From positions 62,001 to 126,000 of the forward strand of contig PSQN01000003.1 of NCBI GenBank assembly GCA_002989075.1: 64,000 nt of DNA, written 5' to 3'. The stretch is from Arthonia radiata. Its lineage: Eukaryota; Ascomycota; Arthoniomycetes; Arthoniales; Arthoniaceae. The notes under the pieces are model-generated. The model saw only the letters and a program-made list of their open reading frames with translations, ran no database searches and was not told where the DNA came from. The translations under genes were made by a program, and so were the position numbers. Positions 1 through 64,000 of the stretch are shown here, one piece after another (positions within the stretch are counted from its first letter, which is position 1; each line of letters begins with the position of its first letter).

Positions 1-2
1 CG

Positions 3-116
3 GATGAAGTGCAGAAGCGGACGTTCTTGGTGCAGCCTATCGGATTCCGTGTGTACGCTGGCGGCCGGACGAAGCCTGTGCATCCCGCCAAGAAGATTGA
101 GCGATCAATTAGCTGA
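3..116 (+). CDS. 3' end of an unidentified gene (partial)
   Basis: An open frame enters from the left edge and stops with TGA at 114-116, giving 37 residues that begin DEVQKRTFLVQ and end KKIERSIS. The composition is protein-like and basic, but it is too short to place in a family. It could be the last exon of a gene lying outside the window, or chance. The next gene starts 55 bases further on the same strand. Confidence 0.25.
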   Translation, partial: DEVQKRTFLVQPIGFRVYAGGRTKPVHPAKKIERSIS

Positions 117-170
117 GTTCGAGGATGTGAAGATGGACATGAATGCTGCAGGATAACGGGCGCTGTCCCT

Positions 171-1312
171 ATGCCAACACGATTGCTTGACGTCTCTTCC
201 CTAAACTCGCATGGCGGGTTGCGTCTCCACATTGGTAGATTAGGCGAGTCTACGCGTTACGCCGCGCTATCATATTGTTGGGGCGGCTCGAGCATCAGCA
301 CTACTTCAACAATATCGCCGACCATACTGACTTCATTCCAGCTTCATTCTTGCCGGCGACTGTCCTGGACGCTGCGAGGTTGGCTCGTGGACTCGGGCTT
401 GATTATCTTTGGATAGACGCTCTATGCATTATTCAAGACTCGAAGGATCATAAGCGTGCAGAGATCCGCAACATGCGCAACGTCTACAAGAACGCCTTCG
501 TCACCATCGTAGCTGGCTTTTCTAAGTCGGTGTACGACAGCTTTCTGCCACCTGACTTGACTCTTGTATCCGGTGTTGAGTTTCCTGTTGATGTAGGCCG
601 CAGTGATGAGAACGAGAGGTATCTGTGTCTCGAGAACATCGGCCAGTCTGACTACTGGAAGCGAGGTCCGAATACAAGAGCACGGTGTCTGGAAGAACGC
701 TTTTTCTCCCAGAGACTTCTCATCTTCAGCGAGTGGGGCATGATCTGGATGTGCAAGACCATGAGGGTCAACTATGACCCCTGTAGCGAAATCGAAGATG
801 CCGGACGGTACTTCGCGGGTATGACAGCCATCGATGAGACTGCTGAAGAGGTCCTTCACCAGTGGTGTGACATCGTCGCGCATCATACGGGGCGTAATCT
901 GACCACGCCAGAAGACTGCATCAAGGCTGAAACAGATATTGCTGAGGAGTTCTCACACCGATGGCGTCACTTGCTTGGCGACTACCATACGGGACACTGG
1001 TCGAAGCATGTAGAGACGGTGGTTTGGGAGCGGGTGGGTGCGGCCCCTCGTGTCGGCCCATCTTCGAATAATTATCTGATATTAGACCCAAAAGTCAATC
1101 AAACCCCCTTGCAATGCGTGGCGCCGTCGTGGTCATGGATGCAGGGGCACCAAAGCGTCGCGTATACCGTGAGACCTCGTCTGAGCGAAGCACAGCGGAG
1201 AAGCTTCGGTAGCAGTATCGAACGGTTGTACGACGTTTTGAATTTTCAAATGGTGTCGAAGGAGGGTGCCAGTGAGTCTCGTTTGGGCCTTCAGTGCTCA
1301 TTGACTGGATAA
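171..1312 (+). CDS. HET-domain (heterokaryon incompatibility) protein, frame shifted near its start
   Basis: HET proteins act in fungal self/non-self recognition and can trigger cell death after fusion of unlike hyphae. The domain's usual blocks are visible in order: RYAALSYCWGG, then YLWIDALCIIQDS, then a EIRNMRNVYKNA-type helix followed by FVTIVAG, and a closing APSWSWMQG block near the C-terminus. The first block reads in the frame starting at ATG 171, while everything from about position 290 reads in the frame that spans 275-1312. The conserved core therefore crosses one frame change inside the HET domain, close to the GGSS region. No normal intron fits there. It is either a decaying allele or a one-base sequence error. 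Total length would be about 380 residues. The family call is firm; whether the gene works is doubtful. Confidence 0.8.
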
Positions 1313-2010
1313 GCTCCGACTGTAGAAGCTCCGCGCGGGTAAATATCGCTGACTAGTTCTGTCTAGGTTCATTTGGTCCGATCAAATCCGCTTTGATCAC
1401 CATCAAAGCACCAGCTATTCAAACAGTGTGGACCGAGGACGCGAGGTTGTAGACAAACACCCTACCTCGAACAGAACTGGGCCGGGTGCATGCTGACTTT
1501 GCCCAATCCCTGAAGCCGGTCGAGCGCGAATTCTAGTGCGCCTTTCTAGGAAAGCGTGATGGACGGGCACCTTTCGGCGGTAGCGATACCAAGTTGTATT
1601 GCGTTGTTCATGAAGCTGCGGAAGTTGGTGCGTACTGCCGGATTGGACAAGCCTCAGTGTATCGAAGCGCCGACGGAGAAGGAGGAGGAGATGACGATTT
1701 CGTGGATCTTTCGTGTCGACAAGTCGTGAGAATCGTGTAGCGAGAAGCGAGCGTCGATGGGCCATGGTAAGTAGATTGCAAAGGAGTAGAAACAGAAGAC
1801 ATGGGCGGAAAGATGTGAGAAATGTGCATTTCTGCCCAATCTGGCAATCTGACCTCAATGGTATAAACTAGCGCGGAAGAAACGCGCTAAAACTGACGCG
1901 TCCCGACGCGTGCTCCAACAACCGCTATTCATCTGCTCCCACCATATCTTCGCCGTATTTGCTCATCGTCGCCAGCGCCCATCATCACGTCTCCTCATAC
2001 GCTCGCCAAC
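1313..2010. other. Intergenic stretch, no gene seen
   Basis: This 0.7 kb separates the HET gene from the primase gene. Overlapping minus-strand frames at 1415-1858 have no recognisable motif and no splice logic. The last 100 bases before 2011 are pyrimidine-rich, as expected for a fungal promoter or 5' leader. Confidence 0.5.
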
Positions 2011-3668
2011 ATGCCTCACTCAGTTCACGCTTCTTCCTCGCCTCCTGTGTCCGACAACGAACTCCCCGACGCTCCCTCCAGTTCTCCAGACCAGTCGAGC
2101 GAAAGCCAGAATGACGAACCCGAGACCACCAACGGTGGCACAAGTGGCAACACCTCACAAAAACAAAATCTAGCAGACATCTTCGACGACGAAGAGGACG
2201 ATGAGTTTAGCTCCTCGGCGCCCACGAGCAGTGAACAGCAGCCGGCTCTCGTGTACGCTACGCTCTCACGGTCATCCTTGATGGCTTATGCTGACTTCGA
2301 TGCAGCCTGGGACATGGCACCGACTACACCGACCCCGGCGTCATGCGCGCCTTTTATCAGCGCCTCTTCCCATATCGCTACCTTTTTCAATGGCTAAATC
2401 ACAGCCCGCAGCCGACGAATGACTTTGCCCACCGCGAGTTTGCATTCACATTACCCGGCGATATCTACGCCCGATATCAGGCCTTTCAGACCGCGGACCT
2501 GTGAGCCAATCCTGCTGACTGCCAATACGTTGCCGCTGATAATCTCCGACCTCACAGCTTCCGCAAATCCCTCATCACCTCGCTCCCCACACGCTTCGAG
2601 ATTGGCCCCGTTTACTCCACCAACCCTCGTGAACGCAAGTCTCTTCGACCCGGCGCGACGTTCAAACCTCTCTCAAAAGAACTCGTCCTCGATATCGACA
2701 TGTCCGACTACGACGCCATCCGCACATGCTGCACCGGCGCGTCCGTATGCTCAAAGTGCTGGTCGTGGATGCGCGTCGCCATTAAGGTGTTAGATGTCGC
2801 ATTACGTGAAGACTTTGGATGGAAACATATACTCTGGGTTTATTCAGGTCGACGAGGTGTGCACGCGTGGGTCTGCGACAAGAGCGCGAGACAATTGGAT
2901 GATCGATCAAGAACGGCCGTGGCAAATTACCTGGAAGCGCTGCGCGGCGGCGATGGCAAGACCAAGAAAACTGCGTTACGCAGACCATTACACCCGCATC
3001 TCGACCGCTCGCTCAATATCCTGCGTGAGACATTCCAGACCGACGTGCTTCGCGGCCAGGATCCATGGCGCGAGAACGAGAAGGCTTCGCACTTACTGAG
3101 TCTGCTGCCAGACCCCAAGCTCAACGCGGCGCTGAAGGAGAAGTGGGATGACGACCCCGGACGCAGCAGTCGCGACAAGTGGGCCGACATTGACGAGCTG
3201 GCTGCAGACTCCTCCCACCACTCGCAAGGTTTCGAGGCGAAGAAGCTGAAGGAGGCGAAACAAGATGTCGTGTTTGAGTATACGTATCCAAGGTTGGATG
3301 CGGCGGTGAGCAAGCACCTGAACCATTTACTCAAGAGCCCATTCTGCGTGCATCCCAAGAGTGGACGAGTGTGTGTGCCGATATCACCTGATGATGTTGA
3401 GAGCTTTGATCCAGAGGTAGTGCCGACGGTGACAGAATTGCTTTCAGAGGTGGACGAATGGGCTGGCAAGGATGGTGACGGCGATGTGTCGATGGGAGGA
3501 CAGCCTAGCGAGAAGATTCAAGCGGAGAGAAAAGTGCAAGATTGGGAGAAGACACGGTTGAAGCCATATGTGGAGTATTTCAGAGGCTTCGTGGCAGAGC
3601 TGGTGAGGGAGGAGACAAAGGGCGCCGCAAAGCGGAAGGTGGAGCAGACAGGCGCTATGGAATTTTGA
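2011..3668 (+). CDS. PRI1: DNA primase small (catalytic) subunit, PRI1/PRIM1
   Basis: This is the catalytic subunit of DNA primase, which makes the RNA part of the primer for DNA polymerase alpha in the nucleus. Three exons join in frame: 2011-2252, 2306-2500 and 2558-3668, giving 515 residues. Both introns (53 and 57 bases) have GT...CTGAC...AG signals. The acidic, serine-rich N-terminus (IFDDEEDDEF) is followed by the family core RFEIGPVY, then the metal-binding active-site motif LVLDIDMSDYD, then a zinc-binding cluster CCTGASVCSKCW, and then the nucleotide-binding stretch SGRRGVHAWVCD. All key residues of the archaeo-eukaryotic primase family appear present. The gene is complete and I see no damage. 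The start is the ATG at 2011, the first in the exon 1 frame. Confidence 0.93.
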
Positions 3669-4817
3669 AGCGTACTAATTCCTGGTTTATGAGTGGGAAA
3701 CACGTCCACCATGAGAACGCAAGTCCAGACCAAACGCTTGACGTCCCCTTCCTGACGCGACTCAGCACAAGAGCCGTGCGAGCAGCCATAAAGTACCCTA
3801 CCGACGGCCTATGCTCAGCTGTCTGGAGTCGAGTCCAGGTGCAGGGCACACTGCATCGCTGCATCTCGATGCCTAAGATGCGTAACGTATTTACACAAGT
3901 TGCATGTGGCCAAGTGTCCGGAAGCTGCCATCTAATCGATCACTGAAGTAGGTCCGCAAATTCCAAGAGTTGAACCTGTGGTAATCTTACTAGGCGGGAC
4001 GAAGGAGCGTCATGAGTAGCATCCGCTTTGCTGAGGGGTAAGTACCGTACGACAGGAGTCTTGCACGACCGAGTTGCTCGCCCTTGTACATGCCACCCAT
4101 ATAACACAGCTGGCGAAGCAGGTGAGCATGAACAGGCTGTCTCTTCGCTTTTAATCTGATCAATCTGCTCCAGAGTCTGCATGTACCGTCACTTGGCTCT
4201 ACTAGGTATCATTGTCGACGTCACAAGATCACTGAAACTATTTCGACCAGCCGAGCGTGGAAAGGGCGATGTGAGGATTCGTGCCCGTACTCAGCTAATC
4301 TCTTATCACCCGACGGCAGAAGACCGCGGCGCCTGGGATACTTGCCGTGACGAGAAGCCTTTACATCTCGACACCTCACCCGACCGACAGAAGCCCGAAG
4401 TACTTAGCATTCGTCACTGAATACCGCTTGCATTTTCCTCTCTACGTCTTCTCGTGTCGTCTTCACGTGCAGGATCCGCTTGAAGATCTTTACAGCTCCC
4501 GGCGCCTTATCAGCCTCTGTCACTGAGTACTCCTCGCGTTTCCCTTCCCAGTCCTCTCCAAGATATCACACCTCTTCTCAGTATCCCCCGTACCACCTCG
4601 AAAGCATATGCACAAACCCTCAGTATCCCCCACATAACCTGAGACGCACACGCACAGCAGAACAACCCCACAAGAATCCTCAAATCACCCTCTGCAATCA
4701 AACCACTTACCGCAGCCCCAACACCACCACCACCACCACCTCACCCTCCCCCAACCCCTCAACCAACACCTCTCGCACCGCCTCCACAGACTCCTACACT
4801 CCCACTTCGCCGAAGCG
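3669..4817. other. Intergenic stretch, mostly featureless
   Basis: There is no supported gene here. Short frames such as 4181-4420 lack motifs. The block CTCAGTATCCCCC occurs twice (about 4577 and 4619), and a CAC/ACC trinucleotide run lies near 4720-4740. The frame of the next gene stays open upstream to about 4638, without an ATG. Confidence 0.5.
4720..4740 (+). repeat. ACC trinucleotide microsatellite
   Basis: About seven uninterrupted CAC/ACC units lie here. In the frame of the downstream small gene they would read as a run of six histidines. Confidence 0.8.
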
Positions 4818-5219
4818 ATGGCCCACGACCTCCCGTCCACGCACTGTCGCGACGAAAACCGGCTACATGGCCATGAGGACGACGAGACGATGCCTTGCCA
4901 CGTTTTCTTGCGCCGGATCTTGCACCTAGCGCATACAAATGATTATAGTGAGGCACTCGTGATGCGGGGTTTGGATGAGCATGTTAGGGATGTTGAGGCG
5001 CGGATGCAGGCGTGTCTGGGGAAGGGCAAGGGGAAGGTGTCGTGTGGGGAGGGTTGTGTGAAGGATTCAGAGAGGGAGGGCTGTGTGCTTGAGTGGGGGA
5101 AGTTGCGGGGCGTGTTGGGGTGTGTGCGGGAGGTGAGGGTGGCGGTGGTTGCGAAGACGGGGTGTGAGGACAGCGTGTCGGGAAGAGAGCGGAAGGTACG
5201 GATGGGTGAGCTGAATTAG
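4818..5219 (+). CDS. Small hypothetical protein, possible LPxELQ-family member
   Basis: The function is unknown. From ATG 4818 the frame gives 133 residues. It includes a helical stretch CHVFLRRILHLAHTNDYSEA, a charged segment (RGLDEHVRDVEARMQ), a glycine/lysine/cysteine-rich linker, and a hydrophobic basic end (VREVRVAVVAKTG). The same frame is open upstream to 4638 and reads LPQPLNQHLSHRLHRLL, so a 5' exon may be missing from this model. The tail resembles that of the minus-strand protein at 37.2-37.7 kb (VLKRVKVWLARMG), and the neighbour at 5776 belongs to the same putative family. Strong C-richness in the first half and G-richness in the second half of the frame may exaggerate its coding look. 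Confidence 0.4.
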   Translation: MAHDLPSTHCRDENRLHGHEDDETMPCHVFLRRILHLAHTNDYSEALVMRGLDEHVRDVEARMQACLGKGKGKVSCGEGCVKDSEREGCVLEWGKLRGVLGCVREVRVAVVAKTGCEDSVSGRERKVRMGELN

Positions 5220-5775
5220 CTTTGGTGGTTGGACTTCGGGGTCGAACGAAGAAGATCGGGCTAGGCTGGCAGACGCTAGTCTTACGGTGTCTTCATCTAC
5301 GTTGAAATAAGTGTCTGGTGGGCAAGCCGGGTCTTTGACATTCCACCGCTGCTTGGCGATTTGTTGAGCCTCCTAATCAATACTACCGCTTCCTAGAGAT
5401 CTTCAAGCAGTGTCTCGCTTATAGTCGTACTTCAGCCTACGGGAATCCCTTCGGAGCAGCTTGCTAAGGGTGAAGAAGGTGCGGGAAGAACTTGCGGAGC
5501 TGCCCAAGATCTGCGCAGAACAGCGCCGCATAATCAAAAGCATCGACGCTGCTATCATAATATTGCTGGGTGACAGCTGGGTGACAGCGTGGACGTTTCC
5601 TAGTGTTACTGTCGTAATCAAGAAGGCCCGCTAACTGCTCACGTCCTCCTTTTCCCCTGCAAGCACTCCTGCCACTCGAAATAAAGCTGGCTCTCTTAGA
5701 CCTGGCGTCTTGCTCTTCATTTATTTTACTCCATTCCAATATCATCAACAACTTCGTCCGTCAGCAGGCTTCAGA
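5220..5775. other. Intergenic stretch with a short tandem duplication
   Basis: No gene is supported. At about 5566-5588 the unit GCTGGGTGACA occurs twice in tandem. The rest looks like ordinary promoter or leader sequence for the gene at 5776. Confidence 0.4.
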
Positions 5776-6315
5776 ATGTATCACCTCGGCCGGAGCGCCA
5801 AGCACGAACAGCAAAACAAATCGCGTAATCATGTTGGACGCCTCTTGCACGGTATGCCGCACGAGGTACAAAGAGAGATACACTTACACACCGTGCGCAA
5901 AATGTTGGACGAGCATGTGCGACAGTCCATGAGCTCGAAGCGTATGCGGTCACACATGATCAACGAGCAGTATTTCCGAAACAATCCTGCCAGCAGAAGC
6001 CTTCTTAATTGTGGCCCCTTTTTAGGGCGACTTGAAGCATTAGCTAGGCCCAACGACTGCTGTCGGGGTGTGGTCCTCCTCGGCCTCGAATAGCAGATAA
6101 AGCACCTTACAGAGCGGATTGACAACGATTTGCATCGGGCGAGGCACAACGAGTCTCTCTGTGAGATGACCGACGGCATCCCAACTGAGTACGACCAGTT
6201 CAATTTGTGTAGCGTGCGCTCTTGCGCTATTGAAATGAAGCGTAGATTACTGCAGACATTCCCGGAGAAAGACGCAAACACCAAGGTCGGCGCAGAGGTC
6301 AATGCTTCGAAATAG
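5776..6315 (+). pseudogene. LPxELQ (F-box-like) family protein with one in-frame TAG
   Basis: From ATG 5776 the frame runs to TAA-type stop 6313-6315 with a single TAG at 6091-6093. The N-terminal half contains LLHGMPHEVQREIHLHTV, which matches the pattern hydrophobic-xx-P-x-E-(L/V)-Q-xx-I seen in the proteins at 37.2, 50.8 and 51.3 kb in this window. After the TAG the frame still looks coding (charged helices such as RHNESLCEMTDGIP and IEMKRRLLQTFPEKD), 73 residues more. Without the stop the protein would be about 179 residues. The stop could come from CAG by a C-to-T change. Alternatively, the gene ends at the TAG with 105 residues. The F-box-like call rests only on the short LPxELQ pattern. 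Confidence 0.45.
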
Positions 6316-8282
6316 AGACGTACTGAATGAAGACTGACCTGCAATGGCCACGCGGGAGAGTGGTGCTTCTTTGCATTTTCATAGGTGTTCTGTCTTGCGG
6401 AAGATTGCTGCTCTTGCTACTGCGCAGAGCTCATGCTGGAGCATCCTTGAGATTCGCGCTAGCCCAGTCTCGCGGTGAGGTCTTCTATACTCTGCAAGCA
6501 TCCGACTTCACTCTTCTGCTTCGTGAAGACGCATGACACGCAACTCACGCAACGTCCGGATATCTTGATGATTTGCTCAAACGACCTCGTTTGATCTTTG
6601 GGCAGCATAACATACGTGGCGTCCATGGGCGCAAGTGGCCGCCGGAATCAGGGCGGCAGACTGCAAGTCTGATACCATGGCATTTTTGGAGACGTCCGGT
6701 TGCTGAGCTTCAGATCACGTCCGGCGCTGGCCACGCGGCACTAGAGTTGTCGCCATGGGCTCAAAGCACTCCTTTGCCTTTAGAGACATGCCCGACCATA
6801 ATCCGCGTGAGAGCAAGAAGCTGGTTCTGAATTACTCCCTCGGTCATCTGCGCAGACCGGTCTCGCGCGCCGCACTGATGTATGGTATGAAGCAGGACGT
6901 GCCAATGGATAACTCCTCCAATGACCCGGATAATTGCCAGACGTGGCTGCGCATGGTGAGAAGACACCTCGAGAGTGCGGGATACCTTTCCAGCTGCGAA
7001 GTCAAGAAGGTGTCGCACGGATGGACTACGCTATAGTGCAAGCGAATTTCAATGGTCTGTATTGCTGAGAGTCACAGCTCCGCACCTTTGGAAAGCACTG
7101 AGTGTGTATGTGCGAGAGTGGGGAGAAGAAGAAGATCTGGGGGTAAAGGCAGATTAGCCTACATGGGCTAAATCGCTTTTGGCTAGCCTGAACGCTAGCA
7201 ACGATAAATATCCCTATCACTTACCTCGGCACACGCATCGTCACTTTTCTTGATTCTCTCACTATTCACCTCCAGTCCAGTCACATCAGACACTGCAAAT
7301 CGTGCGATCGCCTAATTCGACCGCAATCTTCAAAGCATTCGAAGTTATTGCAGCAGTGAGGACATTCCCATGAACTCTCGCGGGGAAAAATAATTCTCAT
7401 GGGTCGGCAAAGTACCCACTGGCGCGTCGCGAAACAGCTAAGTGCAGCTACTAACTCTGTCATGTTTCCATCAAGTTTGTTTGAGTCACTCAGGACAGTT
7501 TGCAGCGTTGCAGCCTCTATCAAAACTACGCCACGCAATCCTGATCATACACTCGAAGGAGATCCTTCGTCGCCAGCAATATTCCCTTTCGCCCCATGCG
7601 AGGATTCTTCATACTTGCATCCTTCAGGATCAATCTATTCTAAGGCCTGGCGAGCCTCGTCCGATCCGCACATCATTCCAAACGTCCCCTTCTGGTGCGC
7701 TATCACACATCCGTACACTCCGCCTTTTCCTCTGAAAGCCCGTGCACAACAATCAGGCAACATTGCACCTCGTTTTCTTCTACCTCGAATCCAAATCGTT
7801 GCGCTCTTGAACCGAGACGGCTGATAGCGGCGAAGACAACGACGAGGATTTGTCACAGCGATCAGTTATTTACTGTCGTGCCGTAGACATACCGCTACCG
7901 CAACTGCAGAAATATGTTCGCGCGGTGGAAGGGCGCGTTTGCTGCGTGTCACTACACGTCTGAGGCTCTAATGAACGTTTGGCCTTAGACGAATTGAGCC
8001 TGATAGAAACAATGGGTTACGAAACAAGACTCTAACATTTCTACTACTATTGCGGCACGGCAGTAAACCAGCTGGGTCACTGCACCCATTTATGACTATA
8101 CGCTCAAGCACATGAGTGTCAGGAAAACTTCGCGCGACATCAAGCAAACCCATGGGCAGCTTTATGATGTTTCTTGTGCCAATATCTTTGTGGACGCCAC
8201 CGTAGTCTGATAAGCATGTGCAGGGTGCCATCCTGTCTTTTCCAGCGAAAGAGAGGCTCTCAGACTCTGAGCGTCTGGCGTA
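6316..8282. other. Gene-poor stretch
   Basis: There are no convincing genes in 2 kb. The frame at 6755-7036 (93 codons from ATG, MGSKHSFAFRDMPDHN...) is the most protein-like piece, but it has no family signal and no close relative in the window. A short tRNA-like anticodon arm at about 6650 lacks the remaining tRNA parts. Confidence 0.4.
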
Positions 8283-9600
8283 TTAGTATTTGCCACGACA
8301 GGTCAAGCGTTTCCTCATGACGTTCATCACATTCCTTTTCTTCAACAGCTTAATCCAGCTATGCTTCACAAACACCTCCAATATTCCATCAAGCATTCTC
8401 AAGCGCTTTTCGTTGCTCATCTGCCCATCTCCTCCATATAGACGCTCACCAAGCTTGTTAATTTTTATCGATCGGGACCGGCTTGGACATCTTGAGGACA
8501 CACGGCGCTACTAAGATTGCGAAGTCTCTTGCGACTTTATCCCGGCACAAAACATTCCTAAACGAGTGTGATTAGCATACGCGACGCCATCCCGATCAAT
8601 TGCGAGACACGTCCATACGTTGCGAAAGCTCTGCCTTGGGCCCCGATCGGCCATATATTGAAATACCTGATTACCAACCCGCTTTTGTCGCCGCTTGTGT
8701 CTCCAACCATGGCGATTTCCATGGCATTTGCCTTTTCTCCTGAGAACTTTGGGCCCCGAAAGTTAGCCGGTTGCGAAATCCGTCGGCAGATGCAGATCGA
8801 GAGGCTTACATTTTCTCCACACAGTCCAGGAATCTCAAGCAACATAGCTTGTATCGTATAAGGTAGAGCTGAGTTGATGCAATAAGTCGATAGGAAGTTA
8901 AGATAAACTTTGAATTGTTGGAGCGGGATTTCTTAGTAGCTGTTACTCTTTGGCCAACACACCTCCGTGGAACGCATACGTGTGCAGGCTTTAACGAATT
9001 TTGCAATGATGCAATCTGTTCTGGGGCTCAGTGGGTGAGGTGGTTGTGGCGCAGAATCCCCCCTGCTACGGATAGAATCAATTGTTTACGTCATCTGGGC
9101 ATTGGAGTGCTGCAGACGGTCTGCTACATTACTTCATCTGAACGACGCTTGCATCGGCAATATATCTGCGTCACAAGCTGATCATCACTCAAAGACTGTT
9201 CTTCAAAAGATCCTACAATGGCTACCTCCAGATACACTACCTTCATCAAAGTCACTACTATCATCTGCCCCTCTTTAACGATCCGGTCTGGTTGCTTCAT
9301 CCGAACGATCTAGAAGACTACTCAACATTGGTATTACGCTCATTTGTCAGTCGTTCTTGGCTTCCTGAGCAGCTCACTCTACTCTCATCTCTGTTATAAG
9401 TGGGCATCTACCTATCTAGCCAGTTTGCGGATAGTGTCAGCCACTTGCAATTCTTAGCAAGAATGCAGGATGAGCGCATCCCTCAAAGTTCTGGCGAATG
9501 ATTTTAAGTAATCCTTACTCCCTTCGTCCGGACTAATTGTCTGCAAAGTTGTTCTTACCGGAGCTGTACCAGATCCGGGATTACCTCTCATCCACGAAGA
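8283..9600 (-). pseudogene. Array 1, unit 1: decayed copy of the three-module tandem family
   Basis: Reading right to left, a short remnant at about 9510-9590 aligns with the first exon end of unit 4. Both share the donor-like GTAAGGATT, and DN-stop-SGR stands where unit 4 has ENQSEL. The last module at 8283-8501 reads MLDGILEVFVKHSWIKLLKK and aligns with ALEEFLNVFVGRKWM of unit 4. The middle module is not clearly found. I take it as an old, broken copy of an unknown gene. It is the leftmost unit of the array. Confidence 0.45.
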
Positions 9601-9629
9601 AGCTAGCTGCACTCCGTCAGTGGCTCCTA

Positions 9630-10990
9630 CTAGGATGTCTTGGCTCTCGAGCTTGCCCCATCGCGCTTTCTTAACCCATCATCGACAATCTGCACAGCTT
9701 TCTCCCCTTCCTCCTTAGTCATCCAGCGCCTGCGCACGAATAAGTCCAGAAGCCCCTGTAGCGGCCCTAGTTCGCATGCCTTTATTGCAACCAGATTATT
9801 TTTGAGCTCCGTATTAAAGTCATTGCACGACACATGGCTTTTCGCCTGCGTCTCGTACGCGTGATGCTTCTTCGTCAGACGAATACGTCCGCCCTTCCGG
9901 AAGAGATCGATGCTAGTTACGCCCTGTCAGCTCCCATTGTGAAGTCTAAGATAGAGCTGTATACAAACTAGCAATAACGCCTCGTGTACGCTCTGCCGAA
10001 TAACGACCGCACCGTTAAAAACTCAACTCTGACGCCGCAATTCGTACGGGTAGATTTCTTTTGTAGAGGTGCAATTATCTTAAAACGGATCTTGTCGACG
10101 TTTGTGCCCGGTCTCCACAACAATGTTAGTTTAGCTTCTCAAAGTGTGCTATGTACACACCTGGGGCGGTTCGTCTTACACTGGTCCCTTTCTAGCTGGG
10201 AATGGTGTTGCGGCTACGAAGCGGGGCGGCTCAGGGCAACCCCATATCGTCACCCCATTTCGAAATGGTACTGCCCCCAAGAACAGAAAGATAGAGGCCT
10301 AAACCCCCCAAATAATAGCGCTAAGAAGACAGTATTACTACTTACGCTCCCTACCCTCTGACCCTTACCTACATTTAAGTCTCGTTGCAGGTACTTCCTC
10401 CCTACGCTACGCTACAGGATCCCTCTCGCGGACCCCTCTCAGGCTTAGCTCGACCTGCGTTTTAGAAGTTATACAAGCCCCCTGAAGGATGGGGTATGGT
10501 TTATTGTTCGCGGTAGTTTTGGAGAGTTTGGGGCTGCCCCGTAGAAATGCGGTGACGACATGGGGTTGCCCTGAGCCGCCCCGGCTGCGAAGGGTGTTGA
10601 TTGGATCCGACATTGATCGGTTGGGTAGACTCCGCGGTTGATCAGTCTAAAAACTCAGGAGCTAGGTTAAGAATATTATGATTCAAAGATTAGTTTTCAA
10701 TCTTCAGGTCAAAAAGACACTACAAGAGGTTGCAAAGATGTCAGAGACTACCGGCGGCTTGCCAGAAGTCTTCATATATCCATTTAGCCAGTCTGTGGAG
10801 ATTTTGGATGCTGCAAGCTGTTCACAACCTGTAGGAGTGGGGACACATGTAGTGTGAGCGTAATCCTGAGCAGCCTTGATGGAGAATTTCGAGTCATCCT
10901 TACATTCCAGCACTCGAAAAATCATCTGCCAAGACTTTTTGCCGCAGCCGTATGGGATTCGAAGTCACTGTTCTCCTACCTTGTCGTGAA
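9630..10990 (-). CDS. Array 1, unit 2: unknown three-module tandem family
   Basis: Function unknown. The middle module at about 9965-10105 reads NVDKIRFKIIA, then NCGVRVEFL. The last module at 9630-9915 includes SIDLFRKGGRIRLTKK, then LLDLFVRRRWMTKEEGEKA. These align position by position with units 3-5. A first-exon remnant near 10907-10990 ends at the same donor-like GTAAGGAT, but its frame is poor, so this copy may be partly decayed. A splice from CGV...-type exon to SI(D/K)xF-type exon fits the same place as in units 3-5. There is no signal peptide or membrane segment that I can see. Confidence 0.45.
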
Positions 10991-11043
10991 ATATTTTACC
11001 TGGGTCTCTTACTGAAATCATGTTCTCGCATCTGTCACGGTTC

Positions 11044-11870
11044 TCAATTTATCAGCCCGCGCTTAGCCAACTTCCTATCTATCTCTGTCCTCGTTTTATG
11101 CGCAGCCTGCTCACTCATCCATCCTTTCTGCTGGAACAAGGCGAGTGCTCTTTGCAACGATCCTCCGTCCTGCAACGCATTCGCTGTGTCCGCAAACTCA
11201 GGCTTCTCGAGCTCCCGTTGATACTCCTCCCACGATACGACACGCGCCGTCTTAGCCGTGTGCAGTCTACCCATCGAGAACCCGGTGAAGCTTTCCTTGA
11301 CATAAAAGTGTTTGGTCCTGACGCCTTATTAGTTTTCACCATCGAAATAGCAGGATTGCGTACGTACTAATCGCAAAGCCGTGTAATAAATCCCCACTGC
11401 TGCTCCTCCAGAAGTTCGATCTCGACGCCGCAATGGTCGCGATCAGGTCCATGGTACGCGATTCCAGTGAGCCGGAACTGAATCTGGTTGACGTGGTGAC
11501 CCTGGGGCTGGGGTGGTCTTCAATAAGCTTCCAGTGTTCGCATCTCACACGTCTAACACGTTCGTACTCACGCCGTATGTTGTACCCATAGGAGATTCCT
11601 TATGGTCTCGATGGGTACTGATGAACATTCGAAATCCCATGGTTGTCCAGCTTCTTTTGCGGTGTTTTGGCGACTGACATACGGTGTTTGTGACGTTACA
11701 AATTGAAGATGCACGGGAAGTAGACTGTGAAATATTATGCATCGCTCCGTAAGCCATCTGCTATACTTAAGCAAGTTTTGAACATGCCAACTTGCAAAAG
11801 GTGGATCAAGGTGCAACCTGTCTGACAGGTATAGGATCAGCGCGATCCTTCCAAGTCCTGGAGGATGTTC
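11044..11870 (-). CDS. Array 1, unit 3: unknown three-module tandem family
   Basis: Modules in order on the minus strand: FASWHVQNLLKYSRWLTE (about 11650-11800), then VNQIQFRLTGIAYHG and HCGVEIELLEEQ (about 11365-11500). After an intron that carries a CTAAT-type branch site, the last module at 11044-11320 reads RTKHFYVKESFTGF, VVSWEEYQRELEKPEF, and LQRALALFQQKGWMSEQ. The last exon ends KLAKRGLIN. This is one of the best preserved copies. No known domain is recognised. The exact 5' end was not resolved. Confidence 0.5.
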
Positions 11871-11961
11871 TCAGGTTATCACTGAATCCCAGCGCTTGCA
11901 CTTATCGATACGGTATTCTTATCGCAGACAAGCCGAGTTTGGCATCTTACAGTAATGCAAG

Positions 11962-12955
11962 TTATTTCGATGATTCACTCATCGTCTTTCTCACGGCCTT
12001 CATTGCGTCCTTCACGTCGTCTTCATTCATCCATTTTCTTCCCACAAATACGTTCAAGAATTCTTCAAGCGCTTCGCATCGCTCCGTTGCATTGCTGTGC
12101 GCCGCTGTAGTAGGCTGAAATTTCTCGTACTCCTTCGAATATTCAGACCACGGCGCGATAGCGCGCACGCAAGCGGTATAAGCAACTCTAACCGCATTTG
12201 GTCTGTGATTATCATTGCTTGTGAAGAACTTGATGCTATAATTTGCGTGTTAGCTTCAGATATAAACATCAGGTGATGTTCACGGACTTGGCGCAAATCC
12301 TCGATTTTTCCCCAAATAATGTATGCCGCACGTCTATGGAATCGAGCCTGACCCCGCGGCCATTTCGAGAGACTTGTTCGGCAGAGTTTGCAATGATCTT
12401 GAAGTGGATCTCATTGACTCGTTCACCCTTTTATGGTTTCGAGTCAGCTTCTTGACGGACGCCTGATAGACCCTTAGAGCAGCGGCACTTACTGCACGTT
12501 CTTTGTACCTTTCGAGGATATTGAAATGTACCATTTGAATCCTGGCTACCTTGGACGTTAGATGGGTCAAAAAGGCTACTGTGGCGTGCAGTAACGGTTG
12601 AGTGTGACGTAACGTTCGTGATGTTGGCAGCCTTGATGAGTACGCTAGATACAAGCTATAACGTATAATACGGAGCTCTGCGGACCATCTGGTATACGTA
12701 AGCATTTTATTGATAGACCAACTTGCAACGATCGCCATAGCAGGGTTCGACGGGTTGGACAAGGCGTGGGAGGAGCGCAATCCTCGGAAGTCGTGAAGGA
12801 TGGATCCAAGCAATCCTTACATGCCAGAGCTCGGACTGATTCTCCACAAAGTCATTCCTGTCGTATACGTACTGGGTTTCGTGTTGCTTGCAATCCCAGA
12901 AAAATTGTTCCAAGGACTTTTGTCCGATCGTAGACAGATAGTTAACAGTACGCAC
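11962..12955 (-). CDS. Array 1, unit 4: unknown three-module tandem family
   Basis: A putative first exon (about 12840-12955) reads KSLEQFFWDCKQHETQYV and ends ENQSELWH before GTAAGGATT. A second module near 12600-12735 reads ASWSINKMLTYTRWSAELR. The third, at about 12252-12450, reads ERVNEIHFKIIANSAEQ. The last, at 11962-12225, reads IKFFTSNDNHRPNAVRVAYT, APWSEYSKEYEKF and LEEFLNVFVGRKWMNEDD. This copy shows the fullest set of parts, so it is the best template for defining the family. The cysteine-glycine-valine (CGV) triad of the other copies reads RGV here. Function unknown. Confidence 0.5.
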
Positions 12956-12978
12956 TAATTGGCACTTGGTGACGGTTG

Positions 12979-13890
12979 CTATAGAAAATCTAACAACGGC
13001 ACTTCTATCCCGCGCCTACGCAGCTCCTTCTTTATGGCCATACTTAAATCAAGCCAGGTCGACACATTCATCCATCCATTCACTCTAAATTGAGTCAAGG
13101 CTTTATCCAGCGACTGGTTGTGAATAAGAGCGTTGCCCTTTGTCATCGCTTCAGCGAGTGCGGGCTTTTCAAATTCCTGCTTGTAGCTATCCCATGGTAC
13201 CACTCTGCTTACATTAGCCGTGTAAAGCGTTTTTACCATGACGGGCTCTTCTGGGAAAATCGGGCTTCTTGTAATCGTGAAGTCCCTCCTGCTCGCGCCT
13301 TGTTAGCTAATTCGAAAAGAGTGATGGATCCGCATACACACTCATCGCAGAGAGAATATAACAATGGGAACTGCTTCTCCAGGAATTGGACTCGTACGCC
13401 GCAATATTCCCAGTCAGGTTTCCGCGATGGTAGTGCGATGAGAATGAAACGGATATTCGTTACGCGTTCAGCTTTCTGCTAATTTGCTCTTTGATTATTT
13501 CCCGGCGCTCGCATCCGATACGCCTGACGTTCTTGGACTTACACCAGGATGCCAGTGTGGCCAGCGAAGGGCGCCCATTAAGAAAGTGTATGATGGCTTA
13601 CGAGTTCGCAGCAGTAGATCGATTAGGGGAGTAAGCAACTGGATTGCGTGATCTGTTGAACGTAGACGATGTTTGTAAGGGTTTGAATGTCAACTACGCA
13701 CCAGAGAAAAGCGGCAATATGTTGTACGCAGATGGGCAGGATGTCCGCTACACGTAAGCACTTTTGTAATAGGCCAAGTAGCAAAGAGCGCTGTAGTTTC
13801 TTCCTGAAGGATGTGTCAAGGTGTAGGATCAGTGCAATCCTCTAGCATCCTGGCGGATCATCCTATGTCGCTGTGGAACCCTGGTGCTGT
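12979..13890 (-). CDS. Array 1, unit 5: unknown three-module tandem family
   Basis: The first module is partly decayed (ATWPITKVLTCSG, about 13640-13790). The middle exon, preceded by an AG at about 13467, reads ERVTNIRFILIALPSRKPDW, then YCGVRVQFLEKQFP. A short intron with GCTAAC branch site and acceptor AAG leads to the last exon: RRDFTITRSPIFPEEPVM, VVPWDSYKQEFEKPAL, and LDKALTQFRVNGWMNVST, ending at 12979. The non-coding part to the right (about 13785-13880) still aligns with the matching part of units 3 and 4. The duplication unit therefore covers more than the exons. Confidence 0.5.
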
Positions 13891-16429
13891 GCTCGTGACT
13901 TCACTGTAATGAGGCCGTAGTAGACTGCATTAATAATATGCTTGATCTAGAAATCTGTAGTGAGATTTGCTGTCCAGATGTCGTCTAATAATCGCATCGC
14001 GACAAGTGATGCTAGGCTGTAAGTTCGCTTCTCTCTTGCCCATATCTTGAGTTCTCGATGAACGCTCATGACGTGCGCAGCGCGCTTAGCAGAACACAGA
14101 TCAATCGCGATTCATTTCCGTTGTAGTGATGGGAGAAGCAGTCGGTGCCCAAGTAGCAGTTCCAACTGTTCGGCATTCCTCGACCGCTCACAGGGCAGTA
14201 CCAATTGGCAAACGGCTGTAGCTACTATTTGGGAACAAACAGAAGCTCAAGCTACTTCGGCTTCTGCGACTGCGACCGACCATCTCTCTCACGCAACCAA
14301 TTGAGCGCCTTCAACTGTAACAAGCATTAGCTCTCATGTGCACAGAACCGATGTGTTAGGTAGTATCCGTACTATGTAGATTCCGCAGCGACAAAGGACA
14401 TTACCGAGGAATTCACCCATGCTGTGACGATGAGAGCCTTTGACCACACCTCTTTGCTGGAAGTGACTTCGCAAGATGTGTTTGTAATAAATGTTCTTAA
14501 GGATACGAGGTCAGTGCAAAGAATGTGAAGACGTTCTATGAGCTGCAAGTTCTCAAGCGATGGCGTTGAAGTGGCCTATTTATCATCGAGTGTGCGATGG
14601 ACAAATGCGAAGAAGCCAGGTCGTACCAAGACTGAGGTGCCATCTCCTTTTCTTGGACGGTCATTGCATGAACTGTTGTGACAGCTGGTGAGTCGGTATC
14701 ATCTCAGGACTGGTAGTTTTGTACCGATCTTGTGGGCCGAGATAGGCAACAGGTTATTCCCGGTCTGGCATGATCGGAGGCAAAAGGCTCCGTGCTGACC
14801 GTCGCGCAGCCGCAAATGGAATGCGCATAGATGATGGTTTCGAAGAGTGCGTCGATGTATCTTCATAGTGTGGTCTTCATGCTCTTGAACGGCCATAATT
14901 CTTGAAGACATTTCGACTCGCGAAGAATGGTACCTACAAACATTGCATGTGTTTGGCACCTACAGTTTGACGTGTTTCTGCTGCCGACCGTGCATCTGAT
15001 TCTATACGAACGCGCACCAGACAGCAAGATCGACGGTTGCATGCTCCCCCGTCTCATGACCAAGATATGAGCATCCTGCACTTAGCGCGATTGAACTCCG
15101 CCTCAGTCCGCAAATTCCATGCAAGCCTGCAAGCACTTTGAGCGCAGACACTATTCTGTTTGATAAATTATTCGAAAGGTGATGTTGATTTCACCTCCAC
15201 TCAACATGTGCAGATCCGGGAGTATCATTACCAATCCTTCGGATCGCTGAGCCTCCTTTTCTGTCGAAGACAATTAGCTGCGGAGGAAGGGGATCTTAGG
15301 AGATGATGGAGACGTACGCAATCCTAGTACAGACGACGGCATAATGTGCGCGGTAGACAAACCAAGTGCACCACAGCGTCAACAACATGTTCTTTGGCTT
15401 CCTCAAGAAGAGGCATATTACTGTTATGATTTCAAAAGCTGCAAAGCTAGTAGTATCTTCCTGACATGCCTGTAACTTTTGAAAACAGATTAAAAGTAGG
15501 ACAAAAAGTTCTCTTGAGAGAAGTTAAGAACCGTAGGAAGACCAGACGTGGGTCATTGGATGCTGGACACACTAACAAGCCATGCCAGCCGCAGCAGCCA
15601 CGTTACAGCGCTGAATGCTCGGGTGTGCGAGATTGCCGGAGTCTGCTTGTAAGCTCCAGCTGTCATATTGGATTTGCGACTGGGCTCTAACGGGGGTTGA
15701 AAGCGTGCTGACTGTTCCGTGTCTCAGTTTCGGGTGTCTTGTGAGACAGCGTGTTTGGCGAGAAACCCGACCGTTCAGTAACAAGCTTCAACAGCTTGCA
15801 GAAGCTGCTACATATCATGAGCGTCTCCAGTGGCACAGCCGCACGATCGTAACTGGGACAACCCCTCTTTGAAGTGACAATATTCATGATATTTCCAGAG
15901 CGTATATCTGCATGGCGATGGTACGGTGATCGCGTGTCAATGATAGGGTCTGGAGAGTGCAAGCCGAATGCCCTCGGAGGTTCACGAAGTCATCTGTGGC
16001 TGCAGGTGAGCCAACCGCTGGCAGTCAAGGAACGAGATTTTCGTCATTCCCTGCGAGTTTACCACTGCCCTATGTGGCCATCTCAAGCGTATGGACAGTC
16101 TCCTGAGCTAACATCCTGACGGAGACTGTGAGAAGGACGAGGTGCGTTCTGCCATTGCCGTCCTTAGTTTGATCCGTAGAAACTATCAAGTATTAGACGC
16201 AACGCGGTTCGTGCATCGACGACAGAAACGCCGCGAAGGAGCGCCATGAAGAAGACGCCACCAGAATAGCTGACTAGCAACCAGAAGCTGGTTTCAAAGG
16301 CGCGATGCGAGATCGTGATGAAACAAGTAGAGAGTACGTTTGGCGAAGAGGAAGAAAGATGCCAAGAATAGATAAGGATGAATATCGTAGGTTTCGTCAG
16401 ACTAAACATCTGAAGACTAGCGTCTTGAG
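13891..16429. other. Gene desert, 2.5 kb
   Basis: No frame here shows a motif, good splice logic or likeness to array 1. The stretch could contain older, unrecognisable array copies. No inverted or terminal repeats were noticed. Confidence 0.45.
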
Positions 16430-17023
16430 CTAGTAGTCCATGCGAGGTACACCCTGGTCTACAAAGCTTGCATCTCGCCACCGTGGTGCTGGAGCATTCT
16501 CACCCAGTGTCTCAAAGCGCGCACCCCACTCGGCCAGCACGCGGAGATGTTGCCAAGCAGTGTCCAACTCCTTCAGATGCTGCGGGTCAGCAATCACACC
16601 CGCTCCACGCATCTTCGCTACTTCCTTCTCCATCTCCTGCGAGTACTCCAACGCCAATTGCGCAACGTGTTCCCGAGCGTCCACCCTCGTGTTGAAGATG
16701 TCCATGTCCTTTTTCTTCCAGAACGTCTCCTCGGTGTTGATGTCAAAGCGGGGATTGGAGTTGATGTCAACGTCGGTCGGGAATTCGTCGTTCCTCCATT
16801 TCTTCTCGCACATTCTTTCGTATTCCCAAAGAACATCTTGTTCGTTGACCTCGGTTTCGAAATCGGCGTGCATGAGCAGTCTAGCGAAGTAGTCGCAGAT
16901 TTCTCGCCAGGCCTCTGGATTTCGGGCTGCGACACGGCGTGATGCATCTTCTTTCGCACGCCCTGGAGCAACGTGGGGGCGCTTGCGTGGCTCATTGGAG
17001 TTGCCGTTCGACTCAGAAGCCAT
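16430..17023 (-). CDS. Conserved-looking hypothetical protein, 197 residues
   Basis: A single exon runs from ATG at 17023 to TAG at 16430. The N-terminus is polar and basic (NEPRKRPHVAPGRAKED, a possible nuclear signal). The rest is rich in charged helices: WREICDYFARLLMHADFETE, EQDVLWEYERMCEKKW, and a likely coiled coil around QLALEYSQEMEKEVAKMR. It ends WRDASFVDQGVPRMDY. I do not recognise the family. The reading frame is clean and the composition is strongly coding, so I regard it as a real gene. Confidence 0.65.
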   Translation of the reverse strand: MASESNGNSNEPRKRPHVAPGRAKEDASRRVAARNPEAWREICDYFARLLMHADFETEVNEQDVLWEYERMCEKKWRNDEFPTDVDINSNPRFDINTEETFWKKKDMDIFNTRVDAREHVAQLALEYSQEMEKEVAKMRGAGVIADPQHLKELDTAWQHLRVLAEWGARFETLGENAPAPRWRDASFVDQGVPRMDY

Positions 17024-17609
17024 GTTGGAGTCTGCTGTTGGGATTTGCTGTTGGACTCTAGACAAGTTCAGTTCGGAACAGTGGGCGACTTATATTAGAT
17101 GCAATGAAATGTTTGGCGGGAAAGCGAGGCGCCAAACGTAAACACAAACAGATTACGTGTCTCCGTAAGCGCGAATCGGGCCTGAGCAAACCGCCTTCAT
17201 CTTCTGAAAACCCTGAAGTCAGCTATGGAAGAAAGTCTGTTTGTTCTCTAAATGTCCTCACCAGTTTGCAAAACATGGTATGACAACAGGCACTAGGAAA
17301 TCTCAGGAAGAATCAGCACTATCACGATTGAGCAAGCCTGAACAAGTCAAAGCATCGGAAGCTCGAAACAGGGCGAGAGTGTTAATCGTGCTTGACAGTC
17401 TTCTTTGCAGCTCAGTCGCGAAACCTACTGTTTGGCCACTGCCAGATCTTCCGCCCGCGACGTCAAGGTTCAGGGTCTCAACAATGCTGCTGACTCAATC
17501 TCTGTGCTCTTGCGGCCTTTCAGCACAATGCTGAGCATCCTTACCAGCTCAACTCAACGCACCGATCATCAAGTTATAGCCTCCCTGCGAATGCATTCCG
17601 CTCTCTCCA
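17024..17609. other. Intergenic stretch, no clear gene
   Basis: Plus-strand frames at 17241-17647 lack motifs. The 100 bases right of 17023 are the likely promoter of the minus-strand gene there. Confidence 0.4.
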
Positions 17610-17822
17610 TCAACGCCTTCCTACCATCTCCCTCTCATACTTACTGAGCTTGGTATCAAGCCCGTCATAATGGATGTGACGCAATTGGTCGGCGATGCTC
17701 GACATCCAAAAGGTGTGGTGACTAGAGGAAGAGATGAGCAGTGGTTGACGCGGAGAAGCCGCGTACTTAGCGCGTTTTGAGGCATCGCGTGCATCAATAC
17801 GAAAAGATATGCACTTCATCAC
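17610..17822 (-). CDS. Possible small hypothetical gene
   Basis: The frame from ATG 17822 reads IDARDASKRAKYAASPRQ and then SSIADQLRHIHYDGLDTKL, followed directly by a textbook donor GTAAGTATG at about 17648. A CAG acceptor near 17590 would add only a few codons. The donor and the protein-like composition are the only support. There is no family signal. It lies 98 bases from the end of the DUF1917 gene. Confidence 0.3.
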   Translation of the reverse strand: MMKCISFRIDARDASKRAKYAASPRQPLLISSSSHHTFWMSSIADQLRHIHYDGLDTKLSKYEREMVGRR

Positions 17823-17919
17823 TCGGGGGTATCCCGATAATGTGTCGACGCCTTGACGTAACTTGACGCTCCATCGAACTGCATCTCACCACTCTCTAGC
17901 TTTTTCGCTTTCGTGGCAC

Positions 17920-18900
17920 TCACTTCCCCTTCCGCTCATTCAACACCGCCCCACTCCCATACAAGCTCGCCTTCATCCCATACTCATTCCCACTATTCAC
18001 CTGCAGCAGCGTCCAAGCATCACACTTGTACCAGATCCCCCTCTTATCCTCTCGACTCACCAGGCCCAGATCCCGCAAACCCATCAACACGCGCTTCACA
18101 TCACCCTCATCCTCAAAGTCCCGCGTATAGATGCAGATGACCTGCTCCTCCCGCCCCTTCTCGCCCTCGGCCTTTTGCTCCCGCCGCGCGACCTTCGCTG
18201 TTGGACCCAGTACACCTTCCACCATGCCCTCGCATACGCGCTGCCAGATCTTGTCGACGCGATCGGGCATGCAGAAGATCATCCATTTCCCACTTTTGAC
18301 CTCGTACTTTCTTGCGTACGCTTTCAAGCGCTCGACCAGCTCCTCACGCGGCTTCGATAGCTGTCGTTCCAGACTTCCCTTGCCTCGCTTGTCTATCTCA
18401 GCGCTGAGATCGCTCTTGAGATCGAGAAATTGCATCAGCGCTTCCCGTCCTTGGCGTACAAAGGCGCCTTCGTTACCATATACACGTGCGCTGGGTTCAA
18501 CGTACGGGTTCGCGACCCAGATCCATGACCCGTCGCCGGAAACATCACTGTCTTTGGTGATGAAGCGGGAGCTAGCGTAAGTGCTTGATGGTGGGAGGCG
18601 AGTGACGAAGTCTGAGACCGTCTCGTTGAGCTGTTTGCCTTGAGCTGGGTAGCCTTCGAATGGGTTGTGCAGAGGCTTTTGGGTGTGGACGAGAGAGTTG
18701 GCGATGACGGTGGGCGTGCGGGATTGATAGGAGAGGTATGCAGTGGGCGAGGTGCAGGATGAGGGTGGCGGTGAGCCTACATGTGGCATTAGAGTGGTCG
18801 CAGGTGACTGGGGACATTTGGCTGGGGATCTACCGTGAAAGGACGAGTCATCAGAGATGCAGTCGTCTGCAGCGACGGGATCGTTAGATAACGAAGCCAT
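17920..18900 (-). CDS. DUF1917 / UPF0696 (C11orf68-like) protein
   Basis: A single exon of 326 residues starts at ATG 18900. After a serine/proline-rich N-terminus (about 100 residues) comes the DUF1917 core: SWIWVANPYVEPSARVYG, a helix with REALMQFLDLKSDLS, YEVKSGKWMIFCMPDRVD, LGPTAKVARRE, VICIYTRDFEDEGDVKRVL and a closing WYKCDAWTLLQVNSGNEYG. In this family the fold resembles eIF4E, but the cellular role is not settled. The order and spacing of the blocks fit the whole family, and I see no damage. The family assignment is from memory of the conserved blocks and could be confirmed by a profile search. Confidence 0.75.
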   Translation of the reverse strand: MASLSNDPVAADDCISDDSSFHGRSPAKCPQSPATTLMPHVGSPPPSSCTSPTAYLSYQSRTPTVIANSLVHTQKPLHNPFEGYPAQGKQLNETVSDFVTRLPPSSTYASSRFITKDSDVSGDGSWIWVANPYVEPSARVYGNEGAFVRQGREALMQFLDLKSDLSAEIDKRGKGSLERQLSKPREELVERLKAYARKYEVKSGKWMIFCMPDRVDKIWQRVCEGMVEGVLGPTAKVARREQKAEGEKGREEQVICIYTRDFEDEGDVKRVLMGLRDLGLVSREDKRGIWYKCDAWTLLQVNSGNEYGMKASLYGSGAVLNERKGK

Positions 18901-19238
18901 GGCTAAGCCAGGCTATAGCGGCTGGTGTTCAAAGCATGTTCGCTGAAGTGAGAGTAAGTACCTAGTGAGAGGTGCAGCAGTTTCAAGCAAGCAGAAAAGG
19001 TCCAATCGGACGATAAATATCGATTAACGGTGATGGTATCACACTTATCCAATAGAGCCACACGTCTCTTCATTCTTGCTCACTTCTAGCGGCTACGAGC
19101 ACTTCGCAATCAAGACTGACAGCATTCGCATACAGTCCAAGAAACACTTTCAACATTAAAACCGCTTCCCATTCCGAACGGTCGCTTATACATAAGCTCA
19201 AACATCGCTGACCGAGATCATTGGCACGCTCTCATCTC
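18901..19238. other. Intergenic stretch, no gene seen
   Basis: This stretch lies between the start of the DUF1917 gene and the 3' end of the NADAR gene. It probably holds the DUF1917 promoter and a terminator region. No motif was recognised. Confidence 0.4.
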
Positions 19239-20258
19239 TTACCACATACTACTCTCCTCCGTCAACCACGTCTGCCACGCCTTCCCCTTCAGCTCCTTGC
19301 GCGCCTTCATCAGCGCCTTGCCATACAGATTCTGGCCCTTCGCACCTGCCTTCTCCACACCCCAACGCTTCCAACACACCTTGTCCGTCACAAACACCAG
19401 CTCCTCATTCCCGGTCCGGAGCAGCTTCCGCTTCACGTCTTTACTCTCCGGCTGCGTCCCCAGGAACCGCCCTTTCACCAACTCCCACACCACGTCTTCA
19501 CGATCCTCAACCACTTTCCACCCCTCGTCGTCAAGCGCGTAGCTCTCTTCCGCCTCGTCCAGAACGGACCGCAGCGTCTTCTTGCTCGCACCGATGATAT
19601 CATCCTCGAACCCTGTACCTTCCCATGAGCATCGCACGAACCAGTAACTAGCCGCTAAGCTCGTGACACCGCGGTCGTTCTTGCGGCGCGGAACCTTGAC
19701 GAACTTACCCTTCTTGGGAGGGGCGACTGGAGCGTCCTTCTTTCCGACCTTCTCGGCGAGGTCGGCGGCGCCTTGCGGGAAGTGGTCGTCGTAGAAGGGC
19801 GACAGGAAGGCGTAGATCTTGGCGGGACCGACGACGTCGAGGTCGGCCGTGAAATGTTGAATCCAGCGGGGCCCGGCCACTGTCTTTAGCGCAGTAGATG
19901 GGGCAGGCGCGCTAGCCGGGCAAGGCGCGACTGAGGAGGAGGAGGAGGCAGACAAGAGCGATGTCTGTGCTGTGTGGTAGGAAGAACCGGAGCCTTCGCT
20001 ACCAGAGGAGCTGTTGCTGTTCTGGCGCGGTTTTGCGCCGTTGGAGGACGTTGCGGCCACGGATGCCTAATTGTTTGAGGATGTAGGCAGAGCAGCGGCT
20101 ATTTGAGCTATGCTCATGCTGCTCTGCTCGTTGGCAGGGAGGGCTGGTTTTGGCTGTGGCGCATGCAGCACGGCGGACTCCGCGGTGCCTGGGACGCGCA
20201 AGTTTCGCTGGACCTGTTCAGCGGCGGCTTGCTTCTTCGCAGCTGATCTGCGAGGCAT
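19239..20258 (-). pseudogene. NADAR-domain protein, frame interrupted by one TAG
   Basis: NADAR domains (Pfam name; formerly DUF1768, YbiA-like) cleave N-glycosidic bonds of ADP-ribose or riboflavin-pathway compounds. The C-terminal blocks are clear: VVWELVKGRFLGTQPESK, then RKLLRTGNEELVFVTD, WKRWGV, and GQNLYGKALMKARKEL. The N-terminal part of the domain is KIYAFLSPFYDDHF. The frame from ATG 20258 (MPRRSAAKKQAAAEQ) runs to 19239 with one TAG at 20067-20069. Between that TAG and the NADAR domain there is no ATG, so the domain cannot be made from a downstream methionine. No intron with good signals removes the TAG. Options are a nonsense allele, read-through, a non-ATG start, or an error. Without the TAG the protein would be 339 codons long. 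Confidence 0.65.
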
Positions 20259-20780
20259 ATTTGCAGTACCGTAGTGTTATGGATGTCTTGAGAAGGCTCT
20301 TGGGAGAATTGCAATAGCTGTGAGTGGCTGAGATGTAGATGCTGAACAGTGAACAACAGCAAATGTGAGTGCGTGGTTATGTCGCTTGGGTTGAGAGCTT
20401 TGACGCTGCAGGACAGCTGCGCAAGAGAAAGCCATATTTATACTTGCTCTGTAGTCGGACAGATGCTCTGACAGCGCCTACACTGTGCGCTAACAGGTGC
20501 TCAGACAAACCAGACGACTCCGTCATACTTACATAGTGGACGAAGATGGGCACAGTGCGGCGTGTATCCGACCCAAGGGGTGCACTGAATCTGTTTGGAC
20601 AACTGAGCCTCTTGATCAATGATCATGGAACGATTCTTCTTGATCAGTTCGTGGATGCTGGCTCGTGCATGACGCCGCGCTATGCCATTTCATGTTCAAT
20701 CTTGCTACTCTTACACGGGCAAAACCATGCTCTTGCACTTCCGACGTCTTCAACCATTCATCCTGCACCTCGACGGGACG
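20259..20780. other. Intergenic stretch, no gene seen
   Basis: This is the upstream region of the NADAR gene and the downstream region of RPN12 (both minus strand). A frame at 20377-20619 has no motif. Confidence 0.4.
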
Positions 20781-21691
20781 TCAGACAATGGTCTCCAGTT
20801 CCCTTGCATACCCCAGCGTATTCTCAATGACCGTTCCGCTCATCGCCAGCACATCTTCTCGGGCGCCCTCCTCTTCCGCGGGAAAGTAGACACGCCCATC
20901 CGACACTGTCCAGCCCCGCTCTTTGCCAAACTCTACTACACTGCCCTCGCTGTCCAGGAAGAGCAGGTTCTTTGCGTTCGCGACAGGGATGGAGCCGTAC
21001 GCTTTCTCGGAGCATGAAGCGACTTCAGAACGGATGGTGTGGATGAGAATCTGTTCGTCGCGTCAATCATACAGTTTCTTACCCACCCTTGTTCATCACC
21101 ATAAAGCACGGAGAAACTCACATTCGTGAAGACACCATATTCCTCACAAGGCACGCCACCCCTCGTCTCCCTCCACACACGATCATACGCCCCCTCCATC
21201 AACCAACTCTCAAGACGCACAGGATATCGAATCATCTCGTCCTCCTCCAGCGCCTTTCCACCGCTCTCCGCGGTCTTCCGCTCCAGTCCCTCGAGCACAG
21301 TATGAAATCCCGCATAATCACCCTGACTCAGCAGCAGCAACAGGTACAACCCCGTCACTTTGCTTCGCTCGCCCTTGTACGTCTTGCTCATCTCCTTTCC
21401 GATGTTTGCGGGGACATCGTAGAACGGTTGCAGCTGCTGGTAGTACCGCGTGAACGCCGCGGGATCTTGGAGGCGGATGGAGATGAGCGCGCCGAGTTCG
21501 AGGATGTGTTGGGCTTGCGCCAAGAGCTTCGGGGCGTTCTTTGGTGATGGAACGAGCGCATCGGCGTGAAGGAGGGCGAGTTTGGATTTCGTGAGAAGTT
21601 GGGCGCTGTTGGAGTGGGAGGAATGGGAGAGGTTGTTTTGGAGTTGTGCGATGAGGGTGGAGATGTCGGAGTTGGAGGTGGCGGAGGGCAT
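20781..21691 (-). CDS. RPN12: 26S proteasome regulatory subunit RPN12 (PSMD8)
   Basis: RPN12 is a PCI-domain subunit of the 19S lid, and its incorporation completes lid assembly. Exon 1 is 21122-21691 and exon 2 is 20781-21050. A 71-base intron (donor GTGAGT, acceptor ACAG) is phase 0, giving 279 residues. Recognisable stretches are LTKSKLALLHADALVPSP, GLYLLLLLSQGDYAGFHT, the block around RYPVRLESWLMEGAYDRVW, and, after the intron, ILIHTIRSEVASCSEKAYG and the family ending FPAEEEGAREDVLAMSGTVI. Start ATG 21691 gives the usual length. An upstream in-frame extension exists but looks non-coding. The gene is complete and undamaged. Confidence 0.92.
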
Positions 21692-21874
21692 TGTTGCAAC
21701 CTGAGTTCTCTGTGTGCTATGTGAGAGACCGAGGAGATGATCGAGAGTCAGAGTAGAGTAAATGGTGTCGACGAACTGAGTTGAAAACGAAGACGGAAAT
21801 TGTGACGAATGTTCGTTCAATAGCACGGGTGGTCTGTGCGTGGTCAGCCCTTAGGGTTATTGCCCTCCTCCGCT

Positions 21875-22135
21875 ATGTATCCTCGCAACCCCTATTCACC
21901 TCCTGAGCCCTCGCCTCTCTTTTCGCCCAGCAAGGTGATAGTGTGTGGTGTCCTCATTATCACGTGCGGTCGGTGTGCCTATACAACAATCCAACGAAGA
22001 ATGCAAGAGCGTCGAGAGAGACAAAATGTGCTGATGGAAGACGCCATATCTGGAGACGATTCCTACGCAACACTATTCGATTATGGTCTTCAAAAGAGCA
22101 GTCGTCTTGTGGCGATAGAAGTTGCTTTTCCCTAG
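21875..22135 (+). CDS. Possible small single-pass membrane protein, 86 residues
   Basis: ATG 21875 opens a frame of 86 residues. A proline-rich N-terminus (YPRNPYSPPEPSPLFSP) is followed by one hydrophobic segment VIVCGVLIITCGRCAYT and a basic helix (RRMQERRERQ). The ending is acidic-polar. It is divergent from RPN12, 183 bases away, and precedes DPH7 on the same strand. Short membrane proteins of this layout are common in fungi. No family was recognised. Confidence 0.4.
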   Translation: MYPRNPYSPPEPSPLFSPSKVIVCGVLIITCGRCAYTTIQRRMQERRERQNVLMEDAISGDDSYATLFDYGLQKSSRLVAIEVAFP

Positions 22136-22219
22136 GATTTGGTAAAGCATTCTGAATCGGCAGGAGAACGGGCGACAATAGACGCCTTTTATAGGTACCG
22201 AGACCTCTGAACCCGCTCG

Positions 22220-23562
22220 ATGGCAGAAGCCAAAGATCTGCTGCCCGCCTCGCCTTCTCTCGCAACCTACACAACCGCCAAGCCACCATGCTGTCTCGCA
22301 CTTCTCTCCAACAGACCCGTTCTCCTGGCAGTGGGCATGTACGAGCTGGCTTCGGAGCCTGGCCCATCGGACGAGCTTGGTCAGCCTGCGCAAATGCCAG
22401 GACCCGCGCAGCGCAGAACTGGCGCTATCGCCATCCTACAAGTCGAGGAAACCCCCGAAGGTACTCCACGCATCGAAATGCATGCGCCAACTGGGATATA
22501 GCGTCCTCGGTGTTTTGCTGACGCTCGCTCAGCGTTGCCCACCTCGACACCGACTGGGGCATCCTGGACCTGATCTTGCTTACTCCGACCGCGTCCACGT
22601 TCAATTTCGATCAAACTCCGGCCTCCACGTTGGCGGCGGCGACGTCTGTAGGCACCATGGCTATCTTCACTTACGACCCTACCGCTTCCCCCATATCGCC
22701 CCTTCGTCAAACGCACTCTTTTCGCGTCGGCGCGCCTGATGAAGTGATAACGCAAGTCCGCCTGCACCCAGAGCACAGCGACATGCTCGGTTTCACCACA
22801 GCCGCAGGCCGTGTATGCTTGCTCACGTCAGGTTCTGAGGTGTTGGACAGCGCAGGCACAAGCCCAAGCTTCCGTACCCTGGAGCTCGACGTGAAGGCGG
22901 CGGTGACCGACGTATACCAACACACTCTCGAAGCATGGACACTCGCCTTCCAGTCCGATGTCGTGATCTCCGGCGGTGACGACGCGGTGCTGGCTTCCCA
23001 TGAACTCCCAGCAGGTAGTCAAGATGACATATATACAAACTGGACTGATCGCAGGGCCCACTACGCCGGCGTGACTGCTTTGCTACCCATCCAGCTCATA
23101 GAGCACCGCGAGCCCACACTGCTAATCACGGGCAGCTACGACGACCGCATCAGGGTGCTGAGTCAGCGGTCTCAAAGCGAGCCCCTGCGGTCGAGAGTAC
23201 TGGCTGAGCACGATCTGGGAGGTGGCGTCTGGAAGATCAAGTTGCTCCGTCTTGTGCCTCCACATTCCGGACTCGGCGATCGGTGGATCATCAGGCTTCT
23301 AGTCTGCGTCATGTACGCTGGCGCTCGCGTCGTCGAGCTGCGCGGCAAAGACGCTGAGAGCGATTGGACGATAGAGGTTTTGGAGAGGTTCGAGGAGCAC
23401 GAGAGTATGTGCTACGGTGGCGAAGCATGGGAAGCCAGACCGGATGAGGGAGTTGGTAGTGGGGACTGGAGAGACTGGACGATTGCAACGTGTAGTTTCT
23501 ATGATCGGAAGCTGTGCTTGTGGCGATTTGAGGAGCCGATGCATGGGTTTGTTGCGACATAA
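22220..23562 (+). CDS. DPH7: Diphthine methylesterase DPH7/RRT2 (WD-repeat), splice phase unresolved
   Basis: DPH7 removes the methyl group from methylated diphthine on elongation factor 2, a late step of diphthamide synthesis in the cytosol. Exon 1 from ATG 22220 holds LLAVGMYELASEP and RRTGAIAILQVEE. The main exon, about 22533-23562, holds WD-like repeats with VVISGGDDAVL, LLITGSYDDRIRVLS and the family-typical ending TCSFYDRKLCLWRFEEP. The obvious intron 22461-22532 (GTACTC ... CTGAC ... CTCAG) does not join the two frames: exon 1 ends in phase 1, whereas exon 2 needs phase 2. Without it, exon 1 stops at TAG 22499. A one-base error or indel, or an unusual intron, is implied. The family call is firm; the exact model is not. 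Confidence 0.8.
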
Positions 23563-23952
23563 AATCACCATGGGTATTATCACCCGGCATATTCATTGCT
23601 GAATGTTCACATCGGGAAGCTCTGGCCACTGCATGGTGATGCTCTAGCCATCTCATGGCAAGGTCTCTTCCATCCTACGATATGTTTTCTGAAGGTCCAC
23701 AGTGACTGCGGCCTATTTGCTTCGTTGCTGGTGAACGCTTCGGTACGCGTCGCTCAACCATGGAGTGGGGAGCGCCCTCTTATCCTCCACGTGAGATGCT
23801 GTCCCCTCGTCGTACTTTGCATCATCAGCAAGATTGTATGCTCCCGTCATTTTGTCATCGGGTTGTCCCGCCTTGAGTCTGCACATTAAACGTTGTGGCT
23901 TCTTACCATACGACACCATCCATCTCATCTCATCACACACCCCACACACCAC
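23563..23952. other. Convergent intergenic stretch
   Basis: This stretch lies between the 3' ends of DPH7 (plus) and SRP14 (minus). No gene was seen. Both transcripts must terminate here. Confidence 0.4.
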
Positions 23953-24553
23953 TCACTCTCCACTCTCCTTCTTTCCCCCCTTCTTCTTCGATTTCTTCTT
24001 CTCGCGCTTCTTCAACGCCGTCATCCCCTCCCTGCAGACACCGGCGTACCGCTCAAAGAACGCATCAACTACGATTCGTCAGCGCAGTCTTCCAACGTCT
24101 CCATCCTGGCTTGGCTTGTCCACGGGATGTAAACTCACGCTCCGCCAGCTCAACAACCGTACTAATCTTCACCTTGCCCTCCTTCCCCTTCCTCACCTTC
24201 CCACTCTTATCCTTATCCGTGCCTACGCCATTCGTTGCGCGCACTAGTACCGGCGCTGGCGGGAGAGATGGTAGGTCGAAGGGGTCGAAGCCGAGGGCGC
24301 TGTCGGGGCGGTCTGTTGCGTTTCCATCTGTGTCCGTTTTTGTATTTGATGTGGATGTGGAAGTAGAGGGTTGGAAAGAAAGCCGCTTCTGAGTGAGGTA
24401 GATGGAGCCGTGGGATTTGGATTTGCGGGTTTCGAAGAGGGCGGTGAGACGGGTGAAGAACTGGGGGTGTTAGTCAGGAGACCGGAGACGGCGCTGTGGG
24501 TTCTGTACTTCGTCGTGGGAGAGGTGGCCGGAGAGATCGTGGTCTGTGGACAT
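23953..24553 (-). CDS. SRP14: Signal recognition particle 14 kDa subunit, SRP14
   Basis: SRP14 belongs to the Alu domain of the signal recognition particle, which slows translation while a ribosome is carried to the ER. Three exons, 24509-24553, 24139-24460 and 23953-24068, join in phase (introns of 48 and 70 bases with CTGAC branch sites), giving 160 residues. The spliced start reads HLSHDE joined to FFTRLTALFETRKSK, then HGSIYLTQKR. A linker of about 45 polar residues is followed by GKVKISTVVELAE joined to LDAFFERYAGVCREGM and a strongly basic lysine tail (TALKKREKKKKSKKKGG), as in other fungal SRP14. The internal polar insert is longer than in animals. The gene is complete. Confidence 0.88.
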
Positions 24554-24795
24554 GTTGGGCGGTACTGATATACAACGTTTGTGGGCTGTGAGCGTCTTTG
24601 AGATGTGGGCTATGTTGGCAGGGTATGCGCAGATGTGCCAAATTTGACTTGGTCGTGAACGTCGAAATCGAATTTAGACATTGATGAAGACAACATCGTA
24701 ACAGTCTAAGAAGTACATCTCGATATCGACAAGTTCAAAATGATGCTATACACGCTGGACTACACCTCTTCACACTATCATCACCACTACCAAAC

Positions 24796-26263
24796 CTACT
24801 TACTCACAAACGCACAACTCCCCAAGTCCCTCTTCTTCACCTCCGTCGCCCGATCCGGACTGATATCAAAGTCAAAGATATCCACCGGCAGCCCCAACGT
24901 CGTACACGCGTTCGGAATATCTACCAACCCCGCCAGATGCCCCTGGATCGGTGCGCAAGACAGCAGCAGGTACACCTGATAATCGCTGTAGCCATACCTC
25001 CGCAGATACTCGATGCATCTTAGCGTCGCCTGCCGGTACGCCACCGTCGCGTCCATGTAATGCTGCTTTCCGTTCTCATCGACGCTGAAGCCTTCGAAGT
25101 AGATGTACCGTCCCGGACCGAAATTCGGTTCCACCGGTCCAGGCACGTAGATCGGGCTCTTCATGCCCATGGCCGCCATGCCGTCTTTCATGACCGAGAA
25201 CTTGAGCGTGATGACGCCAGCCATTTCGATCGCGCCACAGAACGAGATCTCCCCATCACCCTGCGAGAAGTGCAAGTCGCCAACTGAGAACTTCGCGCTG
25301 GGCACGTGCACGGGGAGGTAGACCTTGCTGCCGCGGCTGAGGTTCTTGATGTCGCAGTTTCCGCCGTGCTCGGGGCGGCCGGGGATGGTTCTTGCGCCTT
25401 CTTTGCCGACTTTATCTTTCACGCCGCCGGTAGCAGAGCCTGCATGCACGTTTTGCGGCTCCGGCGGCTTGGCCACGTCGCGATCCATGTGCGCACACGC
25501 GCTGATGAGCTCGCCCTCGCGCTTGTTCCATGTGTCCAGCACCTCCTGGCTGGGCGCACACCCCAGAATACCCGGGTGGATGAGCCCGGCGAAGCGAACG
25601 CCGGGGAGGTGGCGCGAGCTGCAATGGATGCCCTCGAAGTCCCAGATGGCTTTCGCGGCGTGCGGGTAGAGCTCGTCGAGGAAGCCGCCGCCGTTCTTGC
25701 GGTCGAAGACGCCGGTGAAGCCCCAGGGTTGGGATTGGAAGGGTTGGACGTCTTGAATTTCGACGACGAGGACGTCGCCTGGGCTGGCGGTGTCGATTTC
25801 GAAGGGTCCTGCGAGGGTGAGATTAGTAAGAAGCGTGGTGATGGAATGATGGGTAAATGAGAGAGGTACCGGTGAGGTAGTGGATCTTGGTGAGGTCGAC
25901 ATTCTTCATGTCGTCGGCGGAGTCGTTGTTGCCGATCTGACCGCCTGTCCAGTCGACGCATTCGATCTGATGATCATGGTGAGCTCTGAGCGATGTCCTG
26001 AGTCTTGGCATGTGTTCGTACCTTGACGACCTCACCATTCTGGATCTTGCCGGCAAATGGAACTGCATGATGTTAGTGTGCCTTCAAGTTGCTGCACTAG
26101 ATGCTGAGCCATCTGACCATCAGGGTGCCAGCGGTTCTGCGGGCTGTCAGCGAGATGTCTCAGATCAGGTGGTGCAGCATTGACGCACATGCAAGACTTC
26201 CTGCTGATCGGCAGGCTGTTTCAGGTCGACCTTTGCGGCGGTGCGTATTTCGGACAGTCCCAT
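24796..26263 (-). CDS. Formamidase (FmdA/AmdA family)
   Basis: Formamidase hydrolyses formamide to formate and ammonia and serves nitrogen use. Five exons, 26189-26263, 26118-26136, 26022-26062, 25870-25966 and 24796-25808, splice in phase to 414 residues, close to the family's usual length. The start reads MGLSEIRTAAKVDLKQP, exons 2-3 give NRWHPDVPFAGKIQNGE, and exon 4 has IECVDWTGGQIGNNDSAD. The large exon carries PFEIDTASPGDVLVVEI, HPGILGCAPS, RPEHGGNCDIKNLSRGSK, HFSQGDGEISFCGAIE and MDATVAYRQATLRCIEYL, the family's metal- and substrate-binding blocks. One exon is only 19 bases. Complete, with no damage seen. Confidence 0.92.
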
Positions 26264-26904
26264 GATGGCTTTCAACTGCTTGCACACGTCTGATGCTGCT
26301 TCGGTGTCTTCCAGCAATTATATCAGTATTTCTTGAGCGCGAAACAGTAGGATCGAGCGCCTCAGAACAACGAGATGCCCATCGCGGGGCTCGATGAGGG
26401 GCACCAAGTACCGCGCATTTGGGTCGAACCCTTGGCTTTGAAGAGTCCTGAGATGTGCCGAGCAGAAAGTCAAGGTAAGATAAGGCGCTCTGCTCCTCTT
26501 ATCGCTTTGTCCAGAGCTTGTATAAGGAGCACCTCAAACGAGAAGGTCCTTTTGGGAGCTCTGGTGGGGTATGTGTCTCAAAGGGGACTAGCTAGGTGCT
26601 CGATCGGATAGAGCACGTGTTTGGGGCTGAATGCTCTTATCCGGTCACTAGCGTGCGATTTGCTCAGCGCCAATGTAGTCCCAAGGAAATTGTCAGAGTC
26701 AGATCAGAAGAGCTGGCTGTCCATCTGCTCACGAAGGTACGTCCAGAGCTTGTTGGCTGAGTGCGGTGGTGATCGTATCGGACACGCTCCGTGTCTACAT
26801 GGCTCCGCTGGGCGTGCGGGTCCTACTAGCTGTGCTAGGCTTCGTAAAGACCAAAGTCTTCGGTAATGCGCCGGAGCCGTTCGTGTCGTCAACCTCCTAC
26901 TAAG
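26264..26904. other. Intergenic stretch, no gene seen
   Basis: This stretch holds the formamidase promoter side (minus-strand gene) and sequence upstream of a dehydrogenase-like tail. Frames at 26375-26866 carry no motif. Confidence 0.4.
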
Positions 26905-27107
26905 CCGATGCAAAAGACGCGATCATCAGTGCAGGCCAAGGCCCGCCCAGTCCGAGTGATAGTGAAGACGTCGGGGTTTTTGCGCAGAACTTGGTGAATG
27001 ACATGCTGGCTGAGAAGTCGGGGAAGGTATACCGCGGGGCGCAGGCGATTACTGTCAAGTGGGCGGTATCATTGCTACCGGGGTGGATAGTGGTGCGTTG
27101 GTAATAT
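26905..27107 (+). pseudogene. 3' relic of a short-chain dehydrogenase (AYR1-like)
   Basis: The frame DAKDAIISAGQ ... VGVFAQNLVNDMLAEKSGKV, YRGAQAITVKWAVSLLPGW and then TAA resembles the C-terminal end of fungal short-chain dehydrogenases of the 1-acyldihydroxyacetone-phosphate reductase type. In these the last 60 residues have (V)FAxxVVxxLL...G.IWRG...KW...LLPxW. The rest of such an enzyme (Rossmann glycine motif, YxxxK site) is not found in the 600 bases upstream, where a stop and unrelated sequence lie. I therefore call it a truncated remnant. It could also be a last exon with a distant upstream part that I failed to see. Confidence 0.45.
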
Positions 27108-27287
27108 TTCCTAGCTACCTTCCACGTGTGCTGATGCTGTACCAGGACAAACTTTTGCCAACAGTGCATGGGCTCCGTTTGGTCAAGACTCCGAGCCGAG
27201 GGTATTGAGCACACGAAGGTGGAGAAGTGAGGACAAACTGGGAGTCAACATTGTGAGAGACGGGGAGTCTCTGACAGTCATGTTCTA

Positions 27288-28629
27288 CTATGAGAACTTC
27301 TTGGAGTGCGTCTTCGGCTCCTTATGATGGTGATCATGCTTATGAGTATCCTTGTCCGTCTTCCTGACATTGAGAGCGTCCAGCTGCGTCATGTCCAGCG
27401 TCAAGAACTTGTTTTTGTTCTTCCATCTTACCTGGCTCTCAATGTAAGCGGCCCTCTCGTCTTCGTGCTCCGGGTTGGGTGGCGGATCAGTGATCTTGGT
27501 GATCAGATACGCGGTAGAAGCTTCCGCAATGCCGTATACAAGGACGCCAACGAGCGGTGTCTTGATCATTATGAAGAAGGCGGCGCCGAAGCCGAAGAGC
27601 ACACCCTCGCGGTCGCGGAACCACTTGCGTTTCTGTGATGATGTATAGGGCACGCGAGTGAAGTACGGTTGGAGCTGGTCATGTTAACGACTATTGCTTC
27701 ACGCACAAGAGCGGTTTTGAGACTCACCAGCTCCCTCATCATTGTTCTGGAAGAAAAGTACGTTTGCAAAAATTTGACCAGATAATGCCTAGGGACGACG
27801 ATGCCAGATGCAAAGATGACAATTGCCGGTAGGGGCCCGACAGCTGTTCTGAAGTAGTAGAAACTGAGCGCCGGCATCACCAGCTTGCCCACGTAAGGGA
27901 TGTACGAGAGTAGCAAGATCGTGAGCGAGAGGAGAGCCTTACGTCCCCAGCGCATAGCAAAGATCTTCAAACCGTCCGCTGTAGTTTTATTCTTCTTGTA
28001 GGGATCTCCGTGGTACTTCTTGAGGTTGTGATAGTACATGCCTCGCAGCTTGGCCGGGTCGTCGGACTTGTGCATATCACTGTATGTCTTGTCGACCCAA
28101 TGCAGAGACTGCATGAACCTGGTCACGTGAGCCGAGACTAACTTTCGAAAGAGCAGAGTTGGATAGGCTCACATGTTATCCAACGCTGGATTCATGAACT
28201 TGAACAAGTTCATGAGGAAGAACGGCACTTGCAGGACCGAATGCTGGAGGAAATGGAGTGCACTGATCACATCGTCGTCCCATGTCGCACCCTCAAGATC
28301 CATCACCGAGCCTAGTCCGAGGAAGGTCATCCTGACGATGATCATGGGCAGGGAGACGATGGCTTGAATGATGATGCCGACGGCCACGGCCAGCGCGGCT
28401 TGGCGGTAGTGCTCATGCTTGAAGATATCTGGGTTCTGCAGCGCTCTGTGGGCTGTATGTGCACATCAGTCCTCTGCCATTGAGGGAGTCCGCGCGATAC
28501 CATGGCGTACCTCCGACGAACGTCAATTGAGCGCTAGTGAGTACATGTCAGCAAGGAAGCACTATCTCACGGTCGATTGTTGGCTTTTGCGTACCCTCTC
28601 AGAATGGCGTTGGGGTCGAAGTTGGCCAT
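27288..28629 (-). CDS. UsgS-type transmembrane protein
   Basis: Five exons, 28595-28629, 28511-28533, 28173-28452, 27728-28118 and 27288-27674, join in phase to 371 residues. The spliced N-terminus MANFDPNAILRG, AQLTFVGAHRALQNPDIF matches my memory of the fungal membrane protein named UsgS in Aspergillus. Hydrophobic segments are visible at AVGIIIQAIVSLPMIIVRM, LLSLTILLLSYIPYVGKLVM, AIVIFASGIVV and FGFGAAFFIMIKTPLVGVLV. The topology resembles EI24-like proteins. The C-terminus is polar with a histidine/lysine tail (HKHDHHHKEPK). The biochemical role is unknown. Complete, with no damage seen. Confidence 0.82.
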
Positions 28630-29444
28630 TGCGGATTTCAAGGTGTTTATTCGAGCCGTCACCGACAGGTCATGCGTACTTGCAAAGATGTAGACGACAT
28701 TCCGAGCCAGACGCCAAACGATTGAAGGATAATGTGTTGATAGGTGGCATCTGGTCGGATTGGAGGTCGGCTACGCTAAGCTGCTTTCGGAGAGCTCGGC
28801 CGAATTGGTGGGCCACCCAGGCTCCTTCTTTCTTCATATTTCTTCCAGTCCGCCACGAATCTTTGAGAAATTTGGTCGTCAAGTCGTGTCCCCAGTTCTG
28901 CGGCGTAATCTCGAAGATACCGCTGATGCGAAGAGCGATAACAGTCTGGCAGATGTATGTTGGAGTTCTGTTCCCAGTTGCCTGCTCACATCACTGTACT
29001 TGCATGCCAGACTGAACAATGCACATGTACCACGGCGTGAGATCTTAAAAAGCCCATGTCATGATTTAGGAAATGAGCGATGATATCACTCGCTTTCGCA
29101 CGGACTTCCCTACGTTTGAGAGTCGTGCAAGACCTTTCAGACGAAGACCTTTCATACGATCTATCGACTAGAACACTTGATAACTCGCTAGTCACTGAAG
29201 GGTCCTGTGTACATATACATGGAGACCTCTGGAAGAGCCAATCATTTCTCCTCTAACATAAGCATATCTGCCTCGCCGACCCCGCTTCATTGTGCCACAG
29301 TCACACAGAGCTGAGAGCTCGTTCTTATGAGTCCATGTCGAAAGGAGAAAGAGCAGTGTTGGAGGTGTTTTTAAGAAGTTTCATCCTGTCCTAAAGCTCG
29401 CACGCTGGACATCTGGACAGAGTCGACAGAAGTGCTGCGCTCTG
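28630..29444. other. Intergenic stretch between divergent genes, with a dispersed repeat
   Basis: This is the shared upstream region of the UsgS gene (minus) and the NACHT gene (plus). It contains one copy of the dispersed repeat at 28733-28806. Otherwise I saw no gene. Plus-strand frames at 28419-29083 run over the repeat and lack motifs. Confidence 0.45.
28733..28806 (+). repeat. Dispersed repeat, copy 1
   Basis: About 74 bases closely match 34556-34617. The shared core includes GTGTTGAT(A/G)GGTGGCAT, GAGGTCGG, CGCTAAGC(T/C)GC and CTTTCGGAGAGCTCGGCCGA. A weaker match extends some 50 bases to the left in both copies. No terminal inverted repeat was seen. Confidence 0.6.
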
Positions 29445-32400
29445 ATGGACCCAGCGACGGCCTTCCAGCTTGCTTGCGGTGCCCCAAAGCTCATCGAGTT
29501 TGGCGTTGCGACCGTCAAAGCTTTCAGCGACATCTATAAAAGCAAGTCTTCCTTAGACTCTGAAAACGAGCGCCTTGACCATGAGACGCGTCTTCTGGAC
29601 ACGACCTGCGCGAGTGTTCTGTCTCGACTAAGCGCGTCTAAGCAAGCACAATCGAGTCCAGAACACGTGCACTTGCGAGGCATCGCTAAAGACTGCGGTC
29701 GACTGTCCCAAGACCTCGTAAACAGACTCGACAAACTCAAACTGAACGGCCCTCAACGCAAGCGTGATGTGCCTGGACAATGGTGGAAGCTCAAGCGCGA
29801 GAAAGGAAAAACCGGACAGACTCAAACACACCTCAAGCGATGTCAGGGTCTATTGGATACTCAGATGCTCGTCCAGATATGGTAGGTGTTTGCATATCTG
29901 GTCCAACGAGGCAGATCGCAGCTGACGTGCCGCAGCCGCGATCTTGACACGGGCAATGTGGAGCAGTCAAAGAAGATACGGGAGGTTGATCTTGGATTGA
30001 TCCAGAGCCTCGACGTCTTCAAGCAGATGAACCAGGATTTTCAGGTAGTCGTGGCAAGTATTACCGTGGATATCCTAGACAAGGTCAAACTTGAAGGAGA
30101 GGTATGCTACAGTCTCTGTCCGGTGAGACTATGATAACAACAGTGTAGGCGACTCGACTTCTTCTCCTGCAGAACAGGAGTGAGGCACACTATCAGAGCT
30201 TTCTACAAAGCCTCGGCTTCCCGACCATGACTGCACGTCAAGAGAGCGTCGACGAACCTTATCCAAAAACATTCAATTAGTTGTTAGAGCCCCCAAAAGA
30301 CAACATAGCTCGCGCCGAGTTTCTTTCGTGGCTTCAAGAAGGACGTGGCATGTTCTGGATTAGCGGTAAACCCGGAAGCGGCAAGTCAACAGTAGGCAGC
30401 TCATCTGCGTTTGCGCAGTACATTTGCTCGATGCCAAGATGCTAACCAAGATCAGCTCATGAAATTCTTGATGGATCACCCGACATTTAGGTACATCAAT
30501 ATGTCAGCATATCGCTATTGCACTTGCTCCCCACTAATTGACTGCATGAGGCTGTGGCGACTAATTCACTTCCCAACCCAGGCATTGATTGAAGCTCTAG
30601 CTGACTCCTTCTGGCAGTGATACCCTTAAAACCTGGGCAGAGCATCGTAAACTTGTCGTTGCGACGTTCTTCTTTTGGCGAATCGGCGATGTACATCAGA
30701 AGTCGATCAATGGTCTGCTCCGTTCGCTCCTGCATCAGATGCTATCGGAGCACCCACCACTTGCTCGAAACCTTGGATCCAAATCGCCACGAACACATCA
30801 AGATTGGACAGTCAACCGTCTAAAGGCCACGATCTTTGCCGTATTTGGTCAGGCTAAAACCGACGGCATTAGGGTGTGTCTGCTTCTTGATGGACTGGAT
30901 GAATTCGAAGGCGATAGCATAGAGCAGGCGTCGCTGATGAACGTACTTCAAGACCTCGTCAAGCATCAGTACGTCAAAGCGATAGTCTCAAGCCGGCCAG
31001 AGACGTTGTTCGTGCAACGTCTTTCTTTGTACAAGAGCTTGCATCTCCAGGATCTTGTCCGCGAGGATATCAAAAATTACGTGAGGGGTAGATTGTTCGA
31101 AGAACCGTTGATGTTGCGTTATAGCGTAAGTCCGTGTTTTTGTTTTCATCCCAGCCAGACCGGTACCTTTTAGAACGAAATTGGCCGCTGGTCTTCATCC
31201 TTGGTTGGCAGCAGTCGTACTTTATTCGATCGCTGACATGTAATACTAAAAATGTGGCCCTAGAAACCTGAATCAGATCCCGTGGCAACTCTCGTTAACG
31301 AGGTCACTAACAAGGCTGATGGTGTTTTCTTATGGGCTCGAATGGCACTACATGATCTCATCAAGGGTATATGGGCTAAGGATACCATGGAAATTCTTGA
31401 GCACCGATTGGAGCATTTGGACAGTACCCTGAACGCGATATTCGAGCAACTTCTGGAACGGGTTGACCCCGTGCATCAAATCAGCGCTGCGAATTACCTC
31501 ATATTTGTGAAGAGCTGGTCCGATAGGGAAGCATACCGAGGAGATCGACTGACAACACTGCACATAGCCTTTGGGTGCCATGAAGGATTAAGTGCGGAAT
31601 TAGAAAGACTGACACTTGCCGGCCAACCTAAATGCGCCGAACGTGAAGCTTTGGAGCAGTGCAAGCGGCGACTTAATGACATCACAACGTCGCTCCGCAG
31701 TCAATGTGCAGGAATGCTTGACGTCCGAAACGGTCGCTCAGGCTCTACATCTCGGCAGGAAGATATACAGCTTCCATACTACGAGTCTTGCGCACGTTTA
31801 GGTCTATCTTCGCTTAGCTGGATATGTTACTATTTCTAGGTGAGTCCTTTCGATATCGCGATATGACTCAATCAGTTCCATCACGCGGAAAGTCGGGGAG
31901 ATTATCTCATGCTGCGGGGAACACTCCTAAGTAGCAGGGTTGATGTGTAAAATCGATATCTGAAAGTGACGGGACGAGTACGGTAACGTCCATGGCAAGG
32001 CCGCAAGGGTGGTCGCAATACATTAGCCACGTTCCGGACAAAATCGCGCCCTCTATCATTCTTGCACTTGCTTTCCTTTGAACGTTAGATAGGGCTGACA
32101 ACAACACCAGAATTCTATGAACGTACGGATCATCCATCGAAGCGCTTGGGAGTTTTTAGACCACAACCCACAAGGCCAAGGTTTCCTTGGAAAGGCATCA
32201 CTGTCATCATCTCAGCTCGCTGCAGTAGTGGTCAGTGCCAAGGAAGGTGGTGCTCGCTGTAGTCTCCATCTTTTTCAAGAGCTTACCATTGGGTTGATAG
32301 AGCAAAGCGAAAGGAGCTCTGGGGTGATCCGCGTCCCTTTTAAGCTGAATCCAGTGCAGCAAATGGCGTTATCGTCTCTCAGTCTGGACTATTCCCAAGC

Positions 32401-33529
32401 TTTCTTTCAAGAACGCAGATTTGCGTGTCAGTCGCTTACTCTAGCCAACCATCAAAGCCTTGAGAAAAGACGACGATGGCTCACGGCAGGCTTGCAGCGT
32501 CTTTCACAGGCACTGCGATCTAACAAGCTTGAATTTGTCTTGATCGTAGACAACAGAAGGGTAACGTATTGCTACTGGGACCTGTTAATGCACCTTCTAC
32601 CGCTCGTTGGTGTGCTTCCCGTTGGACATATATCTCTTCTCTCTATAATCAGCGTGGGCTTCAGCCTCTCCTACACGCTGGATGTATTGAATAACGAACA
32701 TGACCTGCCGCTCGGCGAGCTTTTCAATGCGGCTATTTGTGGCATCATGCGGATATTGCGGTTTCATTTGGATTCCGATTACAGACACCAGCTTCTTTGT
32801 GGACTAAACCTCATAGAAAAACTTTTGGAATTGGGTGCACTGCCAAACAGCTCATGCACGAATATTCTGTTCCATCCAAAAGGGTTGTATGAGTCGAGAT
32901 CATACGCTAGGCCACTTCTGGGGAGCGTCACTAACTGGCAGCGGTATCTTCCTTGCCTCGAGTGGCTCGCTAGATGCTTGGTGAAGGCTTCAGAAGACTG
33001 CACCGAGATCTACGAACGAGCGCTCGAAGTAGCGGTCTCTTTCTTGGAGCACGGGGCCGACGTCACCGCCACCATGGTGTGGGTCTTTGACCCGTACGAC
33101 AATTGGCTTGGGTCCAGAGTAGAGCCGGGCTCGCGTGCGCGATGGGTCATGTTTGCTCAGGAGCCTCTGGGCCAAGTCATACAACGTTTCAACTCTCGGA
33201 CTGCATGTACGAACGAGACACTGAGCCATATGATCGATCAAAACGGCAACATTCGAGGTTTCACCATCAGCAGAGTCGAAAGCTTCGTGGACTTCTCATA
33301 TAAGGTTGAGGCGAACAAGAGTGGGTATGCAGAGTCTGTGACTGATATTTTCACGGATGAACAGCAGAGGCGTTTGAGTCACCTGGGGGAACGGTTCGCG
33401 AACCTGGAGTGGGAGACGGACTTTGATGCCGCGCCATATACCGAGATCTTCCCAGCTCTGAATGATGCGGTTCAAGAAGTGCTGCGAGTAAATGGGGTAG
33501 ATGTCGACGACGGCTACGGTACTGATTAG
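29445..33529 (+). pseudogene. NACHT/STAND NTPase (NLR-like) with two in-frame TAG codons
   Basis: Fungal STAND proteins are signalling NTPases linked to non-self recognition. Exons worked out in phase: 29445-29881, 29936-30101, 30149-30391, 30456-30490, 30618-31125, 31264-31839 and 32111-33529. Order: helical N-terminal domain typical of fungal STANDs (MDPATAFQLACGAPKLIEFG); Walker A GMFWISGKPGSGKST; LMKFLMDHPTF; LVVATFFFWRIG; Walker B-type VCLLLDGLDEFEGD; sensor VKAIVSSRPE; a region with DGVFLWARMALHDL; VRIIHRSAWEFLDHNP; then a long C-terminal region without clear repeats. TAG at 30278-30280 lies where relatives have the W of KTFxW(I/L)(F/L)EPP. TAG at 31837-31839 is the last codon before a GTGAGT donor, where CAG is usual. 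Everything else is in frame. It may be a recent null allele. Confidence 0.8.
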
Positions 33530-33662
33530 ATGAGCAAGGCAGACCATGCGTTTCGCCATTTCATGCATGGCACTTCCCGTTTCCAACCTGTGACAATCGA
33601 ATCTCATCACAAGTCTCATCGCAACATCACCGTTACACCTGGAAAAGGGATATGCCGTCATG

Positions 33663-34104
33663 AATGAAGCATATCTAGCTGTACGATCCTTTCATTATAG
33701 AGCACAAGTGCTCCCGCATGCCCCAGGATACGTTCATAGCCTCTCAACTCGCGCCTATGTAGTACATTAGTTCCAGCGCGTTCACGCCCGCTAATCCGAC
33801 TCGAAAGACCTATCTTTTGACAGCAGCAAATCCAGACAGGATGGTGAACATCAACCCATGGCCCCGCATCACACCCACGCATCACGGCGCGTGGTTTTCC
33901 CAAATCGAGGCAAGCCAGCATGTCACCAACTTCAAAGGCCAGGTCCAGCTCAACTCCATTCCCGGCTTTCTCTTGCATATCAATCGCTTGACCACCTCGT
34001 ACGAGCTGCAAGTGTTCTATCACGAGACCGCAGATGGGCCCGAGAAGGACACCAAAATTTCTATCAGTAAGGAGGTCTACCATCAGCTCAACGCTCGACC
34101 GTAG
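33663..34104 (+). CDS. Possible small hypothetical gene
   Basis: A first exon from ATG 33663 (MNEAYLAVRSFHYRAQVL) could splice at a GTAGTA donor near 33762 to a second exon ending at 34104. The second exon frame reads NINPWPRITPTHHGAWFSQI, VQLNSIPGFLLHIN and YELQVFYHETADGPEKD, and has a protein-like composition. The phase of the junction was not settled, and no family is recognised. The minus-strand frame over the same bases (33658-34083) is judged a shadow. Confidence 0.3.
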
Positions 34105-34555
34105 GTGGCGTTGAAAGAGAAGAGCAGGCGGTAGCAGCTGTATGGCTATTCATGTTCGATGGGAGTGTACGTAGATAGCAGCATACTGTCGTCGGCGCTT
34201 CTCGGCGCATACCGCCACAAATGTACCATGCTATGAATGGGCAACCGCAGTTTCCGTAAAATCATCTGATTTCCGTCACGACGATTCGTGGATGGTAATG
34301 CTGCGCAGCGAAGTTAATGCAGACTCAGCTACCAGCCATGTTGAGCAGGTGTTGCCTGTTGCTTGCTCCCCGGTGCTCTTTCGTTATACCACGGTACATC
34401 TTAGGGAGTAGCATATGTTAAGCTCTTCAGGCGCACACTGAACGCGCAGGAGTCTGCTTGAGCGCTTCAAGTAAGAGTTACCACAACGTCGCCGGTCTGG
34501 AGTACGTGCAGGTTTGGACGATGCTCTGAGCAAGAGATCGAATGAACCAGCAAGA

Positions 34556-34617
34556 GGTGTTGATGGGTGGCATCAGAGGTCGGTTGCGCTAAGCCGCTTT
34601 CGGAGAGCTCGGCCGAG
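34556..34617 (+). repeat. Dispersed repeat, copy 2
   Basis: This copy matches 28733-28806 in the same orientation, with an internal gap of about 12 bases. The most conserved part is CTTTCGGAGAGCTCGGCCGA, preceded by GCGCTAAGCCG. Confidence 0.6.
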
Positions 34618-35538
34618 GAACTCCAATGCGAGGTCTGTCTTCCCTCCCCTACCATCTACACTGGCATCCGCAGCAGATCATCATGTTCCTTGTCGCACCG
34701 ACCGACGGTGAACAGAGGCTTCGCGCGATCCTTCATGAGGACGATGCGGCACGACGCATTCGCGAGCGTACTCCGTATGCAAATGGAACCACCTGTCTCC
34801 GATCCATAAACTAGTGGACTGGATGGCGTGTATCTGGCCTTGCCAACATCAGCCCCATCTGAGGCCGTGCTGGGGTCGTTGCATGTTTGAGCTGGCTGTC
34901 CCATCCTGGCCTGTGTTCAACGCTATGTAGCAAAGCGTGAAATCTACGCTACACATGGTCGTGCAAATTAGGTCCAAATGAGCCTTCACGTCCGAAGGGA
35001 TGTAATATTAAACAAAGCGCTGGGGATCATTTTCAGACGAGAAAGATGCTGGGTAAAAAGCCCCGAGTTGGTCAGCAACTATTCGGTAAGTAGGATCCTG
35101 ATATCGACAATTGGACGGCCCGCTTCAAGACATCGCCCCTGCTTGTCCAACAATCCATCCTAATAGGAACCAGGTATCCGATCCGCTCTTTCCCGCTCTC
35201 TCTAAACGCTACTGCTACATGCTGTTGGCTGAAGTTGTGAGTTACTGTTCAGGTCTAAGCTACGGGCCACATGCCAGCCAAACAAGACACGGGATCTGCT
35301 GGCTTCAGAATGAGACAACACAGCTGGAATGACAGGTCAGAGTGAAAGACACGCAGCTGACTTCATACACGATCAAACATTCCATGTGACAGTGCTTTAT
35401 ATTCTTCGGTTCGCCTACATTACAACCAATAAGAAGTGCCACTATCACCTCAGTCGCTCGTCCTGAGAACAAAGCCATTGTTCAATACTCTCGCACCTCC
35501 CACAACATTCTGCCGCCTCACATTCTCTTCCGCTGCTC

Positions 35539-35862
35539 ATGCAAACAGAAAATAACTTGTGCGGCGATTGCGGAGCGCGTTTCGACTCCCCAGAAGAAGC
35601 TCGCGAACACAGAGATGCACATGAATGTCCTGATTCACCTGCCAAGAACGACGAGACACATCACCGTTGCCGGGGCTGGCTAGTGAAGTGCAATGGCAAA
35701 GCACTGGCACGCAGACCGTTTGCGAGGATGCCGAAGAACAGCGACTACGAACATGAGGGATTGAAAAAGTTCTGTCCCAATTGTCACAATGCATTCGCTC
35801 GCTGGCACATTATGGAGAAGAACGCTGGGAGAGATGGTGATCATCCTGCACTTCATGAATAG
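35539..35862 (+). CDS. Small zinc-finger protein, 107 residues
   Basis: ATG 35539 opens a frame with a C2H2-type finger near the start: C-GD-C, then 12 residues, H-xxx-H (CGDCGARFDSPEEAREHRDAH). A second CxxC lies near the end (FCPNCHNAFARWH). Between them is a basic segment (RGWLVKCNGKALARRPFARM). The protein could bind nucleic acid or another protein. The frame is intact, and the sequence before it looks like a fungal 5' leader. I do not know the family. Confidence 0.55.
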   Translation: MQTENNLCGDCGARFDSPEEAREHRDAHECPDSPAKNDETHHRCRGWLVKCNGKALARRPFARMPKNSDYEHEGLKKFCPNCHNAFARWHIMEKNAGRDGDHPALHE

Positions 35863-36755
35863 TTATTGTATGAACGAGCGGATGAGTCGTTGACGCTCTA
35901 TCTCTACATCACCAACAATCAATGCCGTTCAAGGAGACGTAGAAGCCACGGACGCTTCGTGTAGTGCTGGTTTGTGTTGAAACCAGCGTAGCGAAGCTGA
36001 ATCATGACCATTTCAGCGATGATATATACCAGTTTCCAGATGGCAATCGCAATTGGTATTTGGGGTCATCGCACCATGGGCACAATTGGAGGCAAGATCC
36101 CTGGCTCTTGGCTCTGTCTCGATACTGTTTTGAAAGTCGTGACAGGTTTCGGCTTGTAAAAGCTGACTCCCAGACCTCAAACTTGTTGCATTCAGTCTTT
36201 CTTAAGTCAGCAATATAGTGGTGTTAATCAGCACCTAGACACATCGCCGGATATTGACGCCGTCCTCTCATCACAAGCGGAGGTTGCGTCTGTGAGGACA
36301 CGGCTCCCAACCCGAGTGGATTATTGTTGCATCAGCCCTTCGGCTCAGAAACTGTCGCTTCAGGAGCCAGTCTGTCTCTGTGCAGTTGCTCAACGGTGAA
36401 TTTGAAGCGTGTTTTGAGCCAATCTACGATTCTGATGCCATATCTTTAACTTAGATCTCAGCGTATGTATAGGACAGTAAATGGTTGACCGCTCCCAGAG
36501 TGCGACCACGCCAGGCGCACACTGACCACTTCTGCCAAATACTCAGCAATACGATCCATTCCTGACCGCTCAGAGCGGCTGACATCATGCAAAACTCTGC
36601 CTCCAACATCACGCCCTCGCGCACAGCCATCTCCACCGTCAGATGCAGGATCGCGCGAACGTAATTTCAAGCCACACTCTCTCCAGCACCACTAATCAGC
36701 TCAGCGCAATCAGATACCTACCAGCCCTCCCACTCAAACCCAGCAACACACCATG
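35863..36755. other. Intergenic stretch, no gene seen
   Basis: No convincing frame, repeat or RNA gene lies here. Short frames at 35964-36218 and 36451-36670 have no motif. Confidence 0.4.
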
Positions 36756-37076
36756 GCCAAGAAACCCGACCTCTTCCGCCGCCTTCCGCCCGAAATCTAG
36801 TACAAATCGCCATTCATCACTTGAAAACGTTTTTGTAACTCCCGGTAGAAGACCGCTATGTGGCCTGAGCGCGGAGAAGCCTGCTGCAGAAGTAGTGGCG
36901 CTCTTGCGCAGATCAACGCCGTCTTGGGTCTCGCGCTGTCCGAAGTCTGCACGCGCTGTGCACGCGCTGCGAAGAAGCGAGCAGTGGCCATAACTCAAGA
37001 CGTGGGACAATGTGATGCGTATCTGTCGCCGCGCGTGTTGAATCGGGTGGAGTGGTTGGGTCGAGCGGCAAACTGA
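36756..37076 (+). pseudogene. Relic of an LPxELQ (F-box-like) family gene
   Basis: MAKKPDLFRRLPPE is followed, after a frame change at about 36796, by VQIAIHHLKTFL. Together these resemble the LPxELQxxI..H block of the proteins at 50.8 and 51.3 kb. A later frame (36858-37076) ends RVLNRVEWLGRAAN, resembling the end of the 50.8 kb protein (RVLMEQVLAWIASVELL). Several disruptions separate the pieces, so this is a decayed copy. It lies head to tail against the intact paralogue on the opposite strand at 37243. Confidence 0.4.
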
Positions 37077-37242
37077 ATCAGCTTTTGGCTTGTTATGTTG
37101 CGTCGGCGTATTGACAGTGGCCACGATGCAGGATTATTTCCGGGTGACGCCTGCGATTTGGGCAATGCCTTCCGAGCGATTCCAAAACCCCATCGACACA
37201 CACCATACCAACCTCCCTCAGCTGCTATCACATCCACACATC

Positions 37243-37710
37243 CTACGCCTCGCGCTCCCCCATCCTCGCCAACCACACCTTCACCCTCTTCAAAACAACC
37301 CCCTCAATCAACGCACACCTCCCACACCGCGCCCAATCCGGCAATGCCCATTTCTCCGCTTTCCCCGATGTACCACCATGTCGTTTACCCTCAGCTGCTT
37401 GTCGATGTTTGAGAAGCACGCGTTGCATCAATCTTCCCTCAGTGCGAAACGCTTCAACGACATTATCAACCTTACGACGATATCTACGACCAACCTCCAA
37501 CAAGGCATAGCGGGCGGTCGTCGCGTCTGGGTTTAGGCTCCTGGTGAACGCGGCGGGGAAGTCGATCGTGCTGTTATGATTTCTTGCACCGTAGATGTTT
37601 GCAGCGTGGAGGGCGGCGGTGAGAATGTCATTGAGGTGGAGGAGGAGGATGGCTTCTTGGAGTTCGAGTCGGAGACGGTGGAAGGGGAAGGGTTGGGGTT
37701 GGTGTGTCAT
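37243..37710 (-). CDS. LPxELQ (F-box-like) family protein, 155 residues
   Basis: ATG 37710 gives MTHQPQPFPFHRLRLELQEA, then ILLLHLNDILTAALHAANIY. This is the same layout as FPFQHLPAELQ (50.8 kb) and PFPLLQLPVELQ (51.3 kb). A central helical region follows, then RLMQRVLLKHRQAAEGKR, LPDWARCGRC and VVLKRVKVWLARMGEREA. An F-box would bind Skp1 and mark proteins for ubiquitination, but this is only suggested by the short motif. The frame is intact. An upstream extension in the same frame (to 37863) looks non-coding. Confidence 0.5.
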   Translation of the reverse strand: MTHQPQPFPFHRLRLELQEAILLLHLNDILTAALHAANIYGARNHNSTIDFPAAFTRSLNPDATTARYALLEVGRRYRRKVDNVVEAFRTEGRLMQRVLLKHRQAAEGKRHGGTSGKAEKWALPDWARCGRCALIEGVVLKRVKVWLARMGEREA

Positions 37711-38191
37711 ATCTCCCAGTTGAGTGTGTGTAGTCTTGTGTGGAAGTTCGAACTCGCTTTTTGTGTGGTTAGGACTGTAGAGATGACGAGGTCGTGATAT
37801 TATTTTGACGAGCGCGCGCCGGGGATGATAGGCTGTCCTGTACGCCGTGTGTATATTGAGCATTGGGCCCCATCAGCGTCCCATAACATCACGTACGAAC
37901 CGCTATGGATCCTCATGCGTGTGTTCGGCAACTCTACAGTCTGCGCGGGTTTCAGCCAAAAAAAAGATGTGAATGGTACCTGACGAGCATACTGCTCGCA
38001 TATTAAGAACGAGCCCAAGTAATATACCGGCATCACCATCTAGACGTCCAGTAGAGGTAGATAGATAGTAATACATTAATGGGATATGACGCAGCAGGAT
38101 CCCAAGTCGTGTCTCGTTCCCGTCATCCATCCAGACTTTCGAAACGCCAGCGCTGCACACCGGATTAGTTTCCATGTAATAAAGACTGCCA
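37711..38191. other. Intergenic stretch, no gene seen
   Basis: Promoter side of the 37.2 kb gene and terminator side of INP1, both on the minus strand. No motif was recognised. Confidence 0.4.
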
Positions 38192-40279
38192 TCAGTCGAC
38201 GCCCAGAGGCCCGCCGACACCCTCGACAGCTTCAACAAACTCATCCCCTTCACTGCTGACCGCGCTCTCGCCATCCGAATCATCCCACCCACCAGGCACC
38301 CAAAGGCCTTTCCTATGCCGGTAGTACACCTCGCCCATCTCCTCCGTCTGCGCCTGCCCATCCATGGACGAAGCGAGCGACGGTGTTGAATTGCCAATGC
38401 GCGCTGCAATCTGCATCATAACCTGCACCAGCCCGCTTGGCGGTCCGAGCAGCAACCCCAGAGTCGCGCCGACAACACCTTGGTTTCTCGCATCGTACGG
38501 TATGATGGGCAAGGGATCGTTGCGGAGGTAGTGCGCGTTGCTCAGGTCGAGGCCGAGGCCACGCGCTGTGGCTGTGCTGTTCTTTGAAGGTGTGGAGGGC
38601 CGCCGTGAGCGAAAGGTGCGGAGCATCTGAGAAGGTCGTGGCTTGACGGTTGTATGCGGAGAGGAGGGCGGTGTTATCTGCGTGGCTGAAGTGGGTGGTG
38701 ATGAAGTGTGCTCCGAAAGAATAGGTCGTGTGATGAAGGCGGGTGTACTGGGCGTGGGCGGCGGCTCGGCAAAGATGATGTTGCGCTTTTTGCCACCAAC
38801 AGGGGGATCGTGAGAAGGCTGGCCATGAAATACAGCGGAAGGGGGCGCTGGGTCAGCGCGTCCGATAGAGTCAGAATGGGGGAAATAGGAGTCATCCGTA
38901 GGTGGTGAGTTCGCGGGTGAGCTGTTAAAGGTGGATGGTGCGGTGCGGAATGTTTGCAGGCTCCAGGTTGTGCTATTTTTGCTCTGAAAGCCGTATTGAG
39001 TCTGTGGCTGGAGCGGCGAATCTGCTTCTGGGGAGCTTGGGGAGTTGCTATGAACTGGTTCGGTTTGCGGCGAATCGTCTTTTTCGAGCTTGTTCACAGA
39101 GAAATTTTCCTGTAGGTGCGCGGGAATATCCAGGCCAGTTTCATCAGAAGATTCGGCAACGTCTTCGGGCAATCGATCGTGCCCTGCTAGCAAGGTGCCG
39201 AAGGCGCCAAAGGTGCCAGCGGACTTCTCAGGCATGGTGAAGGTGTGTACAGGTTCCGGGGCAGCCTGCATTTCCTGCGCCGCAGCGTCTGCCTGGGATC
39301 CGTCAACGTTGCTATGAACAGCTCCCAACGGAATATACCGCATTGACGGCGCGACGTCTTGCTTTAAGCTGTCTTCCTCGCCATCTCCGGTACGGAACGG
39401 GTCCGCCTCATCGAAGTTGTATCGTGAAGGCTCAGACACCACTCTCGTACTTTCCAATCTCTTGACCTGACCCACCACGTAGGGCGCAGTATCAAGGGCT
39501 GCTACCGAAGTCCGTTGCGTAGACAGCGTCTCGTGGCTGTTGGCGTTACTCAGCCCACCCTCATCATCAGATGCAGGCGCACTGCTCGAGCCTGACCTCC
39601 TTCTCCGCCCCCGTCCAAAATCGAATCTCTTGCCCTCAGGTGGTGTTGGCCGCTCCTGTCCTTCGGGCCTCCAACCTGCGTCATATGCCCATTTCCTCGC
39701 CTTCGTGTTGCTTCTTGTCAATCTCTTGACTGTGAGGGGCGAATCGACCTCGTCCTCTACTTCCACAGAGAAGCTTCTCTTAAACGGACACGGGGTGCGC
39801 TCGTATCTCAGGACCTTGCTCAGTGCAATCTTGAAGTCTTCTACGCAAGCGCGGTTCTGCTCCGTCTCATATGGGAGCTCGATGCGGTAGACGAACATCT
39901 GCAAACGAAGTGCAAACTTGCTGCTGCCATCAACACACCAGCATTGCGAGCGAGACAGTAGTGAGAGAAGCATATCGCCCGAATGCAAGAAAGCCACCGA
40001 TTGACCGGGGAACTTGTAGAGCCGAAGGACACCAGCGGCCTCGATCCGCTCGTTGGGTTTCGTCCATGGCAGGGTGCCGTCCTTGTGCGCGGAGCCAGGC
40101 GGCGGCGCAGGGAACTTGACTATGCGCGCATGCGAGTGCGCGAAGAGCGTCTCGGCGCCATGTTCGTTGGGCGCGTTGGCTGGGACATTCGGAGATGGGC
40201 TGGCGGGAGAGGGGGAGCGCTGAAGGTGAGTGGGGAGCGTGAAGGCTCGTCTGAACCGGGGAGGAGATTCAAGAGCCAT
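38192..40279 (-). CDS. INP1: Inheritance of peroxisomes protein 1 (Inp1)
   Basis: Inp1 anchors peroxisomes at the mother-cell cortex or in the hypha. A single exon of 695 residues starts at ATG 40279. The N-terminal Inp1 domain is clear: LFAHSHARIVKFPAP, GTLPWTKPNERIEAAGVLRLY, VAFLHSGDMLLSLL, QCWCVDGSSKFALR, YRIELPYETEQN and VLRYERTPCPFKRSFSVEV. A long disordered middle, rich in S, P and T, follows. A hydrophobic C-terminal stretch (GVVGATLGLLLGPPSGLVQV) may contact the peroxisome membrane or Pex3. An upstream in-frame methionine (40432) adds 51 residues of poor quality, so I prefer 40279. No damage seen. Confidence 0.88.
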   Translation of the reverse strand: MALESPPRFRRAFTLPTHLQRSPSPASPSPNVPANAPNEHGAETLFAHSHARIVKFPAPPPGSAHKDGTLPWTKPNERIEAAGVLRLYKFPGQSVAFLHSGDMLLSLLSRSQCWCVDGSSKFALRLQMFVYRIELPYETEQNRACVEDFKIALSKVLRYERTPCPFKRSFSVEVEDEVDSPLTVKRLTRSNTKARKWAYDAGWRPEGQERPTPPEGKRFDFGRGRRRRSGSSSAPASDDEGGLSNANSHETLSTQRTSVAALDTAPYVVGQVKRLESTRVVSEPSRYNFDEADPFRTGDGEEDSLKQDVAPSMRYIPLGAVHSNVDGSQADAAAQEMQAAPEPVHTFTMPEKSAGTFGAFGTLLAGHDRLPEDVAESSDETGLDIPAHLQENFSVNKLEKDDSPQTEPVHSNSPSSPEADSPLQPQTQYGFQSKNSTTWSLQTFRTAPSTFNSSPANSPPTDDSYFPHSDSIGRADPAPPSAVFHGQPSHDPPVGGKKRNIIFAEPPPTPSTPAFITRPILSEHTSSPPTSATQITPPSSPHTTVKPRPSQMLRTFRSRRPSTPSKNSTATARGLGLDLSNAHYLRNDPLPIIPYDARNQGVVGATLGLLLGPPSGLVQVMMQIAARIGNSTPSLASSMDGQAQTEEMGEVYYRHRKGLWVPGGWDDSDGESAVSSEGDEFVEAVEGVGGPLGVD

Positions 40280-40558
40280 GTTGAAGCGACGCAGCCGCCG
40301 GCATGACGTGCGGATCAGCAGCGCCTTCAGATGGCAGCCTGGCAGGGGTGAGAGTGAAGGTGGGACAAGAGGTGAGACGAGGTGAAACAGAGGGTGGGAA
40401 GGGTTAGGGTTAGCTGTCATCAAACTTGCCACCTTTTACCACTTCCCCTTTCCTTCTTCGCACCTCAACCTCTTCCCACTCCTTGACACAGAAAACACGA
40501 CTATGTTCAACCCTGGTCTGGCTCTGAACGATCGATCTCTGGACGGTTTCTCTCTGCG

Positions 40559-40879
40559 ATGAACCACAGCATCGGCGAAGCGTTTGGCCCGAATAACGAT
40601 ACACCCTCATACCGTGTCACTGGAACCTTACCATGGTGGGCGTACGACGACATACTTCTGACACGCCTGTTCCGAGAGCAAGTCGCATCGGGAAACAATC
40701 TTCATGACTTCGCTGCCACGTTGCTGAAGGAGCAAGCGAGATGCTCTTCCGCCAGTACGACGGAGGGCAGACGCAGCGTAGATACAGCAAATGTAGTAAT
40801 TGCAGGATTTGCTGTACATTCCCGGAAACTGCCCGGCTTTGGTAACAATGACTTTATTTCTGAAGCTTGTCATGCCTAA
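40559..40879 (+). CDS. Possible small hypothetical protein, 106 residues
   Basis: ATG 40559 opens a frame divergent from INP1, 280 bases away. It contains VTGTLPWWAYDDILLTRLFR and NLHDFAATLLKEQARC, which look helical and protein-like. The second half is weaker. No family was recognised. It is the last candidate before tandem array 2 and does not share its motifs. Confidence 0.35.
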   Translation: MNHSIGEAFGPNNDTPSYRVTGTLPWWAYDDILLTRLFREQVASGNNLHDFAATLLKEQARCSSASTTEGRRSVDTANVVIAGFAVHSRKLPGFGNNDFISEACHA

Positions 40880-41121
40880 GTGGGGACTTATTTGCGTTGC
40901 CGGATCCCGTCAATGTTCTCCTTTTGACACCTCATACAAACACGTGTCGAGGACAGGTAGTCGTGTTTTGGCACGCCTACATCAACGCTCTCACTTGCGA
41001 TAAGACAACAGACTTAGCGTGTTGGGTTGCGTAGGTCGAATGAGTGGGAGGAGACAACGCCATTGATCCGCTGCGCAGCTCGTTCCGCAAAGCGGCATTC
41101 CCAGAACGCCGCTTCGTCTAC

Positions 41122-41917
41122 ATGCATCACCCAGCAATCACAGCTTTGTACGCTTCACATACTGACGATCTAGCGCACGGCGATTCCACGATTCTTCGTT
41201 CCGAGTGGCTGAAGATTGAATGTCGAATGCTTGTCCACCAGAGTTTCGATATTTGGTGTGGTAACACACGTTTATACCATGGCAGCTGGCACCCTAACTC
41301 ATCCGACGTTCCCACTCATCACGATCGAGTCTGGCGTAAGCAATGTGTCCGGAAATTGCCCACTTGTCGGCGCTTACAGAACCCAGATATCACTGGCTAT
41401 GAGCCTTATCGTCACCTCAAAGCTTATATACACCCTGCGGATCAATCTGCTTCGGTCGTCAAAGTTGTCGGGGCTGAGAACGTCGCTGTCAGGGAAGAAG
41501 CAATCTTCTCCGTGGTACCCCAGCGCTCTTCTGATGGCAGTGCTTCGTGTCATAGCAAGACCGCAGCGACAGGTCGTGGTATCGCTCTGACTGGTGAAGA
41601 GGAGATCCGGTATTATGAAATCGAAATGAGTGGCAGCGAAGGCAGTGAAGCCATACACGTCACCTTGCACAAAGGCGATGAAAGAAAGACGATGGCATTT
41701 ACGGTAACACGACCGTATCGCCATACTGATCCTTGGCATTGGGAGATGATTGGCTTTGTGCAGAGAGGGTGTAGTATCCGAGATGTGAGCGACAAACCAC
41801 AGTGGTACCCACGTATCTCGACTGATGCTGATGGGGCTTTAGTGCAGCATGGCCGTCTTTCTCAGGGCCATGTTCTATCTACGCCAACAGTATCCGTACA
41901 TTCTCGGTGGTGCATGA
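41122..41917 (+). CDS. Array 2, unit A: unknown tandem family, 228 residues
   Basis: Three exons, 41122-41335, 41387-41784 and 41843-41917, join in phases 1 and 0. Exon 1 carries WLKIECRMLVHQSFDIWCGN and RLYHGSWHPN. Exon 2 starts after a tryptophan codon with ITGYEP and ends WHWEMIGFVQRGCSIRD just before GTGAGC. Exon 3 is short and hydrophobic: CSMAVFLRAMFYLRQQ. No signal peptide and no known domain were recognised. The reading frame is also open for some 80 bases upstream of the ATG, so a further 5' exon is possible. This is the first of the head-to-tail copies. Confidence 0.55.
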
Positions 41918-42530
41918 AGTTACTATGCCTGGCGAATGCCTGTTACTCTACGTGACCGAGCGACTTATGTTAGAGCAGGCAAGCAATCAAATCACGAATG
42001 ACAACAAAACACTAACACGGGCTTCCACATTGGAGCCTCCGGGAAGTTGGACGATCTATTCTGGAGTCTCCATTATCACCTTCCGATCATTGGAGACCAC
42101 GACTGCAGGGCCTTCCTGGCAAAGGTCGGACAAACCGGCCTCCAATATCTGAGGCCTCCAACCTTGATTCGGTAGTTTCTGTCTATATTGCTGCCCATCC
42201 CGATCATGGCGTCCTTCAACACCTCTGAATAGGAAGGCCGTCCGCATGGCGCCGTCAATAGTTTCCCAATGAGGATATTGTGGCTTGTCAGACCATCCTT
42301 CGAACTTACGCGCTGCCAAACAATGAACACGTCTTGGAGACCATAATTATGGAGCCACGTACTCTTCATCTTGCGGCAGACATCAAACTCAAAGGGACAA
42401 GTTCGTTTGCCATAATCGTGGGCACCGGAAGTTTGGCACCAGCAGAAGACCCATAACGCTACCAATCCTTCGCACGTCTCCTGTCAACGACTTAATTACT
42501 CTCGTATAATAACCGCATTCAAGATACGGA

Positions 42531-43374
42531 ATGCCTAGACGCCGTAACACCCATAGCGTCAATGGATGGAATATAAACAGCGTTGCACTGCGTACGATTC
42601 CAATCAGGATTGAATGTCGGGTCGCTCGTCACAAAAACTTTGATATCTTCAGCGAAAATCTACGCTTGTTCCACGGCAGCTGGCAGCCCAATCCATTTCC
42701 GAATTTCTCAACCTTTCACAATAAGACTTGGGGTATGTGCTCGCTCCACGCTGCATCCATGGTATTCTAACACTCGAGGCACTGATTTCTATTAGACATC
42801 GATGGCTATCAACCGCCCGACAGTATCCTGGCTTTCCCTCAACATCCGCATGAAGAAGAGATCGACCAGGGAGGGTATCGCTCGGCCGCTTTGTTACGCT
42901 ATGACAGAAGCGACAGTCTGGAAAGCCGTCAAATTGTCAATGAACATATATTCCTCGCCATGTCTCCAGCTTCTTGGGACCGCGTAGGAACCGTAGTCGC
43001 GCAGACATTCTCCAACGCCAATTGGAGGTCGAACAACAGTCAACCGGAGCCGGTCTACGATATCACAATGCCCGACGAGAAGTCCATCAAACTCACGAGG
43101 CATTTGTTGCAGGGATACGAGGAGCGGGGCAGTATGCTCTTCTGGATTCATAGACCCCACAGCTTTGACCCGTGGTATTGGGAGCTTCGCGGATCTGTGA
43201 CCGAGGGCAATAACGTCAGGGATGTAAGTGTCATGCGTCTGTATCAGTCTAGTCGTGCCTCGAGGGTTAACAGCCGCGCAGTGTAGTCTTGCGGTCTTCA
43301 TGCGATTCCTGTTTGTTTTGCATGAGCATCATCCGTATACATTCACGGATTTGACCAGTCTCATGCGCGAATAG
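42531..43374 (+). CDS. Array 2, unit B: unknown tandem family, 240 residues
   Basis: Exons 42531-42732, 42796-43223 and 43282-43374 join in phases 1 and 0. Exon 1 reads IPIRIECRVARHKNFDIF, then RLFHGSWQPNPF, and ends at a tryptophan. Exon 2 opens DIDGYQPPDSILAF and closes WYWELRGSVTEGNNVRD. Exon 3 reads CSLAVFMRFLFVLHEH and ends with TAG. All three junctions have GTATG/GTAAG donors. The copy is intact by my reading. The middle of exon 2 (FLAMSPASWDRVGTVV) has no clear counterpart in unit A. Confidence 0.6.
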
Positions 43375-43421
43375 CGCACGTGCAGTCTCTGCTGCGCTGG
43401 TGAGTTATCGTGAAGGGGATA

Positions 43422-43730
43422 TTATGTCAGTTTTGCACTGCATGAGATGAAGCCAGCGTAGATCTGACTTCGAACAAGCATTGCGAACCTGACGCAACCG
43501 GCGCAGGTGTCAACATCGTCGATGTGGAGATTTCTTGGAACATGCACATGCAACGGATCGATATCAGAACATGACATCTCGACACTCTTTTGAACTCCTC
43601 GACACCTCATGATTGCTAAACAGCATTCACTCTGCTTAGAACGCTCAAGGGATCTCGTGGCACAGACTTGCCCACAGCGTTTGCACCAGACTGGCAGCTG
43701 CTGTTGGGCAAAGTGACACATGCAATATTC
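43422..43730 (-). CDS. Possible cysteine-rich small protein, antisense between array 2 units
   Basis: On the minus strand a frame includes CVEYCMCHF, then VWCKRCGQVCATR, LAIMRCRGVQKS, and near its end VDTCAGCVRFAML. Fungi have many short secreted or cytosolic proteins with an early C...C.C, a middle CxxC and a late CxxC of this kind, but no named family is claimed. The first in-frame ATG codes for the M of YCMCHF, and the frame is open upstream. It lies between units B and C of the plus-strand array, so chance is possible. Confidence 0.35.
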   Translation of the reverse strand, partial: EYCMCHFAQQQLPVWCKRCGQVCATRSLERSKQSECCLAIMRCRGVQKSVEMSCSDIDPLHVHVPRNLHIDDVDTCAGCVRFAMLVRSQIYAGFISCSAKLT

Positions 43731-43901
43731 CACACAAACAGGCCTCAAGGACACTTGTTAGTTTGAGCTTTCTTGCAAAACCCGACTATTCCCTTCCTGC
43801 GCCGAAGCCGACCGTCGAATGCAGGCATATGCCCAACGATCGTTCCGTTGTCTATTACCTCTCGTCGCTCAATAGCCAGACCCCGTCATTGCGACCAACA
43901 C

Positions 43902-44545
43902 ATGATAGCCAGCTGTGAGATACACATCAAGATCGTATGCTGTGCTGCAACCCATAAGATCTTTGAAACCTCGGTGAGCGACACGTGCATCTTTCACGGG
44001 ACCTGGCACTCGCACAATATGGAGGGCTTCCACACCCAGAATGGCAAGATCTGGTGTATGAACACGATCACCCGCATGACTCTCTTGCGCGCCCAGACTA
44101 GTCATCACCGGCTACTATCTCCGCAGCGGAAAGTTCGTCGCTTAACTTTCTCCTCGTGATGCTACCGATTTGACTGGCCAAATCCATGGCGCGGCGGCTT
44201 TCGCTAAGGCGAGAGCATTACCAGTTGACAGCGTTGATCATGCTACATTCAAGCTAGTGGAGCAGAATCAGCAACCCGTGCATTCGCCGCGAGAGCTCAC
44301 CATGTTGACCAGCCCACCCATCGACAACAACCCACAGCAGATGAAAACCTATTCTGTTGACATGGCCAGAGAAGACGTGATCGGGATCACACACCGGCGG
44401 CGGTTCGGGCACACGCATGGCGCACAAATGTCTTTCTACGCCACTCAGCCATACGAGACGATTTCACCCCACTTAGAAGTGAGTGGCGAAATAAAAAAGA
44501 GCAACAATGTGCGCGATGTGAGTGTCGTCTTGTTGTGACAGACTA
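43902..44545 (+). pseudogene. Array 2, unit C: copy with an in-frame TAA
   Basis: Exon 1 from ATG 43902 reads CEIHIKIVCCAATHKIFET and CIFHGTWHSHN and ends after a tryptophan in phase 1, as in the other units. Exon 2 opens ITGYYLRSGKFVA, where TAA 44143-44145 interrupts it, and then continues in the same frame (TDLTGQIHGAAAF ... LEVSGEIKKSNNVRD) to a GTGAGT donor at about 44519. The exon 3 counterpart reads IAALLRLW and then stops. CAA-to-TAA would explain the interruption. The copy is probably dead, or its exon 2 is spliced differently. Confidence 0.5.
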
Positions 44546-45297
44546 GTGCGAGAGATTACCGCTAACACGCCTTTGGTGCAGCATTGCAGCGCTCTTGAGA
44601 CTGTGGTAACACATTCACAAGAGACACTCATATCTGTTCGTAGACGTGAGCGGATTGCACGATTGAGCGATCTGGGCGTAACTTGTTACAAGTATCTCGC
44701 GCCATTGTCATTCAGTCCTATAAAGGGAGACACGCACAGCTTTGTGCAGAAATGATCACTGGTCCCAGTCAAGACAAGTGGAGGCACTGAGGTTTTCCGT
44801 TGGCAGATAAATCACACAGAAGCTCAAGTAACCATCATCTCCGACTAATGAGGAATGATGTTCAGAGCTCATCAACGACACTACTATTACGAGCCGCTGT
44901 AAGCGCATGAGACTTAGCGCAACGGCAATGTGTGCGCAAAGACCTTGGTTGGTCCGTTCACACGGCTCGTGAGGACTGCCCAACAAGCTCGCATAGTAAA
45001 GTCGCATCCGCCCCATAAGCTGACAGTGACCAACCTCTATAGTCCATAAGATAATGTCAGACAGAATGCGGGGGCCTGAGGCAGAGCATCCGCCCGCAGA
45101 ATGCCTGATCCCGCGAAAGTTGAGGAAAGGACAACTATTCGCTATGCACAGATCTTTGCGGCGTCATCTTCTCCGCGGATCTGGTGAAATGAACACGTGG
45201 GCAGATCGCGGAAACCTTGTCGAACACCTGGCCAAGACAGGAAAAACTTGTTCACTGCTCGGCAGATCTTCCTTTGTCGTCGTTTTGTTGGTGCAAA

Positions 45298-46202
45298 ATG
45301 GCGGGACTGTGGAATAGCAATGAGCTCGCCACGTGCGATGTACCTCTGAAGATCAATTACGACGCGGAACATAAGACTCTTGAATTCTATCACGGGAACA
45401 CCCTGCTTTCTCGTGGCGGATGGTGTCCTAACTCGTCACCCCGTAGCTCATCGATAGTCCACCCAATGCTACGCACAGATCACTGGGGTAATTCCACCCC
45501 TGATCACTAAGATCAGCTTTCGAGTTTCATTTTGGGCACTAACCGTATCGTCCCCAATAGCGATTCGAAACAGCAATGACGATTCTGCATCCGAGGTTCG
45601 GGCCTCATTACATCTACACAAAGAATCTGCAGAAGTCCAGGACGCGGATGGAAAGCGCGTTCTGGACCTCGACAATAAGGACGGGACTGAAGCGATCTTT
45701 GGAGACTCGAACCCCCGCACGTATGATCTACTCATGCTCTCTCCAGCAATACTTCTGCACGAGAAGGGAAAAGACGAAGAGGAACGGATGCAGTTCACTA
45801 TGAAGCCGCCTGCCTGGCTAGGGCACAAGCACATCGAGATCACTGGCACTGTGAAACAAGGGCATAACGTGAGAGATGTAAGTGGCGGCTTTGACGCATT
45901 AATCAGTGTGACCTGCGTGCACGATCTAGACATCTTTTCGACTGGACACCCGGATGATCATTGCGCCTCGGTCTCCTCACAGCATCTCATCCGCAATTCC
46001 ATCCCTTTGGTTACATTTCTTTTTACATCTACTGACGACACCCTAGTGCGCGCTTGCTGTCATGCTTCGTGCTTTCTTTTATACCCGCGAACACTTCCAT
46101 TGGCTTAGGTCGACTGACTCGGCTCCTCCAGGGTTCGGAGAGGAAGGCGGGGATGGAGATCAAGCGATTTATCACTTACCATCGTTTCTGAGAGGGCATT
46201 GA
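45298..46202 (+). CDS. Array 2, unit D: unknown tandem family, 220 residues
   Basis: Exons 45298-45487, 45561-45877 and 46047-46202 join in phases 1 and 0 without any break. Exon 1: MAGLWNSNELATCDVPLKIN, then LEFYHGNTLLSRGGWCPNSS. Exon 2: WAIRNSNDDSASEV, LLMLSPAILLHEKGKDE and the constant end IEITGTVKQGHNVRD. Exon 3: CALAVMLRAFFYTREHFHWL, then an acidic-glycine tail. It is most like the unit at 47992. This is one of the two best intact copies and a good query for any search. Confidence 0.62.
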
Positions 46203-46779
46203 GTATGTTTCTAACCCACGATAAAGTTGCTCAAGAGTCAAGGGAGGCCCATTCCTGTGCCAACGCGCGGAGCCGATATTTTTTCCTCCTTCCTTCCAGT
46301 GTCAACTGTTTTCACAGCTTGCGCAACGTTATTGCGAAACTTGATCACTGGCCGATCGAACGTAAGCATCGTCACTCAAGGCTCGCAAACACGTCCTTCT
46401 GGCCATGTGCAATAGTAAAGATATGAAACGGTTCTGATGACATCCGAGGAGACCACTGATTCCGAGCAGCTTGTCGACACAGTTCGTTCTGGTGTTGATT
46501 CTTTGATCGACCTACAGACAATATTGTCTGGATAAAGTCCGTGGTATTTGTCATGAATGCCTTCAAACTCGTCGCAAAACGCTCGTGCAATCATCTCAAG
46601 TTGGTAAGGCTTCGGAAATCATTGAGGCCAGGTGTGTGGATCTCGAGACGACTTTTCATTAGACGAGATCTTGTTCGCGCGGGCCGGCTAGCCTTCGAAG
46701 GTCAGTACTCTTTCACTCACTTTTTGCAAACACCTCACCAGAAGTTACAAAGTCTCCTCGAGAACCCGAACGTGGCGGG

Positions 46780-47360
46780 ACTCTTGAACGCCGACCTAGT
46801 TGCCACGCAAAATATTCCGGTCATGGTCGTCTACAGCGCGGTGCGATTCAAAAGCTTTTAAATATACTACGTAGATCCACAGATGCACAGAGACATTTTG
46901 CTGTACCACGGGAAATGGCACTTCAGAAACTCTGCCTCCTCTAAAAGCTCTTGGGGCAAATTAAACGATCTCGAGCCTCAGCGTTTCGTTCTGAGGCGTT
47001 AGAATTCGTATACTTGAAGGCCCTCAAACTAATTACATCGACGCCAGCGATCGAAGACCACGTTTCTAACCCGCGCGTCGATACTCACGCGATTGTTGAG
47101 CCACAAAGAAACTTCGCTCATGTCCAAGAGGCTGACAACAAGTTTGTCATGAACTTGCATCCTCGCTCAACAGAGTATAGGCCACGACATGCGCAACGCA
47201 GGCTCGACTTGAACATGCCTAGTGAGCATATCATCAACGTGGAAGAAGCTGCCCGAGCCGACCTTGGCGTGATGAGCTTTCAAATAAGATGATATCCGAC
47301 AAGCTGGTGGCATCTGGAGATCAGGAGGTCTGTGAACGCTAATTTCAATTTCGAATTGTG
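46780..47360 (+). pseudogene. Array 2, unit E: decayed copy
   Basis: The pieces NIPVMVVYSAVRF, MHRDILLYHGKWHF and WWHLEIRRSV align with the exon 1 and exon 2 end motifs of the other units (VPVKIRY, LYHGSW and WHWEMIGFV). They lie in different frames with stops between them. The NVRD end is lost. The spacing fits one unit of the array. Confidence 0.4.
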
Positions 47361-47991
47361 AGTCGGTTTTTCCTTCGGGTGTATTTTCACCAAAACCATC
47401 GCTTGCAGCATCAACCGGACTACTCCGTATATGCGTGCCAGACCAGCAGCTAATACCAAATACATACAGGTTGTCCTCGCGGTTGCATTACACGCTTATT
47501 TCCACGCTCGCGATGGTACCGAAGGAGCAACAGACAATGGAGAAGGAGAGGATGAAACAAATGAGGAGTAGCTGCTGCATGATCCGCAATCAGGGTTTCA
47601 TGTGTCGTCGAATCGATCTTGAAAGGCAAGCATGGCAAACTTGTGAGCAATTATCGTAGGAAGGACCCATCTCTTATCATTGCACATGACCGGGCTGAAA
47701 CCCTCTTCTCTTTCCACATTTAACGATCCTAAAGCTTGCGCAATTTACACCCGAACCGTGACCGGTCGCGTGTTTGACTGCACCCATCGTCTAGCACGGC
47801 TCGCAAATACATCCGGGTCAGGGTTCTAAATGACAGTTGTTCAACTCCAATTGCATACTTCGTAAACAACACTGTGGCGACATTTGAACAAGTCACTACG
47901 GCTGCGTGGACATAGGTTTAGGGCTTAACAGAATAAACTTACCAGCATCGAACGGCGCGATTGTCACAGGCAACCAAAAAAAAACAGCGTT

Positions 47992-48814
47992 ATGGCCAAC
48001 CCGTGGAGCGACGACATGGTTGCTATGCAAGATGTACCCGTTAAAATTCGGTATGGTGCAATGCACCAGCACTTCGACGTCTATCACAACGTTTACGAGC
48101 CCGCCGAACTGTACCACGGCAAGCGCAACTTTTCTGCCCTACCTGACGAACACAAGTGGTGTACGCGACCCTACTCCTCACCTCCTCGTAGTGTAGCTGA
48201 CGGAAGTGTCCTAGCAATCACAGGTAGTAACAGCGTCAGTCAATACGACGACATACACGTGAAAGCCCACGCAACAGCCCACGCCGCCGAAGTCCATGAA
48301 GGCGACGCAAAGCCATTCATGAAGCTGACTGACCGGGATGCCTTCATCATCCCGCGTCCGGGCGAGCGGCAGGCTCAGCTCGAGCTGAGGTGGCAGATGA
48401 CCAAGATCCGCGTCGCAGAGAAGAAAAAGGGATCAGCGGGCGTCATGATGTTTGACGTGGAGCAGCCGCATCCGGCCAAGAACGAGTGGCACCTGGTGAT
48501 CACCGGGACGGTCAAGCCGGGGTATAACGTTCGTGATGTGAGTTCATTGCTACACGTGCACTGTCGTTCCTACTCCCTACAGATGTTTTGACTACCACAT
48601 CTACCATCAGACCACCCCTATCCTTGCCTTGGAGCAAAATAATTGAACACAAACATAGATTGCGATTGCCGCCACGTTGCGCGCCTTCTTTCACGTCCGC
48701 GGTTTGACTTATATTAACACAAACGCACCGAACAGCTCAGGCGGTGCAGATGGCAAGCAAAGTTGGGAGAGCGACGATGGAAGGCACCTGCTGCCGTCAG
48801 GACTCTTAGACTGA
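47992..48814 (+). CDS. Array 2, unit F: unknown tandem family, 212 residues
   Basis: Exons 47992-48160, 48224-48537 and 48659-48814 join in phases 1 and 0. Exon 1: MANPWSDDMVAMQDVPVKIR, then FDVYHNVYEPAELYHGKRNF. Exon 2 includes VSQYDDIHVKAHATAH and AQLELRWQMTKIRVAEKK and ends WHLVITGTVKPGYNVRD. Exon 3: IAIAATLRAFFHVRGLTYIN, then a polar tail to TGA 48814. The first intron is 63 bases, a multiple of three and stop-free, so retention would give a 233-residue form. Intact. Confidence 0.62.
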
Positions 48815-49095
48815 TTGCTCGAGCGAGATCACATATCTCGCACGATTGCTAGGAGATAAGTGCGAAGAACGCTCATTATTTCTGACAGCTTGCCGTCTCT
48901 GCGGCCAATAATTACACTTTTGAGCTTTATTCAATGGTGTTTTGAATACACCGCTGGCAAAGGACACACGTGAGAACATCTGTAACTCTCAACATATATC
49001 GTCTGGCCAAACCGATTCGTAGCGCAAGTGTCTCCGAGAGTTCCAAGTAGCACGAACGGCGAAGTCCTGTAGGCTCCGACACTCATGGAACAGTA

Positions 49096-49952
49096 GTGAC
49101 CGGGCCAAGAACACGTTATCACAGGAACGAGTGCAAAGCAACTTTCCACTCGGTCATCGAGATCTTCGATATGCGGTGCGAAGAGTCCGTTCAACTCTAC
49201 GACGGCCTCCGCATGCCCCATTGCAGGCGGGACGAAGATCATTCGTGCACGTGTTTCCACGTCTGCTTCCTACTACTCTTTTGCTGACGCTTAGCTCGCA
49301 GCCTTTACACCGCTCGCCCCGGATCATGCAGGAAGAGCTCGTCCCAGCAAGCACAGAGATAGTCGCAAACTTTTCGTCATCGCCGAACCCACAAAGCATG
49401 AAGCTGAGGGTTTCCAAGAAGCCAACGTCCTCCATGAGTCGTATGCGCCGTTTCTGGAAGTGTACGAGGACGCTGTGATCGCTGTCACGCGGCAATATAA
49501 TCTTGAATGGCGTGAAAAAGAGCGTCAAATCCACATGACCGAAATTAGCAACGGCAAGTCCAACAGCAACGATAAAATGGTGTTCCACGTGAGCCAGCTT
49601 GGCGTTACCAGGCCAGATCACATTATGATCACCGGGACCGTGAAGACTGGTCACAACGTGCGAGATGTGAGTCAGTTGTTATCTTCGACCCTTCCCACAT
49701 TACTCCGGTGTCCAATTCGCTTGTGCACGTTTGCATTACAGCCAAACGTTTCGCGCTTCACCTGCCTCAGCCACAAACATCAGCTGATGGAACACACGAC
49801 AGGTCGCGATTGCCGTCGCTCTCCGCGCGTTTCTGAACCTGCGCCACAGACGCTTCAGACCGCTGAAACATCCCTTGGGCAACGAGTGTAACGAATTTGA
49901 TGAGGCTTATCAGCACCGGGTATTACATGGAAGGCCTCATGTAGAGCCATAA
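49096..49952 (+). CDS. Array 2, unit G: unknown tandem family
   Basis: Exon 1 (no ATG found; frame open from before 49096) reads NECKATFHSVIEIFDMRCEE and VQLYDGL. Exon 2 (about 49302-49666) reads AVIAVTRQYNLEWREKERQI and MVFHVSQLGVTRPDHIMIT, ending GTVKTGHNVRD at a GTGAGT donor. Exon 3 (49803-49952) reads VAIAVALRAFLNLRHRRFRP and ends with TAA. The first intron's phase does not close with the obvious donor at 49245, so exon 1 may be slightly decayed. The rest is clean. Confidence 0.5.
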
Positions 49953-50129
49953 GACATCTCTTCAAAGACGTCGACCATTTCTGAACATGGAACCCGGACC
50001 CCGCACAAGCACGTAATTTTCCTCACTAGGGAGGTATTCTTACAATAGTCACGTATATCTCGACTTGACGCGCAAATAGCTTACGACATGTCAATTTTCC
50101 ATCCACATCAATACGTTATCGCATCACCA

Positions 50130-50350
50130 GTCCTCAGTGTTCACCATCGCAAAGCCATACTTCCCCAAGCAGAAATCCCACTTGGACGTGACCTGGCAGA
50201 GCCTGCGATCCATGCAACGTGATCACCGCCCAATAAAACGGCCGCGGCCGCCCTTCTTTCCACGCAGCCGCATGACCTCCAGATGTGCCGCCTTGGCCAC
50301 GTGCATGAGCGCCTTACTGCTGTCCGCTCTGTTCTCGACATGTACAGATC
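50130..50350 (+). pseudogene. Array 2, 3' remnant of an eighth copy
   Basis: VFTIAKPYFPKQKSHLDVTW followed by QSLRSMQRD aligns with AFTVTRPYRHTDPWHWEM and the IRD end of unit A. A little downstream, ATCMSALLLSALFSTCTD resembles the hydrophobic third exon (CSMAVFLRAMFYLRQQ). No exon 1 counterpart was seen. It marks the right edge of the array. Confidence 0.35.
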
Positions 50351-50717
50351 ATGGGCTGCCCACGGTCTACTTCCGTTGGGGTCTATTGCACAATCCGCCG
50401 CAGCAGCAAGCGCATTACCCATTCCAACCGGTGGCGGTGGCGACATATCCGCGCAAGCTTCCTAGACTGTTGTGCAGCGCACCTACCTCAAAGCGACGGG
50501 TAAGGGCACTCGAATTCTGGCGTTAGAGCTCATGGGTGTCTCATCCAAGCTTGGCCTGATCCACGAGGTGTTTAGATTCGAGCGGAAGTTAGGCGTAGGA
50601 GATGAAGATGAGGTGATGCCAGTCGGGCTGTTCGCTTCGGAGTGGGCAGCGCTAGTTGATGATGCGACGGCTAGTGAAGCTCAAGACGCTATGGTTGATA
50701 GTGCTGGGAAGATTTGA
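50283..50717 (+). pseudogene. Hypothetical frame with an internal TAG
   Basis: From ATG 50283 a frame reads HERLTAVRSVLDMYRSW, AAASALPIPTGGGGDISAQA, then TAG 50463-50465, and continues in frame QRTYLKATGKGTRILALELM, KLGLIHEVFRFERKLGVG and SEWAALVDDATASEAQD to 50717. The second half is convincingly protein-like. The TAG could end a short intron (the sequence before it is TTCC then TAG) or be a nonsense change. It overlaps the remnant at 50130-50350 in another frame. Function unknown. Confidence 0.35.
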
Positions 50718-50754
50718 GATACGGTGTTCCGGCCTTTCGCGCTTTGAAGGTACT

Positions 50755-51225
50755 TCACAGAAGTTCCACACTCGCAATCCACGCCAGCACCTGCTCCATC
50801 AAAACTCGCATAGAATACCGTCGGCGCTCATAGCTTGCATACGTGCCTCCGCAAGGCTGAAACAGATGTTTCTCCAATTCATCCTCCAGTCGCTGCAAAC
50901 ACGGTCTCAGCGCCACTTGCACGAAAGGTTTAACGATCGGTATGGTTGCAACCAGGTTCACGACAGCGCGCCTGAACAGCCATGGGTAGGTGGTGAGAGT
51001 GTCGAGCTCCGCGAAGACAGCGCAAATGTAGTGTATCATGATCATTTGTTGCAGTTCTGCTGGTAGGTGCTGGAACGGGAATGGTTGAGTATGTTTGCTT
51101 GTCGGGTTTGGGAGAGGACAGCTGTGATGAGTTTGTGAAGGGGAAGTGGAGCGGGTGTGGAGATGAGTGGTTTGCGAGGCGTGCAGACTGTGCAATGCGT
51201 TGGATCCAGCGACATTGTAAGGCAA
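50755..51225 (-). CDS. LPxELQ (F-box-like) family protein
   Basis: The frame reads TQPFPFQHLPAELQQMIMIH, YICAVFAELDTLTTYPWLFR, VQVALRPCLQRLEDELEKHL and ends RVLMEQVLAWIASVELL. There is no ATG before the LPAELQ block in this frame, so a short upstream exon is likely missing from the model. It is followed (on its own strand, upstream) by a larger paral​ogue at 51343-52251. The motif order matches that protein and the one at 37.2 kb. A role in ubiquitin ligases is only a guess from the F-box-like start. Confidence 0.5.
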   Translation of the reverse strand: MPYNVAGSNALHSLHASQTTHLHTRSTSPSQTHHSCPLPNPTSKHTQPFPFQHLPAELQQMIMIHYICAVFAELDTLTTYPWLFRRAVVNLVATIPIVKPFVQVALRPCLQRLEDELEKHLFQPCGGTYASYERRRYSMRVLMEQVLAWIASVELL

Positions 51226-51342
51226 CTGGCGTGGATGCGATGGTGAGCTGCGTTCTTGACGTGTTGGAAAACGTGTCGTGTTTGTGTTAAGGTCCGCATG
51301 ACGCTGCGCGGAAGTAACATATGATTCACACTCACTGCGTCC

Positions 51343-52251
51343 CTAGAGGCCGCCGTTCCCACGCGAGCGCTCAAATCGTTTCTCGAAAGTCCCACGGCCC
51401 AAAAGCTCGTGACTCCACCATTGACCCCGTCCCTCCGCCCAAGCCTCCAGCTCCTCAAGCCTCTGCGCCAAGGGTGGAACCTGCCGACCGTGGCAAGAAC
51501 CATGAAACCACGATTCATCACGATGCGGCTCCGCTCGTGCGTGCCAGACGGTGATGTGCCGCTGCACAGCGGTCCGCAGCACCGAGGTGAACAGAGGCGA
51601 TGCTCGTAATATTATTCTAACAGCACCGATGTAAGACCTCAGGCATTGGTCGAAGAAGTAGGTGCTACTAAGCGCGTCATCGGAAAAGTTGCTATATAGC
51701 ACATCGTTGAGATGGTGCGTGAGAATCTTTTCCTGAAGCTCCACGGGAAGCTGCAAGAGTGGAAAAGGCTTGTAAGTTGCGGCTACAGGAGCCAACGGCC
51801 ATATTTTAGCGGCTCCTGGTCGACCAGGCCTTTGGGTGCTAGTAAGTTGTGAGGGCGGCAGTCCTGCCGGATAGTCGTGCGACGCAACTCCATTGTGTGG
51901 CAACGTAGTCGTGCGAAGATGAACCTTCTGTGCGCTGTTGATCACAGAAGCTTTCTTATGATCACTGGAGTCCGTGTGATGTTTCGTAGATACGACAGGT
52001 GAAGCACACTTGCTGCGAGTCTGTGAACGGCGAGGGGCTGATGTCGACACACGCTGTGATTGCGACCGTTCACGTTCGTACCGATCAAAGTCATACTCAC
52101 GTTGGAACCGCGAGCTTGTGCTGTATCGTAGTCGATACGTGTCCAGGTATCTTCCACGAGGGAAGCGATCATACCCTCGATCATATGGCGCTCGTTCGCG
52201 GTGGTGACTCGGACTACGGTAGCACGTTTGATTTGCGTTTGCGCGTGGCAT
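51343..52251 (-). CDS. LPxELQ (F-box-like) family protein with basic N-terminus, 302 residues
   Basis: ATG 52251 gives MPRANANQTCYRSPSHH followed by a long region rich in R, Y, S and D (RGYDRFPRGRYLDTYRLRYS), then a polar linker, then YKPFPLLQLPVELQEKILTH, HLNDVLYSNFSDD, ILRASPLFTSVLRTAVQRH and an end with RLEELEAWAEGRGQWW. The arginine-rich first third resembles RNA-binding disordered regions. The last 190 residues are the shared family part. The frame is intact. It forms a tandem pair with 50755-51225. Confidence 0.55.
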   Translation of the reverse strand: MPRANANQTCYRSPSHHRERAPYDRGYDRFPRGRYLDTYRLRYSTSSRFQREYDFDRYERERSQSQRVSTSAPRRSQTRSKCASPVVSTKHHTDSSDHKKASVINSAQKVHLRTTTLPHNGVASHDYPAGLPPSQLTSTQRPGRPGAAKIWPLAPVAATYKPFPLLQLPVELQEKILTHHLNDVLYSNFSDDALSSTYFFDQCLRSYIGAVRIILRASPLFTSVLRTAVQRHITVWHARAEPHRDESWFHGSCHGRQVPPLAQRLEELEAWAEGRGQWWSHELLGRGTFEKRFERSRGNGGL

Positions 52252-52713
52252 CGTGAGTTCCCGCAAGGACGATTGTTGTAGCTCTGATGTAGTGATTACT
52301 GAGAGCAGGATCACAGCTTTGCCCAATGTGAGGTTAGTCAAGACCGTAAAAAATGTCGATGACCTTTAGCAGCTGTTAAATGGTACGGAAGGCATTGCGA
52401 TGCCTCCAGAATGTGGGTGATGAAGATGTTTAGCAGAAGCCACTCGATGCACCTAGAACATGTCAGCTGAGACGGAGACAGTATGCGATCATAGTGACGA
52501 GTTGTCTGATGTGACTTCACTGCACAAGCATCATCGCCCTTGCCCTCGGCGGCGATCATCTCTATAAAGGTAAGCACGAAGGCCGTGATGTCAATGCCCC
52601 ATCATTGAGATTCCACGACTAGTAACACGACTAGTAAAACATGCGCTGTACACACTACCTGCCGTTTTCATAACTCCAAGCACCGCCCTCATGCAACCCT
52701 AGCCCAACATGAT
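52252..52713. other. Intergenic stretch, no gene seen
   Basis: Promoter side of the 51.3 kb gene and terminator side of the dihydrolipoyl dehydrogenase gene. A direct repeat ACACGACTAGTA-like pair lies near 52617-52637. No gene motif. Confidence 0.4.
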
Positions 52714-54409
52714 CTAGTAATGGATAGCTTGACTGTATGTGGCCATTGCGGCCTCCTTGAACGCTTCTGACAGGGTTGGGTGCGCATGCGACGTCCGTGC
52801 GACGTCTTCTGAGCTCGCGCCATACTCAATGGCTAATGTGCCTTCCGCGATCATCTCGCCAGCGTTGGGTCCTGTCACATCTGTCAGCGCTGTCATAAAC
52901 AAAGCCGCAAACGAAGAGAAAGACTCACCAACGATGTGAATGCCCAATATCCGATCCGTCTCTGCGTCCGCGATGAACTTCACCATACCATCGGTATCCA
53001 GATTCGTCTTCGCTCTCGAGTTCGCGCTAAAAGGGAACGTGCCGACCTTGCACTTGACGCCTCTCTCCTTCAGTTCCGCCTCGTTCTCGCCCACCCACGC
53101 CACCTCCGGATGCGTGTACATGACAGAAGGAATGGCATTGTAGTTGACGTGGCCGTAGTTCTTCGTGATGAATTCGACGGCCGCGACGCCTTCTTCTTCT
53201 GCCTTGTGCGCCAGCATGGGGCCGAATGTGCAGTCGCCGATGACGCGGATGTGTGGAATCTTGGTGCGGTACTCCTGATCGATGATGAAACGGCCGCGGT
53301 TGTCGGTCTCGATGCCAATGTTCTCATGTTGCAGGCCGGTGGTGTATGGGCGACGGCCAATGGCAACGAGGACGACGTCTGCGTCTAGCGTTTCTTCCTT
53401 GCCACCTTTTGACGCTTCGACCGTGAGCTTGACGTCTGAGCCGCTGTCATCACCAGCCGTGACCTTTGTGTTGAGCTTGAACTTCATGCCTTGGCGCTGA
53501 AGGATCTTCTGCGTTTGCTTGCTAATGTCGGCGTCCATACCGGGGCCGCCGATCTGACCGAGAAATTCAACGACGGTGACCTCGGCGCCGAGACGGGACC
53601 ATACTGAACCCTGGGTGATTATTAGCATTTATCGAACAGATGAGGGAACAGCGTGCGCACCATCTCAAGACCAATGATACCGCCACCAATGACCACCATC
53701 TTCTTTGGGACCTGCTTCAGCGCGATCGCGCCCGTACTCGTGATGACCTTCTTCTCGTCGATCGTCAACCCCGGAAATGGTGTGCTCTCGCTTCCGGTGG
53801 CGATGAAGATGTTCTTGCCCCGCAAATGTGTCTCCCCACCATCGACCAGGTTCACCTTTATCGTATGCTCATCCGCAAACGCGCCTGTACCCTTGATGTA
53901 TTCAACATTGTTCTTCTTGAACAGAAACTCAATGCCCTTCGTCAAGCCCGACACCGACGTATCCTTCGCCTGCATCATCTTCTCCAGATTCAGCTTCAGG
54001 CCCTCAACCTCGATCCCCCGGTTCGCCGTGTCATGCTTGATCTGGTGGTACAGAGCGCTATTGTTGAGAAGAGACTTAGACGGTATACAGCCGACATTGA
54101 GACATGTTCCCCCTAGCGAGCCACGCTTTTCTATGCAGGCGACCTTGAGCCCTGCTTGGCCAGCTTTGATGGCGGCGACATAGCCTGCGACGCCGCCACC
54201 GAGGATAACGAGATCGTGGTCCTCTTTATGCTGTTAGCGCAAGCTCTTTGAATATCAGGGGGATCATGCGCACGAGCTTCTGTTGCGTAGCCTCTTCGTA
54301 ACCTGCTATTGACAACCTGTGGAGCAATGACCGGTTGGAAGGCGCTGGGGCGACATGTTTGACGTAGCAGTGAGCGCGCGCTCATCCGTGGGCGGAAAAC
54401 ACTCTGCAT
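52714..54409 (-). CDS. LPD1: Dihydrolipoyl dehydrogenase, mitochondrial (E3)
   Basis: E3 re-oxidises lipoamide in the pyruvate, 2-oxoglutarate and branched-chain dehydrogenase complexes and the glycine cleavage system. Exons 54274-54409, 53661-54223, 52929-53610 and 52714-52871 splice in phase to 512 residues. The N-terminus ([15 protein letters not shown] ... LRRGYATEA) is a mitochondrial presequence. Next come the FAD site [15 protein letters not shown], the redox disulfide [18 protein letters not shown], the NAD site [32 protein letters not shown], and the dimer-interface end with AHAHPT-type [12 protein letters not shown] (catalytic His). All expected catalytic residues are present. Complete. 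Confidence 0.95.
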
Positions 54410-54806
54410 GCTCAGCTTCGACCAAGCTCTTGCGAGAGGGTCTACGAGTAACAGTGATGGAGAAGGTGGAGAGGCTGACGGAAGATCAGATGTGGAGAGA
54501 TGATCGCCATCCAGAGCTTGACGGGTTGACAACCAAGCTCAACGAAGAGTGGCGCTAGTTACATAAGCGGAAATGTCACGTGGTCTTTCTCAGATCAAAC
54601 CTCGCCATCATTCATACACGCACTCATCACCATTCGCACGGCCAAGGAAGACTGCATTATCATGAAGACACCTCGGCAGGGTGCTGGATCTTTTCGGCTT
54701 GCAAAAGGATCATTCCAACAAGACGTACAGCACGGAAGATGTGCATTTGTCTGGGGAGACTCGGTCGTAGACGACGTTGTGTGCGGCGGCAGTCTGATAT
54801 AGCCCA
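54410..54806. other. Intergenic stretch, no gene seen
   Basis: Upstream region of the dehydrogenase gene and downstream region of the VWA gene, both minus strand. Frames at 54580-54849 carry no motif. Confidence 0.4.
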
Positions 54807-57370
54807 TCAGATGCTCAGTTTGCGTGCAATCTCAACAGCATCAGAATAATTCTCCTCGTCTGATACCAGAACTAGCCCCAACCCCTCGCGACGGTGCTCG
54901 CGCAGCCAAAAGTTTTGGAAGAACGCGAGCGCATTGTCAAACTTCCCCGCTTGCTCGAGCATCTGTTGAATGAACTCCCAGGTGAAATGTCGCATGCGCA
55001 TCTCGACAGCCGCAAACATGTCCCCCATCCTCAGCAGAGTGTTCTGATTATCTTCCGGCAGCAGATGAGTCCCAGCAAGTGTTGTAATAGGGGCTTCACT
55101 CTGATGCGGTCGGTTTGGAAGGTTGGTCTGGTCATTTCCACATTTGTTAGGAATGTCGACGAGTTTATTTTGTGAGCTTGAGGGCGTTTCCACTGCCGCT
55201 GGGGCGGCGTAATGCTGCTGCGCCAAGTAGAAGAGGTACCGCTCGTAGATTGCCACACGCAGCTGCGTGTTGCTCTCCGCAATCCAGCCACAGTCCCGCA
55301 CGCTTCGCATTAGTACTGCAAAGCCTTCGAGCGGATATCGTGTGATTTCCCTGAGCACGTCGACCTGCATCGTCACTGCTAATTGTTCCAATACCCAGAA
55401 TTGTAAGGACTGCCGTATTGGGGCCCAGGCCGAAGATAGGGAGGTCTCAATGCGCACTTGGATTGCGATCATGCGGCAAGCGTAGTCGAGACCCTGGATC
55501 TGTAGAGCGGCGGAAGGGGTCGCATCACTTGCAAGGTTTTTCGCGTCGTAAAGGATACCCAAGAATATTGAGAGAATCTTTGAAGGCTCGAATCGATGGT
55601 TCAAAGCTTTGTCGACGCTCTTTTCGGTCGTTATGAAGTTGACTTCTTCGTAGTGTGAAATGAGTGGGATACAGGCTACTGCCTTCTCCCCGAACGGAGT
55701 CTTGCCCAGCGTAGCCATGTGAGAAGCACATGCCTCGCATGGCATACATTCGGATACGACGTCTGTTTCTGGAAAACCACCAAAGACTAGTGAAAATGGC
55801 CTAGGGGAGAGGGATCCAGGAGTTGGAAAGCCACCCGCTGTCTGCGTGTCATGATGTGGTCATTTCAAAACAATAGCTAGTTGCCGGTCTTCATCATCAC
55901 ATACGCAACACCAGCCAGTATACTGCCGCTCCTTGATGCTCATCGCAGACGGAATAGGTTTTTGATACCCTTTAGTCAATAGAAGTCTCTCGCTAGGTTC
56001 CCCGCTGCTTCCAGAAGACAGTGAGCTCCTTGTGCTTGTAGCGACCGGCGAGCAGGATTCCAGTCCGGAAGGAACACCACGATGCCGACTGCCTCTTCCA
56101 ATGTCTGGAGAGACCGGGCTTAAAAGCGCTGGTGACCGCACATCGGTCTTTGCACCAAGTAAGACACGGGCGGCTGCATCATTGATGATGATGCGCTTCC
56201 ACGCAGAGGCCAAAAGGCGCTTCGCAGTCTCCAGTTGGAGGGATGAATAGCTTTTGGCATGAGCTTCGCGCAGCTGCTCTTGCAAACTACTCAGCGAGGT
56301 TTCTCGTCCATCCATGGCAACATCGCGGCCTAAGGCGTCTACGATCTCGGAAACTAACGCCTTGGCTCGAACGCCTTCATCGACCAGATTGAGAGGAATC
56401 GTTTCAAACTCGGATGGGATCAGTGCGCGAATCCACTCAGAAATTGTTGGCTCTGGCCGCGGATTTGAGCAGTCATCAAGACAGTGTTCAGAAGCTCGTC
56501 ATCGTCGAATATACGGTCAACGAGGGTCTTGTCGCACCGACCTTCGAAGATGTCGTTCAGACTGGTTCTTTCTCCCCCGCGAAGGGCGATTTGAGTAGCG
56601 TCTATCTTGCTGCGGACAGGGACCGAGACTTGGAGGATATCTTGCCAAAAAACCTTTGGAAGGGCGTGCCATAAAGTTTTATCATCGAGTATGAGCTGAT
56701 CCTTATCGTTGGGCAGCAGGCTTCGGAAGCAGCCCTTCGCCTGCAGAATGTGATTACTTCCCGACAGTGCGTCGCAAAAGATGAAGAGACAGTCAGGCAC
56801 GATAGCAAACACAGCCATGCCGACGGAAATATCGCAGTCAGTCGGCCCAACAGGCTGATGGTCAAGGATGGCAACAACGCAAGCCTTGCCATGAGTCCCG
56901 ATCCGACTGATTCCCTCTGAGAACTCCTGGATGGTTCGTCTGGCAATCAACCCGTCCGTAAATAGCAGCCACATGTCCGACCTTTCGAGTTCGCGCCGAG
57001 CTGAGACGTCCTCGGTCAACGTGGTCGGCAACGTGCCAAAGGACGGCGACAGCTGGTTTAAATTTTCATCATCTGTGCGTATTGGACGGTGAGCTTGCCC
57101 GCTCCAGGGCAAGACAACGGGACACACGCGATTTGACCCTGCTGACCCTTGACAGATCTTCGTCACGGCAGCGCATTCCTGTTGTAAGATTGCGCCCGTA
57201 GTACTGGTGGACACATCGACTGCGATGGATAGCGAGCATTCGGCGACGCGTTTGCACACCTCGCGCTCGCTCAATTTTGGCTCACTAGCCACAGCCACGA
57301 CTCGTGTCTCGGGTGTCCTTGCTGGGCTGGTAGGGCGGAGATTGGCTGAGTAGGTGATTAAATAACGCAT
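54807..57370 (-). CDS. Large VWA-domain protein with cysteine-rich middle, one frame change
   Basis: The first part, from ATG 57370, contains a von Willebrand A-like start with a metal-site pattern DxSxS (LSIAVDVSTSTTGAIL) and the later strand MWLLFTDGLIARRTI. At about 56430 the frame changes by one base to EPTISEWIRALIPSEFETIP, which continues as a helical region and a serine-rich linker. A good intron (55842-55904, GTATGT ... CAG) removes an in-frame TGA and joins TGWCC to a stretch leading to SECMPCEACASHMATLG, a possible zinc-binding cluster. The final 300 residues (IQGLDYACRMIAIQVR ... AVEIARKLSI) are helical and unknown. I think these pieces are one gene of roughly 830 residues. They could also be two genes meeting at 55.8 kb. 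Confidence 0.55.
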
Positions 57371-57940
57371 TTGTCGAGTTTGAATAATCCCACCTACCTG
57401 CGAGACGACCTGAGAGCGATCTCTCCCGCCAATGTTTCATGTCGAGCGGTAGCACTACGATAACATGAAGTCTGAGAAATATACAGAGTATACAGCTTGC
57501 GTCCTTGAACTGGCTACGAGCAACTCCAGACTAGACTGATATCGTGATTGACGACGAGCCGCGAGGCTTGCTTGCTCCTATGCTGCGCAGCACGAAGTAG
57601 ATATAACCTTAGAGGTAAGGCTCGAATGAGGCACGACAGAGTGGCGGAGCCTAAGTAATGACTCGCTTGTACCAGTACTTTGACGCCTATTCCGACATAG
57701 TGTAGGCAACTGGAAGGTTGCATCATAACGGCCGTCAAGCGCATCCGAAAAAGGTAGTGCAACGCTTACGGACGGTGTATGTATCAAATTAGCAGACACA
57801 TCCCAGCGATTTGCGAAGGCAAGGAAGGCACGATGAGACTTGTACAGCGGTATGCTGACCGAACCCCTGAAGTATCTGAATGTTCATTTGAAGATTGGTG
57901 TAAGTTCAATTTCACTGTATGCTGACTAACAATATCATCG
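57371..57940. other. Intergenic stretch, no gene seen
   Basis: Promoter side of the VWA gene and terminator side of the CorA-like gene, both minus strand. Frames at 57514-57799 lack motifs. Confidence 0.4.
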
Positions 57941-59590
57941 CTAAACATGCGACGCGGTGTGGTTCCCTAGTGGTATTGTGGCATTATCGTAAATCCTGCG
58001 CGCATATCGCTGCATCTTTCTCTCTTCTTCTCGTCTATATAGCCAATAGAATAGGAACGCGATCGCCGTGGTTGGGACAGTGAGACAAACCCAGATCCAG
58101 ATGTTGCTCACATTGGAGAGGTATCCGCTTTGCGTAAAGAATGGTGTAGCGAGCAGAGCCGCAAACGATGTGCCAGGCAGAAACACCAGAGTCAGCAGCG
58201 CAATAGTCTTCATGGATATGCTGTCCTTCTTCATGTCTTCCGCAAGCTTTTGCGACTGCAGTGCAATTTCTCTTGAGTAGCTCGTTTCTTCACGTTGGGC
58301 GTTCATGATCTCGTGCATCTTGATGCTGTTTGTCACCATTCGGCGGTCGTAATCGATTTGGATGCGATTGAACAACTAGTCGGTGATTAGAGATAACCAG
58401 TACAAACAGTTCCTCGAGCTTACCAGAGCCAGAATGTTCTTGAGTTTCTTCTCAAGTTCTTGAGCGAGGAATCTCGTCGCTTCAAACTGACCATATATCT
58501 CATCCCAGGCACTTCTCGATTGATTTTCAGTGCGCTCGCGACCCTGGAGCCGCTCGACGAGGAATTTCAGCGTGCTCAAGATCGAAGCCAGCTCAGAATC
58601 TTATCGACGGAGATGAGCGGCCGTCGCATGCAATGCCTTGTTCAATGTTGCGAAGTACGTGGTGTTGTCACCACTAACATTGCGGTCAACCTCTTCCTGC
58701 AAAGTCTTCTCGTGCTCAACAAGCTGATCATTGATACTTTGCAAGGCGTTGGTCCACCATCGTGAGGCGCTGGAGAAAATGGTTAAGTGGACATCCTCGG
58801 AGTCAAACATACTTTCTTTGCCTGCGTGGCTTTTCAGTACTTCCTGGACACGCTGTCGTGGCTCCTCGATCAATTTTCCGTATCTGCCATCAAGGAAGTT
58901 GAACACGCACAAAGACATAGCGTTGGTCCTTCTGCATATGGACAGGTGGACAGCCACATGGGAGCCCCGGATGTCGACAGGGGCATGTCCTTGCCCAGTA
59001 TCAGCTGCGCCTGGGCGCGATAGATGTAGATAATTGAAAGCATTCATTTGGTTGTTCCCAGCTGTGCTGTTTGTATGTTGGCCCTGAGTATCATTGCAAT
59101 TGACTTGCACGCGAATCGGTACCAGATACCATACTGAGCACGTATTGTGTTTACGATAGAATCTGCGGGTAGCCGGTAAGTAGGATCTCGAGAGAGCATA
59201 CAAGAAGCCCACATCCAGGTCACACCTAGCCGATAGGAAGCGCAACGTCTCTCGTGAGATTCGGAGCTTGTTTGTATTCTGCGCATCGAAGGTTGCGATC
59301 CCTCCTCCAGCACTGATCTTACTGATGAAGAAGGCTTCTAGCTTTTGTCTCTCATCAGTCAGAAGCCCGCGGAGATCATTTTGATCCGCGAATTTTCGTT
59401 TGGGTCCATCCGAATCCGCCTTCTGCACCAGCGTGGTAACACGAGACGTAGAGGTGAGCAACGTGTCGTCAAAGTGTTGGAGGCTATTGCCGATCGCCTC
59501 GACATGGTGCAATGTTAGATCAAGCCGTGGATTGGTTCTGAGCCACTCTCGCCAATCTGGACTACAGCTGGGTGCCTGGACTGCAGACAT
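57941..59590 (-). pseudogene. CorA-like divalent-cation transporter with one in-frame TAA
   Basis: Exon 1 is 58424-59590 and exon 2 is 57941-58375, with a 48-base phase-0 intron (GTAAGC ... ACTAG). The C-terminus is typical of fungal CorA-like proteins: a helix (EIALQSQKLAEDMKKDSISM), then KTIALLTLVFLPGTSFAALL, ATPFFTQSG, and the second membrane helix WIWVCLTVPTTAIAFLFYW followed by a basic tail. The N-terminal soluble half includes LRISRETLRFLSARCDLDVG. TAA at 58601-58603 interrupts exon 1 between AAHLRR and DSELASILSTLKFLVE. CAA-to-TAA would explain it, and no intron can remove it. Without it the protein would be 533 codons long. Confidence 0.7.
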
Positions 59591-59834
59591 CAAGGCTTTG
59601 ATCCTGCTTGCTCAACATCACCCACTCAAACACCAAGCCAGATTCATAAGGTAGGAAGAGTAAACCAGAGCCGCACATGCGCGACGAATGCTGCAAGCAT
59701 CGTGGCTGTGATTGCCTGGTTGCACAGCATCTGCAGCCCAGCCTCGCGCCCAGCAAGCCACAAGGACCGTCATCAGGCAAACGTACAGGACACCTACACA
59801 GACATAGTTTTCACGAGTTGGGGCGACAATCACG

Positions 59835-60773
59835 ATGTCCAAGAGGCTCAAAAAATTCTTCAACGCGGAATGGGCGTCGCCCAGTTCACCAAATCCTCCT
59901 GAAACACAAGCGCGTCACCCTAGCAACGCCGCTAGCCAACCCTCACGGCCGGACCGCACGCCCAGCAGTTCCGCGAAACAAACCTCCTCCGCCAACGCAG
60001 ACGCTCGCTCCTTTGACTCCACATCCAGGAGCACCAGCGCTGAAATAGCGGGCGTTCCGCTTACTCCCGCCAGTAGCTCCAATTCCTCTCAGGAGAGCGT
60101 CCCCACGAGCTCAAGTCGCACGCGCAAGTTCTCCACTCGCTTCGATGCGTCATGGACGTCACCCGCGCCAAACACAAAAGACCCGCAAGAGCAGGACGAC
60201 AAAGATCGACTTGAAGAAGTCCCGGAGTCCCCGAGGCCCAATGACAATGCGATAGAGGCCTCCGAGGTTTATGACCTCCTACAGGAGCTGCCAGGATCAT
60301 TCTCCAACAGCGCAGAGTACAGTACCGGTCTGCCGTATGAGCTAGCAACTGACAGCACGGCGCACGAGCCCAGTCAATCGTATTATCATATAAGAGCAGC
60401 AGAGAGCTTCACGCCAGGAAGTCTTGCCAGTAGCACGGCCACGCCAAGCTATGGATACCAAGCGGGGGAAGCCGCAGTACATCCACCCACCGGATACGGC
60501 ACTGCGTCGCCGCCGGTATCTCTACCGTCAGGCACAGCTAACGAGTCCGGTATGCATCGGCCGCAGGGCCATCCGCACGAGCGGATGCTATACACTGACA
60601 CTCCACTCTTCACCGTCGAAATAGATACCGAGCCATCAGTACGCAGTGCACGTCGCCAGGCTGCCGCACTGGCTGCTAAACAGACTCGCCTCTCGGACAA
60701 GTCAAGACGAGCGCGAAAGAGCTTGCTTGATGCGATCGGATTCCGAGGCCGGACGTGTCCAGGGATGGCATGA
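59835..60773 (+). CDS. Disordered hypothetical protein, 312 residues
   Basis: ATG 59835 gives MSKRLKKFFNAEWASPSSP, followed by low-complexity S/T/P-rich sequence, an acidic stretch (DPQEQDDKDRLEEVPESP), VYDLLQELPGSFSN, and a basic end QAAALAAKQTRLSDKSRRA. A repeated mini-motif occurs: KFFNAEWASP near the start and RFDASWTSPAP near residue 105. The protein is probably an adaptor or regulator. No family was recognised. A splice near 60700 could add a different last exon containing the YSSSSTR motif at 60838-60909. The upstream 240 bases are shared with the CorA-like gene (divergent). Confidence 0.6.
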   Translation: MSKRLKKFFNAEWASPSSPNPPETQARHPSNAASQPSRPDRTPSSSAKQTSSANADARSFDSTSRSTSAEIAGVPLTPASSSNSSQESVPTSSSRTRKFSTRFDASWTSPAPNTKDPQEQDDKDRLEEVPESPRPNDNAIEASEVYDLLQELPGSFSNSAEYSTGLPYELATDSTAHEPSQSYYHIRAAESFTPGSLASSTATPSYGYQAGEAAVHPPTGYGTASPPVSLPSGTANESGMHRPQGHPHERMLYTDTPLFTVEIDTEPSVRSARRQAAALAAKQTRLSDKSRRARKSLLDAIGFRGRTCPGMA

Positions 60774-60837
60774 TGTATCACGTGTTATGGGAACACATGA
60801 CGGAGATTCAGGTACGGCCGACGGGACTGTGGGAAAG

Positions 60838-61107
60838 TACAGCTCCTCGTCAACTCGGATGAATAGCGCGCCCGAGGGGTCCTACGACAAATACTATCAC
60901 TCAGAATAAGGCCATCACAACAATAGCGCGGGGGAACTGCTCTTTCGCGTCGATACTAGCGATATAGTGGGCTCGCACGGGTTTTACAAAGGGGAAGGCT
61001 CGAGAGACGGTGCCGATATCCTTGCTGTTGGCATTGATATCGCATGAATCGTGAGTAATTGAATCGCTCTCGGGCGCGCTATCCACCCGAGTTGACGAGG
61101 AGCTGTA
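60838..61107. repeat. Inverted repeat with 39-base arms and a 192-base loop
   Basis: The left arm 60838-60876 and right arm 61069-61107 are reverse complements with two mismatches in 39. Both arms lie in open frames of opposite strands coding YSSSSTR(M/V)(N/D)SAPE. Both mismatches change an amino acid. Confidence 0.8.
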
Positions 61108-61195
61108 TGGTGGGGAGGGAGATGCCGGTGCCGACGTCGACGCTGAGGGAGTAGGGGGGCTGGATGGAGGCTGGGCCCGCGGAAGTTCTAGAGGT
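60901..61195 (-). CDS. Possible small hypothetical gene or exon
   Basis: The minus-strand frame reads PRAQPPSSPPTPSASTSA, PSPPYSSSSTR, VDSAPESDSITHDSCDINAN, VSRAFPFVKPVRAHYIASI and ends at 60901. It has no in-frame ATG at the start, so it would be a last exon. It shares the inverted-repeat motif with the plus-strand sequence at 60838, which supports a coding origin of the repeated block. Low confidence. Confidence 0.3.
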
Positions 61196-61514
61196 GTTGG
61201 GAACAGAAGTGTATGGACGGAAGTGAATCACTCATAGTGGGCATGAATTAGAAGGTCACCGTTCGTAACCTCATCGTACTTTGAAGTTTCAAAAGTTCCA
61301 TGACTGTGATCGTCTCACATTGTTATTGTTGTTATAGAGCTAGGCTATTTAAGATCGTGGAGCTAATGGCTCCTGCGCAGCAAATGTTGGGGCTGCAATA
61401 CTCGAGCTGCGAGTGGTGTGATTGCTCCTCATGCTATAGATAACAGAGTCACTCTATGCGATCTATGCGTGTCCTTCGCGTCTTTCGGGAACCGCGCGGA
61501 CGCACATGATCTGC
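61196..61514. other. Intergenic stretch, no gene seen
   Basis: AT-richer spacer with short runs such as TGTTATTGTTGTTAT near 61320. No gene or RNA was recognised. Confidence 0.4.
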
Positions 61515-62202
61515 TTATCCGACCTGGTAGTCCGGAAAGCACACGGGATGAAACAACTTTGCGTCCTTCTCAGGCCCACTCAACTTAATAGTCTCGATGC
61601 TGATCTCGGTAGTATGATCCCAATCTATAGTGAAAGCCATGCGCTCCTTGCTCTCGTACGGCGCCTTGAACTCGACATTCTCAAGCTCGCGGGGATCAAT
61701 TTCGGCTTCATCAGGCCACTTGATCTCGTGTTCCTGTACGTATGCTGTCCACCTAGCGACGTGGGTGGCGTACTGTGTGTATTGTCAGCTGGGTCACACA
61801 CTTCTAAATGGGCATGTCAGCGGAGACTGACGTTGCGAGCGAACTGTTTCGCATCGTCCAAGGACGTGAACGCAGCAGTGTTACGAAGTGACACTCGTCC
61901 TGAGTACTTATAGTCTTCCGCAAGCCACTCTTCCTTGACGATGTAGACATGGGTCGGAGCAGAAGCAGACGAGCTGACATCTTCAGCTTCATCGGCCTTG
62001 CGTTTCTTAGGCTACGGGGAAGTAGACGCTACGACACATTAGATGTGCGGCTTAACCCCGCGTCAATTTACTGACCTTCAGACTCTGCTTCATGGGCCGC
62101 GATAGGGACTACGAGGTTGCTGTGATGTTCCGCAGTGTTCTTGACCGGTCCAGCAACAGGCGACTCGTCGGCAGCGCGTACGTTGGATGTGCTCTCGGCC
62201 AT
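61515..62202 (-). CDS. Small nuclear-type hypothetical protein, possible in-frame TAG
   Basis: Exons 62076-62202, 61832-62028 and 61515-61772 join in phase to 193 codons plus stop. Exon 1: MAESTSNVRAADESPVAGP. Exon 2: PKKRKADEAEDVSSS (a nuclear localisation signal), then THVYIVKEEWLAEDYKYSGR, FTSLDDAKQFARN. Exon 3: YATHVARWTAYVQEHEIKWP, ELENVEFKAPYESKERMAF and FHPVCFPDYQVG. TAG at 62012-62014 sits just before PKKRK. A different intron (donor GTAGTC inside exon 1, acceptor CCCGTAG) would remove it in phase, so it may not be a real stop. No family was recognised. The last two exons are clearly coding. Confidence 0.55.
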
Positions 62203-62586
62203 GATAGCAGCGTTTTGTCGACGCCAGCAAACGGGACTCTGATTTCCGCGTTTCGAAGCTTGAGCAAGGACGGGCGAGGAGCTGAAAAGCCAGAACTTTA
62301 TGTCAAAACATCGACAAACGCGAAAAGTGGGTCCAGTAGGCAGCAGCAGGCAGCAAACGGTCGCATGTGGATCCGTTGTTGGGACTGGTGTGAGATGACG
62401 CGATCGCTGGCGTAGGATGCTTGGTGAGAAAAAGCCACCTCAGCGAGGCCCTGCTGGCGCTCCACTTCAGTGCTCGTTCGTATGCTCTCTTCGTGAGACG
62501 AATCCATCAGGACGCCCACCGCACCCAGGGAAGGTGGTGCACTACATCGCAAAGCGGCCTTTTCACAGCTCTCAACACATCAACTT

Positions 62587-64000
62587 TCACTCGATGTCCG
62601 ATGGCAGCCGCTTCTGCAGCCCCGAGCTCTCGTCCTCAGCGAGCGCATTCCACACAAACCTCTCGGCCTGCTTCGCTTCCACGTTGCCATCGTGCCCTTG
62701 CTTCACCATCTGTCCCACAAGCCACATGAGCTTCCCCTTCTTCTTGCCCTCCGTCTTGCGCAGCTCCTGCTTCGCCTTCTCCGCTATTCCCTCGTTGTCT
62801 GCTATGACCTCCGCAGCTAGCTTCTCGTACTTCTCCTCACTCAGTTGCTGGTACCAGAGCCACTCCTCGGTGATCATGGAATCGACGCGGTCGACAGCTA
62901 CACTCGCCATCAAGTTCGCGGCCTCGTCATTGTCAGGATGCACAAACATCTCATGAGCATGCGGTAGACGACATACTTCCAGTAGTAATCTCGCTGACCG
63001 CTGCGTGATGTTTTCTTCCAGTAGAAAGACCAGAATCCCTGCCAGAGTGTGCGAGCCCAGCACAGGTTGGACACCGAATCTCTCGGGTGGGTCCGACCCC
63101 ATTTCGTCCAGCGTATAGCAGTATGGAAAAGGGAGATCTCGAGCCGCCAGAAAGGTAGGCAGCTCCATGAGCACCCAATTGCTTACCAGTTTCCCGGCGC
63201 GGTGGTAGATCTCGGAGAGATCGTAGTTGGCAGAGGTGTTATCGAGTGTATAATGGATGTGGTGGAGGGTGGAGAAGTAGAACTCGAGCCTCTCGCCATC
63301 GTCCAGCGAGACCAGCGTCTTCGCGTCTTTCATGCTCAGTTCATGCAGCCCTTTCGTCGAAGTGAGTCGCTTGATGACCTCTGTCGGCGTCTTTGGCAGA
63401 GTCTTCTTCATATGATCCACAAGATCCCGCCCGATATTTAAAGGCTCCAGATCAGGATCAGGCATATACCGATAGTCGACCTCACCCTCCTTCCCTCTCA
63501 ACCGTCTCGTGCTCGTCGCACCCAGCGTCCAGCCCCTCGTCTCACCTTCAATGACCCCACCAGACTCCAGCACAACAATCTGCCGATCTCGCTCCGCATT
63601 GATCGCATCCTCCACAGCCTTGATACTACTCAAATTCTTGATCTCTGTCCGCTGGCCCAACCCTTTGACACCGTCATACTCCAGCTGTCCTTGCTCTCCC
63701 CTCCGGCGTACGGACACATTGACATCACATCTCAACCCGCCCATTTCCATGCCCGTACTGTTCGCACCCACGCTCTGCAGCAGACTCTGTGTCTTCTTGA
63801 CGACCGCCGCAGCCGTCTTTGCGCTCTTGATCTCAGGCCTTGTGATGATCTCGACAAGCGGCACGCCCGCCCTGTTGAAATCAAGCAGATACGTATCCGG
63901 GGGCTGCAGCACCGTCTTCGCCGTGTCTTGCTCGAGCTGCACTTGTTTGATGCCTATCGTGATCTCTTTCGCTTCACCACTAGGTATGTCCCCCGGCTCC
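62587..64000 (-). CDS. PET112: Glutamyl-tRNA(Gln) amidotransferase subunit B, mitochondrial (GatB/PET112), partial
   Basis: GatB, with GatA and a third subunit, converts Glu-tRNA(Gln) to Gln-tRNA(Gln) in mitochondria. The gene runs off the right edge; its frame is open to 64000. Visible blocks: KQVQLEQDTAKT, LLDFNRAGVPLVEIITRPEI, NSTGMEMGGLRCDVNVSVR, TEIKNLSSIKAVEDAINAER, TRRLRGKEGEVDYRYMPDPD, NWVLMELPTFL, and the tail YqeY-like region ending FVWNALAEDESSGLQKRLPS. About 470 residues are seen. The missing part is the N-terminal portion. No damage seen. Confidence 0.93.
   Translation of the reverse strand, partial: EPGDIPSGEAKEITIGIKQVQLEQDTAKTVLQPPDTYLLDFNRAGVPLVEIITRPEIKSAKTAAAVVKKTQSLLQSVGANSTGMEMGGLRCDVNVSVRRRGEQGQLEYDGVKGLGQRTEIKNLSSIKAVEDAINAERDRQIVVLESGGVIEGETRGWTLGATSTRRLRGKEGEVDYRYMPDPDLEPLNIGRDLVDHMKKTLPKTPTEVIKRLTSTKGLHELSMKDAKTLVSLDDGERLEFYFSTLHHIHYTLDNTSANYDLSEIYHRAGKLVSNWVLMELPTFLAARDLPFPYCYTLDEMGSDPPERFGVQPVLGSHTLAGILVFLLEENITQRSARLLLEVCRLPHAHEMFVHPDNDEAANLMASVAVDRVDSMITEEWLWYQQLSEEKYEKLAAEVIADNEGIAEKAKQELRKTEGKKKGKLMWLVGQMVKQGHDGNVEAKQAERFVWNALAEDESSGLQKRLPSDIE

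What the first reader, a model, noticed from the sequence alone, without database searches (positions are those of the whole stretch)
41122..50350. Tandem array of an unrecognised gene family with fixed intron positions
Seven head-to-tail copies and a remnant occupy 9 kb. Four (A, B, D, F) read without a break when spliced (228, 240, 220 and 212 residues). All readable copies share an exon 1 with (V/I)P(V/L/I)(K/R)I and (L/F)(Y/F)HG(S/T)W-type motifs, a phase-1 intron right after a tryptophan, an exon 2 ending in G-x-V-xx-G-x-NVRD with a phase-0 donor, and a short hydrophobic exon 3 of the form (C/V/I)xxAV(L/F)xRA(F/M)FY. I know of no named family with this signature. Seen: the motifs and phases. 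Inferred: a lineage-specific, expanding gene family.
Basis: partly seen in the sequence, partly recalled or inferred. Interest (0 to 1): 0.88.

Follow-up and report, generated by a model that had tools for sequence, protein, structure and literature searches.

The report
Old tandem family of orphan fungal genes
A stretch of what looks like a fungal genome holds seven side-by-side, long-diverged copies of a small three-exon gene, four still intact and three decaying, that matched no known protein family in the libraries searched; arrays of this kind are common in fungi, so it is real but not startling.

Summary
Seven head-to-tail units (A-G) lie at 41122-49952. A, B, D and F splice into open frames of 228, 240, 220 and 212 residues with the same two intron positions. 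All six pairs among these four score 37.7-116 bits, against at most 27.3 for shuffles. Their profile recovers pieces of C, E and G and nothing credible elsewhere in the window. The eighth "remnant" is not supported (2.2 bits); the printed motifs are looser than stated.

No match was found in Pfam, in solved structures by sequence (best E 0.14) or fold (best E 0.65, poor model), or in the prokaryote and viral contigs scanned. No fungal proteome was available, so "lineage-specific" is untested. "Expanding" is not supported: third codon positions are near saturation and three of seven copies are broken.

Best reading: an old array under birth-and-death evolution, encoding a probably non-secreted protein with a beta meander (confident only in unit A) and a hydrophobic exon-3 segment. 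My own LURP-one/Tubby-like lead failed a profile test whose controls worked. Biochemical function remains a guess.

The parts
41122..41917 (+). Unit A, intact: exons 41122-41335, 41387-41784, 41843-41917; 228 aa
   Evidence: Spliced translation without a break; 116 bits to B
42531..43374 (+). Unit B, intact: exons 42531-42732, 42796-43223, 43282-43374; 240 aa
   Evidence: Spliced translation
43902..44581 (+). Unit C, broken: exon 1 43902-44055 and exon 2 up to 44517 readable, one stop in exon 2, exon 3 not recognisable
45298..46202 (+). Unit D, intact: exons 45298-45487, 45561-45877, 46047-46202; 220 aa
   Evidence: Spliced translation; 74.7 bits to F
46772..47571 (+). Unit E, broken: no ATG at the place matching D's start, two in-frame stops, first donor lost, NVRD end of exon 2 decayed
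47992..48814 (+). Unit F, intact: exons 47992-48160, 48224-48537, 48659-48814; 212 aa
   Evidence: Spliced translation
49126..49952 (+). Unit G, degenerate: exon 1 without recognisable start, Trp or donor; exon 2 (49334-49666) and exon 3 (49803-49952) readable
50137..50195 (+).
   Evidence: 2.2 bits alone; absent from the whole-window list, where unrelated places score up to 6.4 bits

Best explanation
An old tandem array of a real protein-coding gene, made by repeated duplication of a unit of about 1.1-1.5 kb and shaped by birth-and-death evolution: at least four copies (A, B, D, F) have been kept open by selection while C, E and G decay. Shown: homology, shared exon structure, intact versus broken frames, and relatedness that follows position (A, B, C against D, E, F, G). 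Inferred: unequal crossing-over as the cause; splicing, since there are no transcripts; and that the product is a small intracellular protein whose antiparallel beta sheet (exon 2) packs against the short hydrophobic segment of exon 3, working as a binding or adaptor module whose partners differ between copies. That last step is a guess, which I would put at about 0.2 on its own.
For: Spliced frames and junctions. Scores above all shuffles for 6 of 6 pairs. Held-out C, E and G recovered. Exon-2 tree separates A, B, C from D, E, F, G with support 0.871. With substitutions only, at an assumed 0.7 per site, neutral copies gain 7.5-8.8 stops on average and 0, 0, 0 and 0.1% of 2000 simulated A, B, D and F frames stay open. 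No N-terminal signal-like or membrane-spanning stretch by hydropathy. Model of unit A: four strands at residues 163-212, block pLDDT 78-90 over residues 161-220. The exon-3 segment is not amphipathic: 45-91% of shuffles reach its helical moment in 6 of 6 units scored, which fits a buried segment.
Against: No transcript data. The codon-position test gave no support: codon-shuffled controls show nearly the same pattern, because the alignment is made on protein. Whole models are poor (mean pLDDT 46.1 and 50.1), and exon 3 was in neither, so the packing is unseen. D with E has support of only 0.070. A branch-point-like motif was found in 6 of 8 introns of the intact copies, with no chance control.
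Confidence: 0.55

Rival explanations
1. A divergent branch of a known fungal domain family that single-sequence Pfam scans miss and a deep fungal alignment would reveal.
For: Only five to twelve rows could be aligned, all from this window, so the searches were shallow; fast-diverging families often lose their Pfam match (general knowledge).
Against: 0 Pfam families in 8 of 8 scans up to E 10 (the filters drop most hits above about 0.1). No significant solved structure.
Confidence: 0.35
2. A member of the LURP-one-related (LOR, PF04525) / Tubby C-terminal-like group, which also has beta strands followed by a hydrophobic C-terminal helix.
For: Likeness that I recalled: strands, then Gly-x-(x)-Asp and a hydrophobic C-terminal helix.
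Against: hhalign probability 0.2%; at least 7 of 60 column shuffles score higher. The same method gives 98.0% for plant against prokaryote LOR and 98.7% for D+F against A+B, but 0.1-0.7% for either half of the family against either half of LOR. No Tubby-like structure in the 50 Foldseek rows shown, though the model is poor.
Confidence: 0.06
3. A family of secreted proteins acting outside the fungus.
For: Tandem, fast-diverging, domain-less genes with few introns are often secreted in fungi (general knowledge).
Against: Greatest mean hydropathy of 12 residues near the N-terminus is 0.40-0.92, without a signal-like core, in 4 of 4 intact proteins; few cysteines (5, 2, 3 and 1). No signal-peptide program was run.
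Confidence: 0.07
4. The whole array is a dead relic: no copy makes a working protein.
For: Three of seven copies are broken; no transcript data.
Against: Four frames free of stops at near-saturated divergence, with good donors kept.
Confidence: 0.08

Closest known systems
Tandem birth-and-death gene families of fungi without known domain (general kind)
   Same: Head-to-tail copies, shared introns, intact next to decaying members, neighbours more alike
   Different: No signal peptide seen, unlike many such families; the family matched nothing in the libraries searched
LURP-one-related family (PF04525), e.g. At5g01750 (1zxu)
   Same: Roughly 200 residues, strands followed by a hydrophobic C-terminal segment (my comparison)
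   Different: Profile comparison negative with working positive controls

Membership tests
Tandem birth-and-death gene family | Several homologous copies head to tail | tested here: met
Tandem birth-and-death gene family | Intact and disabled copies side by side | tested here: met
   A, B, D, F open; C, E, G broken
Tandem birth-and-death gene family | Gain and loss of copies between species | not testable with these tools
   No fungal genomes at hand; no genome is held for this window
LURP-one-related (PF04525) / Tubby C-terminal-like | Sequence profile match | tested here: not met
   No Pfam match; hhalign 0.2% with positive controls at 98.0% and 98.7%
LURP-one-related (PF04525) / Tubby C-terminal-like | 12-stranded barrel around a central C-terminal helix (recalled) | tested here: inconclusive
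   Poor models, exon 3 not included
Secreted fungal protein family | N-terminal signal peptide | tested here: not met
   Crude hydropathy only, 4 of 4 intact proteins

The most novel reading that the evidence does not exclude
A protein family and fold not yet described: an all-beta intracellular recognition module of filamentous fungi, diversified in tandem. It may serve in telling self from non-self, since HET-domain and NACHT-domain genes lie in the same 64 kb, although such genes are common in these fungi.
Probability: 0.1. Interest if true: 0.6.

Novelty: new member of a known kind. Interest (0 to 1): 0.3.

Why it matters
It adds a well-delimited orphan family with four intact paralogues, a fixed gene structure and three natural broken copies. 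That is a tidy set for asking how a domain-less fungal gene survives and diversifies. It would matter more if the fold were new or the proteins served in recognition, which is unproven.

Tried and rejected
Codon-position mismatch as a sign of coding constraint: rejected, because codon-shuffled controls give nearly the same pattern. LOR/Tubby-like: rejected by profile comparison. Fold search: 270 matches up to E 10, none at or below 0.001, 50 rows shown, mostly small beta-sheet proteins; the model is poor, so this is no evidence of a new fold. Model of F: mean pLDDT 46.1, not searched. Alignments A2 and A4 put some exon pieces in the wrong place and were not folded. In one search the acceptor of intron 1 of C and the donor of intron 2 of E were mis-set, so those rows were dropped; the label 'stopfree3n' there means only a length divisible by three. 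Six paper searches were seen as listings with the starts of abstracts only; no paper was opened; no listed title described this family, but words cannot find an unnamed family. PHROGs, NCBIfam and PADLOC were not searched.

Full report
Setting. The window looks like the genome of a filamentous ascomycete. It carries HET, DNA primase small subunit, Bles03, formamidase and Inp1 domains, a NACHT domain and GatB, and a dihydrolipoyl dehydrogenase whose best solved match is 1jeh (from yeast, as I recall). The placement in ascomycetes is my inference; no genome is held for the window. Rfam and ARAGORN found nothing.

The observation. Reading the three + frames and locating exon ends gives seven units, A to G. 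A, B, D and F splice with GT-AG introns into 228, 240, 220 and 212 residues (B corrected). Intron 1 follows a Trp codon in phase 1, and intron 2 is phase 0 after Arg-Asp. C has one stop in exon 2 and no recognisable exon 3; E has no ATG at the matching start, two in-frame stops and no first donor; G lacks a recognisable start, Trp and first donor.

Is it more than chance? Yes. The six pairs among A, B, D and F score 116, 58.9, 40.4, 56.6, 37.7 and 74.7 bits, while the best of 500 shuffles each is 23.5-27.3. A profile of the four, run over six-frame pieces of at least 15 residues of the whole window, recovers pieces of all three held-out copies, and its best hit outside the array has E 0.76. 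The exon-2 donor class follows Arg-Asp in 6 of 7 units and is a few bases off in E, against a rate of 0.00108 per base. Two weaknesses: the printed motifs are exact in only 3, 2, 4 and 1 of 7 units, and the eighth remnant is not supported.

Age and fate. BLAST identities are about 21-32%. Third-position mismatches are 0.62-0.73, close to the 0.69-0.71 of codon-shuffled controls, so the copies are old. The lower mismatch at positions 1 and 2 appears in those controls as well, so I do not use it. In a substitution-only simulation at an assumed 0.7 changes per site, open frames are lost nearly always: 0, 0, 0 and 0.1% of 2000 stay open for A, B, D and F. So those four were most likely kept by selection, and C, E and G, with few lesions, most likely died late. 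An exon-2 tree joins A, B and C (0.871; A with B 0.897) and F with G (0.945), but leaves D with E open (0.070). That suits serial local duplication. 'Expanding' is not supported.

What the protein is like. No signal-like or membrane stretch by hydropathy in 4 of 4 (no dedicated program). The structure predictor takes only contiguous window translations; in A and F intron 1 is in frame and stop-free, so exons 1 and 2 could be folded together without exon 3. F gave mean pLDDT 46.1. A gave 50.1, but residues 161-220 reached block values of 78-90 with strands 163-172, 175-184, 187-196 and 208-212. Foldseek found nothing at E 0.001 or better (best 0.65). The exon-3 segment is hydrophobic and not amphipathic, which I read as a buried segment closing the sheet; that is inference.

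Relatives. Pfam: 0 of 8 proteins or pieces matched. PDB sequences: two insignificant matches, E 0.14 and 0.73. Prokaryote contigs: 62 stretches matched a peptide pattern, none confirmed (query exon 2 of D). Viral contigs: none (query exon 2 of F). No fungal collection was available, so the real relatives, if any, lie where I could not look.

A lead that failed. The order 'strands, then Gly-x-Asp-like turn and hydrophobic C-terminal segment' recalled LURP-one-related proteins. I built a LOR alignment from 1zxu, a recalled consensus and two plasmid genes. The family scored 0.2%, no better than column-shuffled LOR, while plant against prokaryote LOR scored 98.0% and D+F against A+B 98.7%. So it is not LOR by sequence; a shared fold is untested.

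Verdict. A real, old, partly decaying tandem gene family, unmatched in the libraries at hand. The mechanism of its origin and upkeep is reasonably clear; its biochemical role is not. As a kind of thing it is ordinary in fungal genomes.

Noticed in passing
37243-37863 (-), 50755-51225 (-), 51343-52341 (-): Three minus-strand ORFs on either side of the array share a motif like PFPxxxLPxELQExILxHHLNDVL (5e-7 and 4e-7 in single comparisons) and match no Pfam family: perhaps a second dispersed family, loosely F-box-like (my impression).
   Followed up: partly
275-1312 (+) and 30739-31173 (+): A HET-domain ORF and a NACHT-domain ORF in the same window as the array.
   Followed up: no
41336-41386 and 48161-48223: Intron 1 of A and of F is a multiple of three and stop-free, so intron retention would give a longer open product there, unlike B, where the retained intron holds stops.
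   Followed up: no
46367-46396 and 47785-47814: A 30-base stretch, 80% alike, downstream of units D and E: possibly a trace of the duplicated spacer, possibly chance.
   Followed up: no
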